In this document: piece after piece, positions 1 to 64,000 of the stretch
How the letters are laid out: each line of letters opens with the position of its first letter
Numbering within the stretch: position 1 is the first letter of the stretch
Origin: Luteibacter sp. dw_328
GTDB lineage: Bacteria; Pseudomonadota; Gammaproteobacteria; Xanthomonadales; Rhodanobacteraceae
NCBI RefSeq assembly: GCF_018449605.1
Contig: NZ_JAAVUW010000010.1
Location: forward strand, 124,001 to 188,000
Length of the DNA stretch: 64,000 nt
Reading direction: 5' to 3'
Position numbers and translations under genes: made by a program
Notes under the pieces: generated by a model
The model's database searches: none
What the model was told of the DNA's origin: nothing
Seen by the model: the letters and a program-made list of their open reading frames with translations, nothing else

Positions 1-785
1 AAGTAAATGACGCGGCCGGTCGCCCACTGGTACACGCGACGGCCGCCGACGACGGTGTCGTTGCCGACGAGGGTCAGCTCGACATCACTGAGCCGGGTCG
101 GCGTCTCAATGTTGTCCTGGTAGCCGTGTGCGAGGTCGAGCAGGATGTGGGCCTCGCCCTCCTTCGCGAAGGTATAGCGGTGTATGCCGGCCCGCAGCGT
201 GGCAGTGAGCTCGGCAAGGATGTCGTGCTCGGTCAGCTTCACCCGGTAGTACCCTGGATGCGCCTGTTCGCCGGTGTAATGCGAGCGGTAGCCCTTCACG
301 TGCGTGCGATAGCCCTTCTCCGGCTTCTGCCCACCCTTGTGCTTGGCGTCGAAGCGCGACACGTAGTTCACGCCGTCGAAATCGCGGTCGCCGGGCTGCA
401 GGCGCACCGCACCCATCGCCGGCATGACCAGGAAGTCGAGCATGTCCGCTGCGCCGGTGCCGGACAGGTGCGTATGCGAGAAGCCCATGATGGAGCCGTC
501 GCCCTGGTGGTAGCCGGACGAACCGTCCCACTCGGCGTTGTTGGTGTCCGGGCTCAGCTGGACCATGCCGAACGGCCGCGTCGCACCCGGATAGGTGTGA
601 CCGTGGCCGCCCGAACCGACGAAGACGTCGACGTAACGCAAGACGCCATCCGCAGCGGTGCCGCCGCTGGCGGGTGGCGCGTTCAGGCCTTTGTGTACGC
701 CACCGGCCAGTGCGGTGAGGGAACCGAGCTGACCGACGGCCGAAACAGCGGCCATCCCTTGCAGAAAACGTCGACGGGTAACCAT
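1..785 (-). CDS. GH92 family alpha-mannosidase, N-terminal part (cut by window edge)
   Basis: Only the first 261 codons are inside the window. The protein opens with a twin-arginine export signal (MVTRRRFLQGMAAVSAV), so it is probably folded before export to the periplasm. The mature part begins with YVDVFVGSGGHGHTYPGA and continues with GYHQGDGSIMGFSHTHLSG, the glycine-rich opening typical of family GH92, which are calcium-dependent exo-acting alpha-mannosidases with alpha-1,2, -1,3 or -1,4/1,6 specificity. The ATG at 785 has GGAG seven bases upstream. It is the fourth gene of a minus-strand operon, 24 nt after the GH125 gene, and would remove outer alpha-mannose residues from imported glycans. 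The exact linkage cannot be read from this fragment. Confidence 0.9.
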   Translation of the reverse strand, partial: MVTRRRFLQGMAAVSAVGQLGSLTALAGGVHKGLNAPPASGGTAADGVLRYVDVFVGSGGHGHTYPGATRPFGMVQLSPDTNNAEWDGSSGYHQGDGSIMGFSHTHLSGTGAADMLDFLVMPAMGAVRLQPGDRDFDGVNYVSRFDAKHKGGQKPEKGYRTHVKGYRSHYTGEQAHPGYYRVKLTEHDILAELTATLRAGIHRYTFAKEGEAHILLDLAHGYQDNIETPTRLSDVELTLVGNDTVVGGRRVYQWATGRVIY

Positions 786-809
786 GAATCGCTCCAGCTC
801 AATGCCGCG

Positions 810-2246
810 TCAGACGCGGCGCAGGGAATCGGGATGCTTATCGGCGAGGTGGACGACCAGCTCGCCGAACAAGGTATTGGCCCACGCGAACCACACGCGG
901 GTGAACTGTTTCGGATCATCCTGATCGAACGCTTCGTGCATGAAACCGGTACCGGCATGCGTGGTCTTCAGCCAGTGCAGGCACTGCCGCTGCTCGGCCA
1001 CGTCGTCCGTGGTGAAGGCCTTCATCATGATCGACATCGGCCAGATCATGCGCAGGCCTTCATGCGGACCGCCGACGCCTTCCGCGGCGCTGCCCTTGAA
1101 GAAGTACGGGTTGTGCGTGCTCCAGACCCGGTCACGCGTGCGCTGGTAGCGCGCGTCGTGCGGCGCACTCTCCAGGTAGGGCATGGCGAGCAGGCTTGGC
1201 ACGTTGGCGTCGTCCATGAACAGCTGGTTGCCGTAGCCGTCCACTTCGTAGGCCCAGTAATCGCCCTGCGGATCCTTGATCACACCGTACTGCTCGACGG
1301 CGGCGGCGACGTCGTCGGCCAGCGCATGGCATTCATCGGCGAACACCTGGTCGCCATAGAAGCTGGCGTGCATCTGGGCGAGACGGCGCAGGGTGACCAC
1401 GGCAAACAGGTTGCCCGGAATGTTGAACGCGTAGACGGTCGCATCGTCCGAAGGGCGGAACATCTGGTGGATCATGCCCACCGGGCGGGTCGGCTGGCCG
1501 TAGCCTTTCAGGAACTGGCTCTCGGTCGGATTGGGCGACTGGCGCTGGAAGTGGTACGGACCAGGGCCTTCCTTGCGCTGCTGCTCGCGAAAGGTCGTGA
1601 CGATACGACGCGTCGAAGCGCGCCACGCGTCGTCGAAGGGCTCGCGGTCACCGGTGACCTGCCAGTAACCGTGCGCGAGACGCACCGGGTAGCACAGTGA
1701 GTCGATTTCCCATTTTCGCTCGGCCACGCCGGGATGCATGTCGGTCTGGTCAGCCTGCGCCCAGTCCAGCTTGCTCTTGCCCTTGGGGTCGGGAAGGAAG
1801 GCGTTTGCGTAGGGGTCGATGGCGATGCAGCGTGCCTGCCGGCGGATAAGGCCACGGAACAGCTTGCGCAGCGCTTCGTCTTTCGGCGCCAGCGGCAGGT
1901 AAGGCCAGACCTGGGCCGAGGAATCGCGCAGCCACATCGCGTCGATATCACCGGTGACGACGAAGGTATCTTCATAACCGTCGAGACGACCGACTTCCAC
2001 GGTGGTGTCGAGGGTATTGGGGAAGCAGTTCTCGAACAGCCAGGCCAGTTCCGGATCGGCAATCTTCTTCTTCGTCGTGGCGATCAGCGCTTCGACGGCG
2101 TCGCTGGTGAACTTGCGCTGGGCAACCGGCGGACGCTTGCCGGGAAACCGCGAGGCGGCGAATGCCCCTGCACTGATGCCGCCGACCATGGCGACACTGG
2201 GAACCAGCGACATCCACTTGATGAGATTGCGACGACTGGGATTCAC
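810..2246 (-). CDS. GH125 family exo-alpha-1,6-mannosidase
   Basis: This 478-residue protein matches the metal-independent GH125 family in length and motifs: [19 protein letters not shown] near residue 95, a DQTDMHPG segment, and [19 protein letters not shown] followed by [10 protein letters not shown] in the C-terminal third. Known GH125 enzymes release non-reducing-end alpha-1,6-mannose. The N-terminus ([20 protein letters not shown]) is a twin-arginine signal, like that of the adjacent GH92 enzyme, so both act in the periplasm. The start codon overlaps the stop of the upstream beta-mannosidase by 4 nt (ATGA), showing translational coupling. Together with GH92 it would clear alpha-mannose branches before the beta-mannosidase acts on the core. 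Family assignment is firm; substrate is inferred. Confidence 0.92.
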
Positions 2247-4873
2247 GGCTGGCTTTCCTTCAGGGCATCGATCAGTGAGCGTACCGACAAAGCGTGACGA
2301 AGCGTATCGAGAGCGACCTTGCCGTCGATCGCGATATCGACGCTCTCGCCAGGCAGCAGGTCGAAAGCGTTATCGGACAGGCGCACGTCGAGGTCGCCCG
2401 TGTCGATCCAGACCCCACGCGCCAGTCGCTTCGCGGTGACTGTCAGGACGAGACCGTGCCCGCTGTCGCGCAGTGTCGTGGCGAGCTCGGGTGTCGGCAG
2501 GGCAAGCGTGCGCGCCGCGCCAAAATACAGCAGATGATGCGCAACGGTCTGACCCTTCTCGACCAGGTCGAAGGCCACTACGGTGTGTCGTGGATCGGCA
2601 CCCTTGAGCAGCGTGGGATCGTCAAAGTGCCCCGCACTCGTACTGGTGAGAGCAGCGGCGTGCACGGCCTGGCTCTCGTCGCGCAACAGCTTGCCACCCA
2701 TGTCGTAGACACGCGTGCGCAGCGTGGCCTCGAAGTCGGCGGTGCGATCGGACACGGCGAACACGTCGGTCTTGCCGTCGCGGCGCAGCGGCACGATATC
2801 GACCGGCGCGTAGAAGCGCTTCGCGTGAAACTGCAGGGCTTTCCAGCGATTGAAGTAATCCACGCTGGCCCAGGAGGCGCCCGGCCAGACATCGTTGAGC
2901 TGCCAGTACAACGAGCCCATGCTGCGCGGCCGCGCACTGCGCAGGTGCTCGGCCGCCAGCTCGATTCCTTCGGCCTGCATCACCTGGCTCAGGTAAACGA
3001 ACGAGGGGAAATCCTTCGGCTCGCCGTATTCCTGACGGATGTACAGCAGCAGGCGCTGGTTGCCGTCACCGTTGGCGAACTTCTGGTGGGCGCGCATCAC
3101 CTTCGATTCCGGCGCCATGTCGCCGGCTTCGGCGAAGGCCTTGATCGTCGCCATCACCGGGAAGGACTGCAGCCCGTACTCCGACTGGAAGCGTGGGGTG
3201 ACATCCAGGTAATGGGAAATCGGTTCGGAGCCAGACCACACCTTCCAGTAATGGAAGTCACCGTCGTTCTCCACATTGGCTTCGCCGTCGTAGTCGGTGC
3301 TGGGCGAGCTGGCCCAGTACGGCGTCTGCGGTGACAGATCGCCGACCACCTTGCGCAAGGTCTTGCCGAACAGCTCGCGCATACCCTCGTCGAGACGGCG
3401 CACTTCGTCGGCATTGACGAATTTGCGGAAATCCTCGCGATCCGGCCAGGAGTCCCAACCTGTCTGGACTTCGTTGTTACCGGCCCAGAGCACGATGGAC
3501 GGGTGGTCGCGCAGGCGGGTGACCTGCTCCACCGCTTCGACCCGCGAGCTTTCGCGAAAGGCCGGGTCGTAAGGCGTGATGGCACCGCCGAACATGAAGT
3601 CCTGCCAGATCATCAGGCCCATGCGGTCGGCCGCGGCGTAGAACGCGTCGTCCTGATAGGTGCCACCACCCCACATGCGCAGCATGTTCATGTTGGCATC
3701 GCGCGCGGACCGCAGGAGGGCCTCCATGCGCGCCGGCGTTACCCGCGCGGGGAAGCTGTCGAACGGAATCAGGTTGGCGCCCTTGGCGAAAATCGGCACA
3801 CCGTTGACGACGAACGCGAAGCCCCTGCCCCACTGATCCTTGTCGCGGCGGAGTTCCACGCTGCGTAGGCCGGTCTCGCGGTCGGCGTCGGCGACCATCG
3901 CGCCACCCGTGCTTACGCTCGCGTGAAAGCGATAGAGGTTCGGGTCGCCGTAGCCGACGGGCCACCAGCGCTGCGGGTGGTCGATATCGATGGGCACGGC
4001 GACGTGGTTTTCACCCACCGTCAGTGCGACGTCGCGTTCCTGCACGCCGTGCGTGCCGTTCGGCGCGGTCCACTCCACGGCAACCTTGACCGGGCCGGCC
4101 TTGTCGGCCCGCAGATCGAGCTGCGCTTCGACATGCGCGTTGGCTTCATCCACCTTCGCCTGGGCGATATGGAAGTCTGCAAGCCGCAAGTCGTCCCAGC
4201 TTTCCAGGCGCACGGGGCGCCAGATGCCGGCAGCGAGATAACGCGGACCCCAATCCCAGCCGTAGTGGTAGTTGGCCTTGCGGACGTAGTTAGAGGTCTG
4301 CTTGCCTTTCGGCTCGTCGCCGAAGGACGAATCGAATTCACCCGGCAGCGCATAGGGCTGTTTGAGGAGCCACGGCTGCAGGCGGGCGATGGGTGACTGG
4401 AAATGCACCAACAGCGTGTTGCTGCCGGGATGGAGCGTCTCTTTCACCGGCAGGCGCCAGCGACGGAACATATTGTCCGCGGCGAGCAGCTTCTTGCCGT
4501 TGAGGCTGACCTCGGCAAAGGTGTCGAGGCCGTCGAAAACGAGATCGACGTGGCCGCGCTTGAGCGCGGCCACGTCGACGTCGAAGGAAAGCTGGTAGTC
4601 CCAGTCGGCGAGGCCGATCCACTGCAGACCGGCTTCGTTGTCGCGCCAGAACGGATCGCCGATCCGTCCCAGCGCCAGCAGGTCCGTCTGGACGGCACCC
4701 GGCACGATGGCCGGTTGCCAGTCCGTCGGGGCCTTTTGCGCGATCGCTGGCACCGCCCCGGGAGCGAGGTGGAACCGCCAACCGGCGGAGAGGTCTCTCT
4801 CCACCGGCGTGGCCGCCGTGGCGGCACTGGCGACAAGCCAGGCCACCACCGCCAGCGACGCGCGGCGCATCAC
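2243..4873 (-). CDS. GH2 family periplasmic beta-mannosidase
   Basis: An 876-residue GH2 protein with a Sec-type signal peptide ([20 protein letters not shown]), a sugar-binding jelly roll ([13 protein letters not shown]), an immunoglobulin-like middle domain and a TIM barrel. The barrel carries [16 protein letters not shown] and WQDFMFGG, both typical of beta-mannosidases rather than beta-galactosidases. The acid/base glutamate is E468 in WAGNNEV and the nucleophile is E565 in [11 protein letters not shown]. Length fits the family (about 850-890 residues). It overlaps both neighbours by 4 nt, upstream the TonB receptor and downstream the GH125 gene. The likely substrate is the single beta-1,4-mannose of N-glycan cores or short beta-mannosides; this is inferred from the alpha-mannosidases beside it. 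Confidence 0.93.
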
Positions 4874-7518
4874 AGCTTGAAGCCCATCGTCAGCGTGTAC
4901 GTCCGGCCGTTCTTGTAGGCATTGAGCGGCTCGGCCGGCGTGTTGTTGTACACGTAGTACGTTTCGTCGAGCAGGTTGGTGCCATCGAGCGAAATACGCA
5001 TGTGGTCATTCACCTGGTAGCCGATGGAAGCGTCGAGTTCACGGAAGATACCAGTGATCTGCGCCGACTCCAGCTGTGCGATCTGGGTGAAGTACGCCGA
5101 GCGCCAGCTATACGTAATGCGCGCATCCCACGGGCCCTTCTCGTAGTACGGGCTGAGGTTGAACGCGTTCTTCGAGTTGTACGGCAGCGGGAAATCGTTG
5201 CTCGTGCTCGCATCGGAATACGTGTAGTTGGCCAGCATGCCGAAGCCGTACTTGAAGGTCTGCTGATAGGTAAGCGACAGACCCTTGACCTTGGCCACGC
5301 CGGCATTCACCGGAATCTCCATGTCATACACGTCGTCGCGCAGGTTGGTCAGGTTGTAATGCGTCTGCTTGACGTTGGTGTTGAGGATGTAGCCGGAGAT
5401 GCGACGGAAGAACGCCTCGGCGGACAGCACGCTGTTCTCGGAGAAGTACCACTCTGCCGACGCATCGTAGTTGGTCGACTTGTACGGCTTGAGGTCGGTG
5501 TTGCCACCGGAGCCGGTGAGCGTGCGGTCGTCCAGCGCGATATACGGGGTCATCTCCTGATAACGCGGGCGGGCCATGGTCTGGGCCGCGCCGAAACGCA
5601 GCGTCACGTCTTCGATCGGGTCATAGGCGATGTTGAACGACGGCAGCCAGTCGTGATACGCGCTGCGCTTGTTCACCGGCGTGTACTGATCCGGGCCGAT
5701 GCTGTTGTAACCGTTGACCGTGTCACGCGTGCGGTAATAACGCACACCGAGGTTGCCGCGGTAGGAATCACCGGAGAAGTCGCCCTGGATGTAGAAGGCT
5801 CGGTTCTGCTCGGCGATGCTGTAGGTGGCCTTCGGATCGAGCGGCGTGCTGGTGACCAGGCTGTTGACGTAGTCCTTCAGGCCACCGCCGCTGATCGTGT
5901 TCCAGTTGGCCATGCTGCCCGTGCCGTCGAGACCGCCCAGGTAGCCGCTCGGCGTACCGCCGCCTTCGAGATCGGCCAGCGAAACACCGCTGCCGTCCGG
6001 CGAGGGGATGCGAGCCGCATAAGCGTCCTGACCGTTCAGGTGATTGGTCGCCTTGATGCCGACCTCGATCTGGTTCAGCGGACCCCACGACACGTCATGG
6101 CGGAAGTCGGTCTGGAAATAGCGCTCGCGATCGTAGCTGGGGGCGTAGCTGAAGCCCGCGCCGTGGGCGAGCATCGCCGTCGCGTCGTTGGGGCTGTTGA
6201 AGTTGATCTGCGGGTGCTGGCCGTCGAGGTTCCAGTTGTAGCCACCAAAGCCCTGGAACTGCGCATTCCAGATGCCCTCGGAACCACCGGTGGAACCGGT
6301 GTAACCGACCTGGCTCGTCGCCGACCAGCCGTCACCGTACCAATCGGCGCGCAGCTGTGCGGTGCCGGTATTGACCTTGGACTCACGCTCGTAACCGTCG
6401 AGGTAGGTCGCCGCACCCGGACCGTACGAACCGCTCGTGCCGACGCCATTCTGGAAGTTGAGGGCGGTGGCGTCGGGCGCGCTGCCGGACCAGTCGCCGT
6501 AATGGCTCTGGTTGAAGTTGTCGAACTTCTCGGTGACGTAAAGGCCGGTGAAGTTCAGCTCGAACGCGTCGTTCGGCTTCCACTGCAGGTCGGTCGATAC
6601 ACCGTCGCGCTTGCGCTGCTGCTGGAACCACGCCGTGTTGATCGCGGTCGGATACACGCCCTTGGTGCCCGGCGCGACGACATTCGGATTGAACTGGTGA
6701 TTCGGGTCGGTATCGGTCGGATCGTTCGCGCGCTGGTAACCGAAGACCTCGGTGCCCTGGCGATCGATGATGCGATCGGAATGCATGACCGAGCCGAGCA
6801 CGCCGAAGGTGGAATCGTTGTTCTTCCAGCTATAGAGCGCGGACGCATTCGGCTTGCCGGTATCGGCGCGGTCGTTGTAACCGTAGCTGACGGTACCGGT
6901 CAGCGTGTTCGCCTTGAGGTCGAGCGGCTTACGCGTATTGACGATGACGGTACCGCCGATGCTGCCCTCGTCGAGGTTCGCCTGCGGGGTCTTGTAGACC
7001 TGGGCGTTACCGATGATTTCCGAGGTGAGCAGGCTGTAGTCGAACGAGCGGCTGTCCGGGTTGTTCGGATCCGAGGTCCAGTTGGTCGACGCAAGGGTCT
7101 GACCGTTCAGGAGCAGGCGGTTCAGCGCCGGATCCGTACCGAGGATGCTGACCTTGTCGCCTTCGCCGAAGTTGCGGTCGACGCTGATGCCCGGGAGATG
7201 GGACAGCGATTCGGCCACGTTGCGGTCCGGGAACTTGCCAACATCCTCAGCGGAAATGGCTTCGATGATGGAATCCGAATTGCGCTTGAGGTCCAGGGAC
7301 TTCTGCAAGCTGGCACGAATGCCCGTGACCGTGATGCCGGCGAGGTCCGCGGCATTCTGTGCGTCGGCATCGGTGGCCGGGGTCTTGGCTGGCTCCGCCT
7401 TCTTGGGAGTCGTTGAGGAGGGCGGGTTCGTCGCGCCGGCGTCCTGCGCCATGGCGGAGCCCGTGGCGAACAGCCCGGCCATGATGGCCATGGAAAGGGC
7501 GCTAATCCGGTAATTCAC
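4870..7518 (-). CDS. TonB-dependent outer-membrane receptor for an oligosaccharide
   Basis: An 882-residue outer-membrane receptor. After a signal peptide ending ATGSAMAQ, a proline/lysine linker leads to the plug domain (ITVTGIRASLQKSLDLKR, then SAEDVGKFPDRNVAESLSHL and GTVIVNTRKPLDL), the form typical of sugar-specific TonB receptors of the Caulobacter/Xanthomonas type. The remaining ~650 residues are beta-barrel and end in [10 protein letters not shown] chose the GTG at 7518 over an ATG at 7563 because AGGAG sits six bases before the GTG and the signal peptide then starts correctly. It is the first gene of the mannosidase operon, so it probably brings mannose-containing oligosaccharides across the outer membrane. 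Ligand is inferred from context. Confidence 0.9.
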   Translation of the reverse strand: MNYRISALSMAIMAGLFATGSAMAQDAGATNPPSSTTPKKAEPAKTPATDADAQNAADLAGITVTGIRASLQKSLDLKRNSDSIIEAISAEDVGKFPDRNVAESLSHLPGISVDRNFGEGDKVSILGTDPALNRLLLNGQTLASTNWTSDPNNPDSRSFDYSLLTSEIIGNAQVYKTPQANLDEGSIGGTVIVNTRKPLDLKANTLTGTVSYGYNDRADTGKPNASALYSWKNNDSTFGVLGSVMHSDRIIDRQGTEVFGYQRANDPTDTDPNHQFNPNVVAPGTKGVYPTAINTAWFQQQRKRDGVSTDLQWKPNDAFELNFTGLYVTEKFDNFNQSHYGDWSGSAPDATALNFQNGVGTSGSYGPGAATYLDGYERESKVNTGTAQLRADWYGDGWSATSQVGYTGSTGGSEGIWNAQFQGFGGYNWNLDGQHPQINFNSPNDATAMLAHGAGFSYAPSYDRERYFQTDFRHDVSWGPLNQIEVGIKATNHLNGQDAYAARIPSPDGSGVSLADLEGGGTPSGYLGGLDGTGSMANWNTISGGGLKDYVNSLVTSTPLDPKATYSIAEQNRAFYIQGDFSGDSYRGNLGVRYYRTRDTVNGYNSIGPDQYTPVNKRSAYHDWLPSFNIAYDPIEDVTLRFGAAQTMARPRYQEMTPYIALDDRTLTGSGGNTDLKPYKSTNYDASAEWYFSENSVLSAEAFFRRISGYILNTNVKQTHYNLTNLRDDVYDMEIPVNAGVAKVKGLSLTYQQTFKYGFGMLANYTYSDASTSNDFPLPYNSKNAFNLSPYYEKGPWDARITYSWRSAYFTQIAQLESAQITGIFRELDASIGYQVNDHMRISLDGTNLLDETYYVYNNTPAEPLNAYKNGRTYTLTMGFKL

Positions 7519-7671
7519 TGCTATCTCCTGGGGATGAGAATGTTTTTTCGGGACGAACGACACCGCGCAAGCTTTCGCCTGCGTTCGTCGACCGTTCCAT
7601 TGAATGAGTCACTTGCCCTGCGCGCCGGGGGACCCCGGCCGGTTGCTGTTGCAACCTTGTTACGAGGCGGA
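7519..7671 (-). other. Long structured 5' leader of the TonB-receptor operon
   Basis: From the predicted transcription start near 7665 to the GTG start is about 145 nt without an ORF. It contains two small dyads: CCGGGG/CCCCGG at 7625-7638 and GGTTGC/GCAACC at 7641-7656. These could fold at the 5' end of the mRNA. No known riboswitch class is recognisable. The ribosome binding site AGGAG is at the 3' end. Confidence 0.4.
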
Positions 7672-7700
7672 TTTTTAGGGCCCAGTGACAACGTTGTCAA
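7672..7700 (-). promoter_or_regulatory. Sigma-70-type promoter of the mannosidase operon
   Basis: Reading the minus strand, a perfect -35 box TTGACA (7700-7695) is followed after exactly 17 bases by TAAAAA (7677-7672) as the -10 box. The DNA just upstream (7701-7790) is markedly AT-rich against the GC-rich background, as expected of an upstream promoter element. The -35 box lies inside a palindromic operator, which predicts repression. Confidence 0.7.
7686..7699. promoter_or_regulatory. LacI-family-type operator overlapping the -35 box
   Basis: TGACAACGTTGTCA is a perfect 14-bp palindrome with a central CG, the hallmark of LacI/GalR-family operators. It agrees with the core of the NagR box known from Xanthomonas (TGACARCGYTGTCA, quoted from memory). 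It covers most of the -35 box of the TonB-receptor promoter, so a bound repressor would block RNA polymerase until a sugar inducer appears. No LacI-type gene is in this window. Confidence 0.7.
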
Positions 7701-8083
7701 CCGATTTTTTAACTCGATCTAAAGTCAGACAAATGATTACAAATGACTGTTAGCAAACGATTTAGTGAAATTATGAAAATACTGCACTGCGGAAAATCTC
7801 ATAGGGCATTTGGATCGATCCATGCGCGGGCAAGACATTCGATGGCCACGCGTAAACGAATGCTTTCTCTAGGCTTTTCTATGACTTCACGGGAAAGTGA
7901 CGTGGATGGCCGCCCGGACGACCCTCTTTGCTGCGCTGCAGCGAGGAAAACGGCATATCCAATGCCAACCGGCCGATGAACGACATCGGCAAGTCCTTGC
8001 GGAATGTCGATTGATACAGCCATCGGTCACCTGTTTTCGTCGAAGCTGAACGCACGAAGGCCCACGAACGAGCAAAGGAACTC
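7701..8083. other. Intergenic region between the mannosidase operon and the DUF3300 gene
   Basis: This stretch separates two divergent transcription units. Its left 90 bases are AT-rich and adjoin the operon promoter. The rest shows no convincing gene: short ORFs in it have no ribosome binding site, no recognisable motif and ordinary length for chance. It must hold the promoter of the DUF3300 gene, but I could not pick a convincing -35/-10 pair. Confidence 0.4.
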
Positions 8084-9949
8084 ATGGTGATCAAGCGATT
8101 CGCACTGGATGTCTCGGTGATGTCCGTCCTATCCGTGTCACTCATCGGCGCCCTTGCGGGTTGCCAGCGCCAGGCGCCGGCCGACGCGCCAGCGCCGGTA
8201 GCGGCGGCAACCGCGCCCGCGGCCGAAGCGGCACAGCAACCCGCCTATCAGCAGCCGACGGCAGAGCAGCTCTTCGCCCTGGTCGCGCCGATTGCCCTGT
8301 TCCCCGATCGCCTCGTTGCGCAGACCCTCGCCGCGTCCACCCACCCGGACGACGTCGGGCAAGCTCGTGATTTCCTGCAGCAGAACCGCAACCTCACCGG
8401 CAGCGCCTTGATCGACGCCGCCGACGGCCAGCCCTGGGATCCGAGCGTGAAGTCGTTGGTCGCTTTCCCCGCCGTGCTCGATCAGCTTGCCAACAACACG
8501 GAGTGGACCGCCGCGCTCGGCGCTGCCTATGCCAGCGAACCGACCGATGTCATGAATGCCATCCAGGTCATGCGCGGTCGCGCCCGGGCACACGGCAATC
8601 TCCAGAACTCCGCCCAGCAGGTCGTCCAGATCGATCAACGTGGGGCCTCCGACGACGAGACCGTCGCCGACGACAACGGCATCGTCGCCGCGCCCGCGCA
8701 GACCATCCTCATCGAGCCTGCCGAGTCGGACGTGGTCTACGTGCCCGATTACGATCCGGACGCCGTGTATGGCGAGCCGATCGTGACGCGCGTCTACTCG
8801 CAAGGCTGGTACGAGGAGCCGCGTGAGCGCAGCGACCTCGTCACCACCGGCCTGATTTCGTTCGGCGCCGGCGTGCTGGTCGGCGAGCTGTTCGCGTCGC
8901 ACGGACACCGTGAGCCGCCGCGCTGGGGTTGGAATTCGTGGAATACGTCGTGGGGCGGTGGCCGCCCCGGCGGTCCACACTACGGCCGCCCGGCGATCGT
9001 CTACGACAACCATCCGTACCCCGTGAACCGAACGACGGTGATCAACCGAACGGTCAACATCAATCGTTCGGTGAACATCGATCGCTCGAACCACATCGAT
9101 AACCGGCACGACTTCAATAACAACAACATCGACAACCGTCGGCAGGCAGCGCCTGTCGCAAACGGGGCCCGACCGGCGCCGCCCGATTACGCGCATATGC
9201 AACGTCCGAACTTCACTGCCGGCATGACCCGCCCGACCGCGCCGAACGCACGCCCTGCCCTACCGCCGCCTCAGCGCCAGCAGGTCCAGGCTGCCCAGGG
9301 CCAACGTGCGGATGGACGAGGTCCGGAGTCTGGCCAGCGCCCCGGCAGTCCCGCCGAGGCGCGCAACACCAATGCTGCGCAAGCCTTCCATCCCGGGCAG
9401 CCGCAGCCCGGCCAGAACGTCTCGCGCAACGAACCGACGCGTTTCGATCCGCACCAGCAGACGCCGGGACAGGTGCCGCACGTGGACCCACGCGAACAGC
9501 AGCGGGCCGCTCAGGCCGCTCAGGCCGGACGCCAGGAAGCACGCCCCCCGCAGGTCGCACAGCCCGCGCGCGTCGATCCACGCCAGCAACAGGCGGCACA
9601 GGCAGCCCAGGCGCAGCAGCAGGCAAACGCCCGCAATCAGGAGGCCGAACGCTCGCGAGCGGAAGCTCAGCAGCGCGCCGCGGCAGCGCCCCGGCCCCAG
9701 CCCGTCGCGCAGCCGCAACGTCCGCCACAGTTCGATCGCCAGCCTGCACAGGAGCACCCGATGCCGCAGCAGCGCGAAGCACCGCAGCGCGTGGAGCAGC
9801 AGCAACGTCCGCAGCCGCAACGGCAGGAAGTGCAGCGCGAACAACAGCGCCCGGCTCCGACGCCGCGTCCCGAACCGCAGCACGAGAATCACGCACCCGC
9901 GGCGAAGCCCGCACCGCCTGCGAAGCATGACAAGCACGACGATCACTGA
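8084..9949 (+). CDS. DUF3300 domain lipoprotein with long Gln/Pro/Ala-rich tail
   Basis: A 621-residue predicted lipoprotein: the signal ends in the lipobox LAGC (Cys27). Residues about 50-230 form the DUF3300 domain, with PIALFPDRLVAQTLAASTHP, GQPWDPSVKSLVAFP and VYVPDYDPDAVYGEP. A short glycine/tryptophan-rich stretch follows, then Asn/Arg/Ile/Asp repeats (INRTVNINRSVNIDRSNHID), and from residue ~370 a low-complexity region of Gln, Pro, Ala and Arg ending KHDKHDDH. The ATG at 8084 has AAAGGAA just upstream. The function of DUF3300 is not known; the build (lipid anchor, folded domain, long flexible tail) suggests an envelope protein that reaches into the periplasm or wall. A hairpin follows the gene. 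Confidence 0.85.
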   Translation: MVIKRFALDVSVMSVLSVSLIGALAGCQRQAPADAPAPVAAATAPAAEAAQQPAYQQPTAEQLFALVAPIALFPDRLVAQTLAASTHPDDVGQARDFLQQNRNLTGSALIDAADGQPWDPSVKSLVAFPAVLDQLANNTEWTAALGAAYASEPTDVMNAIQVMRGRARAHGNLQNSAQQVVQIDQRGASDDETVADDNGIVAAPAQTILIEPAESDVVYVPDYDPDAVYGEPIVTRVYSQGWYEEPRERSDLVTTGLISFGAGVLVGELFASHGHREPPRWGWNSWNTSWGGGRPGGPHYGRPAIVYDNHPYPVNRTTVINRTVNINRSVNIDRSNHIDNRHDFNNNNIDNRRQAAPVANGARPAPPDYAHMQRPNFTAGMTRPTAPNARPALPPPQRQQVQAAQGQRADGRGPESGQRPGSPAEARNTNAAQAFHPGQPQPGQNVSRNEPTRFDPHQQTPGQVPHVDPREQQRAAQAAQAGRQEARPPQVAQPARVDPRQQQAAQAAQAQQQANARNQEAERSRAEAQQRAAAAPRPQPVAQPQRPPQFDRQPAQEHPMPQQREAPQRVEQQQRPQPQRQEVQREQQRPAPTPRPEPQHENHAPAAKPAPPAKHDKHDDH

Positions 9950-9996
9950 GGCTGTGCGGCAAAAGAAAGTTCATCGTGGATTACCGGGACCCGGGC

Positions 9997-10022
9997 GCTC
10001 GGCTTTCGGGCCGAGCTTCTTT
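9997..10022 (+). terminator. Hairpin, probable terminator after the DUF3300 gene
   Basis: GCTCGGC (9997-10003) and GCCGAGC (10010-10016) pair around a six-base loop and are followed by TTCTTT. It lies 47 bases after the stop codon. The T-run is interrupted, so strength is uncertain. Confidence 0.5.
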
Positions 10023-10102
10023 CGCACCTCGCCCACAGCTCGCCTTCGGCTTCGCGGGTGGCTCGGCTCCGCCATCGCTCTCTACACTTGGGCGTCTCGC
10101 GG

Positions 10103-10246
10103 GGAGACCTTGGTGCCCACCCTCGCTGCTCAGACACGTCCTCCGCGTTCGAAAAGGAAGGCCGCTCACGCGGCCCGTGTACCTAACTGGCCTACGGCCG
10201 CTCCACTTGTGCGGAACTCGCCTCGAGGGTGGACACCAAGGTCTCT
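10103..10246 (+). repeat. 144-bp unit A of composite element copy 1
   Basis: The unit ends in ~20-bp terminal inverted repeats: AGACCTTGGTGCCCACCCTC at the left, and the same sequence with one change at the right, read on the other strand. An internal stem GGCCGC/GCGGCC sits at 10160-10175. Halves also share the flank GCTCAGACACGTCCTCCGCG. Confidence 0.85.
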
Positions 10247-10488
10247 CACGACGATACGGTCAGCGGGAAGGAGAGCCGTTGGCGTGGGTGTGGCCGCCCA
10301 AGCGGACCGTTACGGCGGTCGTGCTGGCATGTCATTTCCGGCTCGGTGAGCCTTCGTACCCACCGCGCTGCCTCGCGAGGACGACCGCGACCGGCGCGAC
10401 GCGGTTGACCGTTCCGCGATGCCGACGAGCCAGCAGCCGAAGCGGCGTTGCTTCGTCGGCTCGACCCGCGCGAACCTCAAGGATGGGA

Positions 10489-10632
10489 AGAGTCTTCGGT
10501 GCCCATCCTCGAGGCGAGTTCCGCACAAGTGGAGCGGCCGCAGGCCAATGAGAACATGGTCCGCGCAGCGGACTTTCCGGTACGAAACGCGGAGGACGTG
10601 TCTGAGCAGCGAGGGTGGGCACCGAAGGCTCT
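10489..10632 (-). repeat. 144-bp unit B of composite element copy 1
   Basis: Inverted relative to unit A and related to it over the full 144 bp. Terminal inverted repeats are of the type CTTCGGTGCCCACCCTCG with two changes between ends. The internal stem is GTCCGC/GCGGAC (10559-10573), a compensatory variant of the stem in unit A. Confidence 0.85.
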
Positions 10633-10666
10633 GCGCCGCGACGTCCACGTAATTCCGCGATGAACC

Positions 10667-10696
10667 AAAAAAGGGCCCGGCATATGCCGGGCCCTT
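10667..10696 (-). terminator. Rho-independent terminator of zwf
   Basis: A 26-bp perfect dyad, AAGGGCCCGGCAT and its complement, at 10671-10696, followed on the minus strand by six T residues (10672-10667). It lies 22 bases after the zwf stop codon. Confidence 0.88.
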
Positions 10697-10718
10697 CGTT
10701 CAAGCGAACGCGACGCTG

Positions 10719-12560
10719 TTACTTCTTGCGCGCGCGCTTTGCGACGGCAGCCTTCTTCACGGCGGCGGGCGCTTTCTTCACCGGTGCGGCCTTGCGTGCC
10801 GCAGCGGCTTTCTTCGCCGGGGCCTTCTTCGTCGGAGCCTTCTTCGCAGAAGCCTTCTTCACCGCGACCTTGCGAGCCGGCGCGGCCTTCTTCGTGGCAG
10901 CGACGCGAACGGTCTTCTTGGCCACCGCGCGTTTGGCCGTCTTGCGGGCCGCTGGCTTCTTCTCGGCGGCTGACGAAGCGTCCGTCTTGGGCTTGGCCGT
11001 ACGACGGGCATTGAGCTCCGCGGCGGAGTTCAGCGGCCGCCACGAGCGACCACCCAGTGCCAGCAGCGTGTCGGCCGAGGCCGGGCCCGCGCTGCCCGAG
11101 GCGTAGTTCGGGAAGTCGGCCGGCGTGCGCTGCGCCCAGTCGTCGAGGATCGGCTGCACGGCGCGCCAGCAGGCCTCGACCATGTCGGCGCGCTGGAACA
11201 GCGTGGCGTCACCGGTCATGCAATCGTAAAGCAGCGTTTCGTAGCCCACGTTCGGCTCGGCGCGGAACCAGTCGGCGTACTTGAAATCCATGCGAACCGG
11301 GGCGAGTTCCACCCGCGGGCCAGGACGCTTCACGTCGAACTGCAACGAGATGCCTTCGTCCGGCTGGATCTGCAGGACCAGCCAGTCCGGACCGAACGCG
11401 TCCATGCCGGTGCCACGGAACGGGGCGAACGGCGCCGACTTGAAGCGGATCGCGATTTCCGTCGTACGGCGACCCATGTGCTTACCGGTGCGCAGGTAGA
11501 ACGGCACGCCCGACCAACGCCAGGTGTCGATCGACAGCTTCAACGCCACGAAAGTCTCGGTCACCGAATCCGGCGCGACGTTCGGCTCGTCGCGATACGA
11601 CGTGGCCAGCTCATTGTTCACCGCGCCCGGACCGTACTGGCCACGTACGGCATCTTCGGGTTGGATCGGACGGATCGCCTCGATCGTTTCGGCTTTGCGC
11701 GTGCGCACGGCTTCGGCGTCGAACGAGGTCGGCGGTTCCATGGCCACCATGGCCAGCAGCTGGAACAGATGGTTCGGCACCATGTCGCGCAGTGCGCCGG
11801 TCTGCTCGTAGAACGAGCCGCGACGTTCGACGCCGACGGTCTCGGCCACGGTGATCTGCACGTGGTCGATACGGTCTCGGTTCCAGATCGGCTCGAACAG
11901 GCCGTTCGCGAAACGGAAGGCCATGATGTTCTGCACCGTTTCCTTGCCGAGGAAGTGGTCGATGCGATAGATCTGGTCTTCGCGCAGCACTTTGAGTATG
12001 CGCTCGTTCAACGCGTGGGCCGAGGCAAGGTCGTGGCCGAACGGCTTCTCGATGATCACGCGGCGCCAGAACTGACCGTCCGTGCCACCGTCGTCGACGA
12101 GGCCGGCGTTCTTCAGTTGCTCGATCACGTCGCCGAAGAAACGCTCCGGGGTCGCCAGGTAAAAGAGCACGTTGCCCTTGGTGCCGCGGCGGCGCTCGGC
12201 ATCCTTGAGCTTGGTGGCCAGGCTCTGGAATGCGCTGAGATCGTCGAAGTCGCCGGCGTGATAGCTCATCTGGCTGCTCAGCCAGCCCCATGCATCCTCG
12301 TCGAGCTTGGCGCCGGCATTGCTGACGTAACGCTCGAGCGCCGTATGCAGGCTCTTCTTCCAGGCGTTGTCGGCCATCTTGCCGTGATTGAAACCAATCA
12401 CGGAGAAGTTGTCGGACAACAGGCCGGTACGACGCATGTTGTACAGGGCGGGGACCACGAGGCGGCTGGTGAGGTCACCGGCAGCGCCGAAAATCACGAC
12501 GGTACACGGGTCGGCCGGGTGAGCGCGCGAGGTAACGCGCTTCGATTGGGCTTGGCTCAT
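10719..12560 (-). CDS. zwf: Glucose-6-phosphate dehydrogenase with Lys/Ala-rich C-terminal extension
   Basis: The first ~510 residues are a complete glucose-6-phosphate dehydrogenase, the entry enzyme of the pentose-phosphate and Entner-Doudoroff routes: the dinucleotide fold has [20 protein letters not shown], the active-site segment RIDHFLGKE is at residues 199-207, and the normal family end ([10 protein letters not shown]) falls at ~510. About 103 further residues follow, almost only Lys, Ala, Arg, Pro and Val ([20 protein letters not shown]), like histone H1 or AlgP tails. This fusion is unusual; the family normally ends near 490 residues. The reading frame is continuous and stops just before a strong terminator. 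Its ATG overlaps the stop of the GH15 gene by 4 nt, so the two are co-translated. Confidence 0.95.
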
Positions 12561-14383
12561 GCACGGACTCCTTGGGGATCGGTGGTATTGGGGGAAGCGT
12601 GGCTGTCGGCAGTCGCGCTGAAACCGTGCGCGAGACTGAAAGCGGCATTAACCAACGCTACGTGGGAAAAGGCTTGTGGGAAATTGCCCAGTAGTCGTTT
12701 CGACCGTGGATCGTACTCCTCTGCGAGCAATCCGAGGTCGTTCGCGAGTCCCACGAGACGGGTGAAAAGCGTCCTCGCCTCATCCATCCGACCGAGCAGG
12801 ACATAGTTTTCCACCAGCCAGAAGCTGCACGGCAGGAACTCACCTTCGCCTGGCGGCAGGCCGTCAACGCCACTGCGCGTGTCGTATCTGCGGACAAAGC
12901 CTTCGACAAGCAGATCCTCTTCGATAGCCCGCACGGTGGCGACGATGCGCGGGTCGTCCGGTGGCAGGAAGTCGGTGAGGGTCACCAGGAGCAGGCTGGC
13001 ATCGAGTTCGGTCGAGCCGTAGGACTGTGTGAAGCAGCCCCGCACGGGATCCACGCCCTTGGCGAGAATGTCGGCCTTGATCTCCTCGGCCACCCCACGC
13101 CAGCGACGAACGAAACCCGGATCACGACCGTCGCGGTTCTGTTCGGCCGCGCGCTGGAATGCCAACCAGGCCATCACCTTGGAATGGACGAAGTGGCGGG
13201 GCTCACCGCGGATCTCCCAGATGCCCTCGTCAGGATGTCGCCAGATGCTCTCCAGGTGTTCGAGGAAGACCGACTGCACGTCGTCCGCATCGGGCTGCAA
13301 GGCCACGCCATGGCGCACCGCGTGGGCGAAGGCGCCGACGAGTTCACCAAAAATGTCGAGCTGGAACTGGGCCGAGGCCGCATTGCCGACGCGAACGGGC
13401 TTGGCGCCTTCGTAACCGGACAGCCACGGCAGTTCGTATTCCTCTAGACGACGCTCCCCCGCCAGGCCGTAAAGAACCTGCAACTGGCCAGGCGACCCGG
13501 CGACGGCACGACGCACCCATTCGCGCCAGGCGCTGGCTTCGTCGTGATAGCCCGCGTTGACCAGGGCCGACAGCACGAACGTGGCATCGCGGGCCCAGCA
13601 GAAGCGGTAATCCCAATTCCTCTCGCCGCCGAGCTGTTCGGGCAATGAGGTGGTGGGAGCAGCAACGATGCCGCCGGTGGGCAGGTAGCTGAGACCCTTG
13701 AGGACAATGAGCGAGCGACGCACGATATCGCTCCACTCGCCGGAATCGTTGCAGCGGCCGGACCAGTCTTCCCAGAAGGCGAGGGAGTCCTTCAACTCGT
13801 TGTGCGCGTCGAGTGCCACCGGCGGCGGCAAGTGCGAAGGTCCCCAGGCCATGACGAACGGTATCGAATCGCCTGCACTGACGGCGAAGCGCGCCACGCT
13901 GTTCATCCCCTCGCCCTCCACGGCGATCGGGCTGCGAACCACCAGCAGATCAGGCCCTGCGACCGCCGTGATCGTCTGCTCGTCGATCCGGGTCACCCAT
14001 GGCATGGCGCTGCCGTAATCGAAGCGGATGGTGAGGACACTTTCGAAGTCCACGCGTCCTTCGATCCCCTCCACGATCCGGGTGACGCCCACCTGTTCTC
14101 CGGCAAAGGGCATGAACTCGATCACGCGGGCGCGGCCGGTGGCGCATCGCCATTCCGTTTCAAGCACGAGGCTGCCGTCGATGTATTGCCGCTGGCACGT
14201 CGCGTCCGGATCGGCGGGCGCAAGGCGCCACCGCCCGTTGCTTTCATCGCCCACGAGCGCGGCGAAACAGGCGGCCGAATCAAAGCGCGGTACACACAGC
14301 CAATCAATGGAACCGTTACGTGCTACAAGGGCGGCGCTGCGGCAATTGCCGAGCATCGCGTAGTCTTCGATCAGGGATGCCAT
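12557..14383 (-). CDS. GH15 family glycoside hydrolase (trehalase/glucoamylase-like)
   Basis: A 608-residue cytoplasmic protein (no signal peptide) with the N-terminal beta-sandwich opening seen in bacterial GH15 enzymes ([20 protein letters not shown], then [13 protein letters not shown]) and the (alpha/alpha)6 barrel with [20 protein letters not shown] and, near the C-terminus, [15 protein letters not shown]. Members of this group act on alpha-glucosides; several actinobacterial and proteobacterial ones are trehalases. I chose the ATG at 14383 because GAGGA precedes it by five bases. The 4-nt overlap with zwf suggests that glucose released here, once phosphorylated, feeds directly into G6PDH. 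Trehalase versus glucoamylase cannot be decided from sequence by eye. Confidence 0.88.
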
Positions 14384-14450
14384 GGAGTCCTCGTCGCGGG
14401 GGCGCAATTCCGTTTACGGTAGCCGCCGGGACGTTAGAACCGCGTAGCGA

Positions 14451-16115
14451 TCAATGACCCGATGAGGCGACCGGCGCACGATCGCCTCGCGCTGCCTCGA
14501 ACAGGCTATGCGCAAGTTCCTGCTCACCGTAGATGACCTTGCTCGCACCGAGCCCGGCCAGATGATCCATGCACTCCTGTGAGTGCGCGCGAGCCACGAT
14601 GGGCAAATCGGCGCGGAGCTGTCGAGCCGCACGCACCACCTGCCCGGCTTCGAACGGATCCGGCACAGCGACAATCAGGGCCCGCGCGCCGGTGAGGTTG
14701 GCTTCGGCAAGCACCAGGGCCGCGGCGGCATTGCCGATGACCACGTCCGCGTCGCCCGATTCACGCAGGGAACGCACGGCATCCTCATCGGTCTCGATCA
14801 CCAGCACGCGTGCGCCGGCCGCACGCAGTTCGGCAAACACGCGCCGCCCGACACGACCGAAACCGACCAGCACCGTATGCCCGCCCGTCGCCGCCGGATG
14901 CTGCTCGGGTGCATCGGCATCGTGCTTCGCAATCCAGCGATCCAGTGCCACAAAGAGCAGCGGATTGACCAGGATGGAGACGATGGCCGCGGCGAGGATC
15001 ACGTCGCGCGCCTGCGCACTGATCAGGCCCACCGACACACCGAGCGCAGCGAGGATGAAGGAGAACTCGCCGATCTGCGCGAGACTGGTGGCGATCGTCA
15101 GCGCCGTCTTCACCGGCCGGCCGAAGGCCCGCACGATGACGAACGCGGCGGCCGACTTGCCGATGATGATGATCAGGCAGGCGGCCAGCACGACCCACGG
15201 ATGCTCGACCAGGATATGCGGGTTGAACAGCATGCCGATGGAGACGAAGAACAACACGGCAAAGGCGTCTCGCAGCGGAAGCGTCTCCTCGGCCGCCTGC
15301 TGCGACAACTTCGACTCGCCCATCATCATGCCGGCGAAGAAGGCGCCCAGTTCGAACGAGACGTCGAACAGGTGTGCGGCGCCGAAAGCGACACCGAGGG
15401 CCATGGCCAGCACGGCGAGGCGGAACAACTCGCGCGACCCCGTGGCCGACACGGCCTGCAGCGTCCAGGGAATGACACGCTTGCCGACAATGAGCATGAG
15501 GGCGACAAAGACCACCACCTTGCCAACGGTCCAAGCGACGGTCTCGAACAGCTCGCCCATCGACGGCGTCGCGCCACCCTTCTCCGAGCCGAGGAAGCCA
15601 CCGATCGCTGGCAGCAGTACCAGCGCCAGCACCATCGCGAGATCTTCGACGATCAGCCAGCCGACCGCGATGCGGCCGCGATCGCTGTCGAGCAGCCGGC
15701 GTTCTTCCATCGCCCGCAGCAGAACCACCGTGCTCGCCACCGACAGGGCCAGGCCGAAGACGAAGCCCTGCGCAAGCGGCCAGCCCAAGGCCCAGCCGAG
15801 CAGCATGCCCAGGCCGGTAGCGACACCCATCTGCACGGCGGCGCCGGGGATGGATATTGCCTTGACCGAGAGCAGGTCCTTCAGGGAGAAGTGCAGCCCC
15901 ACACCGAACATCAGCAGGATCACGCCCAGATCGGCCAGTTCCTGGGCGATCCCTGCGTCAGCCACGTAGCCGGGAGTGAACGGCCCGGCCACGACGCCGG
16001 CAACGAGATAGCCGGCGAGGACAGGGAGTCGAAGGCGGTTGGCGATGGCGCCGAAGATGAAAGCGAGGACAAGTCCGCCAACGATGGTGGCGATGAGTGG
16101 CGTGGCGTCGTGCAT
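14451..16115 (-). CDS. Kef/YbaL-type monovalent cation:proton antiporter
   Basis: A 554-residue inner-membrane protein of the CPA2 family. About twelve hydrophobic segments fill residues 1-390 (for example GVILLMFGVGLHFSLKDLL, and FELGAFFAGMMMGES). A cytoplasmic Rossmann domain of the TrkA-N type follows, starting VLVGFGRVGRRVFAELRAAG, with an acidic residue after the second strand (VIETDEDA), so it probably binds NAD(H). The overall plan matches E. coli YbaL/KefB-like exchangers of K+ or Na+ for H+. The ATG at 16115 was chosen over an upstream ATG at 16166 because GGGAG is placed six bases before it. It is followed by the separate GH15-zwf operon in the same direction. Confidence 0.88.
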   Translation of the reverse strand: MHDATPLIATIVGGLVLAFIFGAIANRLRLPVLAGYLVAGVVAGPFTPGYVADAGIAQELADLGVILLMFGVGLHFSLKDLLSVKAISIPGAAVQMGVATGLGMLLGWALGWPLAQGFVFGLALSVASTVVLLRAMEERRLLDSDRGRIAVGWLIVEDLAMVLALVLLPAIGGFLGSEKGGATPSMGELFETVAWTVGKVVVFVALMLIVGKRVIPWTLQAVSATGSRELFRLAVLAMALGVAFGAAHLFDVSFELGAFFAGMMMGESKLSQQAAEETLPLRDAFAVLFFVSIGMLFNPHILVEHPWVVLAACLIIIIGKSAAAFVIVRAFGRPVKTALTIATSLAQIGEFSFILAALGVSVGLISAQARDVILAAAIVSILVNPLLFVALDRWIAKHDADAPEQHPAATGGHTVLVGFGRVGRRVFAELRAAGARVLVIETDEDAVRSLRESGDADVVIGNAAAALVLAEANLTGARALIVAVPDPFEAGQVVRAARQLRADLPIVARAHSQECMDHLAGLGASKVIYGEQELAHSLFEAARGDRAPVASSGH

Positions 16116-16275
16116 GGGCGGCTCCCTGAGTCGTCGTTGGCCGTGCCCCGAAGACACGGCATGCACCCTCGTCGCTTTGATGTCGGGTCAGCCCCTCAAG
16201 ATTGGGGACGACAGCCGGGGCATGCAAGCGAATCCGGACATTTTTTGCATATATGACGCGGGGTTGAGAATTACC

Positions 16276-18093
16276 TCAGGCGCCACTTGCCGTCAGCACC
16301 GCGAGGAAATCCTTCCCGTAACGCTTGAGCTTGTTCTCGCCCACACCGCTGATCGAACCCAGTTCGTCTTCGTTTGCCGGCAGCGCGCGTAGCATCGCCA
16401 GCAGGGTCGCGTCGTGGAAGATGACATACGCGGGCACGCCATGTTGCTTGGCAAGTTCCGAGCGCACCCTGCGCAATTCGCTCCACAGCGGTTGCTCGAT
16501 TTCCTCGATGCCAAGCGACCCGCCCGTGGTGGCCGGCGAGGGTCGTGAACTGCGACGCCCCTTGGCCGGTCGCGCATCCTCTCGCAGCCACACCTTGCGC
16601 TCGCCCTTCAGCACCGGGCCACTGGTCGGTGACAGGCGCAGCGTTCCATACCCTTCGGGATCGGCTTCGATAAGACCGGCTGCCAGCAGCTGGCGGAACA
16701 CCGACCGCCACTGCGTGGCATCCATGTCCGCGCCGACGCCAAACACAGTCAGCTGGTCGTGGCGCAGGTCGCGCACGCGCTCGCCGGCTTCGCCACGAAG
16801 AATTTCGATGAGATGCCCTGCGCCGTAGCGCTGGCCACTGCGATAGATGCAAGACATCGCTTTCTGCGCAGCGAGCGTGGCGTCCCACGTGGTGGGCGGC
16901 ACCAGGCAGTTGTCGCAATTGCCGCAGGGCTGGGGGTAGACCTCGGCAAAGGCCTCGAGCAGCAGTTGCCGGCGGCAACGCGTGGCCTCGGCAAAACCGA
17001 GCAGGGAGTCGAGCTTGAGGCGTTCGATGCGTTTGCGATCGTCGCCTGCTTCGGACTGCGAAATCATCTGGCTCATGGTGACGACGTCACCGAGGCCGTA
17101 GACCATCCATGCCTCGGCCGGCAGTCCATCGCGACCGGCACGACCGGTCTCCTGGTAGTAACCCTCCATGCTGCGTGGAAGGTCCAGGTGAGCGACGAAG
17201 CGCACGTCGGGCTTGTCGATACCCATGCCGAAGGCCACGGTGGCCACCATGACCACGGCGTCCTCGCGAAGAAAACGCTGCTGGTGACGCGTACGCATGT
17301 CGCCATCGAGACCGGCGTGGTACGGCAGGGCTTCGACGCCCGCCTCCACCAGCCATGCGGCCGTTTCGTCCACCTTGCGGCGGCTCAGGCAATACACGAT
17401 GCCGGCTTCGCCCCGATGCGCATCGAGGAAATCCAGCAGCTGCCGCCGCGCGTTCTGCCGGGGTGCGACGCGATAGCGAATGTTGGGACGATCGAAGCTC
17501 GAGACGAAGCGACGCGCTGCGTGTAGTCCAAGCCTTTCAACGATCTCTTCGCGCGTGCGGTCGTCCGCCGTCGCCGTGAGCGCGATGCGCGGCACTTCCG
17601 GGAAGCGCTCATGGAGTATCGCCAGTTCACGATATTCGGGGCGGAAGTCGTGACCCCACTGGGATACGCAATGCGCCTCGTCGATAGCGAACAGAGCAAT
17701 CGGGATGCGGTCGAGCAAGCCGAGGAAACGCCCGGTCAACAGACGCTCCGGCGCGACGTAGAGCATGTCCAGGTCGCCGGCGAGGAGCAGCTCCTCAACC
17801 TCGCGCTGGGTGGCCGAATCGAGGCTGGAGTTGAGGTAGCGGGCACGCACGCCGGCCTCGGTCAGTGCGTCGACCTGGTCCTGCATGAGGGCGATGAGCG
17901 GCGACACGACAATGCCCGTGCCGTGGCGCATCAGGGCGGGAATCTGGAAACACAGCGACTTGCCGCCGCCCGTAGGCATCAGGACGAGTGCGTCGCCGCC
18001 GTTGGCGACCTCCTCGACGATGGCCTGTTGCTGGCCGCGGAACTCGGGGTAACCAAAAACGGAATGAAGGAGATCGTGGGCCTGGGACTGCAT
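16276..18093 (-). CDS. recQ: ATP-dependent DNA helicase RecQ
   Basis: A 605-residue RecQ of usual length: helicase core with Walker A ([16 protein letters not shown]), DEAH box followed by the RecQ aromatic-rich loop ([17 protein letters not shown]) and motif VI ([10 protein letters not shown]); RQC domain with the zinc-binding cysteines ([10 protein letters not shown] and CGNCDNC) and winged helix; HRDC domain at the C-terminus ([20 protein letters not shown]). It unwinds DNA 3' to 5' in recombinational repair and fork restart. It stands alone, with ordinary spacing on both sides. Confidence 0.95.
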
Positions 18094-18270
18094 GCCGCCA
18101 TGCTAACAAACCGGGGCTTTCATCAGGATGCGCTGGCAGCTGAACGGGCTGTAGGCCTACGCCGATTTGGGACGAAAGCGATGTTCTTAATCGCCAAGTC
18201 GGCAGGTAATAAGTACGGGCCCGTTGTCCGCGGCTCGTCGATCGTTCGTGCCCTTCGGTGGAGAAGGTCT

Positions 18271-18561
18271 ATGAAGCATCCGTGTCTCGCCGTGTCGTGC
18301 CTGGCCTGCGCCGTGCTCGGCAGCGCCCCGTGCATCCGTGCCGAAAGCGGCACCATCGTCTTCACCGGTGCGATCGTCGAGCAGGCGTGCCCGCTGCGGC
18401 ATGGCACCCTCGATTGTCCGTCCGGGCACCAGGTAGGTGCCGTCATCCGGCCGCTCGACATCGCGTCGGCACGACGCCAGCTCCCCGCCGGCTTGTTCGC
18501 CTATGCACTGGCGCGAGATCGCGCTGCCACCTGGCAGGTCATCGACATCACCTATCGCTGA
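18271..18561 (+). CDS. Small exported protein resembling the N-terminus of fimbrial subunits
   Basis: A 96-residue ORF with a good ribosome binding site (GGAGAAGG, four bases before ATG) and a signal peptide (MKHPCLAVSCLACAVLGSAP, cleavage likely after IRA). The mature protein starts SGTIVFTGAIVEQACPL, which is like the first beta strand and first cysteine of chaperone-usher pilins, and has a second cysteine ten residues later (CPLRHGTLDC). It lacks the rest of a pilin domain, and no chaperone or usher is nearby. It may be a small periplasmic protein or the relic of a pilin. Function unknown. Confidence 0.65.
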   Translation: MKHPCLAVSCLACAVLGSAPCIRAESGTIVFTGAIVEQACPLRHGTLDCPSGHQVGAVIRPLDIASARRQLPAGLFAYALARDRAATWQVIDITYR

Positions 18562-18573
18562 GGTCGCACCGCG

Positions 18574-18933
18574 TCAGCCCCAGATGGCGCGGTCCAGGTC
18601 GTGATCCAGCCCGAAGGCACTCATCGGTACGCGGCCGTCTTTCACGGTGACGCCTTCCGCCTTGAGTCGCCGGCACTGCTCGCGAAAGCCTTGTGTGCCG
18701 GCAGGGATGCCGATCCGGCCGTCGGCTCGCAGTACCCGGTGCCAGGGAAGGTCGAGCCGGTTGGGCGCATCGCCCAGCACCCGGCCAATCAGGCGGGCGC
18801 GTCCCGGGTAGCCGGCACGAGCGGCAATGGCGCCGTAGCTGGCCACGCGGCCACGCGGAATCGCCGCCACCGCTTCGATGATCCGTGTCGCGCGGAGCGC
18901 GCGGGCCTCATCGTCGTCGAGTTCATCCGTCAT
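18574..18933 (-). CDS. Alkyltransferase-like (ATL) DNA-binding protein
   Basis: A 119-residue single-domain member of the O6-alkylguanine transferase family, with GRVASYGAIAARAGYPGRARL (recognition helix region with the arginine finger) and PWHRVLRADGRIGIP. The active-site cysteine of true transferases (PCHRV) is tryptophan here (PWHRV), which defines the ATL group. These bind alkylated guanine without repairing it themselves and hand it to nucleotide excision repair. The start is uncertain: ATG at 18933 is used, another ATG lies at 18948; neither has a clear ribosome binding site. Convergent with the upstream small gene, 12 nt apart. Confidence 0.82.
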   Translation of the reverse strand: MTDELDDDEARALRATRIIEAVAAIPRGRVASYGAIAARAGYPGRARLIGRVLGDAPNRLDLPWHRVLRADGRIGIPAGTQGFREQCRRLKAEGVTVKDGRVPMSAFGLDHDLDRAIWG

Positions 18934-19009
18934 GGTCGTTTCGTGCATGTCTGGAAACGGCGGGGAGCGTACCATCGACTTTCCCCCGTGACGGACCTTA
19001 CCCACAGCC

Positions 19010-19414
19010 ATGCGACACTTCGAGGCCATCCGCTCCCATGTCGGCGGCGTCCACAAGCTCCGTCAGAACGAGCCCTACCTCATCAGCTTCGACCTGGAGT
19101 TGCCGGACGGCCGCCACCAGGGCATCTACCTGGCTGAGCTGGAAGATTCCGAAGGCCTGCGCTTCCTGCGCCTGTCGACTCCGATCGGCCCGCTGGCCGG
19201 CGTGGACGCGCGACGCTGCCTTCGTTTCAACTGGGAGCAGCGCACGGGTTACCTCGCCGAGGCGGACCTCGACGGCTCGCCTTATCTGCACCTGTGCGAG
19301 AACCGCCCTTACGATTACCTGGACGAGCACGAACTCGCTCGCCTGATCGAAGAACTGGGCGCGACCGGCGACCAGCTCGAGCAGGTCGTCAACGGCGAGG
19401 CCGACGCCCTCTGA
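19010..19414 (+). CDS. Conserved-looking hypothetical protein, 134 residues
   Basis: No family recognised. The protein is soluble, acidic, without signal peptide or membrane segment. It opens MRHFEAIRSHVGGVHKLRQ, has alternating strand-like segments (EPYLISFDLELPDGRHQGIY and LRFLRLSTPIGPL) and ends in an acidic helix. The pattern is like small alpha/beta chaperone folds of the YbjN/CesT type, but that is a guess. Coding use is like that of neighbours. It ends 1 nt before the stop of the convergent Pit gene, so the two 3' ends abut. Confidence 0.65.
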   Translation: MRHFEAIRSHVGGVHKLRQNEPYLISFDLELPDGRHQGIYLAELEDSEGLRFLRLSTPIGPLAGVDARRCLRFNWEQRTGYLAEADLDGSPYLHLCENRPYDYLDEHELARLIEELGATGDQLEQVVNGEADAL

Positions 19415-19415
19415 G

Positions 19416-20540
19416 TCAGAGGAACAGTCGGCTGAGTTTGACCAGGCCGTAACCGATACCCGCCGTGATCGGCAGGGTAAGGATCCAGGCCCAGACCATC
19501 CGCTCGACAACAGACCAGCGGATGGCGTTCCAGCGCTTTGCCGCGCCGACGCCCATGATCGACGCCGATACATTGTGCGTGGTCGACACCGGCACGCCGA
19601 GCAGGGAAGCGGTGAGGATCACCGCGGCCGAACTGCCCTCGGCCGCGAAACCATTGATCGGATGCAGCTTGACCATCTTGTGGCCCAGCGTCTTGATGAT
19701 GCGCCAGCCACCCCCAGCCGTGCCGGCGGCCATGGTGAGCGCGCAGACGACCTTGACCCAGACCGGAATCGGGAAGCCACCGGGCGCCGCCGGGTCGTGC
19801 GGGATACGCAGGAAGTGCAGGATCGTCGGCAGATGATCGAAGTGGCCGGCCGCCGTGGCACCGGCCAGGGCGAGGGCGATGATGCCCATGCTCTTCTGCG
19901 CGTCGTTCATGCCGTGGGACAGGCCCATCGCACTGGCCGAGACGATCTGTGCCTTGCCGAAGAAGCTGTTGACGAAGGGGGTGCGGCCGAAACGGCGCAG
20001 CGGGCCCTTGCGGCTGGAAAAGAAGCCGAGCAGCGCGTAGAGGCCGCCCATCAGAAGGTACCCGATGACGAAACCGAGGAAGGGCGAGACGATCATTGGC
20101 AGGATGACCTTGGGCATGACGCCCTTGCCCAGCCACCAGTGTGCCCCACCCTCCCACCAGATGATCGAGTGCAGGTTACCGTCCGAGGCCGCCAGGGCGG
20201 CGCCGACCAGCCCGCCGACCAGGGCGTGGCTCGAGCTTGAGGGCAGGCCCATCCACCACGTGATGAGGTTCCAGATAGTGGCGCCCAGCAGCGCACTGAT
20301 CAGCAACTGCGAGCCCACGTCCACCACGCCGGTATCGATGAGGCCCGAAGCGATTGTGGCCGCGACGGCCGTGCCCCAGAGGGCGCCCGCGAGGTTCGTG
20401 ACCGCCGCCAGCAGGACGGCCTGGCCGGGGGTGAGTACCTTGGTCGCGACGACGGTGGCGATGGAGTTCGCCGTGTCGTGGAAACCATTGATATAGGTGA
20501 ACGCGAGGGCGATCAGGACGACCGCGATAACCATGCTCAT
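19416..20540 (-). CDS. pit: Low-affinity inorganic phosphate transporter, PiT family
   Basis: A 374-residue inner-membrane protein with the duplicated PiT signature: FTYINGFHDTANSIATVVAT near the N-terminus and AMGLSHGMNDAQKSMGIIAL in the second half. Around ten hydrophobic segments are visible. PiT proteins import metal-phosphate complexes driven by protons. It follows the DUF47 gene by 13 nt; Pit-DUF47 pairs are widespread and the DUF47 protein is thought to modulate the transporter. Confidence 0.93.
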   Translation of the reverse strand: MSMVIAVVLIALAFTYINGFHDTANSIATVVATKVLTPGQAVLLAAVTNLAGALWGTAVAATIASGLIDTGVVDVGSQLLISALLGATIWNLITWWMGLPSSSSHALVGGLVGAALAASDGNLHSIIWWEGGAHWWLGKGVMPKVILPMIVSPFLGFVIGYLLMGGLYALLGFFSSRKGPLRRFGRTPFVNSFFGKAQIVSASAMGLSHGMNDAQKSMGIIALALAGATAAGHFDHLPTILHFLRIPHDPAAPGGFPIPVWVKVVCALTMAAGTAGGGWRIIKTLGHKMVKLHPINGFAAEGSSAAVILTASLLGVPVSTTHNVSASIMGVGAAKRWNAIRWSVVERMVWAWILTLPITAGIGYGLVKLSRLFL

Positions 20541-20553
20541 GGGACCGCCGCCC

Positions 20554-21183
20554 TCAGGAGTTCTTGAGCACGATGGAATAGACGACGTTGCCGACGTCGC
20601 GGCACTTGTCCACGGCCTTCTCCACCAGCTCGAACAGATCCTTGGCGAGAATGGCCCGCAGCGGATCGGTGCCTACGGCGTAGAGCGTACGGTAGGGGTC
20701 GAGCAGGAGGCGGTCGGCCTCGGACTCCAGTGCCTGGAGCTGGTCGCGCAGCTTCTTCACCGGGTCGATCTTCAGGCCGTGGCGCAGCTGGCCGATCATG
20801 GCGACGACCACCTCGGCCGACCGCTCGAGCAGGGCCGCGCGCTGACCGAAGTCGATGCCGTCAAGGCGCTCGGCGACGATCACGTAGCGTTCGGCGAACT
20901 TCTCGATGGTCTTGGGAATCTTGTACAGCGCGGAGTTCAGCGCCTCGATATCTTCACGATCCAGGGCGGTCACGAAGGTGTTGACCAGTTCCTCGCCGAT
21001 CTGGCCATGCAAGGCCTTCTCGCGGGCGCGGGCCGTACTGAAAGCGGCCATCACGGGGTTACGGTCGGCCTGGGTGACCAGCTCATGCATCGCCTTGGCG
21101 CTTTCGCGGGCGGCTTCTGCGCTCGCCTCGAGCAGGCCATAGAACTTGTCGCCCTTACCGAACATCGTCTGGAGTGAAAACAT
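20554..21183 (-). CDS. DUF47/PhoU-like regulator of phosphate transport
   Basis: A 209-residue all-helical protein of the DUF47 (TIGR00153) family, related to PhoU. It begins MFSLQTMFGKGDKFYGLLEA, a typical start for the family, and has regular amphipathic helices with conserved acidic residues. I chose ATG 21183 because the family start FSLQTMFGKGDKFY lies there; an earlier in-frame ATG at 21309 would add unrelated sequence running through a REP repeat. First gene of the DUF47-pit operon. Confidence 0.9.
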   Translation of the reverse strand: MFSLQTMFGKGDKFYGLLEASAEAARESAKAMHELVTQADRNPVMAAFSTARAREKALHGQIGEELVNTFVTALDREDIEALNSALYKIPKTIEKFAERYVIVAERLDGIDFGQRAALLERSAEVVVAMIGQLRHGLKIDPVKKLRDQLQALESEADRLLLDPYRTLYAVGTDPLRAILAKDLFELVEKAVDKCRDVGNVVYSIVLKNS

Positions 21184-21240
21184 GGGGTCGCCTGGAGGAA
21201 CCTGGGGGATTTGTGACCGCAATGTTACCGGATAAGGAAA

Positions 21241-21279
21241 TGTGGGAGCCGCTTCAGCGGCGAAAAGCCAACAAGGCGG
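21241..21279 (+). repeat. REP hairpin (CT/AG subtype) with extended flank
   Basis: GTGGGAGCCGCTTCAGCGGC forms a hairpin with stem GCCGCT/AGCGGC. The 15 bases after it (AAGCCAACAAGGCGG) are shared with the REP at 55107-55145. It is the only REP between divergent genes (DUF47 and the CorC-like gene). Confidence 0.85.
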
Positions 21280-21333
21280 TGATGCCAGCTCCCCCCAATC
21301 CCCAAACACCCCCGGTCTGATATATATCCCCCA

Positions 21334-22656
21334 ATGTTCTCCGACATCCTGCTCGTCCTCGTCCTTTCCCTCGGCAACGCGTTCTTCGCGCTGTCCGAGA
21401 TGTCCGTCGTTGCCTCACGCAAGAGCCGCCTCAAGCAGATGGCACGGACCAGCCGCCGGTCCGCGGCCGCGCTCCGCCTGGCCGAATCCCCGGAACGGTT
21501 CCTGTCGACCGTGCAGGTCGGCATGACCCTGATCATCCTGGTCACCGGCGCCGTGGCCGGCGACACGCTGGGCGCGCAGTTCACCACCCTCCTCCATAAC
21601 GGCGAGCCCGCCTGGCTGGAGCCGTACGCGAAGATCATCGGCTGGCTGCTAGGCTTCCTGCTGATGTCGCTGGTTCAGATCGTCATTGGCGAGCTGGTCC
21701 CCAAGCGTGCCGCACTGACCGCACCCGAGCGCATCGCCTCGCAGATCGCCGTGCCCATGCTGGTGATCTCCCGGATCACCCTGCCGATGGTCTGGCTGCT
21801 CAACCATCTCTCCAGCGGCATCCTGCACGTGCTCGGCCTGCGCCGCGGCGACGCCTCCGCCGCCACGGAAGAGGAGATCCGACTACTGGTGGCCGAAAGT
21901 GCCGAGCAGGGCATCCTCGACCTCGACGAACGCAACATGGTCAACCGCGTCCTTCGCCTGGGCGATCGTACGGTGGGCTCGGTGATGACCCCGCGGATGA
22001 AGATCGCGTGGCTCGACATGAATGCACCGCTGGAGGACAACCTCGAGGTGCTGCGCGAGACGCCGTTTTCGCGCTACCCGGTCTATCGCCGCGACGAGAG
22101 CGAGGTGGTCGGCACGGTAGAGGTGAAGTCACTGTTCGGCTCGATGCAGCGAGGCGAGGTGGACCTGTTCAAGCACCTCGCCCGTCCGCTTTTCGTGCCG
22201 GCGACCGCACGCGCGCTCGATCTGCTCGAATCCTTCCGCGACGCCGACACCCAGCTGGCACTGGCCGTGGACGAGTACGGCGACATCGAAGGCCTGGTCA
22301 CGCTCAATGACCTCCTGTCGGCCGTGGTCGGTGCCACCGCACCCTCCACCGAGGACACCGCCCACGACGGCCCCATCGTCCGCCGCGAGGACGGCAGCTG
22401 GCTGGTCGACGGCAGCCTTCCCGCGGAAGATCTGCGCGAACTGCTGCAGATCGACCGCCTGCCTAACGAGGAAGAACACGATTTCCGGACCGCGGCAGGC
22501 ATGGTCACGACCAATTTCGGGCACATCCCGCATGCCGGCGAGTCCTTCGTCTGGCAGGGTATCCGCTTCGAAGTCCTGGACATGGACGGCGCCCGCATCG
22601 ACAAGCTGCTGGTCAGCGTTGTCGGCGCCAACGAGGCGCTTGCGCAGGAGCAGTAG
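21334..22656 (+). CDS. CNNM/CorC-family membrane protein with CBS pair (hemolysin family)
   Basis: A 440-residue protein with an N-terminal DUF21/CNNM membrane domain (four hydrophobic segments in residues 1-200, including FFALSEMSVVASRKSRLKQM), a pair of CBS domains (VGSVMTPRMKIAWLDM and LALAVDEYGDIEGLVTLNDL) and a C-terminal CorC_HlyC domain (NEEEHDFRTAAGMVTTNFGH). Relatives are linked to magnesium/cobalt efflux or resistance; the hemolysin label is historical. It stands alone and is divergent from the phosphate pair. Confidence 0.88.
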   Translation: MFSDILLVLVLSLGNAFFALSEMSVVASRKSRLKQMARTSRRSAAALRLAESPERFLSTVQVGMTLIILVTGAVAGDTLGAQFTTLLHNGEPAWLEPYAKIIGWLLGFLLMSLVQIVIGELVPKRAALTAPERIASQIAVPMLVISRITLPMVWLLNHLSSGILHVLGLRRGDASAATEEEIRLLVAESAEQGILDLDERNMVNRVLRLGDRTVGSVMTPRMKIAWLDMNAPLEDNLEVLRETPFSRYPVYRRDESEVVGTVEVKSLFGSMQRGEVDLFKHLARPLFVPATARALDLLESFRDADTQLALAVDEYGDIEGLVTLNDLLSAVVGATAPSTEDTAHDGPIVRREDGSWLVDGSLPAEDLRELLQIDRLPNEEEHDFRTAAGMVTTNFGHIPHAGESFVWQGIRFEVLDMDGARIDKLLVSVVGANEALAQEQ

Positions 22657-22697
22657 GTGCGGATAGCCGCTGCGCGGCTCGTGTTTCCAGCGGCGTT

Positions 22698-22756
22698 GCC
22701 GCTGGTTACATGGGGCGCGCAGCGACCGTCCTTTCGCCGATGAATCGGCTCCTACA
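22698..22756 (-). repeat. REP hairpin (AT/AT subtype) with conserved tail
   Basis: The REP itself is at 22733-22756 (GCCGAT/ATCGGC stem, GTAG foot on the minus strand). The 35 bases before it (CGCTGGTTACATGGGGCGCG and onward) recur at 57816-57849 next to another REP, so the repeat unit is longer than the hairpin. It lies between the convergent CorC-like gene and trmJ. Confidence 0.85.
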
Positions 22757-22764
22757 GTAGAGGG

Positions 22765-23529
22765 TCAGTCCTTTTTATGCGCGATGTCAGCCATGCGCTG
22801 GGCGTCGGCGAGGATGCCGTGGAGGATGCGGAGCTCACGCAGTTCGGGGCGCGCCCGGAGGAAGAGCTTGCGCAGCTTCAACATGATGGTGACCGGCGAA
22901 CGGCCCTTGTGGAACTCGATGTCATCCAGGGTCTGCTCCAGATGGGTAAAGAATCGCTCGAGCTGCTCCGCGTCGGCCGGGACCTCGTCGGGGTCGATGT
23001 CGGCCACCGGTGCCTGTGCCTCATCAGCCAACAGGGCCGTACGCAGCTCGTAGGCCACCACCTGCACCGCCTGGGAAAGATTCAGCGAGCTGAAATCGTC
23101 CACGCTGGGGATGCGGATCATGGCATGGCAGCGGGAGAGCTCGTCGTTCTCCAGGCCCGTCCGCTCGTTGCCGAACACCAGGGCGACCTGCTCGCCCCGA
23201 CGGGCGGCGGCGAGGGCCTGGGCCACACCCTCCCGCGGATCGAGCTCGGGGATGTTCACCCCGCGGCGTCGCGCCGACAGGCCGAGGGCGAAGGTCGTGC
23301 CGGCCAGTCCCGCCACCAGATCGTCCTGGACGGACGCGTTGCCGAGCACATCGTCAGCGCCCGCCGCCAGCGCCGTGGCTTCCGGATCCGGGAACCGGTG
23401 GGGAGCCACCAGGGTCAACCGGTCGAAGCCCATGGTGCGGATGGCCCGCGCCGCCGAGCCGATATTGCCCGAATGCGAGGTACGGACGAGGACGAAACGG
23501 AGACGATCGTTGAGCTCTGAAAGGGCCAT
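22765..23529 (-). CDS. trmJ: tRNA (cytidine/uridine-2'-O-)-methyltransferase TrmJ
   Basis: A 254-residue SPOUT methyltransferase. Motifs of the TrmJ group are clear: [20 protein letters not shown] at the N-terminus, [16 protein letters not shown] in the knot, and [21 protein letters not shown] ~90-residue C-terminal helical extension is as in E. coli TrmJ (246 residues). The enzyme methylates the 2'-OH of position 32 in tRNA using S-adenosylmethionine. Divergent from suhB with 134 bp between the starts. Confidence 0.93.
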
Positions 23530-23663
23530 GGCATCGGGGGGCTGAACGGGAGGACCGGAAAGTCTACAACGGCAATGACTTGGGTGAGCCGCAAGGCGGT
23601 GTTAAACTGCCCGACCGACGCGGCCCGACCGCGCTCACCTGTTCTTTTACCAAGTCGACCCCC

Positions 23664-24467
23664 ATGCCCAGACCCGCCGTCAACGTTGCGGCGCGCGCCG
23701 CGCGCTCCGCAGGAAACATCATCCTGCGCTACATGAATCGCCTCGAGGGCCTCGCGGTCGTCGAAAAGCAGCGCATGGACTTCGCTTCCGAAGTCGATCG
23801 CCTCGCTGAAGCCGAGATCGTGAAGGAACTCCGTCGCGCCTACCCCACCCACGCCATCCTTGGCGAGGAATCGGGGCAGATCGGCAAGGGACCGTTGACC
23901 TGGGTCATCGATCCGCTCGACGGCACGCACAACTACCTGCGTGGCATCCCCCACTTCTGCGTCTCCATCGCCCTGGTCGAAAAGGGCGAGCCGGTCTACG
24001 GCGTGGTCTTCGACCCCCTGCGCGATGAGCTCTTCACCGCCAGCAAGGGCGACGGCGCCTACCTCAACGATCGCCGCATCCGCGTGGGCAAGCGTGAGGG
24101 GCTCGCCGGTGCGCTCATCGCCACCGGTTACCCGTATCGCGCCCGCAACCATCTCGAACCGCAGCTGGCGATGACGGCGGCCCTGCTCGCCGAGGCCGAA
24201 GACATCCGTCGCATGGGCTCGGCAGCGCTGGACCTGGCCTACGTGGCGTCCGGCCGCGTCGACGGCTTCTTCGAGCCGGCACTCAACATCTGGGACATCG
24301 CCGCGGGTGCCCTGCTGGTACGCGAAGCCGGCGGCATCTACGGCGACTTCGCCGGCCGCGAAGGCCTGCCCGAGAGTGGCAACATCATCGCCGGCAACAT
24401 CAACGTCGCCAAAGCGATGACGGACGTGATCAAGGCCAACGCCACGGCGCGCTTGCTCGGGGTTTGA
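23664..24467 (+). CDS. suhB: Inositol-1-monophosphatase SuhB
   Basis: A 267-residue protein, the same length as E. coli SuhB. It has the metal-binding motifs of the family: GEESG (about residue 70), [20 protein letters not shown], and [17 protein letters not shown]. It dephosphorylates inositol monophosphate; in E. coli it is also part of the rRNA antitermination complex. ATG 23664 is chosen over an upstream ATG at 23580 because the family start ([18 protein letters not shown]) is there. A terminator follows. Confidence 0.94.
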
Positions 24468-24531
24468 TCCGACAAGCAATGTAGGCGATTGGCTCGCCTG
24501 GATGAGCGACTACGCCGCATGACCGACAACC

Positions 24532-24563
24532 AAAGCGCGCGCCCCGGACAGGGCGCGCGCTTT
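24532..24563 (+). terminator. Hairpin terminator after suhB
   Basis: AAAGCGCGCGCCC (24532-24544) pairs perfectly with GGGCGCGCGCTTT (24551-24563) around a six-base loop. It lies 65 bases after the suhB stop. The T-run is short, so it may work partly through the symmetric A/T ends. Confidence 0.7.
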
Positions 24564-24734
24564 GCGTTTGGGCTCCAGAAAAACAAGCTCGGCGAACGCC
24601 ACGGTTCACTGTCGTCCTCAAGCTTGAACAGCCCTGGCGATCGCCTACAGGCGCCGGCTTGCCATCGGTCTAGCCTGTCGTCGTTGCGAACCGGACGTTC
24701 GCACGCATCCGCAACGACACAAGGACGACATGCC

Positions 24735-25784
24735 GTGCCAGGAAAACCCCTCACCCGCTGCACCCTCACCGTGGCGATCGCCATCGGCGCCCTCACCTTC
24801 GCCGCGCACGCCGCCGCCGAGGTCCGGACGATGATCGTCACGTCCGACCCGCAGTACCCCTGGACGGATCGCACGGACAGGGGCGCGCAGGAAAGCGACA
24901 ACGAGCGCGACCAGCGTTCCGAAGCCCTCATCACCGAGCAGTACCGGAGCATCGCCGCTTTTCGGGCGCAACGACCCGGCGAGGACATTCCGGTGTTCAT
25001 CAACGGCGATCTGACGGCCTACGGACATGGCGACCAACGCAGCGTCATGGCGAGGCTGCTGCCCATCCTCGGCGACAACGTACACCTTGGACTCGGCAAC
25101 CACGATTACCAGAACAATATCCGCCGGGTAAACGAGAAGGGCGAGACGCAAGGCTGCTACAACGACGGCTGCGCGCGCGACAGCATCGCTGGCCTCGTTC
25201 AGCACGTGACGGATAAAGCCGCGAAGGTCGCCTTCGATTTTTCGGTGAAACCGGGTGTATTCAGCGCCCTTCACGAGGGTAGCCTCGCCTATGCGGTGCA
25301 AGCTCCTGGACTGGATCGCGTACTGAACATCCAGCTCAACAACTTCCCGGAGTACACGGTGACCTTCGAGTCGACTGAAGGACTCCGCGTGCAGCGCCAC
25401 CAGATTGTTTCCTCCCTGCCGTGGCTAGGCAACCTCATCGAGAGCAAGCTGGAGAAGCCGGCCTTCGGAGACTGGAAGGATCGCGACTACGACTTCGCCA
25501 TCGTCCACATGCACGACCCGACCGAGTACAGCGGCGACTTCGCGAGGCTGGTCACGAACGCCGACGTTGCCGTCATCTTCGCCGGTCATCTCCATGAGGA
25601 CATGGGTCGCTATCGCAACATCGGCAGCGTCCCCGTCTTCCTCAGCGGTTCGGCATCGCAACGCACCTACCTCATCGTCGAACATGACACCGATGAGGGC
25701 GTGCTGAGGGTATACGGCGTGCGCGGAAACAATCCTGCGCTGAAGGAACTGATCGGCACCGTGCCGGTGCACCGAGATCGGTGA
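24735..25784 (+). CDS. Exported calcineurin-like metallophosphoesterase
   Basis: A 349-residue protein with a signal peptide (PLTRCTLTVAIAIGALTFAA, cleavage likely after AHAAA) and a metallophosphatase core: TSDPQYPW, FINGDLTAYGH, GNHDYQ, VHMHDP and FAGHLHEDMG give the usual metal ligands. In the first motif the common His is replaced by Gln (DPQ), as in some family branches. An upstream in-frame ATG (24489) would run through the suhB terminator, so the GTG at 24735, with AAGGA nine bases before it, is preferred. It probably acts on phosphate esters or lipids in the periplasm or outside; the substrate cannot be told. Confidence 0.8.
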   Translation: MPGKPLTRCTLTVAIAIGALTFAAHAAAEVRTMIVTSDPQYPWTDRTDRGAQESDNERDQRSEALITEQYRSIAAFRAQRPGEDIPVFINGDLTAYGHGDQRSVMARLLPILGDNVHLGLGNHDYQNNIRRVNEKGETQGCYNDGCARDSIAGLVQHVTDKAAKVAFDFSVKPGVFSALHEGSLAYAVQAPGLDRVLNIQLNNFPEYTVTFESTEGLRVQRHQIVSSLPWLGNLIESKLEKPAFGDWKDRDYDFAIVHMHDPTEYSGDFARLVTNADVAVIFAGHLHEDMGRYRNIGSVPVFLSGSASQRTYLIVEHDTDEGVLRVYGVRGNNPALKELIGTVPVHRDR

Positions 25785-25789
25785 TCGCC

Positions 25790-26485
25790 TCAGTCGTTCC
25801 TGAGCAGATTGCGCAGGAACGGCACCGTCACCCGTCGCTGCGCGGCGAGCGACGCGCGATCGAGCGTGTCGAGCAGATCGAGCAACGCGCCGAGGTCGCG
25901 GGCATGGTGCGCGAACAGCCAGTCGAGCACGCTGTCGTCCAGTTCAATGCCACGGCCGGCCGCGTGGTCGCGGAGCACCTGACGCCGCTCGCCATCGGCC
26001 AGGGGCTTCAGCAACGCCTGCGTGAGCGAGCCGAGCCGCGACCGAAGATCCGGCAGGGCGATGTCCATCGAGGCGGGCGCACCGACGGAGGCGAATAGCA
26101 AGGTGCAGCCATCGGCGCGATACCGGTTGAAGGTATCGAACAGCGCATGCTCGGCGTCGGCCTCTCCGGCGATGGAATCGACATCGTCGATAGCGAGCAC
26201 GTCGCTACCGGCCATGCCGCGAATGGCCGCTGCCCGGGGGCCACGCAGACCAGCCAGCGGCAGGTACTGCGCCGTGCGTCCCGCGTCGATGGCCGCCTGA
26301 CAGGCTGCGATCAGCAGATGCGTGCGGCCGCTCCCCACCGGACCGGCGACGAAGACCCAGGGCGCCGCCGGATCGACGGCGGCGGCATGCACCGCCTCGA
26401 CCGCCACGGCGTTTTCGCCCGCATGGAAGTGTTCGAATCGCTGGCGGCGCGGCCAGCGCAGCGCGAGAGGGAGCTGGGTCGTCAT
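25790..26485 (-). CDS. hda: DnaA regulatory inactivator Hda
   Basis: A 231-residue AAA+ protein related to DnaA domain III. It begins MTTQLPLALRWP, where QLPLAL is the clamp-binding motif that tethers Hda to the DNA polymerase sliding clamp. Walker A is GPVGSGRTHL and Walker B is VLAIDDVDS. Hda with the loaded clamp stimulates ATP hydrolysis by DnaA and so limits re-initiation. Its start overlaps the stop of the AI-2E permease gene by 4 nt; the two genes are commonly adjacent in this bacterial order. Confidence 0.92.
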   Translation of the reverse strand: MTTQLPLALRWPRRQRFEHFHAGENAVAVEAVHAAAVDPAAPWVFVAGPVGSGRTHLLIAACQAAIDAGRTAQYLPLAGLRGPRAAAIRGMAGSDVLAIDDVDSIAGEADAEHALFDTFNRYRADGCTLLFASVGAPASMDIALPDLRSRLGSLTQALLKPLADGERRQVLRDHAAGRGIELDDSVLDWLFAHHARDLGALLDLLDTLDRASLAAQRRVTVPFLRNLLRND

Positions 26486-27639
26486 GGACCGCCGGCGCCC
26501 GGAATGGTGGGTTGGACCGGCTTCACTTTCACATCCACGTCCACATCGACATCGATGCGTTCCGGCTCGCTCACGGCGGCCGGCTCCGTGTAGAGATCGC
26601 TCTCGCGGTAACGCGCGAACACGTAGCGCATCAGTACCACGACGACCGACGCCGCCGGCAGAGCCAACAGCACGCCGAGGAAACCGAACAGGTGGCCGCC
26701 GGCGAGCACGGCGAAGATCACCGCCACCGGATGCAGGCCGATCTTGCTACCGACCAGGCGAGGCACCAGCACATAACCTTCGAGCAACTGGCCCACGGTG
26801 AACACACCTGCGACCAGGAGGACGTGGGTCCAGTCGCCGTATTGCACGAGAACGGCAATCATCGCGGCGACGAAGCCGATCATGAAACCCAGGTAAGGCA
26901 CGAAGCTGAGCAGGCCGGCGACCATGCCGATCAAGGGACCGATCGAGATGCCGCACAGCGTGAGGCCGAGGCCATAGAACACGCCGAGCGCCAGCATCAC
27001 CAACAGCTGGCCACGAACGAAGGCGCCGAGCACCTGGTCCGACTCGCTCGAAAGACGCACCACGGTCGGCTCGATGGAGCGCGGTAGCAGGCGCTGGATA
27101 TGCGCGATCATCGTGTCCCAGTCGCGCAGGAGATAGAACGCGACGACCGGGATCAGCACGAGGTTGGTCAACCACATGACGATGCCCATGCCGGACTGCG
27201 TCACCTTGGTCACCGCTGTCGCCAGCACGCTGCTCACCGAGCCGATGTGCTCCTTGATCGTCGCGATCAGGCGATCAGCGTCGAAGACGTCGGGGTCAAG
27301 GTGCAGGCGCTGCTGAATCCACGGCAAGGCCGTGCTCTTGGCCCATTCCACGTAACGCGGCAGGTTCTCGGCGAGGTTCTCGAACTGGTGCTGGATCAGC
27401 GGAACCAGAAGCAGCAGTGCGCCAATGACGATCAGCGCGATGACCGCGAAGACGATGCTGACCGCCCACGAGCGCCCCATGCCCAGGCGCTGCAGGCGAT
27501 CCGCCAGCGGGTCGCCGAGGTAGGCGAGCATCGCGGCGACGGCGAAGGGCATGAGCACCGGCGCAAGCAGCCAGATCACGAAGATGATGACGGCGCCGAT
27601 CGCAAGCATTTGCCAGCGGCGCGAAGTGTCGTGAGTCAT
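26482..27639 (-). CDS. AI-2E/PerM family membrane permease
   Basis: A 385-residue inner-membrane protein with six to eight hydrophobic segments and the family motifs (LLVPLIQHQFENLAENLPRY, and VPYLGFMIGFVAAMIAVLVQ). The family includes the autoinducer-2 exporter TqsA and Na+/H+ antiporters, so transport is likely but the substrate is unknown. The ATG at 27639 was chosen because it directly precedes the first membrane segment; an earlier ATG at 27783 adds unlikely sequence. The C-terminus has a short Asp-Val repeat (IDVDVDVDVKV). It overlaps hda by 4 nt. Confidence 0.88.
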   Translation of the reverse strand: MTHDTSRRWQMLAIGAVIIFVIWLLAPVLMPFAVAAMLAYLGDPLADRLQRLGMGRSWAVSIVFAVIALIVIGALLLLVPLIQHQFENLAENLPRYVEWAKSTALPWIQQRLHLDPDVFDADRLIATIKEHIGSVSSVLATAVTKVTQSGMGIVMWLTNLVLIPVVAFYLLRDWDTMIAHIQRLLPRSIEPTVVRLSSESDQVLGAFVRGQLLVMLALGVFYGLGLTLCGISIGPLIGMVAGLLSFVPYLGFMIGFVAAMIAVLVQYGDWTHVLLVAGVFTVGQLLEGYVLVPRLVGSKIGLHPVAVIFAVLAGGHLFGFLGVLLALPAASVVVVLMRYVFARYRESDLYTEPAAVSEPERIDVDVDVDVKVKPVQPTIPGAGGP

Positions 27640-27709
27640 GCGATTCCAGTTTCGACGTAGGGAAGACGCCGCCATCGTCCCGTGGCGGCGGTGACGCCAT
27701 TGTCGCGGA

Positions 27710-28696
27710 TCAGGGGATCCAGCGAACGGCGAGGTCGGCGCCGTCATGGGCGTCGGCGGCCAGAACGTGGCCTGCGGAGGCATAACCGGCGATCAGGCGG
27801 GCCAGCGGCGCCGTGGCACTCACCGTGAACAGCACGCCATCGGCGGTGGCCCCGACAGGAGCCACTGACTTCACCGAGGGGTCGCTCTGGAAGGTCGACA
27901 ACAGGCCGGCATAGTCGGCGGCCGAACGCAGGCCCGACACCCATACCTTGCCACTGGAGCTTCCGCCCTGGGCCGCCGTGAACTGGCGGTCCAGCTTGTC
28001 CGCCATGGCGTTGGCGCCGTTGGAGAGCAACGCCGCCCGCGCCTCACCGCTGTCCTTCCAGCTGGACGCGCGTCCCGCCGAGACCAGGGTCCAGTCGGTC
28101 TGGTCGCCGCCGACCTTGCCGATAAGGATCACGGCCGTGTTGTACTGGCGCGCCACGGTGGCGATCGCCGCGGCGTCGCCGCCGGCGATGGCGCTCGCAT
28201 CAAGAGTGGAATCCGGCTTCGGCAGGACGATCTGGTAGCCGCGGGTGTCGGCCATCTGCGACAGCGGCAGGAGATCCTGCTGACCGAGGGTCTTGCCGGT
28301 CGCGTCGCGGGCAATCACCAGCACCGGCGGCTTCGGCGCCGCCGCGGCGGCATCGCCGACGGCCAGCACGCGGCGGATCGCGCCGGGGTCGAACACGATA
28401 TCGAGGCTCAGCGGTGCACCATTGGCCCCACCGGTGCGCGCGTACTGATACTGCTGGACCAGCCCACCGGGCTGCTTCATGGCGTCGGCATAACCCGGTT
28501 TGGACCGGGGATCCGCGCCATTCGAGGCCCGGGCGAGCACCTGGGTAAGGCCGTTGGCAAAGGCCTGGTCGCGCACCGCGGCGCTGGTATCGGCCACCGG
28601 CACCGTGACCGTATAGATCGCGGTCTGCGCCGCCGCCGTGCCGACGAAGGACAGCAGGAAGAGCATCAGGAAGGCGAGGAGACGGGCTGGGCGCAT
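27710..28696 (-). CDS. DUF2066 domain exported protein
   Basis: A 328-residue protein with a signal peptide ([20 protein letters not shown], ending AAAQ). The first half fits DUF2066: [32 protein letters not shown] and a repeated strand-rich second part. The function of the family is unknown; it is regularly found between purM and the AI-2E/hda genes, as here. It is divergent from purM (about 137 bp between starts) and 70 nt upstream of the permease gene, so these three probably form one unit. Confidence 0.82.
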
Positions 28697-28833
28697 GGTT
28701 TTGGCGTCGCTTTGTGAAGACGGGGAGTCTGCCCAAACCTTGCCATGCCGTCCATCCAGACGGCGTGCAGGGCAAAGCCATGGGGCTGCTTGCTGTTATC
28801 ATGCACGGTTTCCAATACGCGCCGGAATCGCTT

Positions 28834-29871
28834 ATGTCCTCCGACCAGGGCTCCCTTACCTACCGCGACGCGGGTGTCGACATCGACGCCGGCAACGCCC
28901 TTGTCGAACGCATCAAGCCCATGGTCAAGCGGACCTTCCGCCCTGAAGTCATGGGCGGGCTCGGTGGTTTCGGCGGCCTGTTCGACCTCTCCGGGCGTTA
29001 TAAAGAGCCGGTCCTCGTCTCGGGTACCGATGGCGTAGGCACCAAGCTCAAGCTCGCACAGAACCTGGGACGCCACGACACCATCGGTATCGACCTGGTG
29101 GGCATGTGCGTCAACGACGTGCTCGTGCAGGGCGCGGAGCCGCTGTTCTTCCTCGACTATTTCGCCACCGGCAAGCTCGACATCGATACCGCCGCCGCGG
29201 TCATCAGCGGCATCGCCCGCGGCTGTGAACTGGCCGGTTGTGCCCTCATCGGCGGCGAGACCGCGGAAATGCCGGACATGTACCCGCCGGGCGAGTACGA
29301 CCTCGCCGGCTTCACCGTTGGCGCGGTGGAAAAGTCCGCCATGAACGATGGCTCGACCATCGTCGCCGGCGACGTCATCCTCGGCGTAGCCGCCTCCGGC
29401 CCGCATTCCAATGGCTACTCGCTGATCCGCAAGATCCTCGAGCGGGCCGGCTCGCCGCTCGATCTCGACATCGGTGGCGTGAAGCTGGGCGACGCGCTGA
29501 TGGCGCCCACGACCATCTACGTGAAGCCGATCCTCGACCTGCTGACGAAAGTGGACGTGCACGGCATGGCCCACGTCACCGGTGGCGGCCTGAAAGAAAA
29601 CATCATCCGCGTGGTGCCCGACGGCCTCGGCCTGAGCATCGATGCCTCCTCGTGGGAGTTGCCGCCGGTATTCCAGTGGCTGCAACGCGAAGGCAACGTG
29701 GCCCGCGAAGAAATGTGGCGCACGTTCAACTGCGGCATCGGCTTCACCGTGCTGCTCGCCCAGGACCAGGTCGACGCCGCGAAGGCCGCACTGGCCGCCC
29801 ACGGTCTCGCCTCCTGGGCGATCGGCTCGGTCGTCGCCGCCAGCGGCGACGAGCGCGTCCACATCGCCTGA
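28834..29871 (+). CDS. purM: Phosphoribosylformylglycinamidine cyclo-ligase
   Basis: A 345-residue AIR synthetase, the fifth step of purine synthesis, matching E. coli PurM (345). Motifs: [63 protein letters not shown] and [23 protein letters not shown] 28834 follows the family start ([16 protein letters not shown]); an upstream in-frame ATG at 28714 is too early. purN follows after 8 nt. Confidence 0.96.
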
Positions 29872-29879
29872 TCCGCTCC

Positions 29880-30518
29880 GTGGATCGACCCTTGCGTGTC
29901 GCCGCGCTCGCTTCCGGGCGCGGCAGCAACCTCGCCGCGCTGATCGCTGCGCGGCTGCCGATTGAATTCGTGCTGGTGGGTAGCGACAAGGCCTCCGCTG
30001 GCGCACTCGCGGTGGCCGCAGAGTCCGGCATTCCCACCGTCGCACTGAATCCCCGTGACTACGCGACGCGTACCGATTTCGATCGCGCGTTGTTCGGTCG
30101 CGTTGCCGATGCCGGTGCGGATCTCCTGGTTCTGGCCGGTTTCATGCGGATCATCGACGCGGGCGTTGTCGCCGACTGGGAAGGCCGTGCCATCAACGTG
30201 CATCCGTCGTTGCTGCCGAAGTATCGCGGCCTGCATACGCACCGCCGATGCCTCGAAGCCGGCGACGCCGAGCACGGTGCCAGCGTTCACTTCGTCACGG
30301 CGGAACTGGATGGTGGCCCGGTCGTGGCACAGGCACGGATCCCCGTCCGCCAGGATGACACCGAGGCCTCACTGGCCACGCGGCTGCTTGTCGAAGAGCA
30401 CCGGTTGCTGCCGGCCGTCGTCGGCGCGATCGCCAGCGGTCGTTTGCGGTGGGAAGGCGGGGCCGTCTTCGACGGCGACCCGCTGACCACTCCCCTGGAC
30501 ATCACCGAGCTCTTGTAG
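29880..30518 (+). CDS. purN: Phosphoribosylglycinamide formyltransferase
   Basis: A 212-residue GAR transformylase using 10-formyltetrahydrofolate. Motifs: AALASGRGSNLAAL, VLAGFMRIIDAGVV, INVHPSLLPKYRGLHTH (catalytic Asn and His) and TAELDGGPVVAQ (catalytic Asp). A GTG at 29880 is taken as start, eight bases after purM; a TTG at 29892 is possible. The stop codon TAG (30516-30518) is supplied by the GTAG foot of a REP repeat, so the C-terminus (TTPLDITELL) probably differs from relatives without the REP. Confidence 0.94.
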   Translation: MDRPLRVAALASGRGSNLAALIAARLPIEFVLVGSDKASAGALAVAAESGIPTVALNPRDYATRTDFDRALFGRVADAGADLLVLAGFMRIIDAGVVADWEGRAINVHPSLLPKYRGLHTHRRCLEAGDAEHGASVHFVTAELDGGPVVAQARIPVRQDDTEASLATRLLVEEHRLLPAVVGAIASGRLRWEGGAVFDGDPLTTPLDITELL

Positions 30519-30596
30519 GAGCCGATTCATCGGCGATCCCGCGGCAGCGGGCCCGGTCATTGCAAGCACCCATTCGCCGATGAATCAGTTGCTACC
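30514..30596. repeat. Inverted pair of REP hairpins after purN
   Basis: First REP at 30514-30537 (plus orientation, stem GCCGAT/ATCGGC), second at 30573-30596 (minus orientation, with several changes so its hairpin is weak). The pair, 35 bp apart, is a REP doublet of the REPIN kind. The first overlaps the purN stop codon. Confidence 0.82.
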
Positions 30597-30658
30597 GAGC
30601 TGGCCCGTCCGCGATCCCACATGCCCCACATTCAGGCGCCGCCGCTAAACTCGGAGGC

Positions 30659-31360
30659 ATGAAGACGACTCCCCTGCTCCGCGCCGGCCTTGCGCTGGCC
30701 CTCGCCCTGCCTGTCGCCGCGTTCGCCGCGGATGTACCGCAGTCCTTCACCGCGACGTATCACGTGCTCCAGGGCGGCGATCCGCTCGGCGACGCGACCA
30801 TCACCCTGAAGTCCGTCGGTGGTGGCCAGTTCGAATACAGCAACCAGACCAAGGGCACCGGCGGCCTTGCCGCCGCCGTGGGCGCCAACGTGACCGAGAA
30901 CTCGCGTTTCGCCTGGTCCGGCAAGGTGCCGGCGGCGATCAGCTATCACTACCAGCTGGATTCGTCGTTCAAGAGCAAGACACGCGACCTGACCATCCAG
31001 GGCAACACGGTGCAGGTGCAGGACACCAAGAAAGCCTATAGCTATGCGGCCGTACCGAACATGGTCGAGCGCAACACGCTGCCGCTCGCGCTTGGCGTGG
31101 CACTGGCGGCGGGAGAGCAGCAGGTCACCCTCCCCGTCGCGGTTAAGCAGGCCGTGGAGAACCAGTCGTTCAAGGTCTCGGGCAAGGAGAAGGTCACCGT
31201 CCCCGCCGGTTCGTTCGACGCCGTGCGTGTGGACCGTGCCGATCAGGCCGCGAGCTTCAGCGCCTGGTATGTCCCGACGAAGTATCCGGTCCCGGTAAAG
31301 CTGGCTCAAAAAGACGGCGGCGACCTGACACTGGAGCTGGTGAGCTTCCAGGGTAAATAA
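30659..31360 (+). CDS. DUF3108 domain exported protein
   Basis: A 233-residue periplasmic protein with signal peptide MKTTPLLRAGLALALALPVA (ending AFA). The mature part is strand-rich and fits DUF3108: QSFTATYHVLQGGDPLGDAT, NSRFAWSGKVPAAISY, and DAVRVDRADQAASFSAWYVP near the end. Function unknown; relatives are often found near purN and are predicted beta-barrel-like lipid-binding folds. The Shine-Dalgarno GGAGG is unusually close to the ATG (one base), which may reduce translation. Confidence 0.82.
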   Translation: MKTTPLLRAGLALALALPVAAFAADVPQSFTATYHVLQGGDPLGDATITLKSVGGGQFEYSNQTKGTGGLAAAVGANVTENSRFAWSGKVPAAISYHYQLDSSFKSKTRDLTIQGNTVQVQDTKKAYSYAAVPNMVERNTLPLALGVALAAGEQQVTLPVAVKQAVENQSFKVSGKEKVTVPAGSFDAVRVDRADQAASFSAWYVPTKYPVPVKLAQKDGGDLTLELVSFQGK

Positions 31361-31435
31361 AAGGTTCTTCGCGGAATGCCGGGGACGCCGAAGACGGTGA
31401 GGCGCAGAGCCTTCGGCGTGTAGACGTGGCGGCGC

Positions 31436-31579
31436 AGAGCCTTCGGTGCCCACCCTCGCTGCTCAGACACGTCCTCCGCGTTTCGTACCGGAAAGTCCGC
31501 TGCGCGGACCATGTTCTTATTGGCCTACGGCCGCTCCACTTGTGCGGAACTCGCCTCGAGGGTGGGCACCGAAGACTCT
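31436..31579 (+). repeat. 144-bp unit B' of composite element copy 2
   Basis: Terminal inverted repeats CTTCGGTGCCCACCCTCG at both ends; internal stem GTCCGC/GCGGAC at 31495-31509. Almost identical to the reverse complement of unit B (10489-10632). Confidence 0.85.
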
Positions 31580-31817
31580 CCCGGACCCTGAGGTTCGTGT
31601 GGGTCGAGCCGACAAAGCAGCGCCGCTTCGGATGCTGGCTCGTCGGCATCGCCAAACGGTCGACCCCAGCGCGCTGAGATCGTCCGCGAGTCAGCGCAGC
31701 GGCGAGGAAAACGCTCGCCGCGCCGGAAATGACGTATCTGCACGACCGCCGTAACGGTCCGCTTGGGCGGCCACACCCACTCCAACGGCTCTCCTTCCAC
31801 TCAACCGTATCGTCGTG

Positions 31818-31961
31818 AGAGACCTTGGTGTCCACCCTCGAGGCGAGTTCCGCACAAGTGGAGCGGCCGTAGGCCAGTTAGGTACACGGGCCGCGTGAGC
31901 GGCCTTCCTTTTCGAACGCGGAGGACGTGTCTGAGCAGCGAGGGTGGGCACCGAAGGCTCT
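31818..31961 (-). repeat. 144-bp unit A' of composite element copy 2
   Basis: Nearly identical to the reverse complement of unit A, with internal stem GGCCGC/GCGGCC (31889-31904). Its right end carries the CTTCGG variant of unit B rather than the CTTGG of unit A, so the two end types have recombined. Confidence 0.85.
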
Positions 31962-32047
31962 GCACCTCATCCCCTCACTCAAGCGGCGGCTCGAGCTGGC
32001 AGCAACGGGCCAGGCGCGGCGGCCGGCCAGGGTGACGCGAGCACCCG

Positions 32048-32071
32048 TTCGCCGATGAATCGGCTCCTACA
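32048..32071 (-). repeat. Single REP hairpin (AT/AT subtype)
   Basis: Stem GCCGAT/ATCGGC with TC/GA loop and GTAG foot on the minus strand, just before the murA terminator hairpin. Confidence 0.85.
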
Positions 32072-32078
32072 GGAACCG

Positions 32079-32103
32079 AAAGGGCCGGCAGGCGCCGGCC
32101 TTT
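32079..32103 (-). terminator. Hairpin after murA, probable terminator
   Basis: GGCCGGC (32084-32090) pairs with GCCGGCC (32095-32101 region) around a four-base loop directly downstream of the murA stop. The following T-run is short (CTTT), so termination may be partial. Confidence 0.5.
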
Positions 32104-32106
32104 CCT

Positions 32107-33658
<1,552 letters not shown>

Positions 33659-33828
33659 GGATTCTCCGTTGGAAGGGGGTCGTCGAACCGCAGGGTTCCG
33701 AAACGGACCCTGAACCATCGTTCGATGGCGGCGACGATAAAATGAGAATATGTAATGGTAATGGAAATCCGGTGTCGCAGAAATGGACATCCCGGGTCAA
33801 ACGCCCCCACCCGGACCCCCGAGGCCGC

Positions 33829-34842
33829 ATGAATGCCCGCACCGCACCGCCTCTCGATCACCCGCTAGTGAACGCCGACATCGTCGTCCGCAGCGCGCGC
33901 ACCGTGATCGTCACCGAGGCGGCGGCCATCCGCGCCCTGGAAAACAAGGTCGATGCGTCATTCGTGGCCGCCTGTCAGATGATCCTGGCCTGCAAGGGCC
34001 GCGTGGTCGTCTCCGGCATGGGCAAAAGCGGGCACATCGCCCGCAAGATTGCCGCCACGCTGGCGTCCACGGGAACGCCGTCATTCTTCGTCCACCCCGG
34101 CGAGGCCAGCCACGGCGACCTCGGCATGATCCAGCCGGACGACATCCTTCTGGGAATCTCCTACTCCGGCGAGACTGACGAACTCCTCTTCATTCTTCCG
34201 GCGATCAAGCGCCAGGGCATTCGGCTGATCGCGATCACGGGCAACCCGAAGTCGTCGCTGGCCAGGCAGGCCGACATCAACATCGATGGCAGCGTGAGTT
34301 CCGAAGCCTGCCCGCACGGCCTTGCCCCCACCGCCAGCACCACGGCGGCGCTGGTCATGGGCGACGCGCTCGCGGTGGCCCTGCTCGAAGCCCGCGGATT
34401 CACGCCGGACGATTTCGCCCGCTCGCATCCCGCTGGCAGTCTCGGCCGCCGCCTGCTCCTGCACATCGCGGATGTCATGCACTCGGGTGACGATGTTCCC
34501 CGTGTGCGCCTGGGTGCCACCCTCAGCGAAGCGCTCGTCGAGATGAGCCGCAAGCACCTGGGCATGACCGCCGTGGTCGACGACGAGGGTGTCCTCCATG
34601 GTGTCTTCACCGACGGCGACCTTCGCCGCTGCCTCGACGACGATGGCATCGACCTCCGTAACGCCACGGTCGCCCAGTTGATGACAAGCGGGCCGAAGAC
34701 CATCGGTTCGGACAAGCTCGCCGTGGAAGCCGCGCAGCTGATGGAAAAGCACCAGATCAACGCGCTGCTGGTCACCGATGCCGACGGGCGTGTGGTCGGC
34801 GCACTGAACATCCACGACCTGCTCCGCGCCCGCGTCGTCTGA
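33829..34842 (+). CDS. kdsD: Arabinose-5-phosphate isomerase
   Basis: A 337-residue KpsF/GutQ-type protein. The SIS domain (residues ~40-190) has VVVSGMGKSGHIARKIAATL, FVHPGEASHGDLGM and GISYSGETDELL; two CBS domains follow (VMHSGDDVPRVRLGATLSEA and LMTSGPKTIGSDKLAVEAAQ). It interconverts ribulose-5-phosphate and arabinose-5-phosphate, the first step of KDO synthesis for LPS. The ATG at 33829 has GAGG just upstream. First gene of the kdsD-kdsC-lptC-lptA-lptB run, divergent from ibaG-murA. Confidence 0.94.
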   Translation: MNARTAPPLDHPLVNADIVVRSARTVIVTEAAAIRALENKVDASFVAACQMILACKGRVVVSGMGKSGHIARKIAATLASTGTPSFFVHPGEASHGDLGMIQPDDILLGISYSGETDELLFILPAIKRQGIRLIAITGNPKSSLARQADINIDGSVSSEACPHGLAPTASTTAALVMGDALAVALLEARGFTPDDFARSHPAGSLGRRLLLHIADVMHSGDDVPRVRLGATLSEALVEMSRKHLGMTAVVDDEGVLHGVFTDGDLRRCLDDDGIDLRNATVAQLMTSGPKTIGSDKLAVEAAQLMEKHQINALLVTDADGRVVGALNIHDLLRARVV

Positions 34843-34862
34843 CGCCCATTAACCAGAAGCCC

Positions 34863-35411
34863 ATGCCCTACACGCATTACACCGAGATTCCCGCCGATGT
34901 CGCCGAGCGCGCCGCCCGAGTACGCGTGGTCGTTTTCGACGTGGACGGGACGCTCACCGACGGTCGCCTGTGGTACGCCGAAGACGGTCGCGAAACCAAG
35001 GTCTTTCATGTGCACGACGGCCTGGGCCTGAAGCGCCTGCAGGAAAACGGCATCAAGGTCGCCATCATCACCGCCCGGATCAGTCACCCGGTGTCGCTGC
35101 GCGCGGAAGAACTCGGCATCCAGCACGTTTACCAGGGCCAGAAGGACAAGCGCGCCTGCCTGACCGAACTGCTGGACGCGCTACGGCTTGCACCCGAGCA
35201 ATCCGCCTTCGTCGGTGACGACCTGCCCGACCTGGCCGCCATGCGCATCTGCGGACTGGCCGTGGCCGTGGCCAACGCGCACCCCTGGGTGGCCGAGCAT
35301 GCCCACGTCCGCACCCGCCTGTCCGGTGGTTATGGCGCCGCCCGTGAAGTGGCCGACCTGATCCTCGCCGCCCAAGGCAAGGCCGAAGCCGAGCGGGATC
35401 GCTGGCTGTGA
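34863..35411 (+). CDS. kdsC: 3-deoxy-D-manno-octulosonate 8-phosphate phosphatase
   Basis: A 182-residue HAD-superfamily phosphatase: VVVFDVDGTLTDGRLWY (nucleophile Asp), IITARISHPVSLRAEELGI, and FVGDDLPDLAAMRICGLAVA (Mg-binding Asp pair). It removes phosphate from KDO-8-P. Its TGA overlaps the GTG start of lptC, so the two are coupled. Confidence 0.94.
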   Translation: MPYTHYTEIPADVAERAARVRVVVFDVDGTLTDGRLWYAEDGRETKVFHVHDGLGLKRLQENGIKVAIITARISHPVSLRAEELGIQHVYQGQKDKRACLTELLDALRLAPEQSAFVGDDLPDLAAMRICGLAVAVANAHPWVAEHAHVRTRLSGGYGAAREVADLILAAQGKAEAERDRWL

Positions 35412-36007
35412 GCCTGATGCTCCTGTTCAAGGACCGCAGCGCCGCGGGCGTCGCCGGCGTGCTCGCCGTGGCACTCGGCGCGAGCGTGCTGCTCTATTAC
35501 TGGGTCGCGCCCGACAAGAAGGTCGACGACTTCGTCGGCCCGCCGCGTTCGGGCTACACGTTGACCAACTTCAATCTCGACTCTTACAACGACTTCGGCC
35601 AGCCGGCCTTCAAGTTGATCGCGCCTCACCTGGAGCGCCGCGAGGACGACGAGTCGCTATACATCAATGCGCCCGATTTCGTCCTGCCACCAACCAAGGA
35701 CCTGACGGCGCCGCCGTGGAAAGGGCATTCGCAATACGGCTGGGTGAACAAGGACGGCAGCCTGCTGAAGCTGCAAGGCAAGGTCCACATGGACCGCATC
35801 GCCTTCGGGCAGACCCCTCCGGCGAGCATCGACACCTCCGAAGTCACGGCGTGGCCCAAGGAGAATCGCCTGGAGACGGCCGAGGCAGCCCGGATTGTTC
35901 AGGGAGCCTCTACAATGGATGGCGTTGGCATGCGCGCCAATCTCGATACCAAGCATTTGGAGCTTCTCGATGCAGTCCACACCGTCTATCCGCCGCGCAA
36001 GCGCTAA
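35408..36007 (+). CDS. lptC: LPS export system protein LptC
   Basis: A 199-residue bitopic inner-membrane protein: one hydrophobic segment near residues 12-31 (AGVAGVLAVALGASVLLYYW) and a periplasmic beta-jelly-roll domain with YTLTNFNLDSYNDFGQPAF. It links the LptBFG transporter to LptA. The GTG start shares four bases with the kdsC stop (GTGA). The 3' end overlaps lptA by 38 nt. Confidence 0.9.
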   Translation: MSLMLLFKDRSAAGVAGVLAVALGASVLLYYWVAPDKKVDDFVGPPRSGYTLTNFNLDSYNDFGQPAFKLIAPHLERREDDESLYINAPDFVLPPTKDLTAPPWKGHSQYGWVNKDGSLLKLQGKVHMDRIAFGQTPPASIDTSEVTAWPKENRLETAEAARIVQGASTMDGVGMRANLDTKHLELLDAVHTVYPPRKR

Positions 36008-36623
36008 GGCCCTCTTCGCGGTGCTCGGCGTGGCGCTCGTCACGAGCCTGCCCGCTGTCGCCAAGAAGTCCGATCGCGACCAGCCGACCAACGTCACGTC
36101 GACGTCGTTCGACGGCACCCAGCAGCAGGCGAACAGCACGCAGCCGGGCAAGGTGATCTGGACCGGCAATGTGGTGCTCACGCAGGGCACGCTGAAGATC
36201 ACCGGCAGCAAGGCCACCGGCTTCCTCGACGCAGACAACCAGATCACCCGTGTCATCGTCGACGGCAGCCCGGCCACCGTCCAGCAGTTGGACGAGCAGG
36301 ACCTGCTGATGCGCGGCCATGCCAGCAACATCGACTACAAGCCGGACGACGGTTCCAATAACAGCGGCAACGGCATCGCCGTGCTGACCGGCAAAGCGCA
36401 TGTAGACAAGCAGACCGACACGACCGACAAGAGCAAGCTCAACCAGAGCGACGGCGACAAGATCACCTACAACACGACCAACAGCACGATGACGGGCGAA
36501 AGCAATGGCCCGGAGCCCGTGCACATGACGTTCCAGCCGAAGAATCCGCCGCCCGGCGCGGCTCCGGCAACGCCGGCCGCGACGCCGCCGGCCGCGAAAC
36601 CGACCCCACCGAAGAAGCCCTGA
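35970..36623 (+). CDS. lptA: LPS transport periplasmic protein LptA
   Basis: A 217-residue protein with signal peptide ([20 protein letters not shown], cleavage after VAK or AVA) and an OstA-like beta-jelly-roll domain: [20 protein letters not shown], and [10 protein letters not shown] followed by [16 protein letters not shown]. It ends in a Pro/Ala/Lys tail. LptA forms the periplasmic bridge for LPS. The start ATG at 35970 lies inside the lptC frame, with TTTGGAG upstream; earlier in-frame ATG at 35895 is not supported. Confidence 0.9.
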
Positions 36624-36627
36624 CCCG

Positions 36628-37347
<720 letters not shown>

Positions 37348-37446
37348 CACACATAAGTTTCGGCCGGTGGGCATAGCTCGCCGGAACGCTGGTTTGGGAA
37401 GGTCGCAAAGGGTTACGATGGATTCGGCACCTAACGCATCGAAGGC

Positions 37447-38928
37447 ATGAAACCCGGACTCCAGTTTCGCCTGCATCAGCAGCTCACGCTGACGCCCCAA
37501 CTACAGCAGGCTATCCGCCTGCTCCAGTTGTCGCAGCTGGAGCTTGAGGCCGAACTCCGCCAGATCGCGGAAAGCAATCCGCTGCTTGAGTTCGCGGAGG
37601 ATGCGGAAGCCGAGCCCGAATTGCCCGAAGAAGGCGACTACGACGGCCCGGACTTTCCGGCGCGCGACGAGGTCCCTGTCAAAGCGTCCAAAGCCGAGGA
37701 AGAATCCACGGTCACGCCGTCCGAGGAGCTCGCTCCCGAGTGGGACGACGACCGCTTCCACGGCGAGGCTGGCGACTATGCCGGCGCTCCTTCGCGGTCT
37801 GGTGGTGGCGACGAAGAGGGCTTCGAACCTCAGAATGCCGCCCCGGAAAGCCTCCAGCAGCATCTGGAATGGCAGCTCAACCTCTCCCAGTTTTCGCCGC
37901 GCGACCACGCCATCGCCACGGCGATCATCCATGCGCTGGATGAAGACGGCTACCTTCGCGACGGCGTCGAAGCGGTGGAAGCCGCCCTGCCCGCCGAGTT
38001 GAATGCCAGCGCGGAGGAAATCGAACGCGTGCGTCAGCGTGTGCAGCGTTTCGATCCCACCGGCATCGCCAGCCTGGATCTGCGCGACTGCCTGCTCTGC
38101 CAGTTGTCGCAGTTCTCCCTCGAAACGCCCCATCGCGACCTCGCCATCCGTGTGGTCAGCGACGAGCTCGAACTGCTGGCGCGCAACGACGCCGCCAAGA
38201 TCGCCCGCCGGCTGAAGGCCGCCGAGGAAGACGTGGCGGCCGCCGCCGCCCTGATCCGCAGCCTCGATCCGCGCCCCGGCTCGGCGCTGGACGCCACGCC
38301 GGTCGAGTACGTCGCCCCGGATGTCTACGCGCGCCGTGAGAACGGCCGCTGGCAGGTCAGCCTCAATCCCGACGCCCAGCCCCGGCTGGGCCTCAACCAG
38401 CACTACTGCAACCTGATCGCCCGCGCCCGTGGCGACGACGCCACCTGGATGAAGGGTCAGCTGCAGGAGGCCCGCTGGCTGCTGAAGAGCCTGCAGTCGC
38501 GCGCCGAGACCCTGACCAAGGTGGCCGACGTGATCGTGCGCCGGCAGAGTGCCTTCCTCGACTACGGCCCGGAAGCGATGCATCCGCTGGTGCTGCGCGA
38601 GGTGGCCGAGGAGGTCGGCATGCACGAATCGACAATTTCACGGGTCACTACGCGCAAGTACATGCACACGCCGCGCGGTACCTTCGAACTGAAGCACTTC
38701 TTCTCCAGTGGCGTGGCCACGGAGGACGGCGGCAGCGCCTCGGCCACCGCGATCCAGGCCATGCTCCGCAAGCTCATCACAGGCGAGGACGCACGGCGCC
38801 CGCTGTCCGACCAGGCCCTGGCCGAGGAACTTCATCGACGCGGAATTCAGGTGGCCCGCCGTACGGTGGCCAAGTACCGGGAAGCCCTGCGCATCCCCAG
38901 TTCCAGCGAACGTGTCCGCGCCAGTTGA
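37447..38928 (+). CDS. rpoN: RNA polymerase sigma-54 factor
   Basis: A 493-residue sigma-54. Region I is Gln/Leu-rich (LTPQLQQAIRLLQLSQLELE), region II is acidic, and region III holds the core-binding part, the helix-turn-helix (AEEVGMHESTISRVTTRKYM) and the RpoN box (ARRTVAKYRE) that contacts the -24 element. Upstream 99 bp after lptB could hold a promoter, but none is clear. Confidence 0.96.
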   Translation: MKPGLQFRLHQQLTLTPQLQQAIRLLQLSQLELEAELRQIAESNPLLEFAEDAEAEPELPEEGDYDGPDFPARDEVPVKASKAEEESTVTPSEELAPEWDDDRFHGEAGDYAGAPSRSGGGDEEGFEPQNAAPESLQQHLEWQLNLSQFSPRDHAIATAIIHALDEDGYLRDGVEAVEAALPAELNASAEEIERVRQRVQRFDPTGIASLDLRDCLLCQLSQFSLETPHRDLAIRVVSDELELLARNDAAKIARRLKAAEEDVAAAAALIRSLDPRPGSALDATPVEYVAPDVYARRENGRWQVSLNPDAQPRLGLNQHYCNLIARARGDDATWMKGQLQEARWLLKSLQSRAETLTKVADVIVRRQSAFLDYGPEAMHPLVLREVAEEVGMHESTISRVTTRKYMHTPRGTFELKHFFSSGVATEDGGSASATAIQAMLRKLITGEDARRPLSDQALAEELHRRGIQVARRTVAKYREALRIPSSSERVRAS

Positions 38929-39045
38929 GGCGCGGGGAACCCTCACGGAGGTCCACGGTCACACTGTTTCAGGCTTGAGGAACGGCACTCCGTCGTTCCG
39001 CACTCGTCGCCCCCAAGGCGGCACCCTCAGCAAGAAGGAGGCGTC

Positions 39046-39396
39046 ATGCAAATCCAGATCAGCGGCCAGCACATCCATCCCACCCCTGCCCTGCGCGAGC
39101 GCGTGGAACAGCAAATCAGCCGCTTCGAACGCCTTTTCGACAACATCACTGCCCTCGACGTGGTCCTTTCCGTCGACAAGAACGAGCACAAGGCGGGTGG
39201 CACCCTCCATTGTGCCGGCGTCCGTCTTCACGCCGATGGCGTAGCCAGCCTCGAAGACGAAAAGAAACCGGACGCCCTCCACAAAGCCATCGACGCGATG
39301 ATCGCCAAGCTTGCCGACCAGCTGAAGAAGCACAAGGAAAAGCTCAAGGATCACCACAACGCCGAGGGCCGCGACGCGCGCGTCGCCGCTCCCTGA
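39046..39396 (+). CDS. hpf: Ribosome hibernation promoting factor (short form)
   Basis: A 116-residue protein of the HPF/RaiA family: MQIQISGQHIHPTPALRERV, then RFERLFDNITALDVVLSVDK and a C-terminal lysine-rich helix. It lacks the extra domain of long HPF, so it would help make 100S ribosome dimers or idle 70S in stationary phase with RMF-like partners. It lies directly after rpoN, as in most proteobacteria. AAGGAGG is placed seven bases before the ATG, a strong ribosome binding site. Confidence 0.93.
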   Translation: MQIQISGQHIHPTPALRERVEQQISRFERLFDNITALDVVLSVDKNEHKAGGTLHCAGVRLHADGVASLEDEKKPDALHKAIDAMIAKLADQLKKHKEKLKDHHNAEGRDARVAAP

Positions 39397-39429
39397 ACCC
39401 CCGTCCACGCTTGATGGCACAATAGCCCC

Positions 39430-39451
39430 AGCCGGCGCCCTCGCGCCGGCT
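39430..39451 (+). terminator. Hairpin between hpf and hprK
   Basis: AGCCGGCGC (39430-39438) pairs perfectly with GCGCCGGCT (39443-39451) around CCTC. No U-run follows (TTCGCCATTT), so it may be an attenuator or an mRNA-stability element rather than a full terminator. Confidence 0.45.
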
Positions 39452-39473
39452 TCGCCATTTCAAGGGATCCAGC

Positions 39474-40424
39474 GTGGACCGGCTGACCGCCAGACAACTC
39501 TTCGACGGAGTACACGAGCGCATGGCGCTGCGTTGGGCCGCAGGCATGCGCGGCGAGTCGCGCGTGCTCGAACCCAACGCCAAGCAGAGCCGCCGCCCGT
39601 CCCTGGTCGGCTACCTGAACGTGATCTACCCCAACAAGGTGCAGATCATCGGCACCGAGGAACTCAATTTCCTCGACGGCCTGGAGCCGCGCCAGCGCTG
39701 GGAAGTGATCCACAAGATCGCCGCCTACCAGCCCGCGGCGCTCGTCGTCACCAAGGACCAGGCGATCCCCTCGGACCTGCGTGAAGTAGCCGAGGAAACC
39801 GATACCCCGCTGTGGCAGAGCACCCGCCGCGGCCACGAATTGCTTACCTATCTGCAGTACCACCTGGCGCGCACGCTGGCGCCGCGGGTCACCCTGCACG
39901 GCGTGTTCCTCGAGGTGTTCTCGATCGGCGTGCTGATCACCGGCGAGCCAGGCTCGGGCAAGAGCGAACTGGCGCTGGAACTGGTCAGCCGCGGCCACCG
40001 CCTTGTGGCGGACGATGCCACCGAATTCACCCTGATCGCCCCGGATGTCATCGACGGCGCCTGCCCCGACCTGCTTCAGGACCTTTTGGAAGTACGCGGC
40101 CTGGGCGTGCTGAACATCCGCGAGATGTTCGGCCACACCGCCGTCAAGCCCTCGAAGTACCTGCGTCTGGTCATTCACCTCAAGCCCATGCTCGTGGGTG
40201 AGGAAACGGACGCCATGACCCGCCTCACCGGCGATGTCAGCCGGCGCAACGTGCTCGACGTCGACGTACCGAAGATCACCATTCCCGTCGCGCCGGGCCG
40301 CAACCTCGCGGTACTGGTCGAGGCCGCTGTGCGCAGCCACGTGCTCAAGAGCAAGGGCATCGACCCGGCGCAGACCTTCATCGACCGCCAGGCGCACCAG
40401 ATGCGTCGGCTGCCACCGTGGTGA
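39474..40424 (+). CDS. hprK: HPr kinase/phosphorylase
   Basis: A 316-residue HprK. Walker A is GEPGSGKS (about residues 157-164), followed by [20 protein letters not shown] and the HprK signature [16 protein letters not shown]. It phosphorylates HPr at Ser46 with ATP and reverses the reaction with inorganic phosphate. Start is GTG at 39474. It precedes rapZ with a 4- to 7-nt overlap. No ptsN (EIIA-Ntr) gene lies between hpf and hprK, where many proteobacteria have it. Confidence 0.95.
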
Positions 40425-41326
40425 CCCCCGTGATCGACGAAGTCATGAGCCCGATCGTCGACCCCGACGCGATTCACCTGATCGTCCTCACCGGCATGTC
40501 CGGTGGTGGCAAAACGGTCGCGCTGCGCGCACTCGAAGACCTCGAGTTCTATTGCGTGGACAACATGCCCGCCGAGCTCATCCCGCAGCTGGTAGCAGCG
40601 GTGAGCCAGGGCGAGCACGGCCCGCGCCGCCGTATCGCCGTGGGCGTGGACGTGCGCAACCGTCGCGTCGACCTCTCGCGCATGCCTCACGTGCTGTCCG
40701 AGCTGTCCATGGCCGGCGTGCACGTGCACCTGATCTTCCTCGACAGCCGCGACGACGTGCTGATCAAGCGCTACTCGGAGACCCGCCGGCGTCATCCGCT
40801 GGCCGCCGAAAAGCTCTCGCTGGCCGACTCGATCGCCCAGGAACGCAAGCTGCTGCGCCCGCTGATCGCGATCGCCGAGAAGGTCATCGACTCCAGCGAC
40901 CTCAACGTGCACCAGCTGCGGCGCCTGTTCGCCACCGGTTACGCGGCGGCCTCTGACGGCACTACCCTGCTGTTCGAGTCGTTCGCCTACCGCCGCGGCC
41001 TGCCCTCGGACGCCGATTTCGTCTTCGACGCCCGCTGCCTGCCAAACCCGCACTGGGATCCCCGCCTGCGCCCGTTCTCGGGCAAGGACCAGCCCGTCAG
41101 GGAATTCCTCGACGCGAACCCCCTGGTAGGCGAATACTATGCCGACGTGACTCGCTGGCTCGAAACGTGGTTACCACGCTTCGAGGGCGAAGATCGCAGC
41201 TACGTCACCGTTTCGATCGGCTGTACGGGCGGGCGCCATCGCTCGGTCTACCTCGTCGAGAAGCTGGCCCAGCATTTCCGCTCGGAACGCGGCAACGTAC
41301 TGACCTTTCATCGTGAGCTCGAATAA
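40418..41326 (+). CDS. rapZ: RNase adapter protein RapZ (P-loop nucleotide-binding)
   Basis: A 302-residue RapZ/YvcJ protein: Walker [46 protein letters not shown] and a C-terminal domain with [19 protein letters not shown]. In enterobacteria it steers RNase E to small RNAs that control GlmS. Start is one of two adjacent GTG codons (40418 or 40421; the latter overlaps the hprK stop as GTGA) or the ATG at 40445, which would give the more usual length. Confidence 0.93.
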
Positions 41327-41365
41327 CGCCATGACCCAGCCCATGCACCACCGAGACACCGGGCG

Positions 41366-41758
41366 ATGAGCGTCGGCGTCCTCCTCATGACCCACGAAGC
41401 GGTCGGCAAGGCTCTGATCTCGGCCGCGCGCCACGTCATGCCCAAGCTGCCGATGGACGTGGACGCCGTGGAAGTACCACCCAGCGCGGATCCTGACGTC
41501 ATGCGCACGCTCACGGCCAAGCATGCGCGCGATCTCGACCATGGCGACGGCGTACTCGTCCTCGCCGACCTTTATGGCGCCACGCCCTGCAACATCGGGC
41601 TCTCCCTGAGCGAACTGGGCGTGCACCTGCGTTGCGTGTCGGGCCTGAACCTGCCGATGCTGCTGCGCGTACTCAACTACTCGGATAAATCGCTGACCGA
41701 ACTGACCGAGATCGCGGCCAGTGGCGGTCGCGGAGGGATCTTCATCGACCATGCTTGA
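41366..41758 (+). CDS. PTS system mannose-family EIIA component
   Basis: A 130-residue EIIA of the mannose/fructose/sorbose class. The phosphoacceptor His10 is in LLMTHEAVGKAL; DLYGATPCNIG is also typical. No EIIB, EIIC or EIID genes are near, so it is probably regulatory, receiving phosphate from HPr. It overlaps ptsH by 8 nt. Confidence 0.92.
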   Translation: MSVGVLLMTHEAVGKALISAARHVMPKLPMDVDAVEVPPSADPDVMRTLTAKHARDLDHGDGVLVLADLYGATPCNIGLSLSELGVHLRCVSGLNLPMLLRVLNYSDKSLTELTEIAASGGRGGIFIDHA

Positions 41759-42020
41759 ACGGGACATCGTGGTATCCAACCGGCTGGGCCTGCACGCACG
41801 CGCCTCCGCCAAACTCGTCCAGCTGGTTTCCAGCTTCAAATCGACCGTCTGGATCATCAGCAAGGGTCGCGAAGTGAATGCCCAGAGCATCATGGGCGTC
41901 ATGATGCTGGCCGCCGGCATGGGCACTGCCCTGGGCGTGCGCGCCGATGGCGAAGACGAAGAGGCCGCGCTGGCGGCGGTGGTCGATCTGTTCGACCGCA
42001 AATTCGACGAGGGTGCCTGA
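41751..42020 (+). CDS. ptsH: Phosphocarrier protein HPr
   Basis: An 89-residue HPr. His15 lies in NRLGLHARASAK and receives phosphate from EI. Ser46 lies in EVNAQSIMGVMML and matches the HprK target site, including the flanking Ile-Met-Gly. Keeping both sites, next to hprK, argues for a signalling role. ATG 41751 overlaps the EIIA stop; ptsI starts 3 nt after the stop. Confidence 0.95.
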   Translation: MLERDIVVSNRLGLHARASAKLVQLVSSFKSTVWIISKGREVNAQSIMGVMMLAAGMGTALGVRADGEDEEAALAAVVDLFDRKFDEGA

Positions 42021-42023
42021 CCG

Positions 42024-43772
42024 ATGAGAGTCGTGCTGACCGGCACGCAAGCCGCCCGGGGCATGGCCCTGGGTCGCGCGCGTCTGGTCCAGCCGAGTAT
42101 CTATGCGGTCGACACCCGCATGCTCGAGGACGCGGAGATCGCGCCCGAGATCGAGCGGCTGCACAAGGCCATCGACAGCGCCCGCACGGAACTGCGTGAG
42201 CTACGCGGCAAGCTGCATGGCGCGCTGGCGCGCGAAGTAGGCGATTTCATCGACGCGCATAGCCTGCTCCTTGACGACGAAGAGCTGCTGCGCGGCCTGG
42301 ACGAACTCGTCGCCGTTGGCCACTACACCGCCAGCGCGGCGCTGAAGATGCAGCGCGACCGCCTTGCCGCGGTATTCGACGCCATGAACGACCCTTACCT
42401 CAAGAGTCGCGGCGAAGACATCGACCAGGTCATCGGCCGTGTCATGTCCGCCCTCCTCCAGCAATCCAGCCGCGAAGAGCGCAAGCTCGCCGCCCGCGTG
42501 GGCGAGATCGTCGTGAGCGACACCGTCGCCCCCGCCGACATGGCCAGCATGGCCGGCCAGGGCATGCTCGGCGTCATCGCCAGCGCAGGCAGCATCTACT
42601 CGCATAGCGCCATTCTCGCGCGCAGCTTCAACCTGCCGATGCTGGTCGGCACCAAGGACGCGCTGGCGACGATCAACGACGATGACCTCGTCCTGATCGA
42701 CGCCGAGCACGGCGAAGTCATCGTGCATCCGACCGCGCAGGACCTCGCCCGCTATCGCCAGTGGCAGCGTCAGGCCGCGGCAGAAGGCCGCCGCCTGGCT
42801 GCACTCGCCTCGGCTCCGACACTGACAAAAGATGGCGCCCACGTGCGCCTCTACGCCAATGCCGAACTGATCGGCGACATCACGCTGGCCCGCGCCCGTG
42901 GCGCGGACGGCGTCGGCCTGTACCGCTCTGAGTTCCTGTTCCTGCGCCAGCGCGGCCTGCCCTCGGAAGAAGAGCAGTTCATCGCCTACCGCGACGTCGT
43001 TCTCGGCATGGGTGGCCTGCCCGTCACCATTCGCACGCTCGACCTCGGCGCCGATAAGGCCGATGCGGCTGGCCTCGCCATTCGTGGGGAAGACAACCCC
43101 GCCCTCGGCGTGCGCGGCGTTCGTCTGTCGCTGCGTTACCCCGACATTTTCAGCGTGCAGCTGCGCGCGATCCTGCGCGCTGCGTGCTATGGCCCTGTGC
43201 GCATCCTTGTCCCGATGATTACGCATCTTGGTGAGATGACCGACGTTCGCCGGTTGATCAAGAAGGCGCGTGAGGATCTCGCACGTGACGGCCAGGAATT
43301 GCCGGAGCGGTTGGATGTCGGCGCGATGATTGAAGTACCGGCTGCGGCGATCGGCGTCACGTCGATTCTCGAGAAAGCCGACTTCCTCGCCATCGGGACG
43401 AACGACCTTGCGCAGTATGTGCTCGCAGCCGACCGTAACAACGATGCGCTCGAAGGCATCTACGATCCGTTGCAGCCGGCGTTCCTGCGGTTGATTGCGC
43501 ACGTGATCGCTAGTGCGCGGCGGGCGAAGAAGCCGGTCAGCCTGTGCGGGGAAATTGCCGGCGATACGCAGTTCACAGCACTGCTCCTGGCCATGGGCCT
43601 GGAAGAATTCAGCATGCACCCGGGGCAGCTGCTCCAGGTGCGCGACCGCCTGACCACGCTGGACTGCCGCGCGCTTCGTCGTGCGGCGCCGCGGTTGTTC
43701 CGCGCGCATTCGCGGGACGAAGTGGAGGCGCGGTTGCTCGAGGTTGTCTCTCTCCAGGACAACTGCGCGTAA
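42024..43772 (+). CDS. ptsI: PTS enzyme I (phosphoenolpyruvate-protein phosphotransferase)
   Basis: A 582-residue enzyme I: N-terminal HPr-binding helices, phosphohistidine His194 in SIYSHSAILARSFNLPMLVG, and PEP-binding barrel with RTLDLGADKAD, IGTNDLAQYVLAADRNNDA and the acid Cys in SLCGEIAGDTQF. It passes phosphate from PEP to HPr. The last third uses noticeably more T-ending codons than the first two thirds. A degraded second copy of the 3' end lies at 45160-45435, so this end may have been exchanged. Confidence 0.95.
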   Translation: MRVVLTGTQAARGMALGRARLVQPSIYAVDTRMLEDAEIAPEIERLHKAIDSARTELRELRGKLHGALAREVGDFIDAHSLLLDDEELLRGLDELVAVGHYTASAALKMQRDRLAAVFDAMNDPYLKSRGEDIDQVIGRVMSALLQQSSREERKLAARVGEIVVSDTVAPADMASMAGQGMLGVIASAGSIYSHSAILARSFNLPMLVGTKDALATINDDDLVLIDAEHGEVIVHPTAQDLARYRQWQRQAAAEGRRLAALASAPTLTKDGAHVRLYANAELIGDITLARARGADGVGLYRSEFLFLRQRGLPSEEEQFIAYRDVVLGMGGLPVTIRTLDLGADKADAAGLAIRGEDNPALGVRGVRLSLRYPDIFSVQLRAILRAACYGPVRILVPMITHLGEMTDVRRLIKKAREDLARDGQELPERLDVGAMIEVPAAAIGVTSILEKADFLAIGTNDLAQYVLAADRNNDALEGIYDPLQPAFLRLIAHVIASARRAKKPVSLCGEIAGDTQFTALLLAMGLEEFSMHPGQLLQVRDRLTTLDCRALRRAAPRLFRAHSRDEVEARLLEVVSLQDNCA

Positions 43773-43792
43773 CCCTGCTTGCGTGTGCTTCC

Positions 43793-43816
43793 TGTGGGAG
43801 CCGCTTCAGCGGCGAT
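43793..43816 (+). repeat. Single REP hairpin (CT/AG subtype)
   Basis: Stem GCCGCT/AGCGGC, 20 bases after the ptsI stop, at the left border of the accessory patch. Confidence 0.85.
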
Positions 43817-43938
43817 GCTCCATCGAAGCCGCCTCACGCTCGTGCTACATGAGAGTCGCGAACGGGTGCGAATTTCCGTATTCCCGCATCCCTTTGAAGT
43901 CAGCCGTCGCAGAATCCGAAGTATCTCAAGGCTACCCG

Positions 43939-43968
43939 TTCACTTGCGCGCGGCCTCACGCTTATACT
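43939..43968 (+). promoter_or_regulatory. Candidate promoter of the acyltransferase gene
   Basis: TTCACT (43939-43944), an 18-base spacer and TATACT (43963-43968). The start codon at 43984 would lie only about 8 bases after the transcription start, and no Shine-Dalgarno is seen, so a nearly leaderless mRNA is possible. Confidence 0.45.
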
Positions 43969-43983
43969 GCCGACCTTTGTGTC

Positions 43984-45099
43984 ATGGACGACCGGATCGT
44001 GATCTACACCCTTCAGTATCTACGTGCGTTGGCCGTGGCCCTTGTCGTCATGTCCCACATCGCCTTCAAATCATCCGTTGTCGGCAATGCCGTCTTCGAA
44101 GGGTTTCGGATCGGCGCAAGTGGCGTCGACATCTTCTTCGTCGTTTCGGGCTTTGTCATGGCGATGATCTACACAAGGTCGTCGCTGCGCGACACCGGTG
44201 GCATGACCGACTTCTGGGTCGCGCGTTTCAGCAGGATCTTCCCGCTGTACTGGCTCGTCAGCACCGCGGCGCTGATCCTTTTCCTGGCAAATCCCCATCT
44301 GGTCAATGCCAACAGCGGACCGACGAGCGTGTGGCGTTCGTACACTCTTGTCCCAACGTTGCAGGCCAGCCCGGTTCAGTTCCTCATCGGCCCCGGCTGG
44401 AGCCTGAGTTTCGAGCTGTACTTCTATCTGCTGTTCAGTGGCGTTTTCCTGATCGGGCGCAAGGCCACAGGACTCAACCTGGTCACGGCCCTATTGGTGC
44501 TTCTCGCCGCCGGCTCACTCACCGGCATAGCCACCACCTATCTTTTGACGAGTCCGCTGCTGCTGGAGTTCGTCTTCGGCATCGTCATTTTCCGAATCTA
44601 CAACGCCGTGCAAGGTCGGATACCCACGGCTGCCGGTGTCACCAGCGCCCTTCTGGGATTTGCCGGGTTCGTCGCATTGAACCTTCCGGGGAGTTTCGTA
44701 CTCACCCAGCGATGGTGGCAGGCAGGCCTACCCGCTGCCTTCGTGGTCCTCGGATTCCTCACGTTCGAATCGCGCGCTGAGCGCAAGCCTTCGCAAACCC
44801 TGGTGCTGATCGGTAACGCCTCCTACGCACTCTATCTTGTCCACGTGTTCGTCCTGGGAGCGGCCTCACGGCTGTCCTCCATGCTTTCCCTGCGCACATG
44901 GGGTACCACCGCCGAGACGATCTTCTGGCTGGGTACACTGGTGGCCACGGTGATCGCCGGATGCGTGGTGCATGTGTACGTCGAGAGGCCGTTGAACCGC
45001 GCAGTGCGCCGGTGGTTCGCCTCTGCGTCGACAAACCTCACCGCCGCCTCCTCGATGTCCGGATATGAAGCGAACACTGCAAGTACCCGAAGCCCGTAG
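43984..45099 (+). CDS. Acyltransferase family 3 membrane protein (OafA-like)
   Basis: A 371-residue integral membrane protein with about ten hydrophobic segments. It has family-3 acyltransferase features: IYTLQYLRALAVALVVMSH with the catalytic-type His in the first segment, SGVDIFFVVSGFVMAMIYTR, and FWVARFSRIFPLYWLVS. Such proteins add acetyl or other acyl groups to exported sugars such as O-antigen. It sits between ptsI and a broken copy of the ptsI 3' end and is thus likely a later arrival. Confidence 0.85.
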   Translation: MDDRIVIYTLQYLRALAVALVVMSHIAFKSSVVGNAVFEGFRIGASGVDIFFVVSGFVMAMIYTRSSLRDTGGMTDFWVARFSRIFPLYWLVSTAALILFLANPHLVNANSGPTSVWRSYTLVPTLQASPVQFLIGPGWSLSFELYFYLLFSGVFLIGRKATGLNLVTALLVLLAAGSLTGIATTYLLTSPLLLEFVFGIVIFRIYNAVQGRIPTAAGVTSALLGFAGFVALNLPGSFVLTQRWWQAGLPAAFVVLGFLTFESRAERKPSQTLVLIGNASYALYLVHVFVLGAASRLSSMLSLRTWGTTAETIFWLGTLVATVIAGCVVHVYVERPLNRAVRRWFASASTNLTAASSMSGYEANTASTRSP

Positions 45100-45159
45100 T
45101 AGCGAAATCGCGTGGCCGCAGGTGCGGCGCAGGTTGCGGCCAACTGCGCTTCACTCGCC

Positions 45160-45435
45160 GGGATGTGGCGCGATGACTGACGTACCGGCTCAGCGATCGG
45201 CGTGACATCGCGGCAGGATTGCCGGCGATACGCAGTTCACGGCGCTGCTCGCGGCCACGGGCAGGGAAGAATTCAGCATGCACCCGGGGCAGTTGCTCCA
45301 AGTGCGCGACCGGCTCGCCACGCTGGACTGCAAAGCGCTTCGCCGTGCAGCGCCGCGATTGTTCCGTGCGGATTCGCGGGACGAGTGGAAGCGCGGTTGT
45401 TGGAAGTCGTAACTGGGCAGGATAGCTACGCTTAG
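45160..45435 (+). pseudogene. Degraded second copy of the ptsI 3' end
   Basis: Two blocks match ptsI. 45160-45210 resembles 43312-43364 (GATGTGGCGCGATGACTGAC against GATGTCGGCGCGATGATTGA), and 45212-45435 resembles 43548-43772, including the stretch AGAATTCAGCATGCACCCGG. About 183 bases between the blocks are missing, and small indels break the frame. The second block ends with a stop in the equivalent place (TAG versus TAA). It cannot encode enzyme I. Confidence 0.88.
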
Positions 45436-45530
45436 TCACTGATGGCCTGTCATAAAGCAATTGTGGGAACTTGCTGGCTCTCCGGGTAACATTCGGACTT
45501 TCTTGCAACCAACGTCCCGGCGCTCCCTTC

Positions 45531-46475
45531 ATGGATGATCCATCGCTCCGCGTAGCCGTACTGATCCCGTGCTTCAACGAGGCGATAGCGATCAGGCAGG
45601 TGGTAGAAGCCTTCAGGTATGCGCTGCCGTCTGCCCGCATCGTCGTGTATGACAACAACTCGAGTGACGCGACTTCAGAGGTCGCCCGCGCCGCTGGCGC
45701 TGAGGTGCGGTTCGAACGCCAGCAGGGCAAAGGAAATGTAGTCCGCAGGATGTTCGCAGACATCGAGGCCGACATTTACGTCATGACCGACGGTGACGCG
45801 ACCTATGACGCCGATGCTGCGCCCGCCCTGTTAGCACGGCTCATAGACGACGGGCTAGACATGGTCGTCGGAAGTCGGGTGACCGACGATCAGGCGGCCT
45901 ATCGAAGCGGCCATCAGTTCGGCAACTGGGCCCTGACGAGTCTAACGAGCTGGATCTTCGGCCGATCGTTCAACGACATGCTCTCCGGTTATCGCGTTAT
46001 GTCGCGACGCTTCGTCAAATCCTTTCCCGCACACGCCAATGGCTTCGACACGGAAGTGGAACTCGCGGTCCACGCGCTCGAACTACGGGTACCGGTCGTC
46101 GAGGTGCCGACGCGTTACTTCGCACGGCCGGAGGGCTCACACAGCAAGCTCAGCACGTACCGCGATGGGTGGCGCATTCTGAAGACCATCCTGCGCCTGA
46201 CGAAGAACGGTCGGCCGCTGGCCTTCTTCATGACCATCAGCTTGCTTTGCGTCGTCGCCGCGGTCGTCATCGCTTTCCCGCTGCTCCGGACATATCTGGA
46301 TACCGGCCTCGTCCCCCGCATCCCGACGGCCGTCCTGAGTGTCGGCCTCACGCTGATGGGCAGCATCTCGACGGTGTGTGGCATCGTCCTGGATACGGTG
46401 ACGCTGGGTCGCCGCGAAACGAAGAATGTGGCTTATCTCGCGCAACCCACGCTATCGGAGGGCCGCCGGTCGTGA
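45531..46475 (+). CDS. GT2 family glycosyltransferase (polyprenyl-phosphate sugar type)
   Basis: A 314-residue GT-A glycosyltransferase: VAVLIPCFNEAIAIRQVVEA, YDNNSSDATSEVARAAGAEV, and the metal-binding DGDATYDADA. The last ~90 residues hold two hydrophobic segments (FFMTISLLCVVAAVVIAFPL and TAVLSVGLTLMGSISTVCGI), as in dolichyl/undecaprenyl-phosphate mannosyl- or glucosyl-transferases (GtrB/DPM1-like). The start ATG 45531 (MDDPSLRVAVLIP) is preferred to 45471. Its stop overlaps the next gene (GTGA), so the two probably build and use a lipid-linked sugar. Confidence 0.88.
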   Translation: MDDPSLRVAVLIPCFNEAIAIRQVVEAFRYALPSARIVVYDNNSSDATSEVARAAGAEVRFERQQGKGNVVRRMFADIEADIYVMTDGDATYDADAAPALLARLIDDGLDMVVGSRVTDDQAAYRSGHQFGNWALTSLTSWIFGRSFNDMLSGYRVMSRRFVKSFPAHANGFDTEVELAVHALELRVPVVEVPTRYFARPEGSHSKLSTYRDGWRILKTILRLTKNGRPLAFFMTISLLCVVAAVVIAFPLLRTYLDTGLVPRIPTAVLSVGLTLMGSISTVCGIVLDTVTLGRRETKNVAYLAQPTLSEGRRS

Positions 46476-48097
46476 AGGGTGGACTGTTTGATCGCTTTGC
46501 CCGAAGCCCTCTCCTTCTCCCGGCACTCCTCCTCCTTGGAGCTGTGATTTCCGTCGCTCGCGGACAGGATGCGGCGTGGGATCTGAAGAACTATCACCTC
46601 TACAACGCCTGGGCCTTCCTCAATGGGCGGCTGCACGTGGACACGGCAGCGGCCGGCCTGCAGGGCTATTTCAATCCCTTGCTGGATATTCCCTACTTCT
46701 GGCTCGGCACGGGTGTGCTGAAGGACGCGCCTCGCGTCCTGGCCGCGTTCCAGGGCCTCTGGTACGGCGGCACGGTCTTCGTGCTCAGCCGCATCGTGCT
46801 TCGGTACACCGTCCAGCGCGGCATACCGTTCGACTGGAAGGCCGCCGCCGCCGTCATTGTCGGAGCGACGGGGACGATGACGCTCACCCAGGCGGGCATG
46901 TCGACCAATGAGTTGCCGCTTGCGCTGCTGGTGTTACTCGGCTTCTACCTCGTTATGCCGTTGTTCGCGGGAGAAGAACCCGCCGCGCCGCTCCATCGCG
47001 TTGCGTGGGCAGGCGTGCTTTGCGGCCTGGCTGCTGGCCTCAAACCCACAGCCATCGTGTATGCGCCTGCGCTCACACTGGCGGTCTGGGCCGCCTATGA
47101 GTGGCGCGTTGCCGGCCTCAAGCTGGCCGTCGTCATCGGGCTGTCCAGCTTCGCAGCCTTTGTCCTGGCCTACGGCATCTGGGGATGGCAGCTATGGCAA
47201 CTGACCGGGAACCCCGTCTTCCCGATGTTCAACCAGCTTTTCCATTCGCCATGGATGCCGGCGACGTCTGGCACGGACCGCGCGTTGATGCCCACGTCCG
47301 TCGCCCAGGCCGTGTTCTACCCGTTCTGGTGGCTACACGAGAATCGCAGCCAGGGCAGTAACAAATTCGCCGATCCACGCTATGCGCTGGCCATGGTGAC
47401 CTTGTTCGCCTACGCGGCCTACCACCTCTATGGTCGCTTCGCGAGAACGACACTGCGAGCGAGCAGGACGAATCGCCTGCTCTTCGTCTTCGTATCCAGC
47501 AGCTACGTCTTTTGGCTGGCCCTGTATTCGATCCTTCGCTATGCCGTGCCCATCGAGACACTGACCGGCCTGGTCATCCTCGCCGGTGTGTCGGAGATGT
47601 CCTGCGCGGCAAGTGTCGCAGGTGCCAAGTGGCGAACTTGGCTTTCGACAGCGGCCCTGGTCGCATGCCTGCTGCCGATTGCGGCCATGACCCGCTACAC
47701 GGATTGGGGCCACGCGCCGTTTGGCCACCAGACTTTCGATATCCATCCCGGCGAGATCGAACCCAATAGCCTGGTGGTCGTGCTGTCGCAGCCGAACGCT
47801 TACCTCACACCTTTCCTCGATAACGCGGAAGGCAGCCGTGTCGTCGGTATCACCTGGCTGAATACCCTCGGCGCCGGCTTTGAACTCGAGCATCGAGTTC
47901 GCGAGGACATCGTCAGCCACAAGGGCCCGATGTACGCTCTGCTTCGCGACGACAGTGCTGTTGCCGCTGCGACGCTTGCAAGCTACCTCCCTGGCATGAA
48001 GTTCGACGCCTGCCAACCGGTCACCAGCCAGATCGAACAAACGAAGCGCCGCCGGAATATTTCCGAAGGACTCCGTCTCTGCAAGATCGTCCGCTGA
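46472..48097 (+). CDS. Polytopic membrane protein, probable GT-C type glycosyltransferase
   Basis: A 541-residue membrane protein with about ten hydrophobic segments. An Asp-containing loop follows the first one (AAWDLKNYHLYNAWAFLNG), as the catalytic loop does in GT-C enzymes that use lipid-linked sugars. The C-terminal ~110 residues are soluble. No named family recognised with certainty. GTG at 46472 overlaps the upstream GT2 stop by 4 nt, which supports a shared pathway: the GT2 enzyme loads a sugar on a lipid and this protein transfers it outside. Confidence 0.75.
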   Translation: MKGGLFDRFARSPLLLPALLLLGAVISVARGQDAAWDLKNYHLYNAWAFLNGRLHVDTAAAGLQGYFNPLLDIPYFWLGTGVLKDAPRVLAAFQGLWYGGTVFVLSRIVLRYTVQRGIPFDWKAAAAVIVGATGTMTLTQAGMSTNELPLALLVLLGFYLVMPLFAGEEPAAPLHRVAWAGVLCGLAAGLKPTAIVYAPALTLAVWAAYEWRVAGLKLAVVIGLSSFAAFVLAYGIWGWQLWQLTGNPVFPMFNQLFHSPWMPATSGTDRALMPTSVAQAVFYPFWWLHENRSQGSNKFADPRYALAMVTLFAYAAYHLYGRFARTTLRASRTNRLLFVFVSSSYVFWLALYSILRYAVPIETLTGLVILAGVSEMSCAASVAGAKWRTWLSTAALVACLLPIAAMTRYTDWGHAPFGHQTFDIHPGEIEPNSLVVVLSQPNAYLTPFLDNAEGSRVVGITWLNTLGAGFELEHRVREDIVSHKGPMYALLRDDSAVAAATLASYLPGMKFDACQPVTSQIEQTKRRRNISEGLRLCKIVR

Positions 48098-48178
48098 CTT
48101 AAGCGGCCTCGACGAGCGGATTCCTCGGGAACTGCTCGTCACGAAGGCACTCCGTTCCCCTGCGCGACACCGGCGGCT

Positions 48179-48214
48179 GGCGACGCCGTCACGCATACGC
48201 TGGAGCAGGTCGCG
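48179..48214 (-). pseudogene. Short fragment matching the fadE 3' region
   Basis: Thirty-four of 36 bases equal 49129-49164 inside fadE, in the same orientation, coding there for LLQRVRDGVAE. The match begins and ends abruptly. It overlaps the 3' end of the delta-60-repeat ORF. Confidence 0.75.
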
Positions 48215-48602
48215 ATGAAATCTGCTTGCCCAGGTAGCGCACGACGAACGGAGAGACGTCGGAACCTCCTGTCGTCATCGTCCATCCACAGAGAACAATC
48301 CGTGCCTCGGAATCCGGGGTCATCCGCCGACCATAGCCAAGCCCTTGATCGACCTCTCCCGCTACGGCATTGAGAAAGGTCACGGCGAACTTCGTATCCG
48401 GCCCTTCATCGGTCAGCACAGACCGCTCTACCGAGCTGCCCAGCAGCAAGGAGTAGTCGTCGCGCATGAAGACGCATCGCCCGTAGGTCGTGTCGTAACC
48501 GGGGATGTGAACGATCAAGACGCCGCCGTCGCCAAATGACTGATCGCGATCGCCCGCCAAGGCGGCGAGGTCACCATGCCCACTCCCAGACTTCCGTTTC
48601 AT
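48189..48602 (-). CDS. Short delta-60-repeat protein, probably truncated
   Basis: A 137-residue ORF with a good ribosome binding site (AAAGGAA seven bases before the ATG at 48602). Two copies of a beta-propeller-like repeat are visible: DQSFGDGGVLIVHIPGYD with LLLGSS, and FAVTFLNAVAGEVDQGLGYG with IVLCGWTM. These resemble delta-60 repeats, which usually occur in many copies in long secreted proteins. Here the protein is short, lacks a signal peptide, and its last ten codons (SSRPAPAYA and stop) come from the fadE-like fragment read in another frame. It is likely a remnant. Confidence 0.55.
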   Translation of the reverse strand: MKRKSGSGHGDLAALAGDRDQSFGDGGVLIVHIPGYDTTYGRCVFMRDDYSLLLGSSVERSVLTDEGPDTKFAVTFLNAVAGEVDQGLGYGRRMTPDSEARIVLCGWTMTTGGSDVSPFVVRYLGKQISSRPAPAYA

Positions 48603-48843
48603 AAATGGATTCCTTTCCATCGGAGCACGACACCCACCGTTCCTTGGGCAAAAGGTGTTAGTTCGGGTGACTCACGCCCGCCGTGTGGAACACGCTAAAC
48701 CTGGACAATGCGCCCGGCCATACGACAAACGTTTTGGGAGCAGAAACAGCACGCCACACCATGCCGCCATCACTTCTCAACCTTGCCGGCGAGCTGATGA
48801 CATGTGCGGTGAAATGTTTCGCTCGCGACGTAAGGGCTGAGGG

Positions 48844-48866
48844 TTCGCCGCTGAAGCGCTCCTACA
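48844..48866 (-). repeat. REP hairpin with one-base deletion
   Basis: CT/AG subtype; one G is missing from the second arm (GAAGCGCTCC instead of GAAGCGGCTCC), so the foot is shifted. Confidence 0.8.
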
Positions 48867-48869
48867 AGA

Positions 48870-48907
48870 GCCGCGCCGCGGCCCCAAGGACCTTGCCCCT
48901 CGCGGCT
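48870..48907 (+). repeat. Isolated arm of the 130-bp palindromic unit
   Basis: GCCGCGCCGCGGCCCCAAGG and the following 18 bases match 57746-57783 with one change. It stands next to a REP, as the arms at 57 kb do, so it is a relic of the same composite element. Confidence 0.75.
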
Positions 48908-48968
48908 CGCGCCATGGACACCGGCGTGGGCGGCGCATGCGATGGCGAAGCCGAGCCTGCTGGGGAAT

Positions 48969-49000
48969 AAAAAAAGGCCGCGAATGCTCGCGGCCTTTTT
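48969..49000 (-). terminator. Rho-independent terminator of fadE
   Basis: AAAAAGGCCGCGA (48971-48983) and TCGCGGCCTTTTT (48988-49000) form a 13-bp stem with a four-base loop; seven T follow on the minus strand. It is 36 bases after the fadE stop and looks bidirectional. Confidence 0.88.
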
Positions 49001-49022
49001 CGCCGATGAATCGGCTCCTACA
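48999..49022 (-). repeat. Single REP hairpin (AT/AT subtype)
   Basis: GCCGAT/ATCGGC stem. Its first bases overlap the T-run of the fadE terminator. Confidence 0.85.
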
Positions 49023-49035
49023 GAAGCACAGCCGA

Positions 49036-51507
49036 TTAGGCGGCACGCACCTTTTGCATGGCTTCGGCATTGCGCTTCACGCCAGCCTGCAGCTCTTCGC
49101 TGTCGAAGTCATCGACCGAGATGAACTCGGCGACGCCGTCACGCACGCGCTGGAGCAGGTCGCGCTCGGCGGTGGTGATGGCGCCCAGCTTCTCGGCTTC
49201 GGCGAGCTGCTCGTTGTACGTGTGCGACTTCAGCTGGCCACCCTTGAACGCCTTGAGGAACTTGCGCTCCACCGGCTCGGCGGCGATCACGTCGGGCAGG
49301 AGCGCATTCATGCGACCCACCGTGTTGTTCGCCGTCGGGGTGAGGTAGGTCCAGGTGGTCAGGCGCTCGCGGGCTTCGCTGGGCGCGGTGATCAGCGCGG
49401 CGACGCGGCGACCGAGGCGATCCGACGGCGGCACTTCGCGGCGACCGAACGGGAACACCAGGGCACGCAGCACCCAGGCCACCGGGCGCACCGGGAAGTT
49501 ACGGATCACGCCATCCAGCGCCATCTGCATGTTCCACACGCACTGGTGGAAAGCCCAGGCCAGCAGCGGACGATCCGCTTCCGGACGGCCGGTGTCTTCG
49601 TAACGCTTGAGCATCGCGCTGGCGATATACAGGTACGAGAGCACATCACCCAGACGGGCAGACAGCTTTTCCTTGAACTTCAGCTTGCCGCCGAGCACAC
49701 CCATCGCCACGTCGGCACACAGTGCCAGCGCCGCGGAGTAACGGTTGAGCTTGCGGTAGTAGCGGCGCGTGTAAGCGTCACCAGCGGTGTCGCCGATCTT
49801 CGCCGCGGTCAGTCCCAGGACGAAGCTGCGCACGGCGTTGGAGAAGCCGAAACCGATGTGGCCGAAGAGTGCCTTGTCGAAGGTCTTCAGGCGCTCGCGG
49901 TAATCGGCAATACCCAGTGCCTGCATTTCCTTCAGCACGTAAGGATGGCAGCGGATCGCACCCTGACCGAAGATCATCAGGCTGCGCGTCATGATGTTCG
50001 CGCCTTCCACCGTGATGGCGATCGGCACCGACTGCCAGCCGCGACCCATGTAGTTCTTCGGTCCGAGGATGACGCCCTTGCCGCCGTGTACGTCCATCGC
50101 ATCCGACGCGATCTGACGGCACCACTCGGTAGCGTGGTACTTGGCGATGGCCGACGGCACGGCCGGCTTCTCACCGCGATCGACCGCGGCGGCGGTGGCA
50201 CGCGAGAGTGCCTGCATGGCGTAGGTCAGGCCGCCGATGCGGGCGAGCGCTTCTTCCACACCTTCGAAACGGCCGATAGCGAGGCCGAACTGCTTGCGCA
50301 TGCGCGCATACGAGCCGGTCGCCGAGACCGCCATGCGCGAGGCACCCGTGGCGTTCGACGGCAGCGAGATCGCGCGACCCACCGACAGGCACTCGACCAG
50401 CATGCGCCAGCCCTGGCCGGCCATGTGCGGGCCACCGATCAGTACGGACAGCGGCACGAACATGTCCTTCGCGTGCACCGGGCCGTTCTGGAACGGCGTG
50501 TTCAGCGGGAAGTGGCGACGACCGATTTCCATCCCCGGGGTTTCGCGCGGCAGCAGCGCCAGCGTGATACCCAGGTCTTCCTTCTCACCCAGCAGCTTGT
50601 CCGGGTCGTACATGCGGAAGGCGAGGCCGACGATGGTCGCGACCGGCGCCAGCGTGATGTAGCGCTTATCGAAGGTCAGGCGGATACCGACGGTTTCTTC
50701 GCCGTTCCACATGCCCTTGGTAACGATGCCGAAATCGGGAATCGAGGTGGCGTCCGAACCGGCGTAGGGACCGGTCAGCGCGAAACACGGAACTTCACGG
50801 CCATCGGCCAGACGCGGCAGGAAGTGGTTCTTCTGCTCGTCGCTGCCGTAGTGCATGAGCAGCTCGCCGGGTCCGAGCGAGTTCGGCACGGCGACGGTGG
50901 ACGCGACCGTCTGCGACATGCTCGAGAGCTTCTGCAGCACGGCCGAGTGAGCCAGCGCCGAGAAGCCGAGGCCGCCGTAGGTCTTCGGAATGATCATGCC
51001 GAAGAACTTGTTCTTCTTGATGAACTCCCAGACGTTCGGCGGGAGGTCGGCCAGCTCGTGGGTGATCTGCCAGTCGTCGATCATGCCGCAGAGTTCTTCG
51101 ACGGGGCCGTCGAGGAAGGCCTGCTCTTCCACCGAGAGTTCCGGCTTCGGCTGACGCAGCAATTCCGACCAGTCCGGCTTGCCCGAGAACAGCTGGCCTT
51201 CGAAACCGACGGTGCCGGCCTCGAGGGCGGTCTGCTCGGTTTCCGACAGCTTCGGCGTCACCTTGGCGAAGATCGACAGCAGCGGTGCGCTGATCTTCTT
51301 CCGACGGAAGTCGACCATCAGCAGCGGTGCGGCGACCAGGGCCAGCAGGATCAGCACGACGACCGTGGTTACCGGCGCACGCGCGAGCAGGCCGACGACG
51401 AGGGTCGTGACCGCCGTGGCGACAGCCCACGTGCGCAGCGACGTGCGGTGGTAAGCGCAGGCACCGGAGGCAATGAGTGCCGCCAGTACAACCAGGATTG
51501 CAGACAT
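49036..51507 (-). CDS. fadE: Acyl-CoA dehydrogenase FadE
   Basis: An 823-residue FadE (E. coli 814). Two N-terminal hydrophobic segments (residues 1-60), then the flavoprotein dehydrogenase domain with FALTGPYAGSDATSIPD, GVILGPKNYMGRGWQSVPIA and IMTRSLMIFGQGAIRCHPYV, and the long C-terminal DUF1974 part found only in this type. It carries out the first oxidation of fatty-acid beta-oxidation with FAD. It follows the alpha/beta hydrolase gene by 5 nt, and a TetR regulator is divergent from that pair. Confidence 0.95.
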   Translation of the reverse strand: MSAILVVLAALIASGACAYHRTSLRTWAVATAVTTLVVGLLARAPVTTVVVLILLALVAAPLLMVDFRRKKISAPLLSIFAKVTPKLSETEQTALEAGTVGFEGQLFSGKPDWSELLRQPKPELSVEEQAFLDGPVEELCGMIDDWQITHELADLPPNVWEFIKKNKFFGMIIPKTYGGLGFSALAHSAVLQKLSSMSQTVASTVAVPNSLGPGELLMHYGSDEQKNHFLPRLADGREVPCFALTGPYAGSDATSIPDFGIVTKGMWNGEETVGIRLTFDKRYITLAPVATIVGLAFRMYDPDKLLGEKEDLGITLALLPRETPGMEIGRRHFPLNTPFQNGPVHAKDMFVPLSVLIGGPHMAGQGWRMLVECLSVGRAISLPSNATGASRMAVSATGSYARMRKQFGLAIGRFEGVEEALARIGGLTYAMQALSRATAAAVDRGEKPAVPSAIAKYHATEWCRQIASDAMDVHGGKGVILGPKNYMGRGWQSVPIAITVEGANIMTRSLMIFGQGAIRCHPYVLKEMQALGIADYRERLKTFDKALFGHIGFGFSNAVRSFVLGLTAAKIGDTAGDAYTRRYYRKLNRYSAALALCADVAMGVLGGKLKFKEKLSARLGDVLSYLYIASAMLKRYEDTGRPEADRPLLAWAFHQCVWNMQMALDGVIRNFPVRPVAWVLRALVFPFGRREVPPSDRLGRRVAALITAPSEARERLTTWTYLTPTANNTVGRMNALLPDVIAAEPVERKFLKAFKGGQLKSHTYNEQLAEAEKLGAITTAERDLLQRVRDGVAEFISVDDFDSEELQAGVKRNAEAMQKVRAA

Positions 51508-51512
51508 CGGTA

Positions 51513-52400
51513 TTACCTCGGGAGCGATTGCATGAACTGGGAAATCTCGCGGGTAAACGCGTCGTTCGCGTCACCGGCCACCATGTGCGTGGCGTCGGCA
51601 AGGGAAACGTGGCGCGCGTGCGGGACGAGACGTAGGAATTCTTCGACGGTCTGGCTGGAGACGACGTCGCTGCGGCTGCCGGAAAGGAGCAGCACCGGCA
51701 CCTGGACGCGCGCGGCGGCCTCGAACAGGCGCGGCTGGTAACGCTCGCTTTCCTGGACGAGGCCGCCATCGAGCAGGGCGGGATCCCAGTGCCAGCGAAG
51801 GCGGCCGTGCTCGCCCTGACGCAACAAGGGCTTGAGCTGCGCTTCGGATTTACGCTCACGGCGGTGCGGCAGGTACGCCTCGATCGCCGAGGCCGCCTCC
51901 TCATAACTCGCGAAACCGTCCGGGTGCGCGCGCATGAAGCCGAGAATACGTTCGACCCCGGCGGTTTCCCAGCGCGGGGTGATGTCGACCAGGATCAGCG
52001 CCGAGAACGGCGGGCGGCCCTCCTCCGCTTCACCGGCGGCCATCAGGCCCAGCAGCCCGCCCATCGAGGCGCCGACCAGTACAGGTGGCCGGCCATCCGG
52101 TGAGCCGGACTCGGCCGATACCGCGAGCAGATCGTGGACGAACTGCTCCATGTGGTAGTCGCCGCGCGGCACGCGCTCGCTTTCGCCATGACCCCGCGCA
52201 TCGAAGGTGGTGGCATCGAAGCCTTGCGCCGCCAGCGTTCGCGCCGCGCCGTTCCAGGCGTGGCGCGTCTGCCCGAACCCGTGCGCGAAGATCAGCGCCG
52301 GCGAACGCACGCCCGGCCAGCGCTGCGTGGCCAGCGCAATGCCGTCCATCGAGACCAGGCTCGCAGAGGCAGAGGATACGGACGTGGGATGGGCAACCAT
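51513..52400 (-). CDS. Alpha/beta hydrolase
   Basis: A 295-residue alpha/beta hydrolase without signal peptide: oxyanion part FAHGFGQTRHAWNG, GHGESE, nucleophile elbow VGASMGGLLGL, acid in LLSGSRSDVVS and catalytic His in DATHMVAGD. ATG 52400 (MVAHPTSV) is chosen; another ATG lies at 52436. Placed in front of fadE, it could be an esterase, lipase or thioesterase feeding fatty acids into oxidation, but the substrate is unknown. Confidence 0.85.
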   Translation of the reverse strand: MVAHPTSVSSASASLVSMDGIALATQRWPGVRSPALIFAHGFGQTRHAWNGAARTLAAQGFDATTFDARGHGESERVPRGDYHMEQFVHDLLAVSAESGSPDGRPPVLVGASMGGLLGLMAAGEAEEGRPPFSALILVDITPRWETAGVERILGFMRAHPDGFASYEEAASAIEAYLPHRRERKSEAQLKPLLRQGEHGRLRWHWDPALLDGGLVQESERYQPRLFEAAARVQVPVLLLSGSRSDVVSSQTVEEFLRLVPHARHVSLADATHMVAGDANDAFTREISQFMQSLPR

Positions 52401-52540
52401 ACGGCCGAGTATGTAGGTCTGGGAGAGGTGCGTCAATACGCCCGCGTACGGTCACGCAATGGCAACCAAGTCAAGGTCTTATGCAACAAGCCAGGAGGCT
52501 GCCGGATTGCAAACGGCGGCGTCTCGGCTACCATGCGTCG

Positions 52541-53131
52541 ATGACCGACGGTGCCAAGAATGAACGAGTCCGCCTCTCCGCAGAAGACTGGGAAGACGGC
52601 GCCCTAGCCCTTATCGCCGAACAAGGCGTCGGCGCCCTTGCCGTGGAGGCGCTTGCACGCCGTCTGGGCGTCACCAAAGGCAGCTTCTACTGGCACTTCC
52701 GTACGCGCGAAGCCCTGCTCCAGGCCTCGCTCGAACGGTGGGAAGAATACGGCGAACGCGAAGTCCTCGGTGAAATCGAGCGCATCGCCGATCCCCGTAA
52801 GCGCCTGCCGGAACTGTTCCGCCGTGTCGCCCACGAACTGCAGGCGCATCGCGTTTACGCCGCCCTGCTCAAAGCGCTCGACCATCCGCAGGTCGTGCCG
52901 GTCATGGCGCGCGTGTCGCAGCGGCGCATCGAGTTCCTCACCACGATGTATCAGGAAGCCGGCCTCGAGCCCGTTGTCGCCCTGCATCGTGCACGTCTTA
53001 CCTATGCGGCCTACGTGGGCTTCCTGCAGCTGAACTTCACCCTTGGCCTGCCGCGACTGAGCCACGACGAGTTCGACGCCTATGTCGAGCACGTGATCTT
53101 TACCTTGACGCCGGCCAAGCCGACCGCGTGA
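52541..53131 (+). CDS. TetR family transcriptional regulator
   Basis: A 196-residue regulator: N-terminal helix-turn-helix GALAVEALARRLGVTKGSFYWHFRTREALL is the TetR signature (residues ~30-60); the rest is a helical ligand domain. It is divergent from the hydrolase-fadE pair, so control of these genes, with a fatty acyl-CoA as ligand, is the simplest guess. The 140-bp gap between has no convincing operator. Confidence 0.88.
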   Translation: MTDGAKNERVRLSAEDWEDGALALIAEQGVGALAVEALARRLGVTKGSFYWHFRTREALLQASLERWEEYGEREVLGEIERIADPRKRLPELFRRVAHELQAHRVYAALLKALDHPQVVPVMARVSQRRIEFLTTMYQEAGLEPVVALHRARLTYAAYVGFLQLNFTLGLPRLSHDEFDAYVEHVIFTLTPAKPTA

Positions 53132-53239
53132 TCGGACGCGTCAGCTGAACGGCGCGGCGACTTTTGCTGCGCCGTGCCTTGCCAATACCATCGAACGCAA
53201 ACTACTGTCTCTACAGCGTTTAACTGGAGACCACAACGG

Positions 53240-55030
53240 ATGCGTTCGTACGGCAGTTCCCTGGAAGCATTGAATCGATGGGTTGACGATGTCGCCCGAC
53301 TGACGGAGCCGACCTCCGTTCGCTGGTGTGACGGCTCGGACGCGGAATACGCCGAGCTCGTCCAGACGATGCTCGCCAGTGGCGATCTCCTCCCGCTCAA
53401 CGAGGAGACCAACCCGCGCAGTTACCTGCATCGCTCGAATCCGTCGGACGTCGCTCGCGTCGAGCACCTGACCTTCGTTTGCACCCCCGAGGAAGACGAG
53501 GCGGGCCCGAACAACCATTGGATGGCACCGGCCGACGCACACGCCAAGATCGACGCGCTGTTCGCCGGGGCCATGCGCGGACGCACCATGTACGTCATTC
53601 CGTACTGCATGGGTCCCATCGACTCGCCGCTGTCGCGTTGCGGTGTCGAGATCACCGACAGCCCCTACGTGGTCGCCAACATGCGCATCATGACGCGCAT
53701 GGGCGCCCCTGCCCTCGCCCGCATCGAGCGCGAAGGCCAGTTCGTGAAGGGCCTGCACTCCACGGGCGATCTCGATCCCGAGCGTCGCTTCATCATGCAT
53801 TTCCCCCAGGAGCTGTCGATCAAGTCGATCGGCTCCGGCTACGGCGGCAACGCCCTGCTCGGCAAGAAGTGCCACGCGCTGCGCATCGCCAGCCACCAGG
53901 CGCGCCGCGAAGGCTGGCTCGCCGAGCACATGCTCATCGTCGGCATCGAGAACCCGCAGGGCGAGAAGCACTACATCGCGGCGGCGTTCCCCTCGGCCTG
54001 CGGCAAGACCAACCTGGCCATGCTCATTCCTACCGAGGGCTACCTCAAGGCGGGCTGGAAGGTCTGGACTGTCGGCGACGACATCTGCTGGATGACACCC
54101 GGTGAAGATGGCCGCCTCTGGGCGATCAACCCCGAAGCCGGCTATTTCGGTGTCGCCCCGGGCACCGGCGCGAATACCAACCCGACCGCCCTGGCCACCC
54201 TTGGCCACGATGCGATCTTCACCAACGTGGCCGTGACCGCGGACGCGCGTCCGTGGTGGGAAGGCCTCGGCGAAGGCGAACCGGTCACCGAATGGCAGGG
54301 GCGTCCGTACGACGCGGCCAACGGTCCGGCGGCGCATCCGAATTCCCGCTTCACGGTCAGCGCGAAGCAGTGCCCGAGCTGGGCACCCGAATCCGAACAT
54401 GCCGCCGGCGTGCCCATTTCGGCGATCGTATTTGGCGGCCGCCGCCCCTCGCTGGTGCCGCTGGTGTTCGAGGCCAAGGACTGGGCCCACGGTGTTCTCG
54501 TCGGTGCAGCCATGGGCTCGGAAACCACCGCCGCCGCCACGGGCGCGGTCGGCGTGCTTCGCCGCGATTCGATGGCAATGAAGCCCTTCTGCGGCTACAA
54601 CTTCGCCGACTACTTCGCCCACTGGCTGTCCTTCGACAAACCCGGTGCGAAGCTGCCGCGGATCTTCCACGTGAACTGGTTCCGCAAGGATGCCGACGGT
54701 CGTTTCATGTGGCCCGGTTACGGCGAGAACCTCCGGGTGCTCGACTGGATGATCCAGCGCGTCGCCGGCAAGGCGGAAGGCATGGAAACCCCGATCGGTG
54801 TGGTCCCGGCCAAGGGTGAGCTCAACGCCGAGGGGCTGTCGCTGAAGCCGGGCGCCCTCGACGAACTCCTCCACGTCGATGTCGAAGGCTGGACCGAAGA
54901 GCTCAACGCCATCGGCCTCTACCTCGAGGGCTTCGGCGCGCGTATGCCCGAGCGCCTCAAGGCCGAGCGCCTGCGTGTGAGCAAGGCCCTGGAAGCCGCC
55001 GTGGAGCGTCGGGCAGCCAACGTCGCCTGA
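53240..55030 (+). CDS. pckG: Phosphoenolpyruvate carboxykinase (GTP)
   Basis: A 596-residue GTP-dependent PEPCK, the first step of gluconeogenesis from oxaloacetate. Motifs: NHWMAPADAHAKIDALFAGA, the reactive-Cys P-loop FPSACGKTNLAMLIP, VGDDICWMTP and FGGRRPSLVPLVFEA. The ATG at 53240 is used (MRSYGSSLEALNRWVD), with GGAGA ten bases upstream; a longer frame from 53174 is not supported. A hairpin (GCCAGCCC/GGGCTGGC, 55037-55062) follows without a U-run. Confidence 0.95.
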   Translation: MRSYGSSLEALNRWVDDVARLTEPTSVRWCDGSDAEYAELVQTMLASGDLLPLNEETNPRSYLHRSNPSDVARVEHLTFVCTPEEDEAGPNNHWMAPADAHAKIDALFAGAMRGRTMYVIPYCMGPIDSPLSRCGVEITDSPYVVANMRIMTRMGAPALARIEREGQFVKGLHSTGDLDPERRFIMHFPQELSIKSIGSGYGGNALLGKKCHALRIASHQARREGWLAEHMLIVGIENPQGEKHYIAAAFPSACGKTNLAMLIPTEGYLKAGWKVWTVGDDICWMTPGEDGRLWAINPEAGYFGVAPGTGANTNPTALATLGHDAIFTNVAVTADARPWWEGLGEGEPVTEWQGRPYDAANGPAAHPNSRFTVSAKQCPSWAPESEHAAGVPISAIVFGGRRPSLVPLVFEAKDWAHGVLVGAAMGSETTAAATGAVGVLRRDSMAMKPFCGYNFADYFAHWLSFDKPGAKLPRIFHVNWFRKDADGRFMWPGYGENLRVLDWMIQRVAGKAEGMETPIGVVPAKGELNAEGLSLKPGALDELLHVDVEGWTEELNAIGLYLEGFGARMPERLKAERLRVSKALEAAVERRAANVA

Positions 55031-55066
55031 TATCAGGCCAGCCCTGCTGCTGTGGGGCTGGCTCTG

Positions 55067-55145
55067 TGTGGGAGCCGATTCATCGGCGATTGGGGCTACC
55101 GCTTCGCCGCTTTGTTGGCTTTTCGCCGCTGAAGCGGCTCCCACA
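55067..55145. repeat. Inverted pair of REP hairpins of different subtype
   Basis: 55067-55090 is plus-oriented with the GCCGAT/ATCGGC stem, 55122-55145 is minus-oriented with the GCCGCT/AGCGGC stem. The right member has the same 15-base flank as the REP at 21241, read on the other strand. The pair could fold into one long hairpin between pckG and the sigma-factor gene. Confidence 0.85.
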
Positions 55146-55197
55146 TTTCCTTTATCCCTTAAACGCTTCTCCCCTTGCCGGCATCCAAGCTGGCAAG

Positions 55198-55785
55198 ATG
55201 AATGCCCTATGCCTCGCCGCCACTTCCTTCATGCAGCCTGAGCTGCCTGTCGCCACGTCCGATGACGATGTGGTGCGCGCTGCCGTCGGCGGCGACCGGA
55301 AGGCGTTCGAGACGCTCTACCGCAAGCATTCGGACCGGGTCTATGGCGCCATCCTCCGCCTGGCCGCCTTCGACCATGCCCGCGCGGAAGACCTGACCCA
55401 GGAAGCCTTCATCCGCGCCTGGCAGAAGCTCGAAGGCTTCCGCTTCGAAAGCGCGTTCGGCACCTGGGTGTACCGGTTGGCGGTCAACGTGGCACTCATG
55501 TCCATACGTGCCCGCAACGCCGACCCGGTCAGCATCGTCGACGATGAACATCTACCGGACATCGCCGACCTCGATAATCCCGTCCGCGCCGTGGAGCGCG
55601 ACGAGCTGGAAAAGGCCATCGCGGCGTTGCCGCCGCGGGCCCGTGCCGTGCTGGTCCTTTACGACGTGGAAGGTTGGAAACACGAGGAGATCGCCCTTGA
55701 ACTCGGGATGGCGGTCGGTTCCTCGAAAGCGCAGTTACACCGTGCACGCGGACTGCTCCGTCGCGCACTGGGAGATAAGCCATGA
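55198..55785 (+). CDS. ECF-type RNA polymerase sigma factor
   Basis: A 195-residue sigma-70 family protein with region 2 (FETLYRKHSDRVYGAILRLA, then DLTQEAFIRAWQKLEGF and FGTWVYRLAVNVAL) and region 4 (ALPPRARAVLVLYDVEGWKH, EIALELGMAVGSSKAQLHRA). The start is uncertain: ATG 55198 or ATG 55231 (MQPELPVATSDDDV). A stem-loop TTGCCGGC/GCTGGCAA at 55176-55197 touches the first ATG, which may favour the second. It is coupled by ATGA to the anti-sigma-like gene. Confidence 0.9.
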   Translation: MNALCLAATSFMQPELPVATSDDDVVRAAVGGDRKAFETLYRKHSDRVYGAILRLAAFDHARAEDLTQEAFIRAWQKLEGFRFESAFGTWVYRLAVNVALMSIRARNADPVSIVDDEHLPDIADLDNPVRAVERDELEKAIAALPPRARAVLVLYDVEGWKHEEIALELGMAVGSSKAQLHRARGLLRRALGDKP

Positions 55786-56201
55786 ATGACCTCGAATACC
55801 TGCGCCAGATGCGCTCCCTCAACCGGCCGGTTGCGCCCCGTCGCGATCTATGGGCCGGCATCGAAGCCCGCCTCGACGAGGCGCCCGTCGCCGCGACGTC
55901 GCGCCATCGACGCGCGCAGCCCTGGCTGATGGCCGCTGCCATTGCCGGCGTGGCCCTCCTCGGTGGCAGCATCGGACTCCATCTCGTCGCGCCTGCCACC
56001 AACAACGCACTTGCCAGCGAAACCCACTGGAAACCGACCGACCCGCGTCTCTCCGGAGCTGCGGTGGAACTCGACGCCGCGCGCATGGAGCTGACCCAGG
56101 CCATGCAGGACTCCCCCGATTCGGCCGCCCTGCAGCGTCTGCTGCTGAAGACCGAACGCCAGCGCGACCGTCTGCGTAATCTCGAAAAGCAAGCCGGCTA
56201 A
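55782..56201 (+). CDS. Probable membrane anti-sigma factor
   Basis: A 139-residue protein: a cytoplasmic N-terminus of ~45 residues, one membrane segment (WLMAAAIAGVALLGGSIGLH), and a periplasmic helical part (RMELTQAMQDSPDSAALQRL). No zinc-type anti-sigma motif is present. The ATG overlaps the sigma stop, the usual arrangement for a sigma and its membrane partner. Role inferred from context and topology. Confidence 0.72.
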   Translation: MNDLEYLRQMRSLNRPVAPRRDLWAGIEARLDEAPVAATSRHRRAQPWLMAAAIAGVALLGGSIGLHLVAPATNNALASETHWKPTDPRLSGAAVELDAARMELTQAMQDSPDSAALQRLLLKTERQRDRLRNLEKQAG

Positions 56202-56226
56202 CATGCGAACAGCCAGGACCCCACTC

Positions 56227-57135
56227 ATGAAAACGCTCTACATCACCCCCCTGCTGCTGGCGTTCTCGATCGGACAGGCATTCGCCTCGACCCCGATCAA
56301 CCTGTCGAAAGACATCCGGCCCAATGCGAAGGTCAGCATCGACAACGTCAAGGGCGAGGTCACCGTGACCGCCTGGGACAAGAATCAGATCCAGGTCTCC
56401 GGCTCGCTGGGCGACGGCGCCCGTCCGCTGGAGATCGAAGGCAACGAAGGCAACGTGGAAATCCACGTCGATAGCGACTCGAAAGAACACTCGATATTCA
56501 GCTGGGGCAGCGACACGCGCATGCAGCCCACCGTACTCAACGTTCGCGTGCCCAAGGCCGTCAGCGTCGAGATCAACGTGGTCAGCGCGCCGGTCAGCAT
56601 CGACGGCCTCGACGGCGGCAAGATCGAGATCAACTCGGTCAGCGGCCGCATCCGCGGAAACCTGCGCTCGCCGGACATCAACATGCAGACCGTCAGCGGG
56701 AGCATCGATCTCGCCGGCAGCGCGACCAAGGCCGATCTGCAGACCGTTTCCGGCGACATCATCGCGCCGAGCGTCACTGAACGCGTCGAAGCGCAGACCG
56801 TATCCGGTCGCATGACGATCGGCGGCGGCCCCTGGAAGCAGGCCAACTTCAGCACGGTCTCGGGCGACACGCAGATCAACGGCGGCCCCACGCGCGACGG
56901 CAAGATCGACGTCGACTCGATGAGTGGCGATGTCCAGCTCCAGCTTCCGTCCGATGTTTCCGCCAAGCTGGAGGCCTCGACATTCAGCGGCAGCATCCGC
57001 AGCGATTTCGGCAACCCCTCCAGCGGGGAAGACGGCCCCGGCAAGCAGCTCAAGACCACCATCGGCGGCGGCAACGGCAACATCCACGTCGAGTCCTTCA
57101 GCGGCGATGTGAAGCTACGCGCGCAGGGTCGCTGA
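56227..57135 (+). CDS. DUF4097 family exported beta-repeat protein
   Basis: A 302-residue protein with a signal peptide (MKTLYITPLLLAFSIGQAFA) and a repetitive right-handed beta structure with turns like VSGRIRGNLRSPDINMQTVS, TVSGDIIAPSVTERVEAQTV and SGDTQINGG. Such DUF4097 repeats resemble adhesin or polymer-forming beta-helices. It is third in the sigma/anti-sigma operon, 25 nt after the anti-sigma gene, and so is probably an envelope effector or stress sensor. ATG 56227 is chosen over 56203 as it begins the signal peptide. Confidence 0.82.
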   Translation: MKTLYITPLLLAFSIGQAFASTPINLSKDIRPNAKVSIDNVKGEVTVTAWDKNQIQVSGSLGDGARPLEIEGNEGNVEIHVDSDSKEHSIFSWGSDTRMQPTVLNVRVPKAVSVEINVVSAPVSIDGLDGGKIEINSVSGRIRGNLRSPDINMQTVSGSIDLAGSATKADLQTVSGDIIAPSVTERVEAQTVSGRMTIGGGPWKQANFSTVSGDTQINGGPTRDGKIDVDSMSGDVQLQLPSDVSAKLEASTFSGSIRSDFGNPSSGEDGPGKQLKTTIGGGNGNIHVESFSGDVKLRAQGR

Positions 57136-57216
57136 GCGTTCTTTAAAAGGTTCGCCCGCGTTGCGGGCGCGTGTTTCCAGCGGCATTCGCCGCGTCACGC
57201 TCGTGGTTTTTTGGGA

Positions 57217-57345
57217 GTCGCGGTCGGGTTGGCCCTTGGGGCCGCGGCGCGGCTCTTCGAGACGGGCCGTAGGCATCGGTCTCGCTCGCCCGGGAACTGG
57301 GCGGCCCTCAGCTTAGGCGGCCCCAAGGGCCAACCCGACCGCGAC
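57217..57345 (+). repeat. 130-bp unit with perfect 29-bp terminal inverted repeats, left
   Basis: The ends 57217-57245 and 57317-57345 are perfect inverted repeats of 29 bp (core GGTTGGCCCTTGGGGCCGC). The 71-bp middle contains TTCGAGACGGGCCGTAGG and CCCTCAGCTTAGG. Confidence 0.9.
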
Positions 57346-57437
57346 ACCGGACGTTGAGGTTGTGTGTGGCACAAGCGCAACGCCGCTTCGTCGCCGTGTG
57401 TCGAATGCTTGCCACACCCACGTTGCTGCACCGCTGT

Positions 57438-57461
57438 CGTAGGAGCCGCTTCAGCGGCGAA
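57438..57461 (+). repeat. REP hairpin (CT/AG subtype) within palindrome, left half
   Basis: GTAG foot and GCCGCT/AGCGGC stem, followed by ACCCTCAG, which recurs in the right half. Confidence 0.85.
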
Positions 57462-57569
57462 CCCTCAGACTGTCGCGTTTGCGAATGAGGCCTTGTGGTG
57501 ACTGGGCGAGCGGTTGAACGCCCGCACGATGCGACGCAATGCTTCGTTCGCGAGATCAATCGCTGAGGG

Positions 57570-57593
57570 TTCGCCGATGAATCGGCTCCTACA
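57570..57593 (-). repeat. REP hairpin (AT/AT subtype) within palindrome, right half
   Basis: Mirror partner of the REP at 57438 but of the other subtype (GCCGAT/ATCGGC). Confidence 0.85.
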
Positions 57594-57652
57594 AGAGCGG
57601 CACTGCAACTTGCTGGCGGTGTGCTCGGCCACACGCAACCTCGACGTTCTGT

Positions 57653-57783
57653 GCCGCGAGGGGCAAGGTCCTTGGGGACGCTTAAGCTGAGGGCGGCCCC
57701 GACTACCTTGCAGAGCGAGAGACCAGCTACCGCCCGTCTCGAAAAGCCGCGCCGCGGCCCCAAGGGCCTTGCCCCTCGCGGCT
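57653..57783 (-). repeat. 130-bp unit, right (inverted copy)
   Basis: Terminal inverted repeats of 24 bp with one mismatch (core GAGGGGCAAGGTCCTTGGGG). Its middle matches the left unit in inverted orientation (for example CGTCTCGAAAAGCCGCG against CGCGGCTCTTCGAGACG), although the arms have diverged in a paired way (GGGTTGGCC... versus GGGCAAGG...). Confidence 0.85.
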
Positions 57784-57849
57784 CCCAACGCACCCGCAAG
57801 CGTGAGGCGGCGAACGCCGCTGGTTACATGGGGCGCGTAGCGACCGGCA

Positions 57850-57873
57850 TTCGCCGATGAATCGGCACCTACA
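57850..57873 (-). repeat. Single REP hairpin (AT/AT subtype, one change in foot)
   Basis: GCCGAT/ATCGGC stem; foot GTAGGTGC instead of GTAGGAGC. Preceded by the tail sequence also found at 22698. Confidence 0.85.
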
Positions 57874-57886
57874 AAAGCGCGGCCAC

Positions 57887-57913
57887 AAAAAAGCCGCCTC
57901 GTGGGCGGCTTTT
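57887..57913 (-). terminator. Rho-independent terminator of the 320-residue protein gene
   Basis: AAAAGCCGCC (57889-57898) pairs with GGCGGCTTTT (57904-57913); the stem overlaps the gene's stop codon, and six T follow on the minus strand (57892-57887). Confidence 0.85.
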
Positions 57914-58874
57914 AGAGGTCTTGGTGGTACTGGACGTAAGGGGTTCGGGCCTGGTCGGGCTCGGGACCGGTAGGGCCGCTGGGTGCGTTGCCCGACGACC
58001 AGACGTTCTGGGCTCCGACCGAGAGCTGGCCGCGCCAGGGGAGGTGCCAGGTGACGCCGAGGTCGATCGCGCTCCAGCGGCGGTCGCCGTTGATCTGATT
58101 GATAGCCGTCGCCTCGGGCTGCATCGTGCGACCGGTGATCAGGCCCGAGATGGGGCCGCGATCGACGCCGAAACTCAGCGCCTTCTGGTCGACCGAGCCG
58201 ATACCGAGCAAGTTACCCGGGGTGAGCCGGATACGACCGATGCTGGCGCCAAGATCGATGCCACTGCGCGAACCAAGGTCGACCCTGCCATGGGCGTTGA
58301 ATTCGGTACTGGACGACAGTGCGGTGATCGGCAGACCGGAGGCGGTAGCCAGGCCCGGAAGTACGCGAGGCAACGCTGCGCCCGTACCAGTGGGACGGCT
58401 CGAGCCGACACCGAGACCGAGGCTGTAACCCGTGCCACGATACGTCGCGCCTACTTCGCTGCCGACAATGCGCGGCGGTGCCCCTGACACGTTGCAGAGA
58501 TCGCCTCGCGCCGCGCCGGAAGCACCGCAGGATTCCACGGAATTCATCCAGCCCTGGCCGGTGATGTTCGCGTGGGCCTGTACATGCGGGCCAAGGTCGT
58601 ACTGCAGGCCACTGGAAAGGAACGGACCGGCGTTCACCGCATGCAGGGCAAGCGGCTGGGTACCGTCGGTGCGATCGTCTGACCTGAGGGCGAGCATGCG
58701 ACCGTCCGGGGCGCGCCAAAGCGGCACCGAGCCCTGCGCATTCTGGGCGTAACCGTCGGGTTGCTGGCCCAGGAGCCGCGTTGCCGTGGCGTCCGAACCC
58801 ACCGGCGCAACTTGCCCTGCCGCGGCGAGCGGCATCAGCAGTAGCAAGGTAAGAAAGGATCTGCGCATGGTCAT
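57912..58874 (-). CDS. Unknown exported protein, probably an outer-membrane beta-barrel
   Basis: A 320-residue protein with a signal peptide (MTMRRSFLTLLLLMPLAAAG). The mature part has no membrane helix but many alternating polar/hydrophobic strands with Gly (EVGATYRGTGYSLGLGVGSS, WSAIDLGVTWHLPWRGQLSV) and ends PYVQYHQDL, like a beta-barrel though the last residue is Leu and not Phe. One pair of cysteines (CGASGAARGDLC) could form a disulfide loop. No family recognised. It stands alone with its own terminator. Confidence 0.7.
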   Translation of the reverse strand: MTMRRSFLTLLLLMPLAAAGQVAPVGSDATATRLLGQQPDGYAQNAQGSVPLWRAPDGRMLALRSDDRTDGTQPLALHAVNAGPFLSSGLQYDLGPHVQAHANITGQGWMNSVESCGASGAARGDLCNVSGAPPRIVGSEVGATYRGTGYSLGLGVGSSRPTGTGAALPRVLPGLATASGLPITALSSSTEFNAHGRVDLGSRSGIDLGASIGRIRLTPGNLLGIGSVDQKALSFGVDRGPISGLITGRTMQPEATAINQINGDRRWSAIDLGVTWHLPWRGQLSVGAQNVWSSGNAPSGPTGPEPDQARTPYVQYHQDL

Positions 58875-59127
58875 CTATCGGCAGGTGGCTGAAATCCCCG
58901 AGGTCCCGCATCAGCCTCGCGAGAACACCGCCAGTGTATCGCGTTTTACGTTTTACTAACACCCCGGAGGGCCACCTTCAGGAATCGGCCCGCCTGCCGT
59001 TTATGAGCATGAAGGGGAAAGGTTACACGCTGGCGCAAGGCCCCTGAGACTGGCGCTCCACGCCCCATCGCGCGGCCGCCTTAACGCATATAGACTGAAC
59101 CGACCATACCGGAATCCTTGCCAGGCG

Positions 59128-62028
59128 ATGACTATCGCTCCAACCCAAAGCCCGTCCGTCAAGGCGCCCGGTCACGGTGAAAGCACCCCGTTGCGCGAGG
59201 CTGTCGAGCGGTTGCTACGGGCGGCTGAGGCGGAAGTGGTCCGGAGCGAGAGCGAGGCCTTCGCCCGCCACCTCATGCCGGGCGCCCGCGTGGCCTGGCG
59301 CGGGGCCGCCGAGCCCCGGTCGAGCGGACATGCCGTGGTCGAACTGGGAACCGACCCGCAAACCGAGCGGGTACTCGAACTGCATACGGCCGAAGCCGGC
59401 CTGCCGGATTCGGCCGAACTGATCGACTGGCTCGGCCGGCTTGCCTCGATACGCCTGCGGCAGCTCGCCGAAACCGCGAATCTCTACGAGGCGATCTCGC
59501 GCCTGGCGCTCGCCGAGCGACTGCAGCGCGCGCTCTATGCCATTGCCGAGCAGGCCGGCGCCGAGCACAACATGAAGGACATGATGAGTGCGCTCCACGG
59601 CATCGTGGGCAGCCTCATGTATGCCGAGAACTTCTTCATCGTGCTGTTCGACGCGCAGAACCGCACCGTGCGCTTTCCCTACTTCGTCGACTCGCTGGAT
59701 CCCGACATTCCGGACCCGGAAGGCATCCGCCCGATCGATGCGATCGAGAACTCGCTCACCTGGCATGTGCTGCAAGGCGGCAAGTCGCTGATGGGCGCGA
59801 GCACGGAGCTGGAAAAAAACCTTCCGGGCCCGCGCGTATCGATCGGGCCGCCCAGCGACGACTGGCTCGGCGTGCCGATGAAGCGCGGCGACGACGTGGT
59901 CGGCGCCCTGGTCGTGCAGAGCTATCGCGACGACACGCGCTATACGCAGAACGATCGCGAGCTACTGACCTACGTCGCCCAGCACGTGCAGACGGCGCTC
60001 GAACGCCGCCAGGCGCATGAAGAACTCGAGCGCCGCGTCACCACCCGCACGGCCGCACTGCGCGAAGCCAATCGCGTCCTGCGCCAGCAGGTGCTGCAAC
60101 GCCAGCGTGGCGAGCGCTTGCAGGCCGCGCTGTTCCGCATCGCCGAACTGGCGAACACCTCGGACAGCATCGAGAACTTCTACGCCGCCGTGCATCGCGT
60201 TATCGGTGGCCTCCTGTACGCGCGCAACTTCTATATCGCGCTGCTCTCCGAAGACCAGAACAAGCTGACGTTCCCTTATTCGGTCGACGAACTCGACGGC
60301 TCACGCGAGCCGCGCGAGCTCGGCCGCGGGCTCACCGAATTCGTCCTGCGTAACGGCAAGGCCCTGCTCGCCGACCGCGAGGAGATCGACCGGCTCAATC
60401 GCGACCAGGTCCTTTCCACCAGCGGCGCACGCTCGCTCCACTGGCTGGGCGTGCCGCTCATCTGGAACGAAAAATCGATGGGTGTGCTGGCGGTGCAGAG
60501 CTACTCGCCCGAGCACACCTATAGCGCACGCGACCAGGAACTGCTGACCTTCGTCAGTTACCACATCGCCAATGCACTGCAGCGCAAGTACACCACCGAG
60601 TCGCTCAAGCAGGCCTACGCCAGCCTCGAACGCCGGGTGACCGAACGCACACGTGCCCTGGCCCTGGCCAACCGCGACCTGCGCGAGCAGATCGCGGAAC
60701 GCGAGCGTGTCGAGCGGCGGCTCAAGTACGAGACCCTGCACGATTCGCTCACCGGCCTGCCCAACCGCACGCTCCTGTTGCAGCGCCTGGAGCAGGCGCT
60801 GAATCATTATCGCGAGAATCCCGCCGATCTCTTCGCGGTGCTCTTCATCGACCTCGACCGCTTCAAGGTCATCAACGATTCGGTGGGCCACCTCGTGGGC
60901 GACGACCTCCTGTTCCAGGTCGGTGGCCGCGTGCGTGCGTGCCTGAAAACACGCGATGTCGTCGCACGCCTTGGCGGCGACGAATTCGCCGTGCTCGTGG
61001 AAGGCATCACTGACCCGCAGGCCGCCACGCATATCGCCGAGCGCATCATCGCGCAGCTGCAGACGCCGTTCCGCCTGGGCGCGAAGGAGATCTTCACCTC
61101 CGCGTCGATCGGCATTGCGCTGCCCACGCCGGAATACACGCGTCCCGAAGAACTGCTGCGGGACGCCGACTCGGCCATGTACCGCGCGAAGGACGAAGGT
61201 CGCCACCGTGCAGCGGTATTCGACGACCGCCTGCGCCGTGAAGCGCTCTCGCTGCTCGAGCTGGAAGGCGACCTGCGCCGCGCCCTCACGCGCAATGAGT
61301 TCGTCCCGTTTTACCAGCCCATCGTGGACCTCGAAGACAACCGCGTCGTCGGTTACGAAGCCCTGCTGCGCTGGCGCCATCCGGAGCGCGGTCTGTTGCC
61401 GCCGGGGGACTTTCTCTCCGTGGCCGAAGACACCGGTTGTTCCGAAGCCATCGACTGGCAGATCTTCGAGCAGGTGGCCCGCCAGGTGCGCGCCCTCACG
61501 CGCGACGAAGGCTTCGTCAGCATCAACGTGTCGGGCAGCCACTTCCGCTCACCGGACCTCGACCAGCGCCTGCTCGATCTGTTCGCCGAGCACGGCGTGC
61601 CGGCGCGGTGCGTTCGCGTGGAAGTCACCGAGCGGGCGCTGCTGGAGAACCCGGCGCAGGTCAAACGCATCCTCGAGAACCTTCGGGATCATGGCGTCGG
61701 CATCGCGCTGGACGATTTCGGCACCGGTTACTCGTCGTTGAGCTACCTGCACCAGTACCCGATCGAGACGCTGAAAATCGACCGATCTTTCGTGATCGAG
61801 CTGCCCTCCGAAGACACCGACACCGACGCGCACAGCACTGCGGTGGTCCGGGCGATCCAGGCGCTGGCCAATTCGCTGCGCATGCAGGTCATCGCCGAAG
61901 GCATCGAAACCGAGTCGCAGATGCGCGCACTGCGTCGTATCGGCTGCCGTTTCGGCCAGGGCTTCCTTTTTGCCCAGCCCCAGCCGGCAAGCAAGTGGCT
62001 GGCTGCTCCCTTGTCCCTCGACGCCTGA
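59128..62028 (+). CDS. GAF-GAF-GGDEF-EAL cyclic-di-GMP signalling protein
   Basis: A 966-residue cytoplasmic protein. An N-terminal ~120 residues of unknown type precede two GAF-type sensor domains (about 145-300 and 340-495), each followed by a similar coiled coil (LERRVTTRTAALREANRVL and LERRVTERTRALALANRDL), which suggests an internal duplication. The GGDEF domain (~545-705) has an intact GGDEF at 616-620; the product-inhibition site RxxD is altered to KTRD. The EAL domain (~715-955) has EAL at 744-746, EVTERALLENP, DDFGTGYSSLSYL, LKIDRSF and AEGIETE, so the phosphodiesterase site looks complete. Either or both activities are possible. Confidence 0.93.
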   Translation: MTIAPTQSPSVKAPGHGESTPLREAVERLLRAAEAEVVRSESEAFARHLMPGARVAWRGAAEPRSSGHAVVELGTDPQTERVLELHTAEAGLPDSAELIDWLGRLASIRLRQLAETANLYEAISRLALAERLQRALYAIAEQAGAEHNMKDMMSALHGIVGSLMYAENFFIVLFDAQNRTVRFPYFVDSLDPDIPDPEGIRPIDAIENSLTWHVLQGGKSLMGASTELEKNLPGPRVSIGPPSDDWLGVPMKRGDDVVGALVVQSYRDDTRYTQNDRELLTYVAQHVQTALERRQAHEELERRVTTRTAALREANRVLRQQVLQRQRGERLQAALFRIAELANTSDSIENFYAAVHRVIGGLLYARNFYIALLSEDQNKLTFPYSVDELDGSREPRELGRGLTEFVLRNGKALLADREEIDRLNRDQVLSTSGARSLHWLGVPLIWNEKSMGVLAVQSYSPEHTYSARDQELLTFVSYHIANALQRKYTTESLKQAYASLERRVTERTRALALANRDLREQIAERERVERRLKYETLHDSLTGLPNRTLLLQRLEQALNHYRENPADLFAVLFIDLDRFKVINDSVGHLVGDDLLFQVGGRVRACLKTRDVVARLGGDEFAVLVEGITDPQAATHIAERIIAQLQTPFRLGAKEIFTSASIGIALPTPEYTRPEELLRDADSAMYRAKDEGRHRAAVFDDRLRREALSLLELEGDLRRALTRNEFVPFYQPIVDLEDNRVVGYEALLRWRHPERGLLPPGDFLSVAEDTGCSEAIDWQIFEQVARQVRALTRDEGFVSINVSGSHFRSPDLDQRLLDLFAEHGVPARCVRVEVTERALLENPAQVKRILENLRDHGVGIALDDFGTGYSSLSYLHQYPIETLKIDRSFVIELPSEDTDTDAHSTAVVRAIQALANSLRMQVIAEGIETESQMRALRRIGCRFGQGFLFAQPQPASKWLAAPLSLDA

Positions 62029-62049
62029 CTCCACCGCCGCTGTTGCTGT

Positions 62050-62136
62050 CGTAGGAGCCGATTCATCGGCGAAAACCAGGTCGCGGCAACCTCCACATGG
62101 CGCTGCGCAGGGATCGCCGATGAATCGGCTCCTACA
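62050..62136. repeat. Inverted pair of REP hairpins
   Basis: 62050-62073 in plus and 62113-62136 in minus orientation, both of the GCCGAT/ATCGGC subtype, 39 bp apart, between the convergent GGDEF-EAL gene and hslO. It could act as a two-way terminator or mRNA 3'-end protector. Confidence 0.85.
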
Positions 62137-62148
62137 GGGAAGCCGGAA

Positions 62149-63066
62149 TTACTGCAGGGTTGAGGGCGAGGGTGGGGTTTCGACCTGTGTCAGCAGGCGC
62201 TCGGCATCGACGCGATCGAACACGTAGCGCGTGGCGCAGAACTCGCAGACGACTTCGATCTCGCCGTCACGATCGTCCAGGGTTGCCTCGACTTCCGTTC
62301 GGCCCAGCGCACGCAGCATGCCTTCCACGCGCTCCTGCGAGCAGGTGCAGCCGAAGGCGAGACCCTTCGCCTCGTAAACGCTCACGGTCTCCTCGTGATA
62401 CAGCCGGTAGAGCAGTTCTTCCGGCAGGATCGACAGCATCTCGGAGCTGCTCAGCGTGTCGGTGAGGATGCCGACGCGCGCCCAAGCGTCATCGTCGTCT
62501 TCGGCCGCGTTATGGCCGCCTTCGCCCGCGATGGGCTGGAGCATGAGCCCCACCGCATGCTCGGCGTTGGCGGCGAGCAGGATGCGCGCAGGCAGCTGTT
62601 CGGACCGCTCGAAATAGTTCTCCAGCGCCTTCGCGATCGACGGCTCGTCCAGATCCACCACGCCCTGGTAGCGACCGCGATCCACCTGCCCGATCGTGAT
62701 GGCGAGCAAGGCGTTCGGCAGCTCGTTCAGGTGCAGGCTCGACGGCATCGTGTCGGCGTCGTAACGCGCCAGGCCACGCAGGTGCCCTTGGTCGGTGCAC
62801 TCGGCAAAGAGCAGGCGCAGCGCACCCTCGCTCTTGAACTCCAGCGACAGTGAGCCATCGAACTTGATGTTTCCGGTAAGCAGCGCACTGGCCGCCGCCG
62901 CCTCGCCCAGCGTGTTGCGGATATCCGTGGGGTAGTCACCGCGTGAAGCGATCTCGCGCCAGCTGGCGCCCAGGCGCACGAGCACGCCGCGAACGCCTGC
63001 TTTCTCAAGCATGAAGCGGTGCAGCACGTCTTCGGATGACAGGGTTTCGACGATCGAATCGGTCAC
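62149..63066 (-). CDS. hslO: Redox-regulated chaperone Hsp33
   Basis: A 305-residue Hsp33. The zinc-binding C-terminus has GCTCSQERV (Cys-X-Cys) and CEFCATRY (Cys-X2-Cys), the redox switch. N-terminal motifs: LGEAAAASALLTGNIKFDGS, and GLMLQPIAG. It is activated by oxidative unfolding and holds denatured proteins. The GTG at 63066 is used because AGGAGG precedes it by five bases; the ATG at 63183 would overlap the divergent mtgA start. Confidence 0.94.
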   Translation of the reverse strand: MTDSIVETLSSEDVLHRFMLEKAGVRGVLVRLGASWREIASRGDYPTDIRNTLGEAAAASALLTGNIKFDGSLSLEFKSEGALRLLFAECTDQGHLRGLARYDADTMPSSLHLNELPNALLAITIGQVDRGRYQGVVDLDEPSIAKALENYFERSEQLPARILLAANAEHAVGLMLQPIAGEGGHNAAEDDDDAWARVGILTDTLSSSEMLSILPEELLYRLYHEETVSVYEAKGLAFGCTCSQERVEGMLRALGRTEVEATLDDRDGEIEVVCEFCATRYVFDRVDAERLLTQVETPPSPSTLQ

Positions 63067-63172
63067 GGTGGCCTCCTGGTGATCCGACGAAAGATGGGGC
63101 CATGCCGGCGTACCGACAAGCCCGGCACGCGCCGGGCCCCTATACTGCGCCATCCTTTGCCACCGCGCTGCC

Positions 63173-63913
63173 ATGAGCCCCACGCCCCGCTCGCTGCCGA
63201 TTCGACTTGCCCGCTACGTCGGCCTTGTCATCCTTGCCTGGTTTGCCCTGTCATGGCTGGTCGTAATCCTGCTGCGCTTCGTGCCGCCGTGGACCAGCGC
63301 CATGATGATGGAGCGCCGCGTGGAGGCATTCGTCACCCATGAGTCGGATTTCACCTTTCGCCATCGCTGGGTAGGGTGGGACGCCGTGTCGCCCCAGGTC
63401 GGGCTGGCCATGGTGGCCGGCGAGGACCAGAAATTTCCGTTTCATCACGGCTTCGACATCGATGCGATCCAGGACGCGATCGACGCCTCGGATGAAGGAA
63501 AGCGCCTGCGGGGCGCCAGCACCATCAGCCAGCAGGTGGCGAAGAACCTCTTCCTGTGGAACGGACGCAGCTTCGTCCGCAAGGGACTGGAGGCGTACTT
63601 CACCGTGCTGATCGAGGCAACCTGGCCAAAGCGTCGCATCCTCGAGGTCTATATGAATATCGTGGAGCTCGGTAACGGCATCTACGGTGTCGGCGCGGCC
63701 AGCGACGTGTTCTATCGCACCACGCCCGACCGCCTTGGCGTGATCCAGGCGGCGCGCCTGGCTGCCGTACTGCCCAATCCGCGCCGCTTCCGCGTCGACG
63801 CGCCCAGTGCCTACGTGCAGAAGCGCACCGCCTGGATTGCGCAACAGATGGGACAACTCGGCGGTCCCGCCTATCTCACCCGACCGGCACCCGTCGCCGG
63901 CCGCGTTCGCTAA
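63173..63913 (+). CDS. mtgA: Monofunctional peptidoglycan glycosyltransferase MtgA
   Basis: A 246-residue GT51 enzyme. One N-terminal membrane anchor (YVGLVILAWFALSWLVVILL), then MVAGEDQKFPFHHGFD with the catalytic Glu, RGASTISQQVAKNLFLW, RKGLEAYFTVLIEATWPKRR and ILEVYMNIVELGNGIYGVGA. It polymerises lipid II into glycan strands and has no transpeptidase domain. Divergent from hslO. Confidence 0.95.
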   Translation: MSPTPRSLPIRLARYVGLVILAWFALSWLVVILLRFVPPWTSAMMMERRVEAFVTHESDFTFRHRWVGWDAVSPQVGLAMVAGEDQKFPFHHGFDIDAIQDAIDASDEGKRLRGASTISQQVAKNLFLWNGRSFVRKGLEAYFTVLIEATWPKRRILEVYMNIVELGNGIYGVGAASDVFYRTTPDRLGVIQAARLAAVLPNPRRFRVDAPSAYVQKRTAWIAQQMGQLGGPAYLTRPAPVAGRVR

Positions 63914-63922
63914 AGGATCGAC

Positions 63923-64000
63923 ATGACGTTCTCACTGGCCATTGTGGTTCCCGCTTACAACGAGAGCGATGTCATCGACGCGTTCCATGCCCGGATCGGC
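63923..64000 (+). CDS. GT2 family glycosyltransferase, N-terminal fragment (cut by window edge)
   Basis: Only 26 codons are visible: MTFSLAIVVPAYNESDVIDA and six more. The VVPAYNE motif is the nucleotide-binding start of family 2 glycosyltransferases, often of the polyprenyl-phosphate type. It begins 9 nt after mtgA, with AAGGA upstream, so it is probably co-transcribed with it. Confidence 0.75.
   Translation, partial: MTFSLAIVVPAYNESDVIDAFHARIG

Follow-up and report, generated by a model that had tools for sequence, protein, structure and literature searches.

A probable non-autonomous ISL3-type element carrying facing, putatively RNA-encoding units in Luteibacter sp. dw_328

The DNA analysed here (the window) is a stretch of 64,000 nucleotides, positions 124001-188000 of contig C2, from the 5.05-Mb genome of Luteibacter sp. 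dw_328 (G000; the own genome below). It contains two copies of a composite repeat, the first of which lies next to a glucose-6-phosphate-dehydrogenase-like gene. This copy had been described from its letters alone (the sequence-only reading) as an ordered structure at 10103-10632, made of two facing 144-bp units. These coordinates hold for the units but are too short for the element, which extends over approximately 9968-10666. The features of the two copies are as follows.

9968 to 10666, no strand assigned: the whole element, 699 bp, with outer inverted repeats at both ends; the site is empty in seven syntenic relatives.
9968 to 9987, plus strand: left outer terminal inverted repeat of ISL3 type, AGTTCATCGTGGATTACCGG, with 2 mismatches to the consensus; insertion sequences (ISs) of the ISL3 family have similar ends.
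9988 to 10102, no strand assigned: left outer arm, partly conserved among own-genome copies (26 copies aligned in one orientation, 16 of which were displayed).
10103 to 10246, minus strand: unit A, a 144-bp unit, predicted to be structured; the favoured RNA strand is minus, i.e. leftward, away from the spacer.
10247 to 10488, no strand assigned: spacer, variable between copies and species.
10489 to 10632, plus strand: unit B, an inverted copy of unit A; the favoured RNA strand is plus, i.e. rightward, away from the spacer.
10633 to 10646, no strand assigned: right outer arm, short in this copy; repeats of about 30 bp occur there in some other copies.
10647 to 10666, minus strand: right outer terminal inverted repeat, GGTTCATCGCGGAATTACGT when read on the minus strand, with 2 mismatches.
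10670 to 10697, minus strand: terminator-like hairpin of 12 pairs, belonging to the glucose-6-phosphate-dehydrogenase-like neighbour gene; the element sits in its T-tract.
31363 to 31961, no strand assigned: second window copy, with its left outer repeat at 31363-31382 and units at 31436-31579 and 31818-31961.

The symmetry of the first copy was borne out for the units and their ends. Units A and B are inverted and face each other, with complementary arms at 10183-10246 and 10489-10552 (64 nt, 88%) and, further out, at 10099-10149 and 10586-10636 (51 nt, 90%). Each unit also has the inverted ends ascribed to it (10104-10125 with 10224-10245, 95%; 10489-10511 with 10610-10632, 91%). The core of these ends, GGTGCCCACCCTCG, is found nine times in the window when up to 2 mismatches are allowed, against 1.2 expected, and eight of the nine matches are ends of this element and of the second copy (~31436-31961). 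A long hairpin had been attributed to the spacer as well; there, no inverted repeat was listed, and folding is ordinary for the composition (z -1.05, with 30 of 200 shuffled sequences folding equally well or better). In several species the spacer edges share, by eye, a GGCTCTCC...CCTCA-like block that immediately precedes each outward-read RNA. Structure prediction from 21 sequences gave no fold for this block, which could be a promoter or binding site; a promoter scan of the window element found no sigma-70-like promoter.

The region had been considered devoid of open reading frames and of a transposase. Mechanically listed reading frames do cross it, but a simple gene caller based on codon usage, applied with a score cut, leaves the interval between the units without a called gene in all 30 own-genome entries, and the statement that no transposase lies inside stands with this result. 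In the second window copy no outer repeat was found at the right end, so that its right boundary is not delimited, and no tandem array was reported; a scan for repeats of the TGTGGGAGC type in the window gave none. Among own-genome copies (e.g., L004 and L013) the number of ~30-bp repeats in the right outer arm varies, and this repeat contains the outer strand of the terminal stem (CCGAAGGCTCT).

A search of the own genome with a query of 546 bases gave 26 matches that span 500 bases or more of it, both window copies counted, and partial and single-unit copies occur in addition. Five contigs (C2, C4, C11, C16 and C20) start inside the element with their first bases. Thus, the true copy number is probably above 26, and the element is a likely cause of assembly breaks. 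Copies beyond the window are therefore many, and nothing found points to the decayed protein gene that the sequence-only reading had kept in mind. Such a gene was rejected as the origin of the units given that their length (~140-149 bp) varies by single bases, that their pairs covary (see below), and that no gene is called between them.

A DNA search gave matches in 13 of 22 other genomes of the same genus (barely so in G019) and in none of 18 genomes outside it. With a covariance model of the unit, by which the family can now be searched for, 15 of 23 Luteibacter genomes match, including G012 and G021 weakly. Under stricter filters, a family-wide sample yielded matches in 9 of 147 genomes, all of them Luteibacter (one of 26 genera). 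An exact search for one 21-base variant of the unit among 84,980 species genomes gave 33 stretches, every one of them in OK325. Nothing resembling the element was found in a plasmid collection searched in a distant mode, and viral contigs contained no match to one exact 21-base pattern.

When copies are turned to one orientation, conservation runs past the units and the consensus end reads GGTTC(A/T)TCGCGGA(A/T)TNCCGG. With up to 2 mismatches this outer repeat has 40 matches in the own genome, compared to 0 for a reversed control, and 39 of the 40 are located at unit-bearing copies according to their coordinates. Among 102 element entries taken from the own genome, OK325 and other species, some elements having been fetched twice, both outer repeats are present in 33, one in 47, and none in 22. 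Many element ends adjoin the T- or A-tract of a terminator-like hairpin. The 8-bp flank is at least 75% A+T at 98.2% of 113 repeat-bearing ends, compared to 1.5% of the 8-mers of the window.

Removal of three re-fetched entries from the 33 left 30 distinct elements for a test of target duplication, in which the control consisted of right flanks shuffled between elements. The two flanks agree at 183 of 240 positions, compared to 108.7 +/- 13.5 after shuffling (the best of 10,000 shuffles reached 158). At least six of the eight positions match in 23 of the 30 elements and all eight in 6, the window copy itself matching at 4 of 8. Within the 33 entries the flanks are discordant in one (L036, T-rich versus A-rich), and in two others one flank is neither T- nor A-rich. 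L050 is a single-unit element of 323 bp with proper repeats and a perfect 8-bp duplication.

Ends of this kind at the same kind of T-tract site are found in ISL3-family ISs from five genomes or plasmids, four of which show an 8-bp duplication. In a profile search of the 23 Luteibacter genomes, a strong ISL3 match was obtained only in G014, where the protein (L091) matches the ISL3 transposase family (PF01610, E 8.7e-48) as well as helix-turn-helix and zinc-ribbon families. The ends of this IS, located on two separate contigs, contain GGTTCATCGCTGATAACCG on the left and GGTTCATCGTGGAATACCGG (reverse complement) on the right, both beside a T-tract. Four annotated ISL3 elements of plasmids were read, from 15 records listed of 3,234 matching; they belong to Pandoraea, Cupriavidus taiwanensis (NZ_CP016951.1, with ISRta1 as its annotation), B. 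anthina and C. basilensis. Similar ends are present in each of the four, with 16-17 of 22 bases shared between left and right, and each is flanked by a T-tract of which 8 bp are duplicated (TTTTTTTA, CTTTTTCT, T8 and T8). As ends and T-tract site are of the kind seen in ISL3 ISs, we regard the window element as a non-autonomous, MITE-like element of ISL3 type. The sequence-only reading knew of no named family that fits. This has been superseded as far as the transposase family is concerned, whereas on the RNA side it still applies: Rfam 15 gave no match at gathering score across the whole window, and a relaxed threshold added four matches below that score, at the right end and the neighbouring terminator, with none over unit A.

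A source of transposase was looked for in the genus. PF01610 is matched weakly in nearly every Luteibacter genome by profile search. In the own genome the weak match (L105) sits in a 397-aa desaturase-like frame, whose histidine motifs we take to be those of fatty-acid desaturases, and the idea of a domesticated ISL3 transposase was rejected. Apart from this desaturase-like gene, neither the profile nor the G014 protein detected an ISL3 transposase in the own genome. This is the main gap in the account, because some copies look very recent: L026 and L027, at unrelated sites of the own genome, show 100% identity along 509 bp, and L005 and L006 are 99.8% identical, in both cases with flanks that show no similarity. 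G020 has a short PF01610 match with a stop, and short fragments in G008 and G012 were matched by the G014 transposase as query. The G008 sequence at G008:C1:3621005-3621256, which resembles a short piece of an ISL3 transposase and contains a stop, adjoins an outer repeat with 3 mismatches and is possibly a remnant of the partner IS.

The glucose-6-phosphate-dehydrogenase-like neighbour was located in 22 genomes, and about 1,500 bases downstream of it were examined. Units follow this gene in the own genome only. The second neighbour is retained at 8 of the 22 loci (own genome, G006, G010, G019, G015, G009, G017 and G005), which gives seven syntenic relatives without the window element, i.e. the absence from orthologous sites that had been proposed as a check of mobility. 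The remaining 14 loci show only that units are absent, because the second neighbour was not detected there. At two of the empty sites (L203 in G006, L204 in G010), repeats of the GTGGGAGC... type were observed beyond the terminator. Comparison of copies, ends and sites demonstrates mobility into terminator T-tracts by what is, as judged from DNA sequence, a non-autonomous element of ISL3 type.

Gene context was determined with the codon-usage gene caller. In the own genome, 17 of 30 entries lie between convergent, 12 between tandem and 1 between divergent genes; in OK325, where some of the 31 entries are parts of one element, the numbers are 14, 16 and 1. As a baseline, adjacent genes of the window form 46 pairs, of which 10 are convergent, 25 tandem and 11 divergent. 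Both window copies lie between convergent genes. These positions might suggest that the unit is a cis-acting, direction-independent 3'-end structure and that the element serves its neighbours, which are often convergent, by insulating or stabilising their 3' ends. However, terminator targeting by itself predicts a convergent shift, as a gap between convergent genes contains the ends of both and a divergent gap that of neither; the convergent excess is therefore no evidence for a host function. In addition, the strand favoured by the units is that of the second unit met by a read-through transcript. We consider this explanation rather unlikely. In the parts of one report covered here, ISL3 elements are over-represented between tandem, not convergent, genes (PMC9208149), and 12 of 20 matching places in it contain nothing on terminator targeting.

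The units were aligned as RNA from 94 self-chosen loci at E <= 1e-15, a threshold that leaves out divergent partners, so that the alignment represents canonical units only; 150 of 152 matches were aligned, of which 123 are distinct. The modelled fold would be multi-branched with four helices, namely a terminal stem, a conserved 6-bp stem and two hairpins. Among the 123 distinct units 98.5% of the pair cells hold, compared to 92.2% after shuffling and at most 48% with slid partners. The covariation score is 0.188 versus 0.065, none of 500 shuffles being as high and slides reaching at most 0.048; these shuffle counts are not probabilities, since the aligned units are related to one another and were fitted to the model. 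Fifteen pairs show changes on both sides.

A preference for one strand can be read from the cells that depart from canonical pairing. On the outward strand there are 228 G-U cells versus 37 A-C cells. Without the terminal pair and a U-G pair that is fixed in all 123 cells, the numbers become 96 versus 4; the terminal pair itself contributes 9 G-U and 33 A-C cells as well as other mismatches. On the opposite (inward) strand the numbers are reversed. The test is the cleaner for the fact that a C-to-T change on one strand is a G-to-A change on the other. Two further hairpins lie outside the unit; in 23 arms of G003, G011 and G008 their departing cells are 3 G-U and 0 A-C, which is weak support for the same preference. 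Single folds of three units gave z values of -8.8, -7.0 and -6.6 outward versus -5.9, -6.1 and -6.6 on the other strand, the outward strand thus being better in two and equal in one. The covariation analysis called for by the sequence-only reading hence describes a structured unit with a strand preference, and each unit probably encodes a structured RNA that is read outward from the spacer.

The terminal stem pairs at 99.4% of positions within a unit versus 91.1% across units, and pairing within is better in 40 of 45 elements. This bears on the view that the pair is a passive hitch-hiker, neutral filler of a MITE-like element that is homogenised by gene conversion of its inverted arms. By eye, there seem to be copies in which a core typical of one unit occupies the opposite side, suggesting that conversion does take place. 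Conversion alone, however, would produce neither compensatory changes within a unit nor strand asymmetry, nor would it raise pairing within units above pairing across them, and we hold a purely passive role to be very improbable.

The arrangement of units was compared in four genomes of other species (G003, G011, G001 and G008), with opposite-strand duplicates dropped. All 73 pairs of neighbouring units within 3 kb face each other, like those of the window, and 43 of 189 matches have no partner within that distance. Paired units often differ strongly in their score against the model. The constant facing orientation, near both ends of a mobile element, would also be expected if the units act as DNA, either as folded single-stranded hairpins or as protein-binding sites for transposition or replication of the element. 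Such a role would explain why one unit is frequently present per side, and single-stranded DNA, like RNA, tolerates G-T better than A-C. Against it, no unit was found in six cognate ISL3 loci (L091, L114 and L252-L255), and single-unit elements with proper repeats exist, such as L050 with its perfect duplication. A role of the units as DNA appears improbable to us.

Gaps between the facing units measure 318-616 bp in 56 of the 73 pairs and more than 616 bp in 17, of which 11 were inspected. These larger gaps contain IS110-type transposases (PF01548) at two loci, an IS30-like gene at two loci (one was scanned, giving HTH_38 and rve), an IS3-type OrfA (HTH_Tnp_1), two DUF6624-type genes, one of which scores below the Pfam cut-off, and two genes to which Pfam gave no match. 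Pairs that enclose genes could indicate that facing units delimit a gene-carrying composite, serving as a vehicle for cargo genes. The 56 shorter gaps speak against this, the IS genes within pairs are more simply explained as later insertions, and no cargo-bearing pair has been shown at a new site, so that the chance of such a composite seems slim. IS110-type and IS30-like genes lie between or inside units at L183 and L199 (G001, G003) and at L188 and L189 (G008); from the reading frames it seems that the two IS30-like copies have inserted into the unit at nearly one place, as if it were a preferred target. At L184 (1342-1797, G001) a gene with a Tlde1 domain (PF10908, 1.3e-23) lies between two facing units.

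The outer boundaries in these four genomes, inspected by eye at 54 flanks, are formed by GGCTCGCC... or adjoin repeats that we take to be REP-like and of GTAG type; no clear duplications were seen at these flanks. In G003, G011 and G008, the ISL3-type repeat has 41 matches when up to 3 mismatches are allowed, and no unit match is located less than 1 kb from any of them. As ISL3-type repeats and units lie apart there, the history of the unit pair is not tied to one transposon end. At L195 (G003:C1:1251541-1252239) the arms are longer by about 110 bp on the outer side, where they continue as inverted repeats that contain small hairpins.

The sequence-only reading had left the choice between a non-autonomous mobile element and a structured RNA gene, and both are supported at once. 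ISL3 ends, 8-bp duplications, the empty site and identical copies at unrelated sites argue for the former, covariation and strand asymmetry of the units for the latter. We therefore favour a non-autonomous transposable element of the ISL3 family that carries a twin RNA cargo, with a probability of roughly 0.7. According to this reading, a transposase supplied in trans would recognise the outer repeats of ~20 bp and place the element next to the hairpin of an intrinsic terminator, within its T-tract, where about 8 bp would be duplicated. Given such entry and duplication, hairpin and T-tract would stay on the entry side and the neighbour genes would probably be spared. The cargo would consist of two inverted copies of a structured RNA of ~144 nt, each folded on the outward strand; as the units are mirror images, either direction of transcription should yield one copy of the functional strand. 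Selection on the RNA most likely keeps the units intact while spacer and transposon ends change between species.

It is most likely that the units act as RNA, judging from the pattern of substitutions, be it as an outward-transcribed small RNA or as a stable 3'-end structure. To assign a specific function to this RNA would be a guess, with the odds against any one proposal. A wider reading is that of a new class of structured bacterial RNA, which occurs mainly as mirror-image twins in mobile elements; the twin module, combined with ISL3 ends in one Luteibacter group and with others in G001, G003, G008 and G011, would then be the selected unit and may aid its own spread or the host. This reading is tentative, and we would give it somewhat less than an even chance.

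Bacterial miniature elements are commonly viewed as little beyond a pair of transposon ends. In the present case the interior is found again in species with differing outer ends, folds on one strand and is mostly present as a facing pair, so that a miniature element living on RNA cargo is now a testable idea. The link to ISL3 suggests why the element is tolerated: with a terminator T-tract entered and duplicated, the neighbour genes should stay intact.

Among known systems, the ISs related to ISRta1 (the 'ISRta1 group' is our own label) share the outer repeats (GGTTC(A/T)TC...CCGGGGAA-like), the T-tract target and the 8-bp duplication in all four plasmid elements. They differ in that the window element has no transposase and contains 144-bp units that are not found in these ISs. 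Integron attC sites, which we presume to have GTTRRRY...RYYYAAC ends and to stand in direct orientation in arrays, were rejected by reading, given unit ends of the AGAG(C/T)C...G(G/A)CTCT-like type and inverted pairs.

MITEs and the TIMEs and TIME-COMP structures are similar in being short and non-autonomous, in having terminal repeats, and in their capacity for mobilisation in trans and for framing cargo, according to the parts of PMC4133298 considered here. There, TIMEs are derived from Tn3, with 38-bp Tn3-type repeats and 5- or 6-bp duplications, and those parts mention no covarying RNA pair for them; assignment to the TIMEs was rejected, as repeats differ and duplications are of ~8 bp. The same parts define MITEs as about 30-300 bp long. 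The window copy measures 699 bp and the 33 entries with both repeats range over 291-819 bp, and for this reason we call the element 'MITE-like'. REPs, BIMEs and REPINs are likewise intergenic palindromic repeats in many copies, with alternating orientation in BIMEs, but in the passages covered REPs are 20-40 bp (PMC3116915, PMC3733652, PMC2817692), compared to a unit of ~144 bp that is predicted to be multi-branched and is accompanied by ISL3-type ends and target duplications. The unit is thus too long for a plain REP, as had been suspected, and a plain REP, BIME or REPIN was rejected on this ground. A MITE of Porphyromonas gingivalis has an internal minisatellite, a repeat array comparable to the right outer arm of some copies; facing structured units are not mentioned in the parts of that paper considered (PMC4596501). 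Among the matches listed from open-licence literature, titles and abstract openings describe neither this element nor a terminator preference of ISL3, those listed for one query do not name Luteibacter, and 'ISRta1' gave no match. In sum, the vehicle is of a known kind, a MITE-like derivative of ISL3, while for its twin-RNA cargo there is a sizeable chance of a new RNA class.
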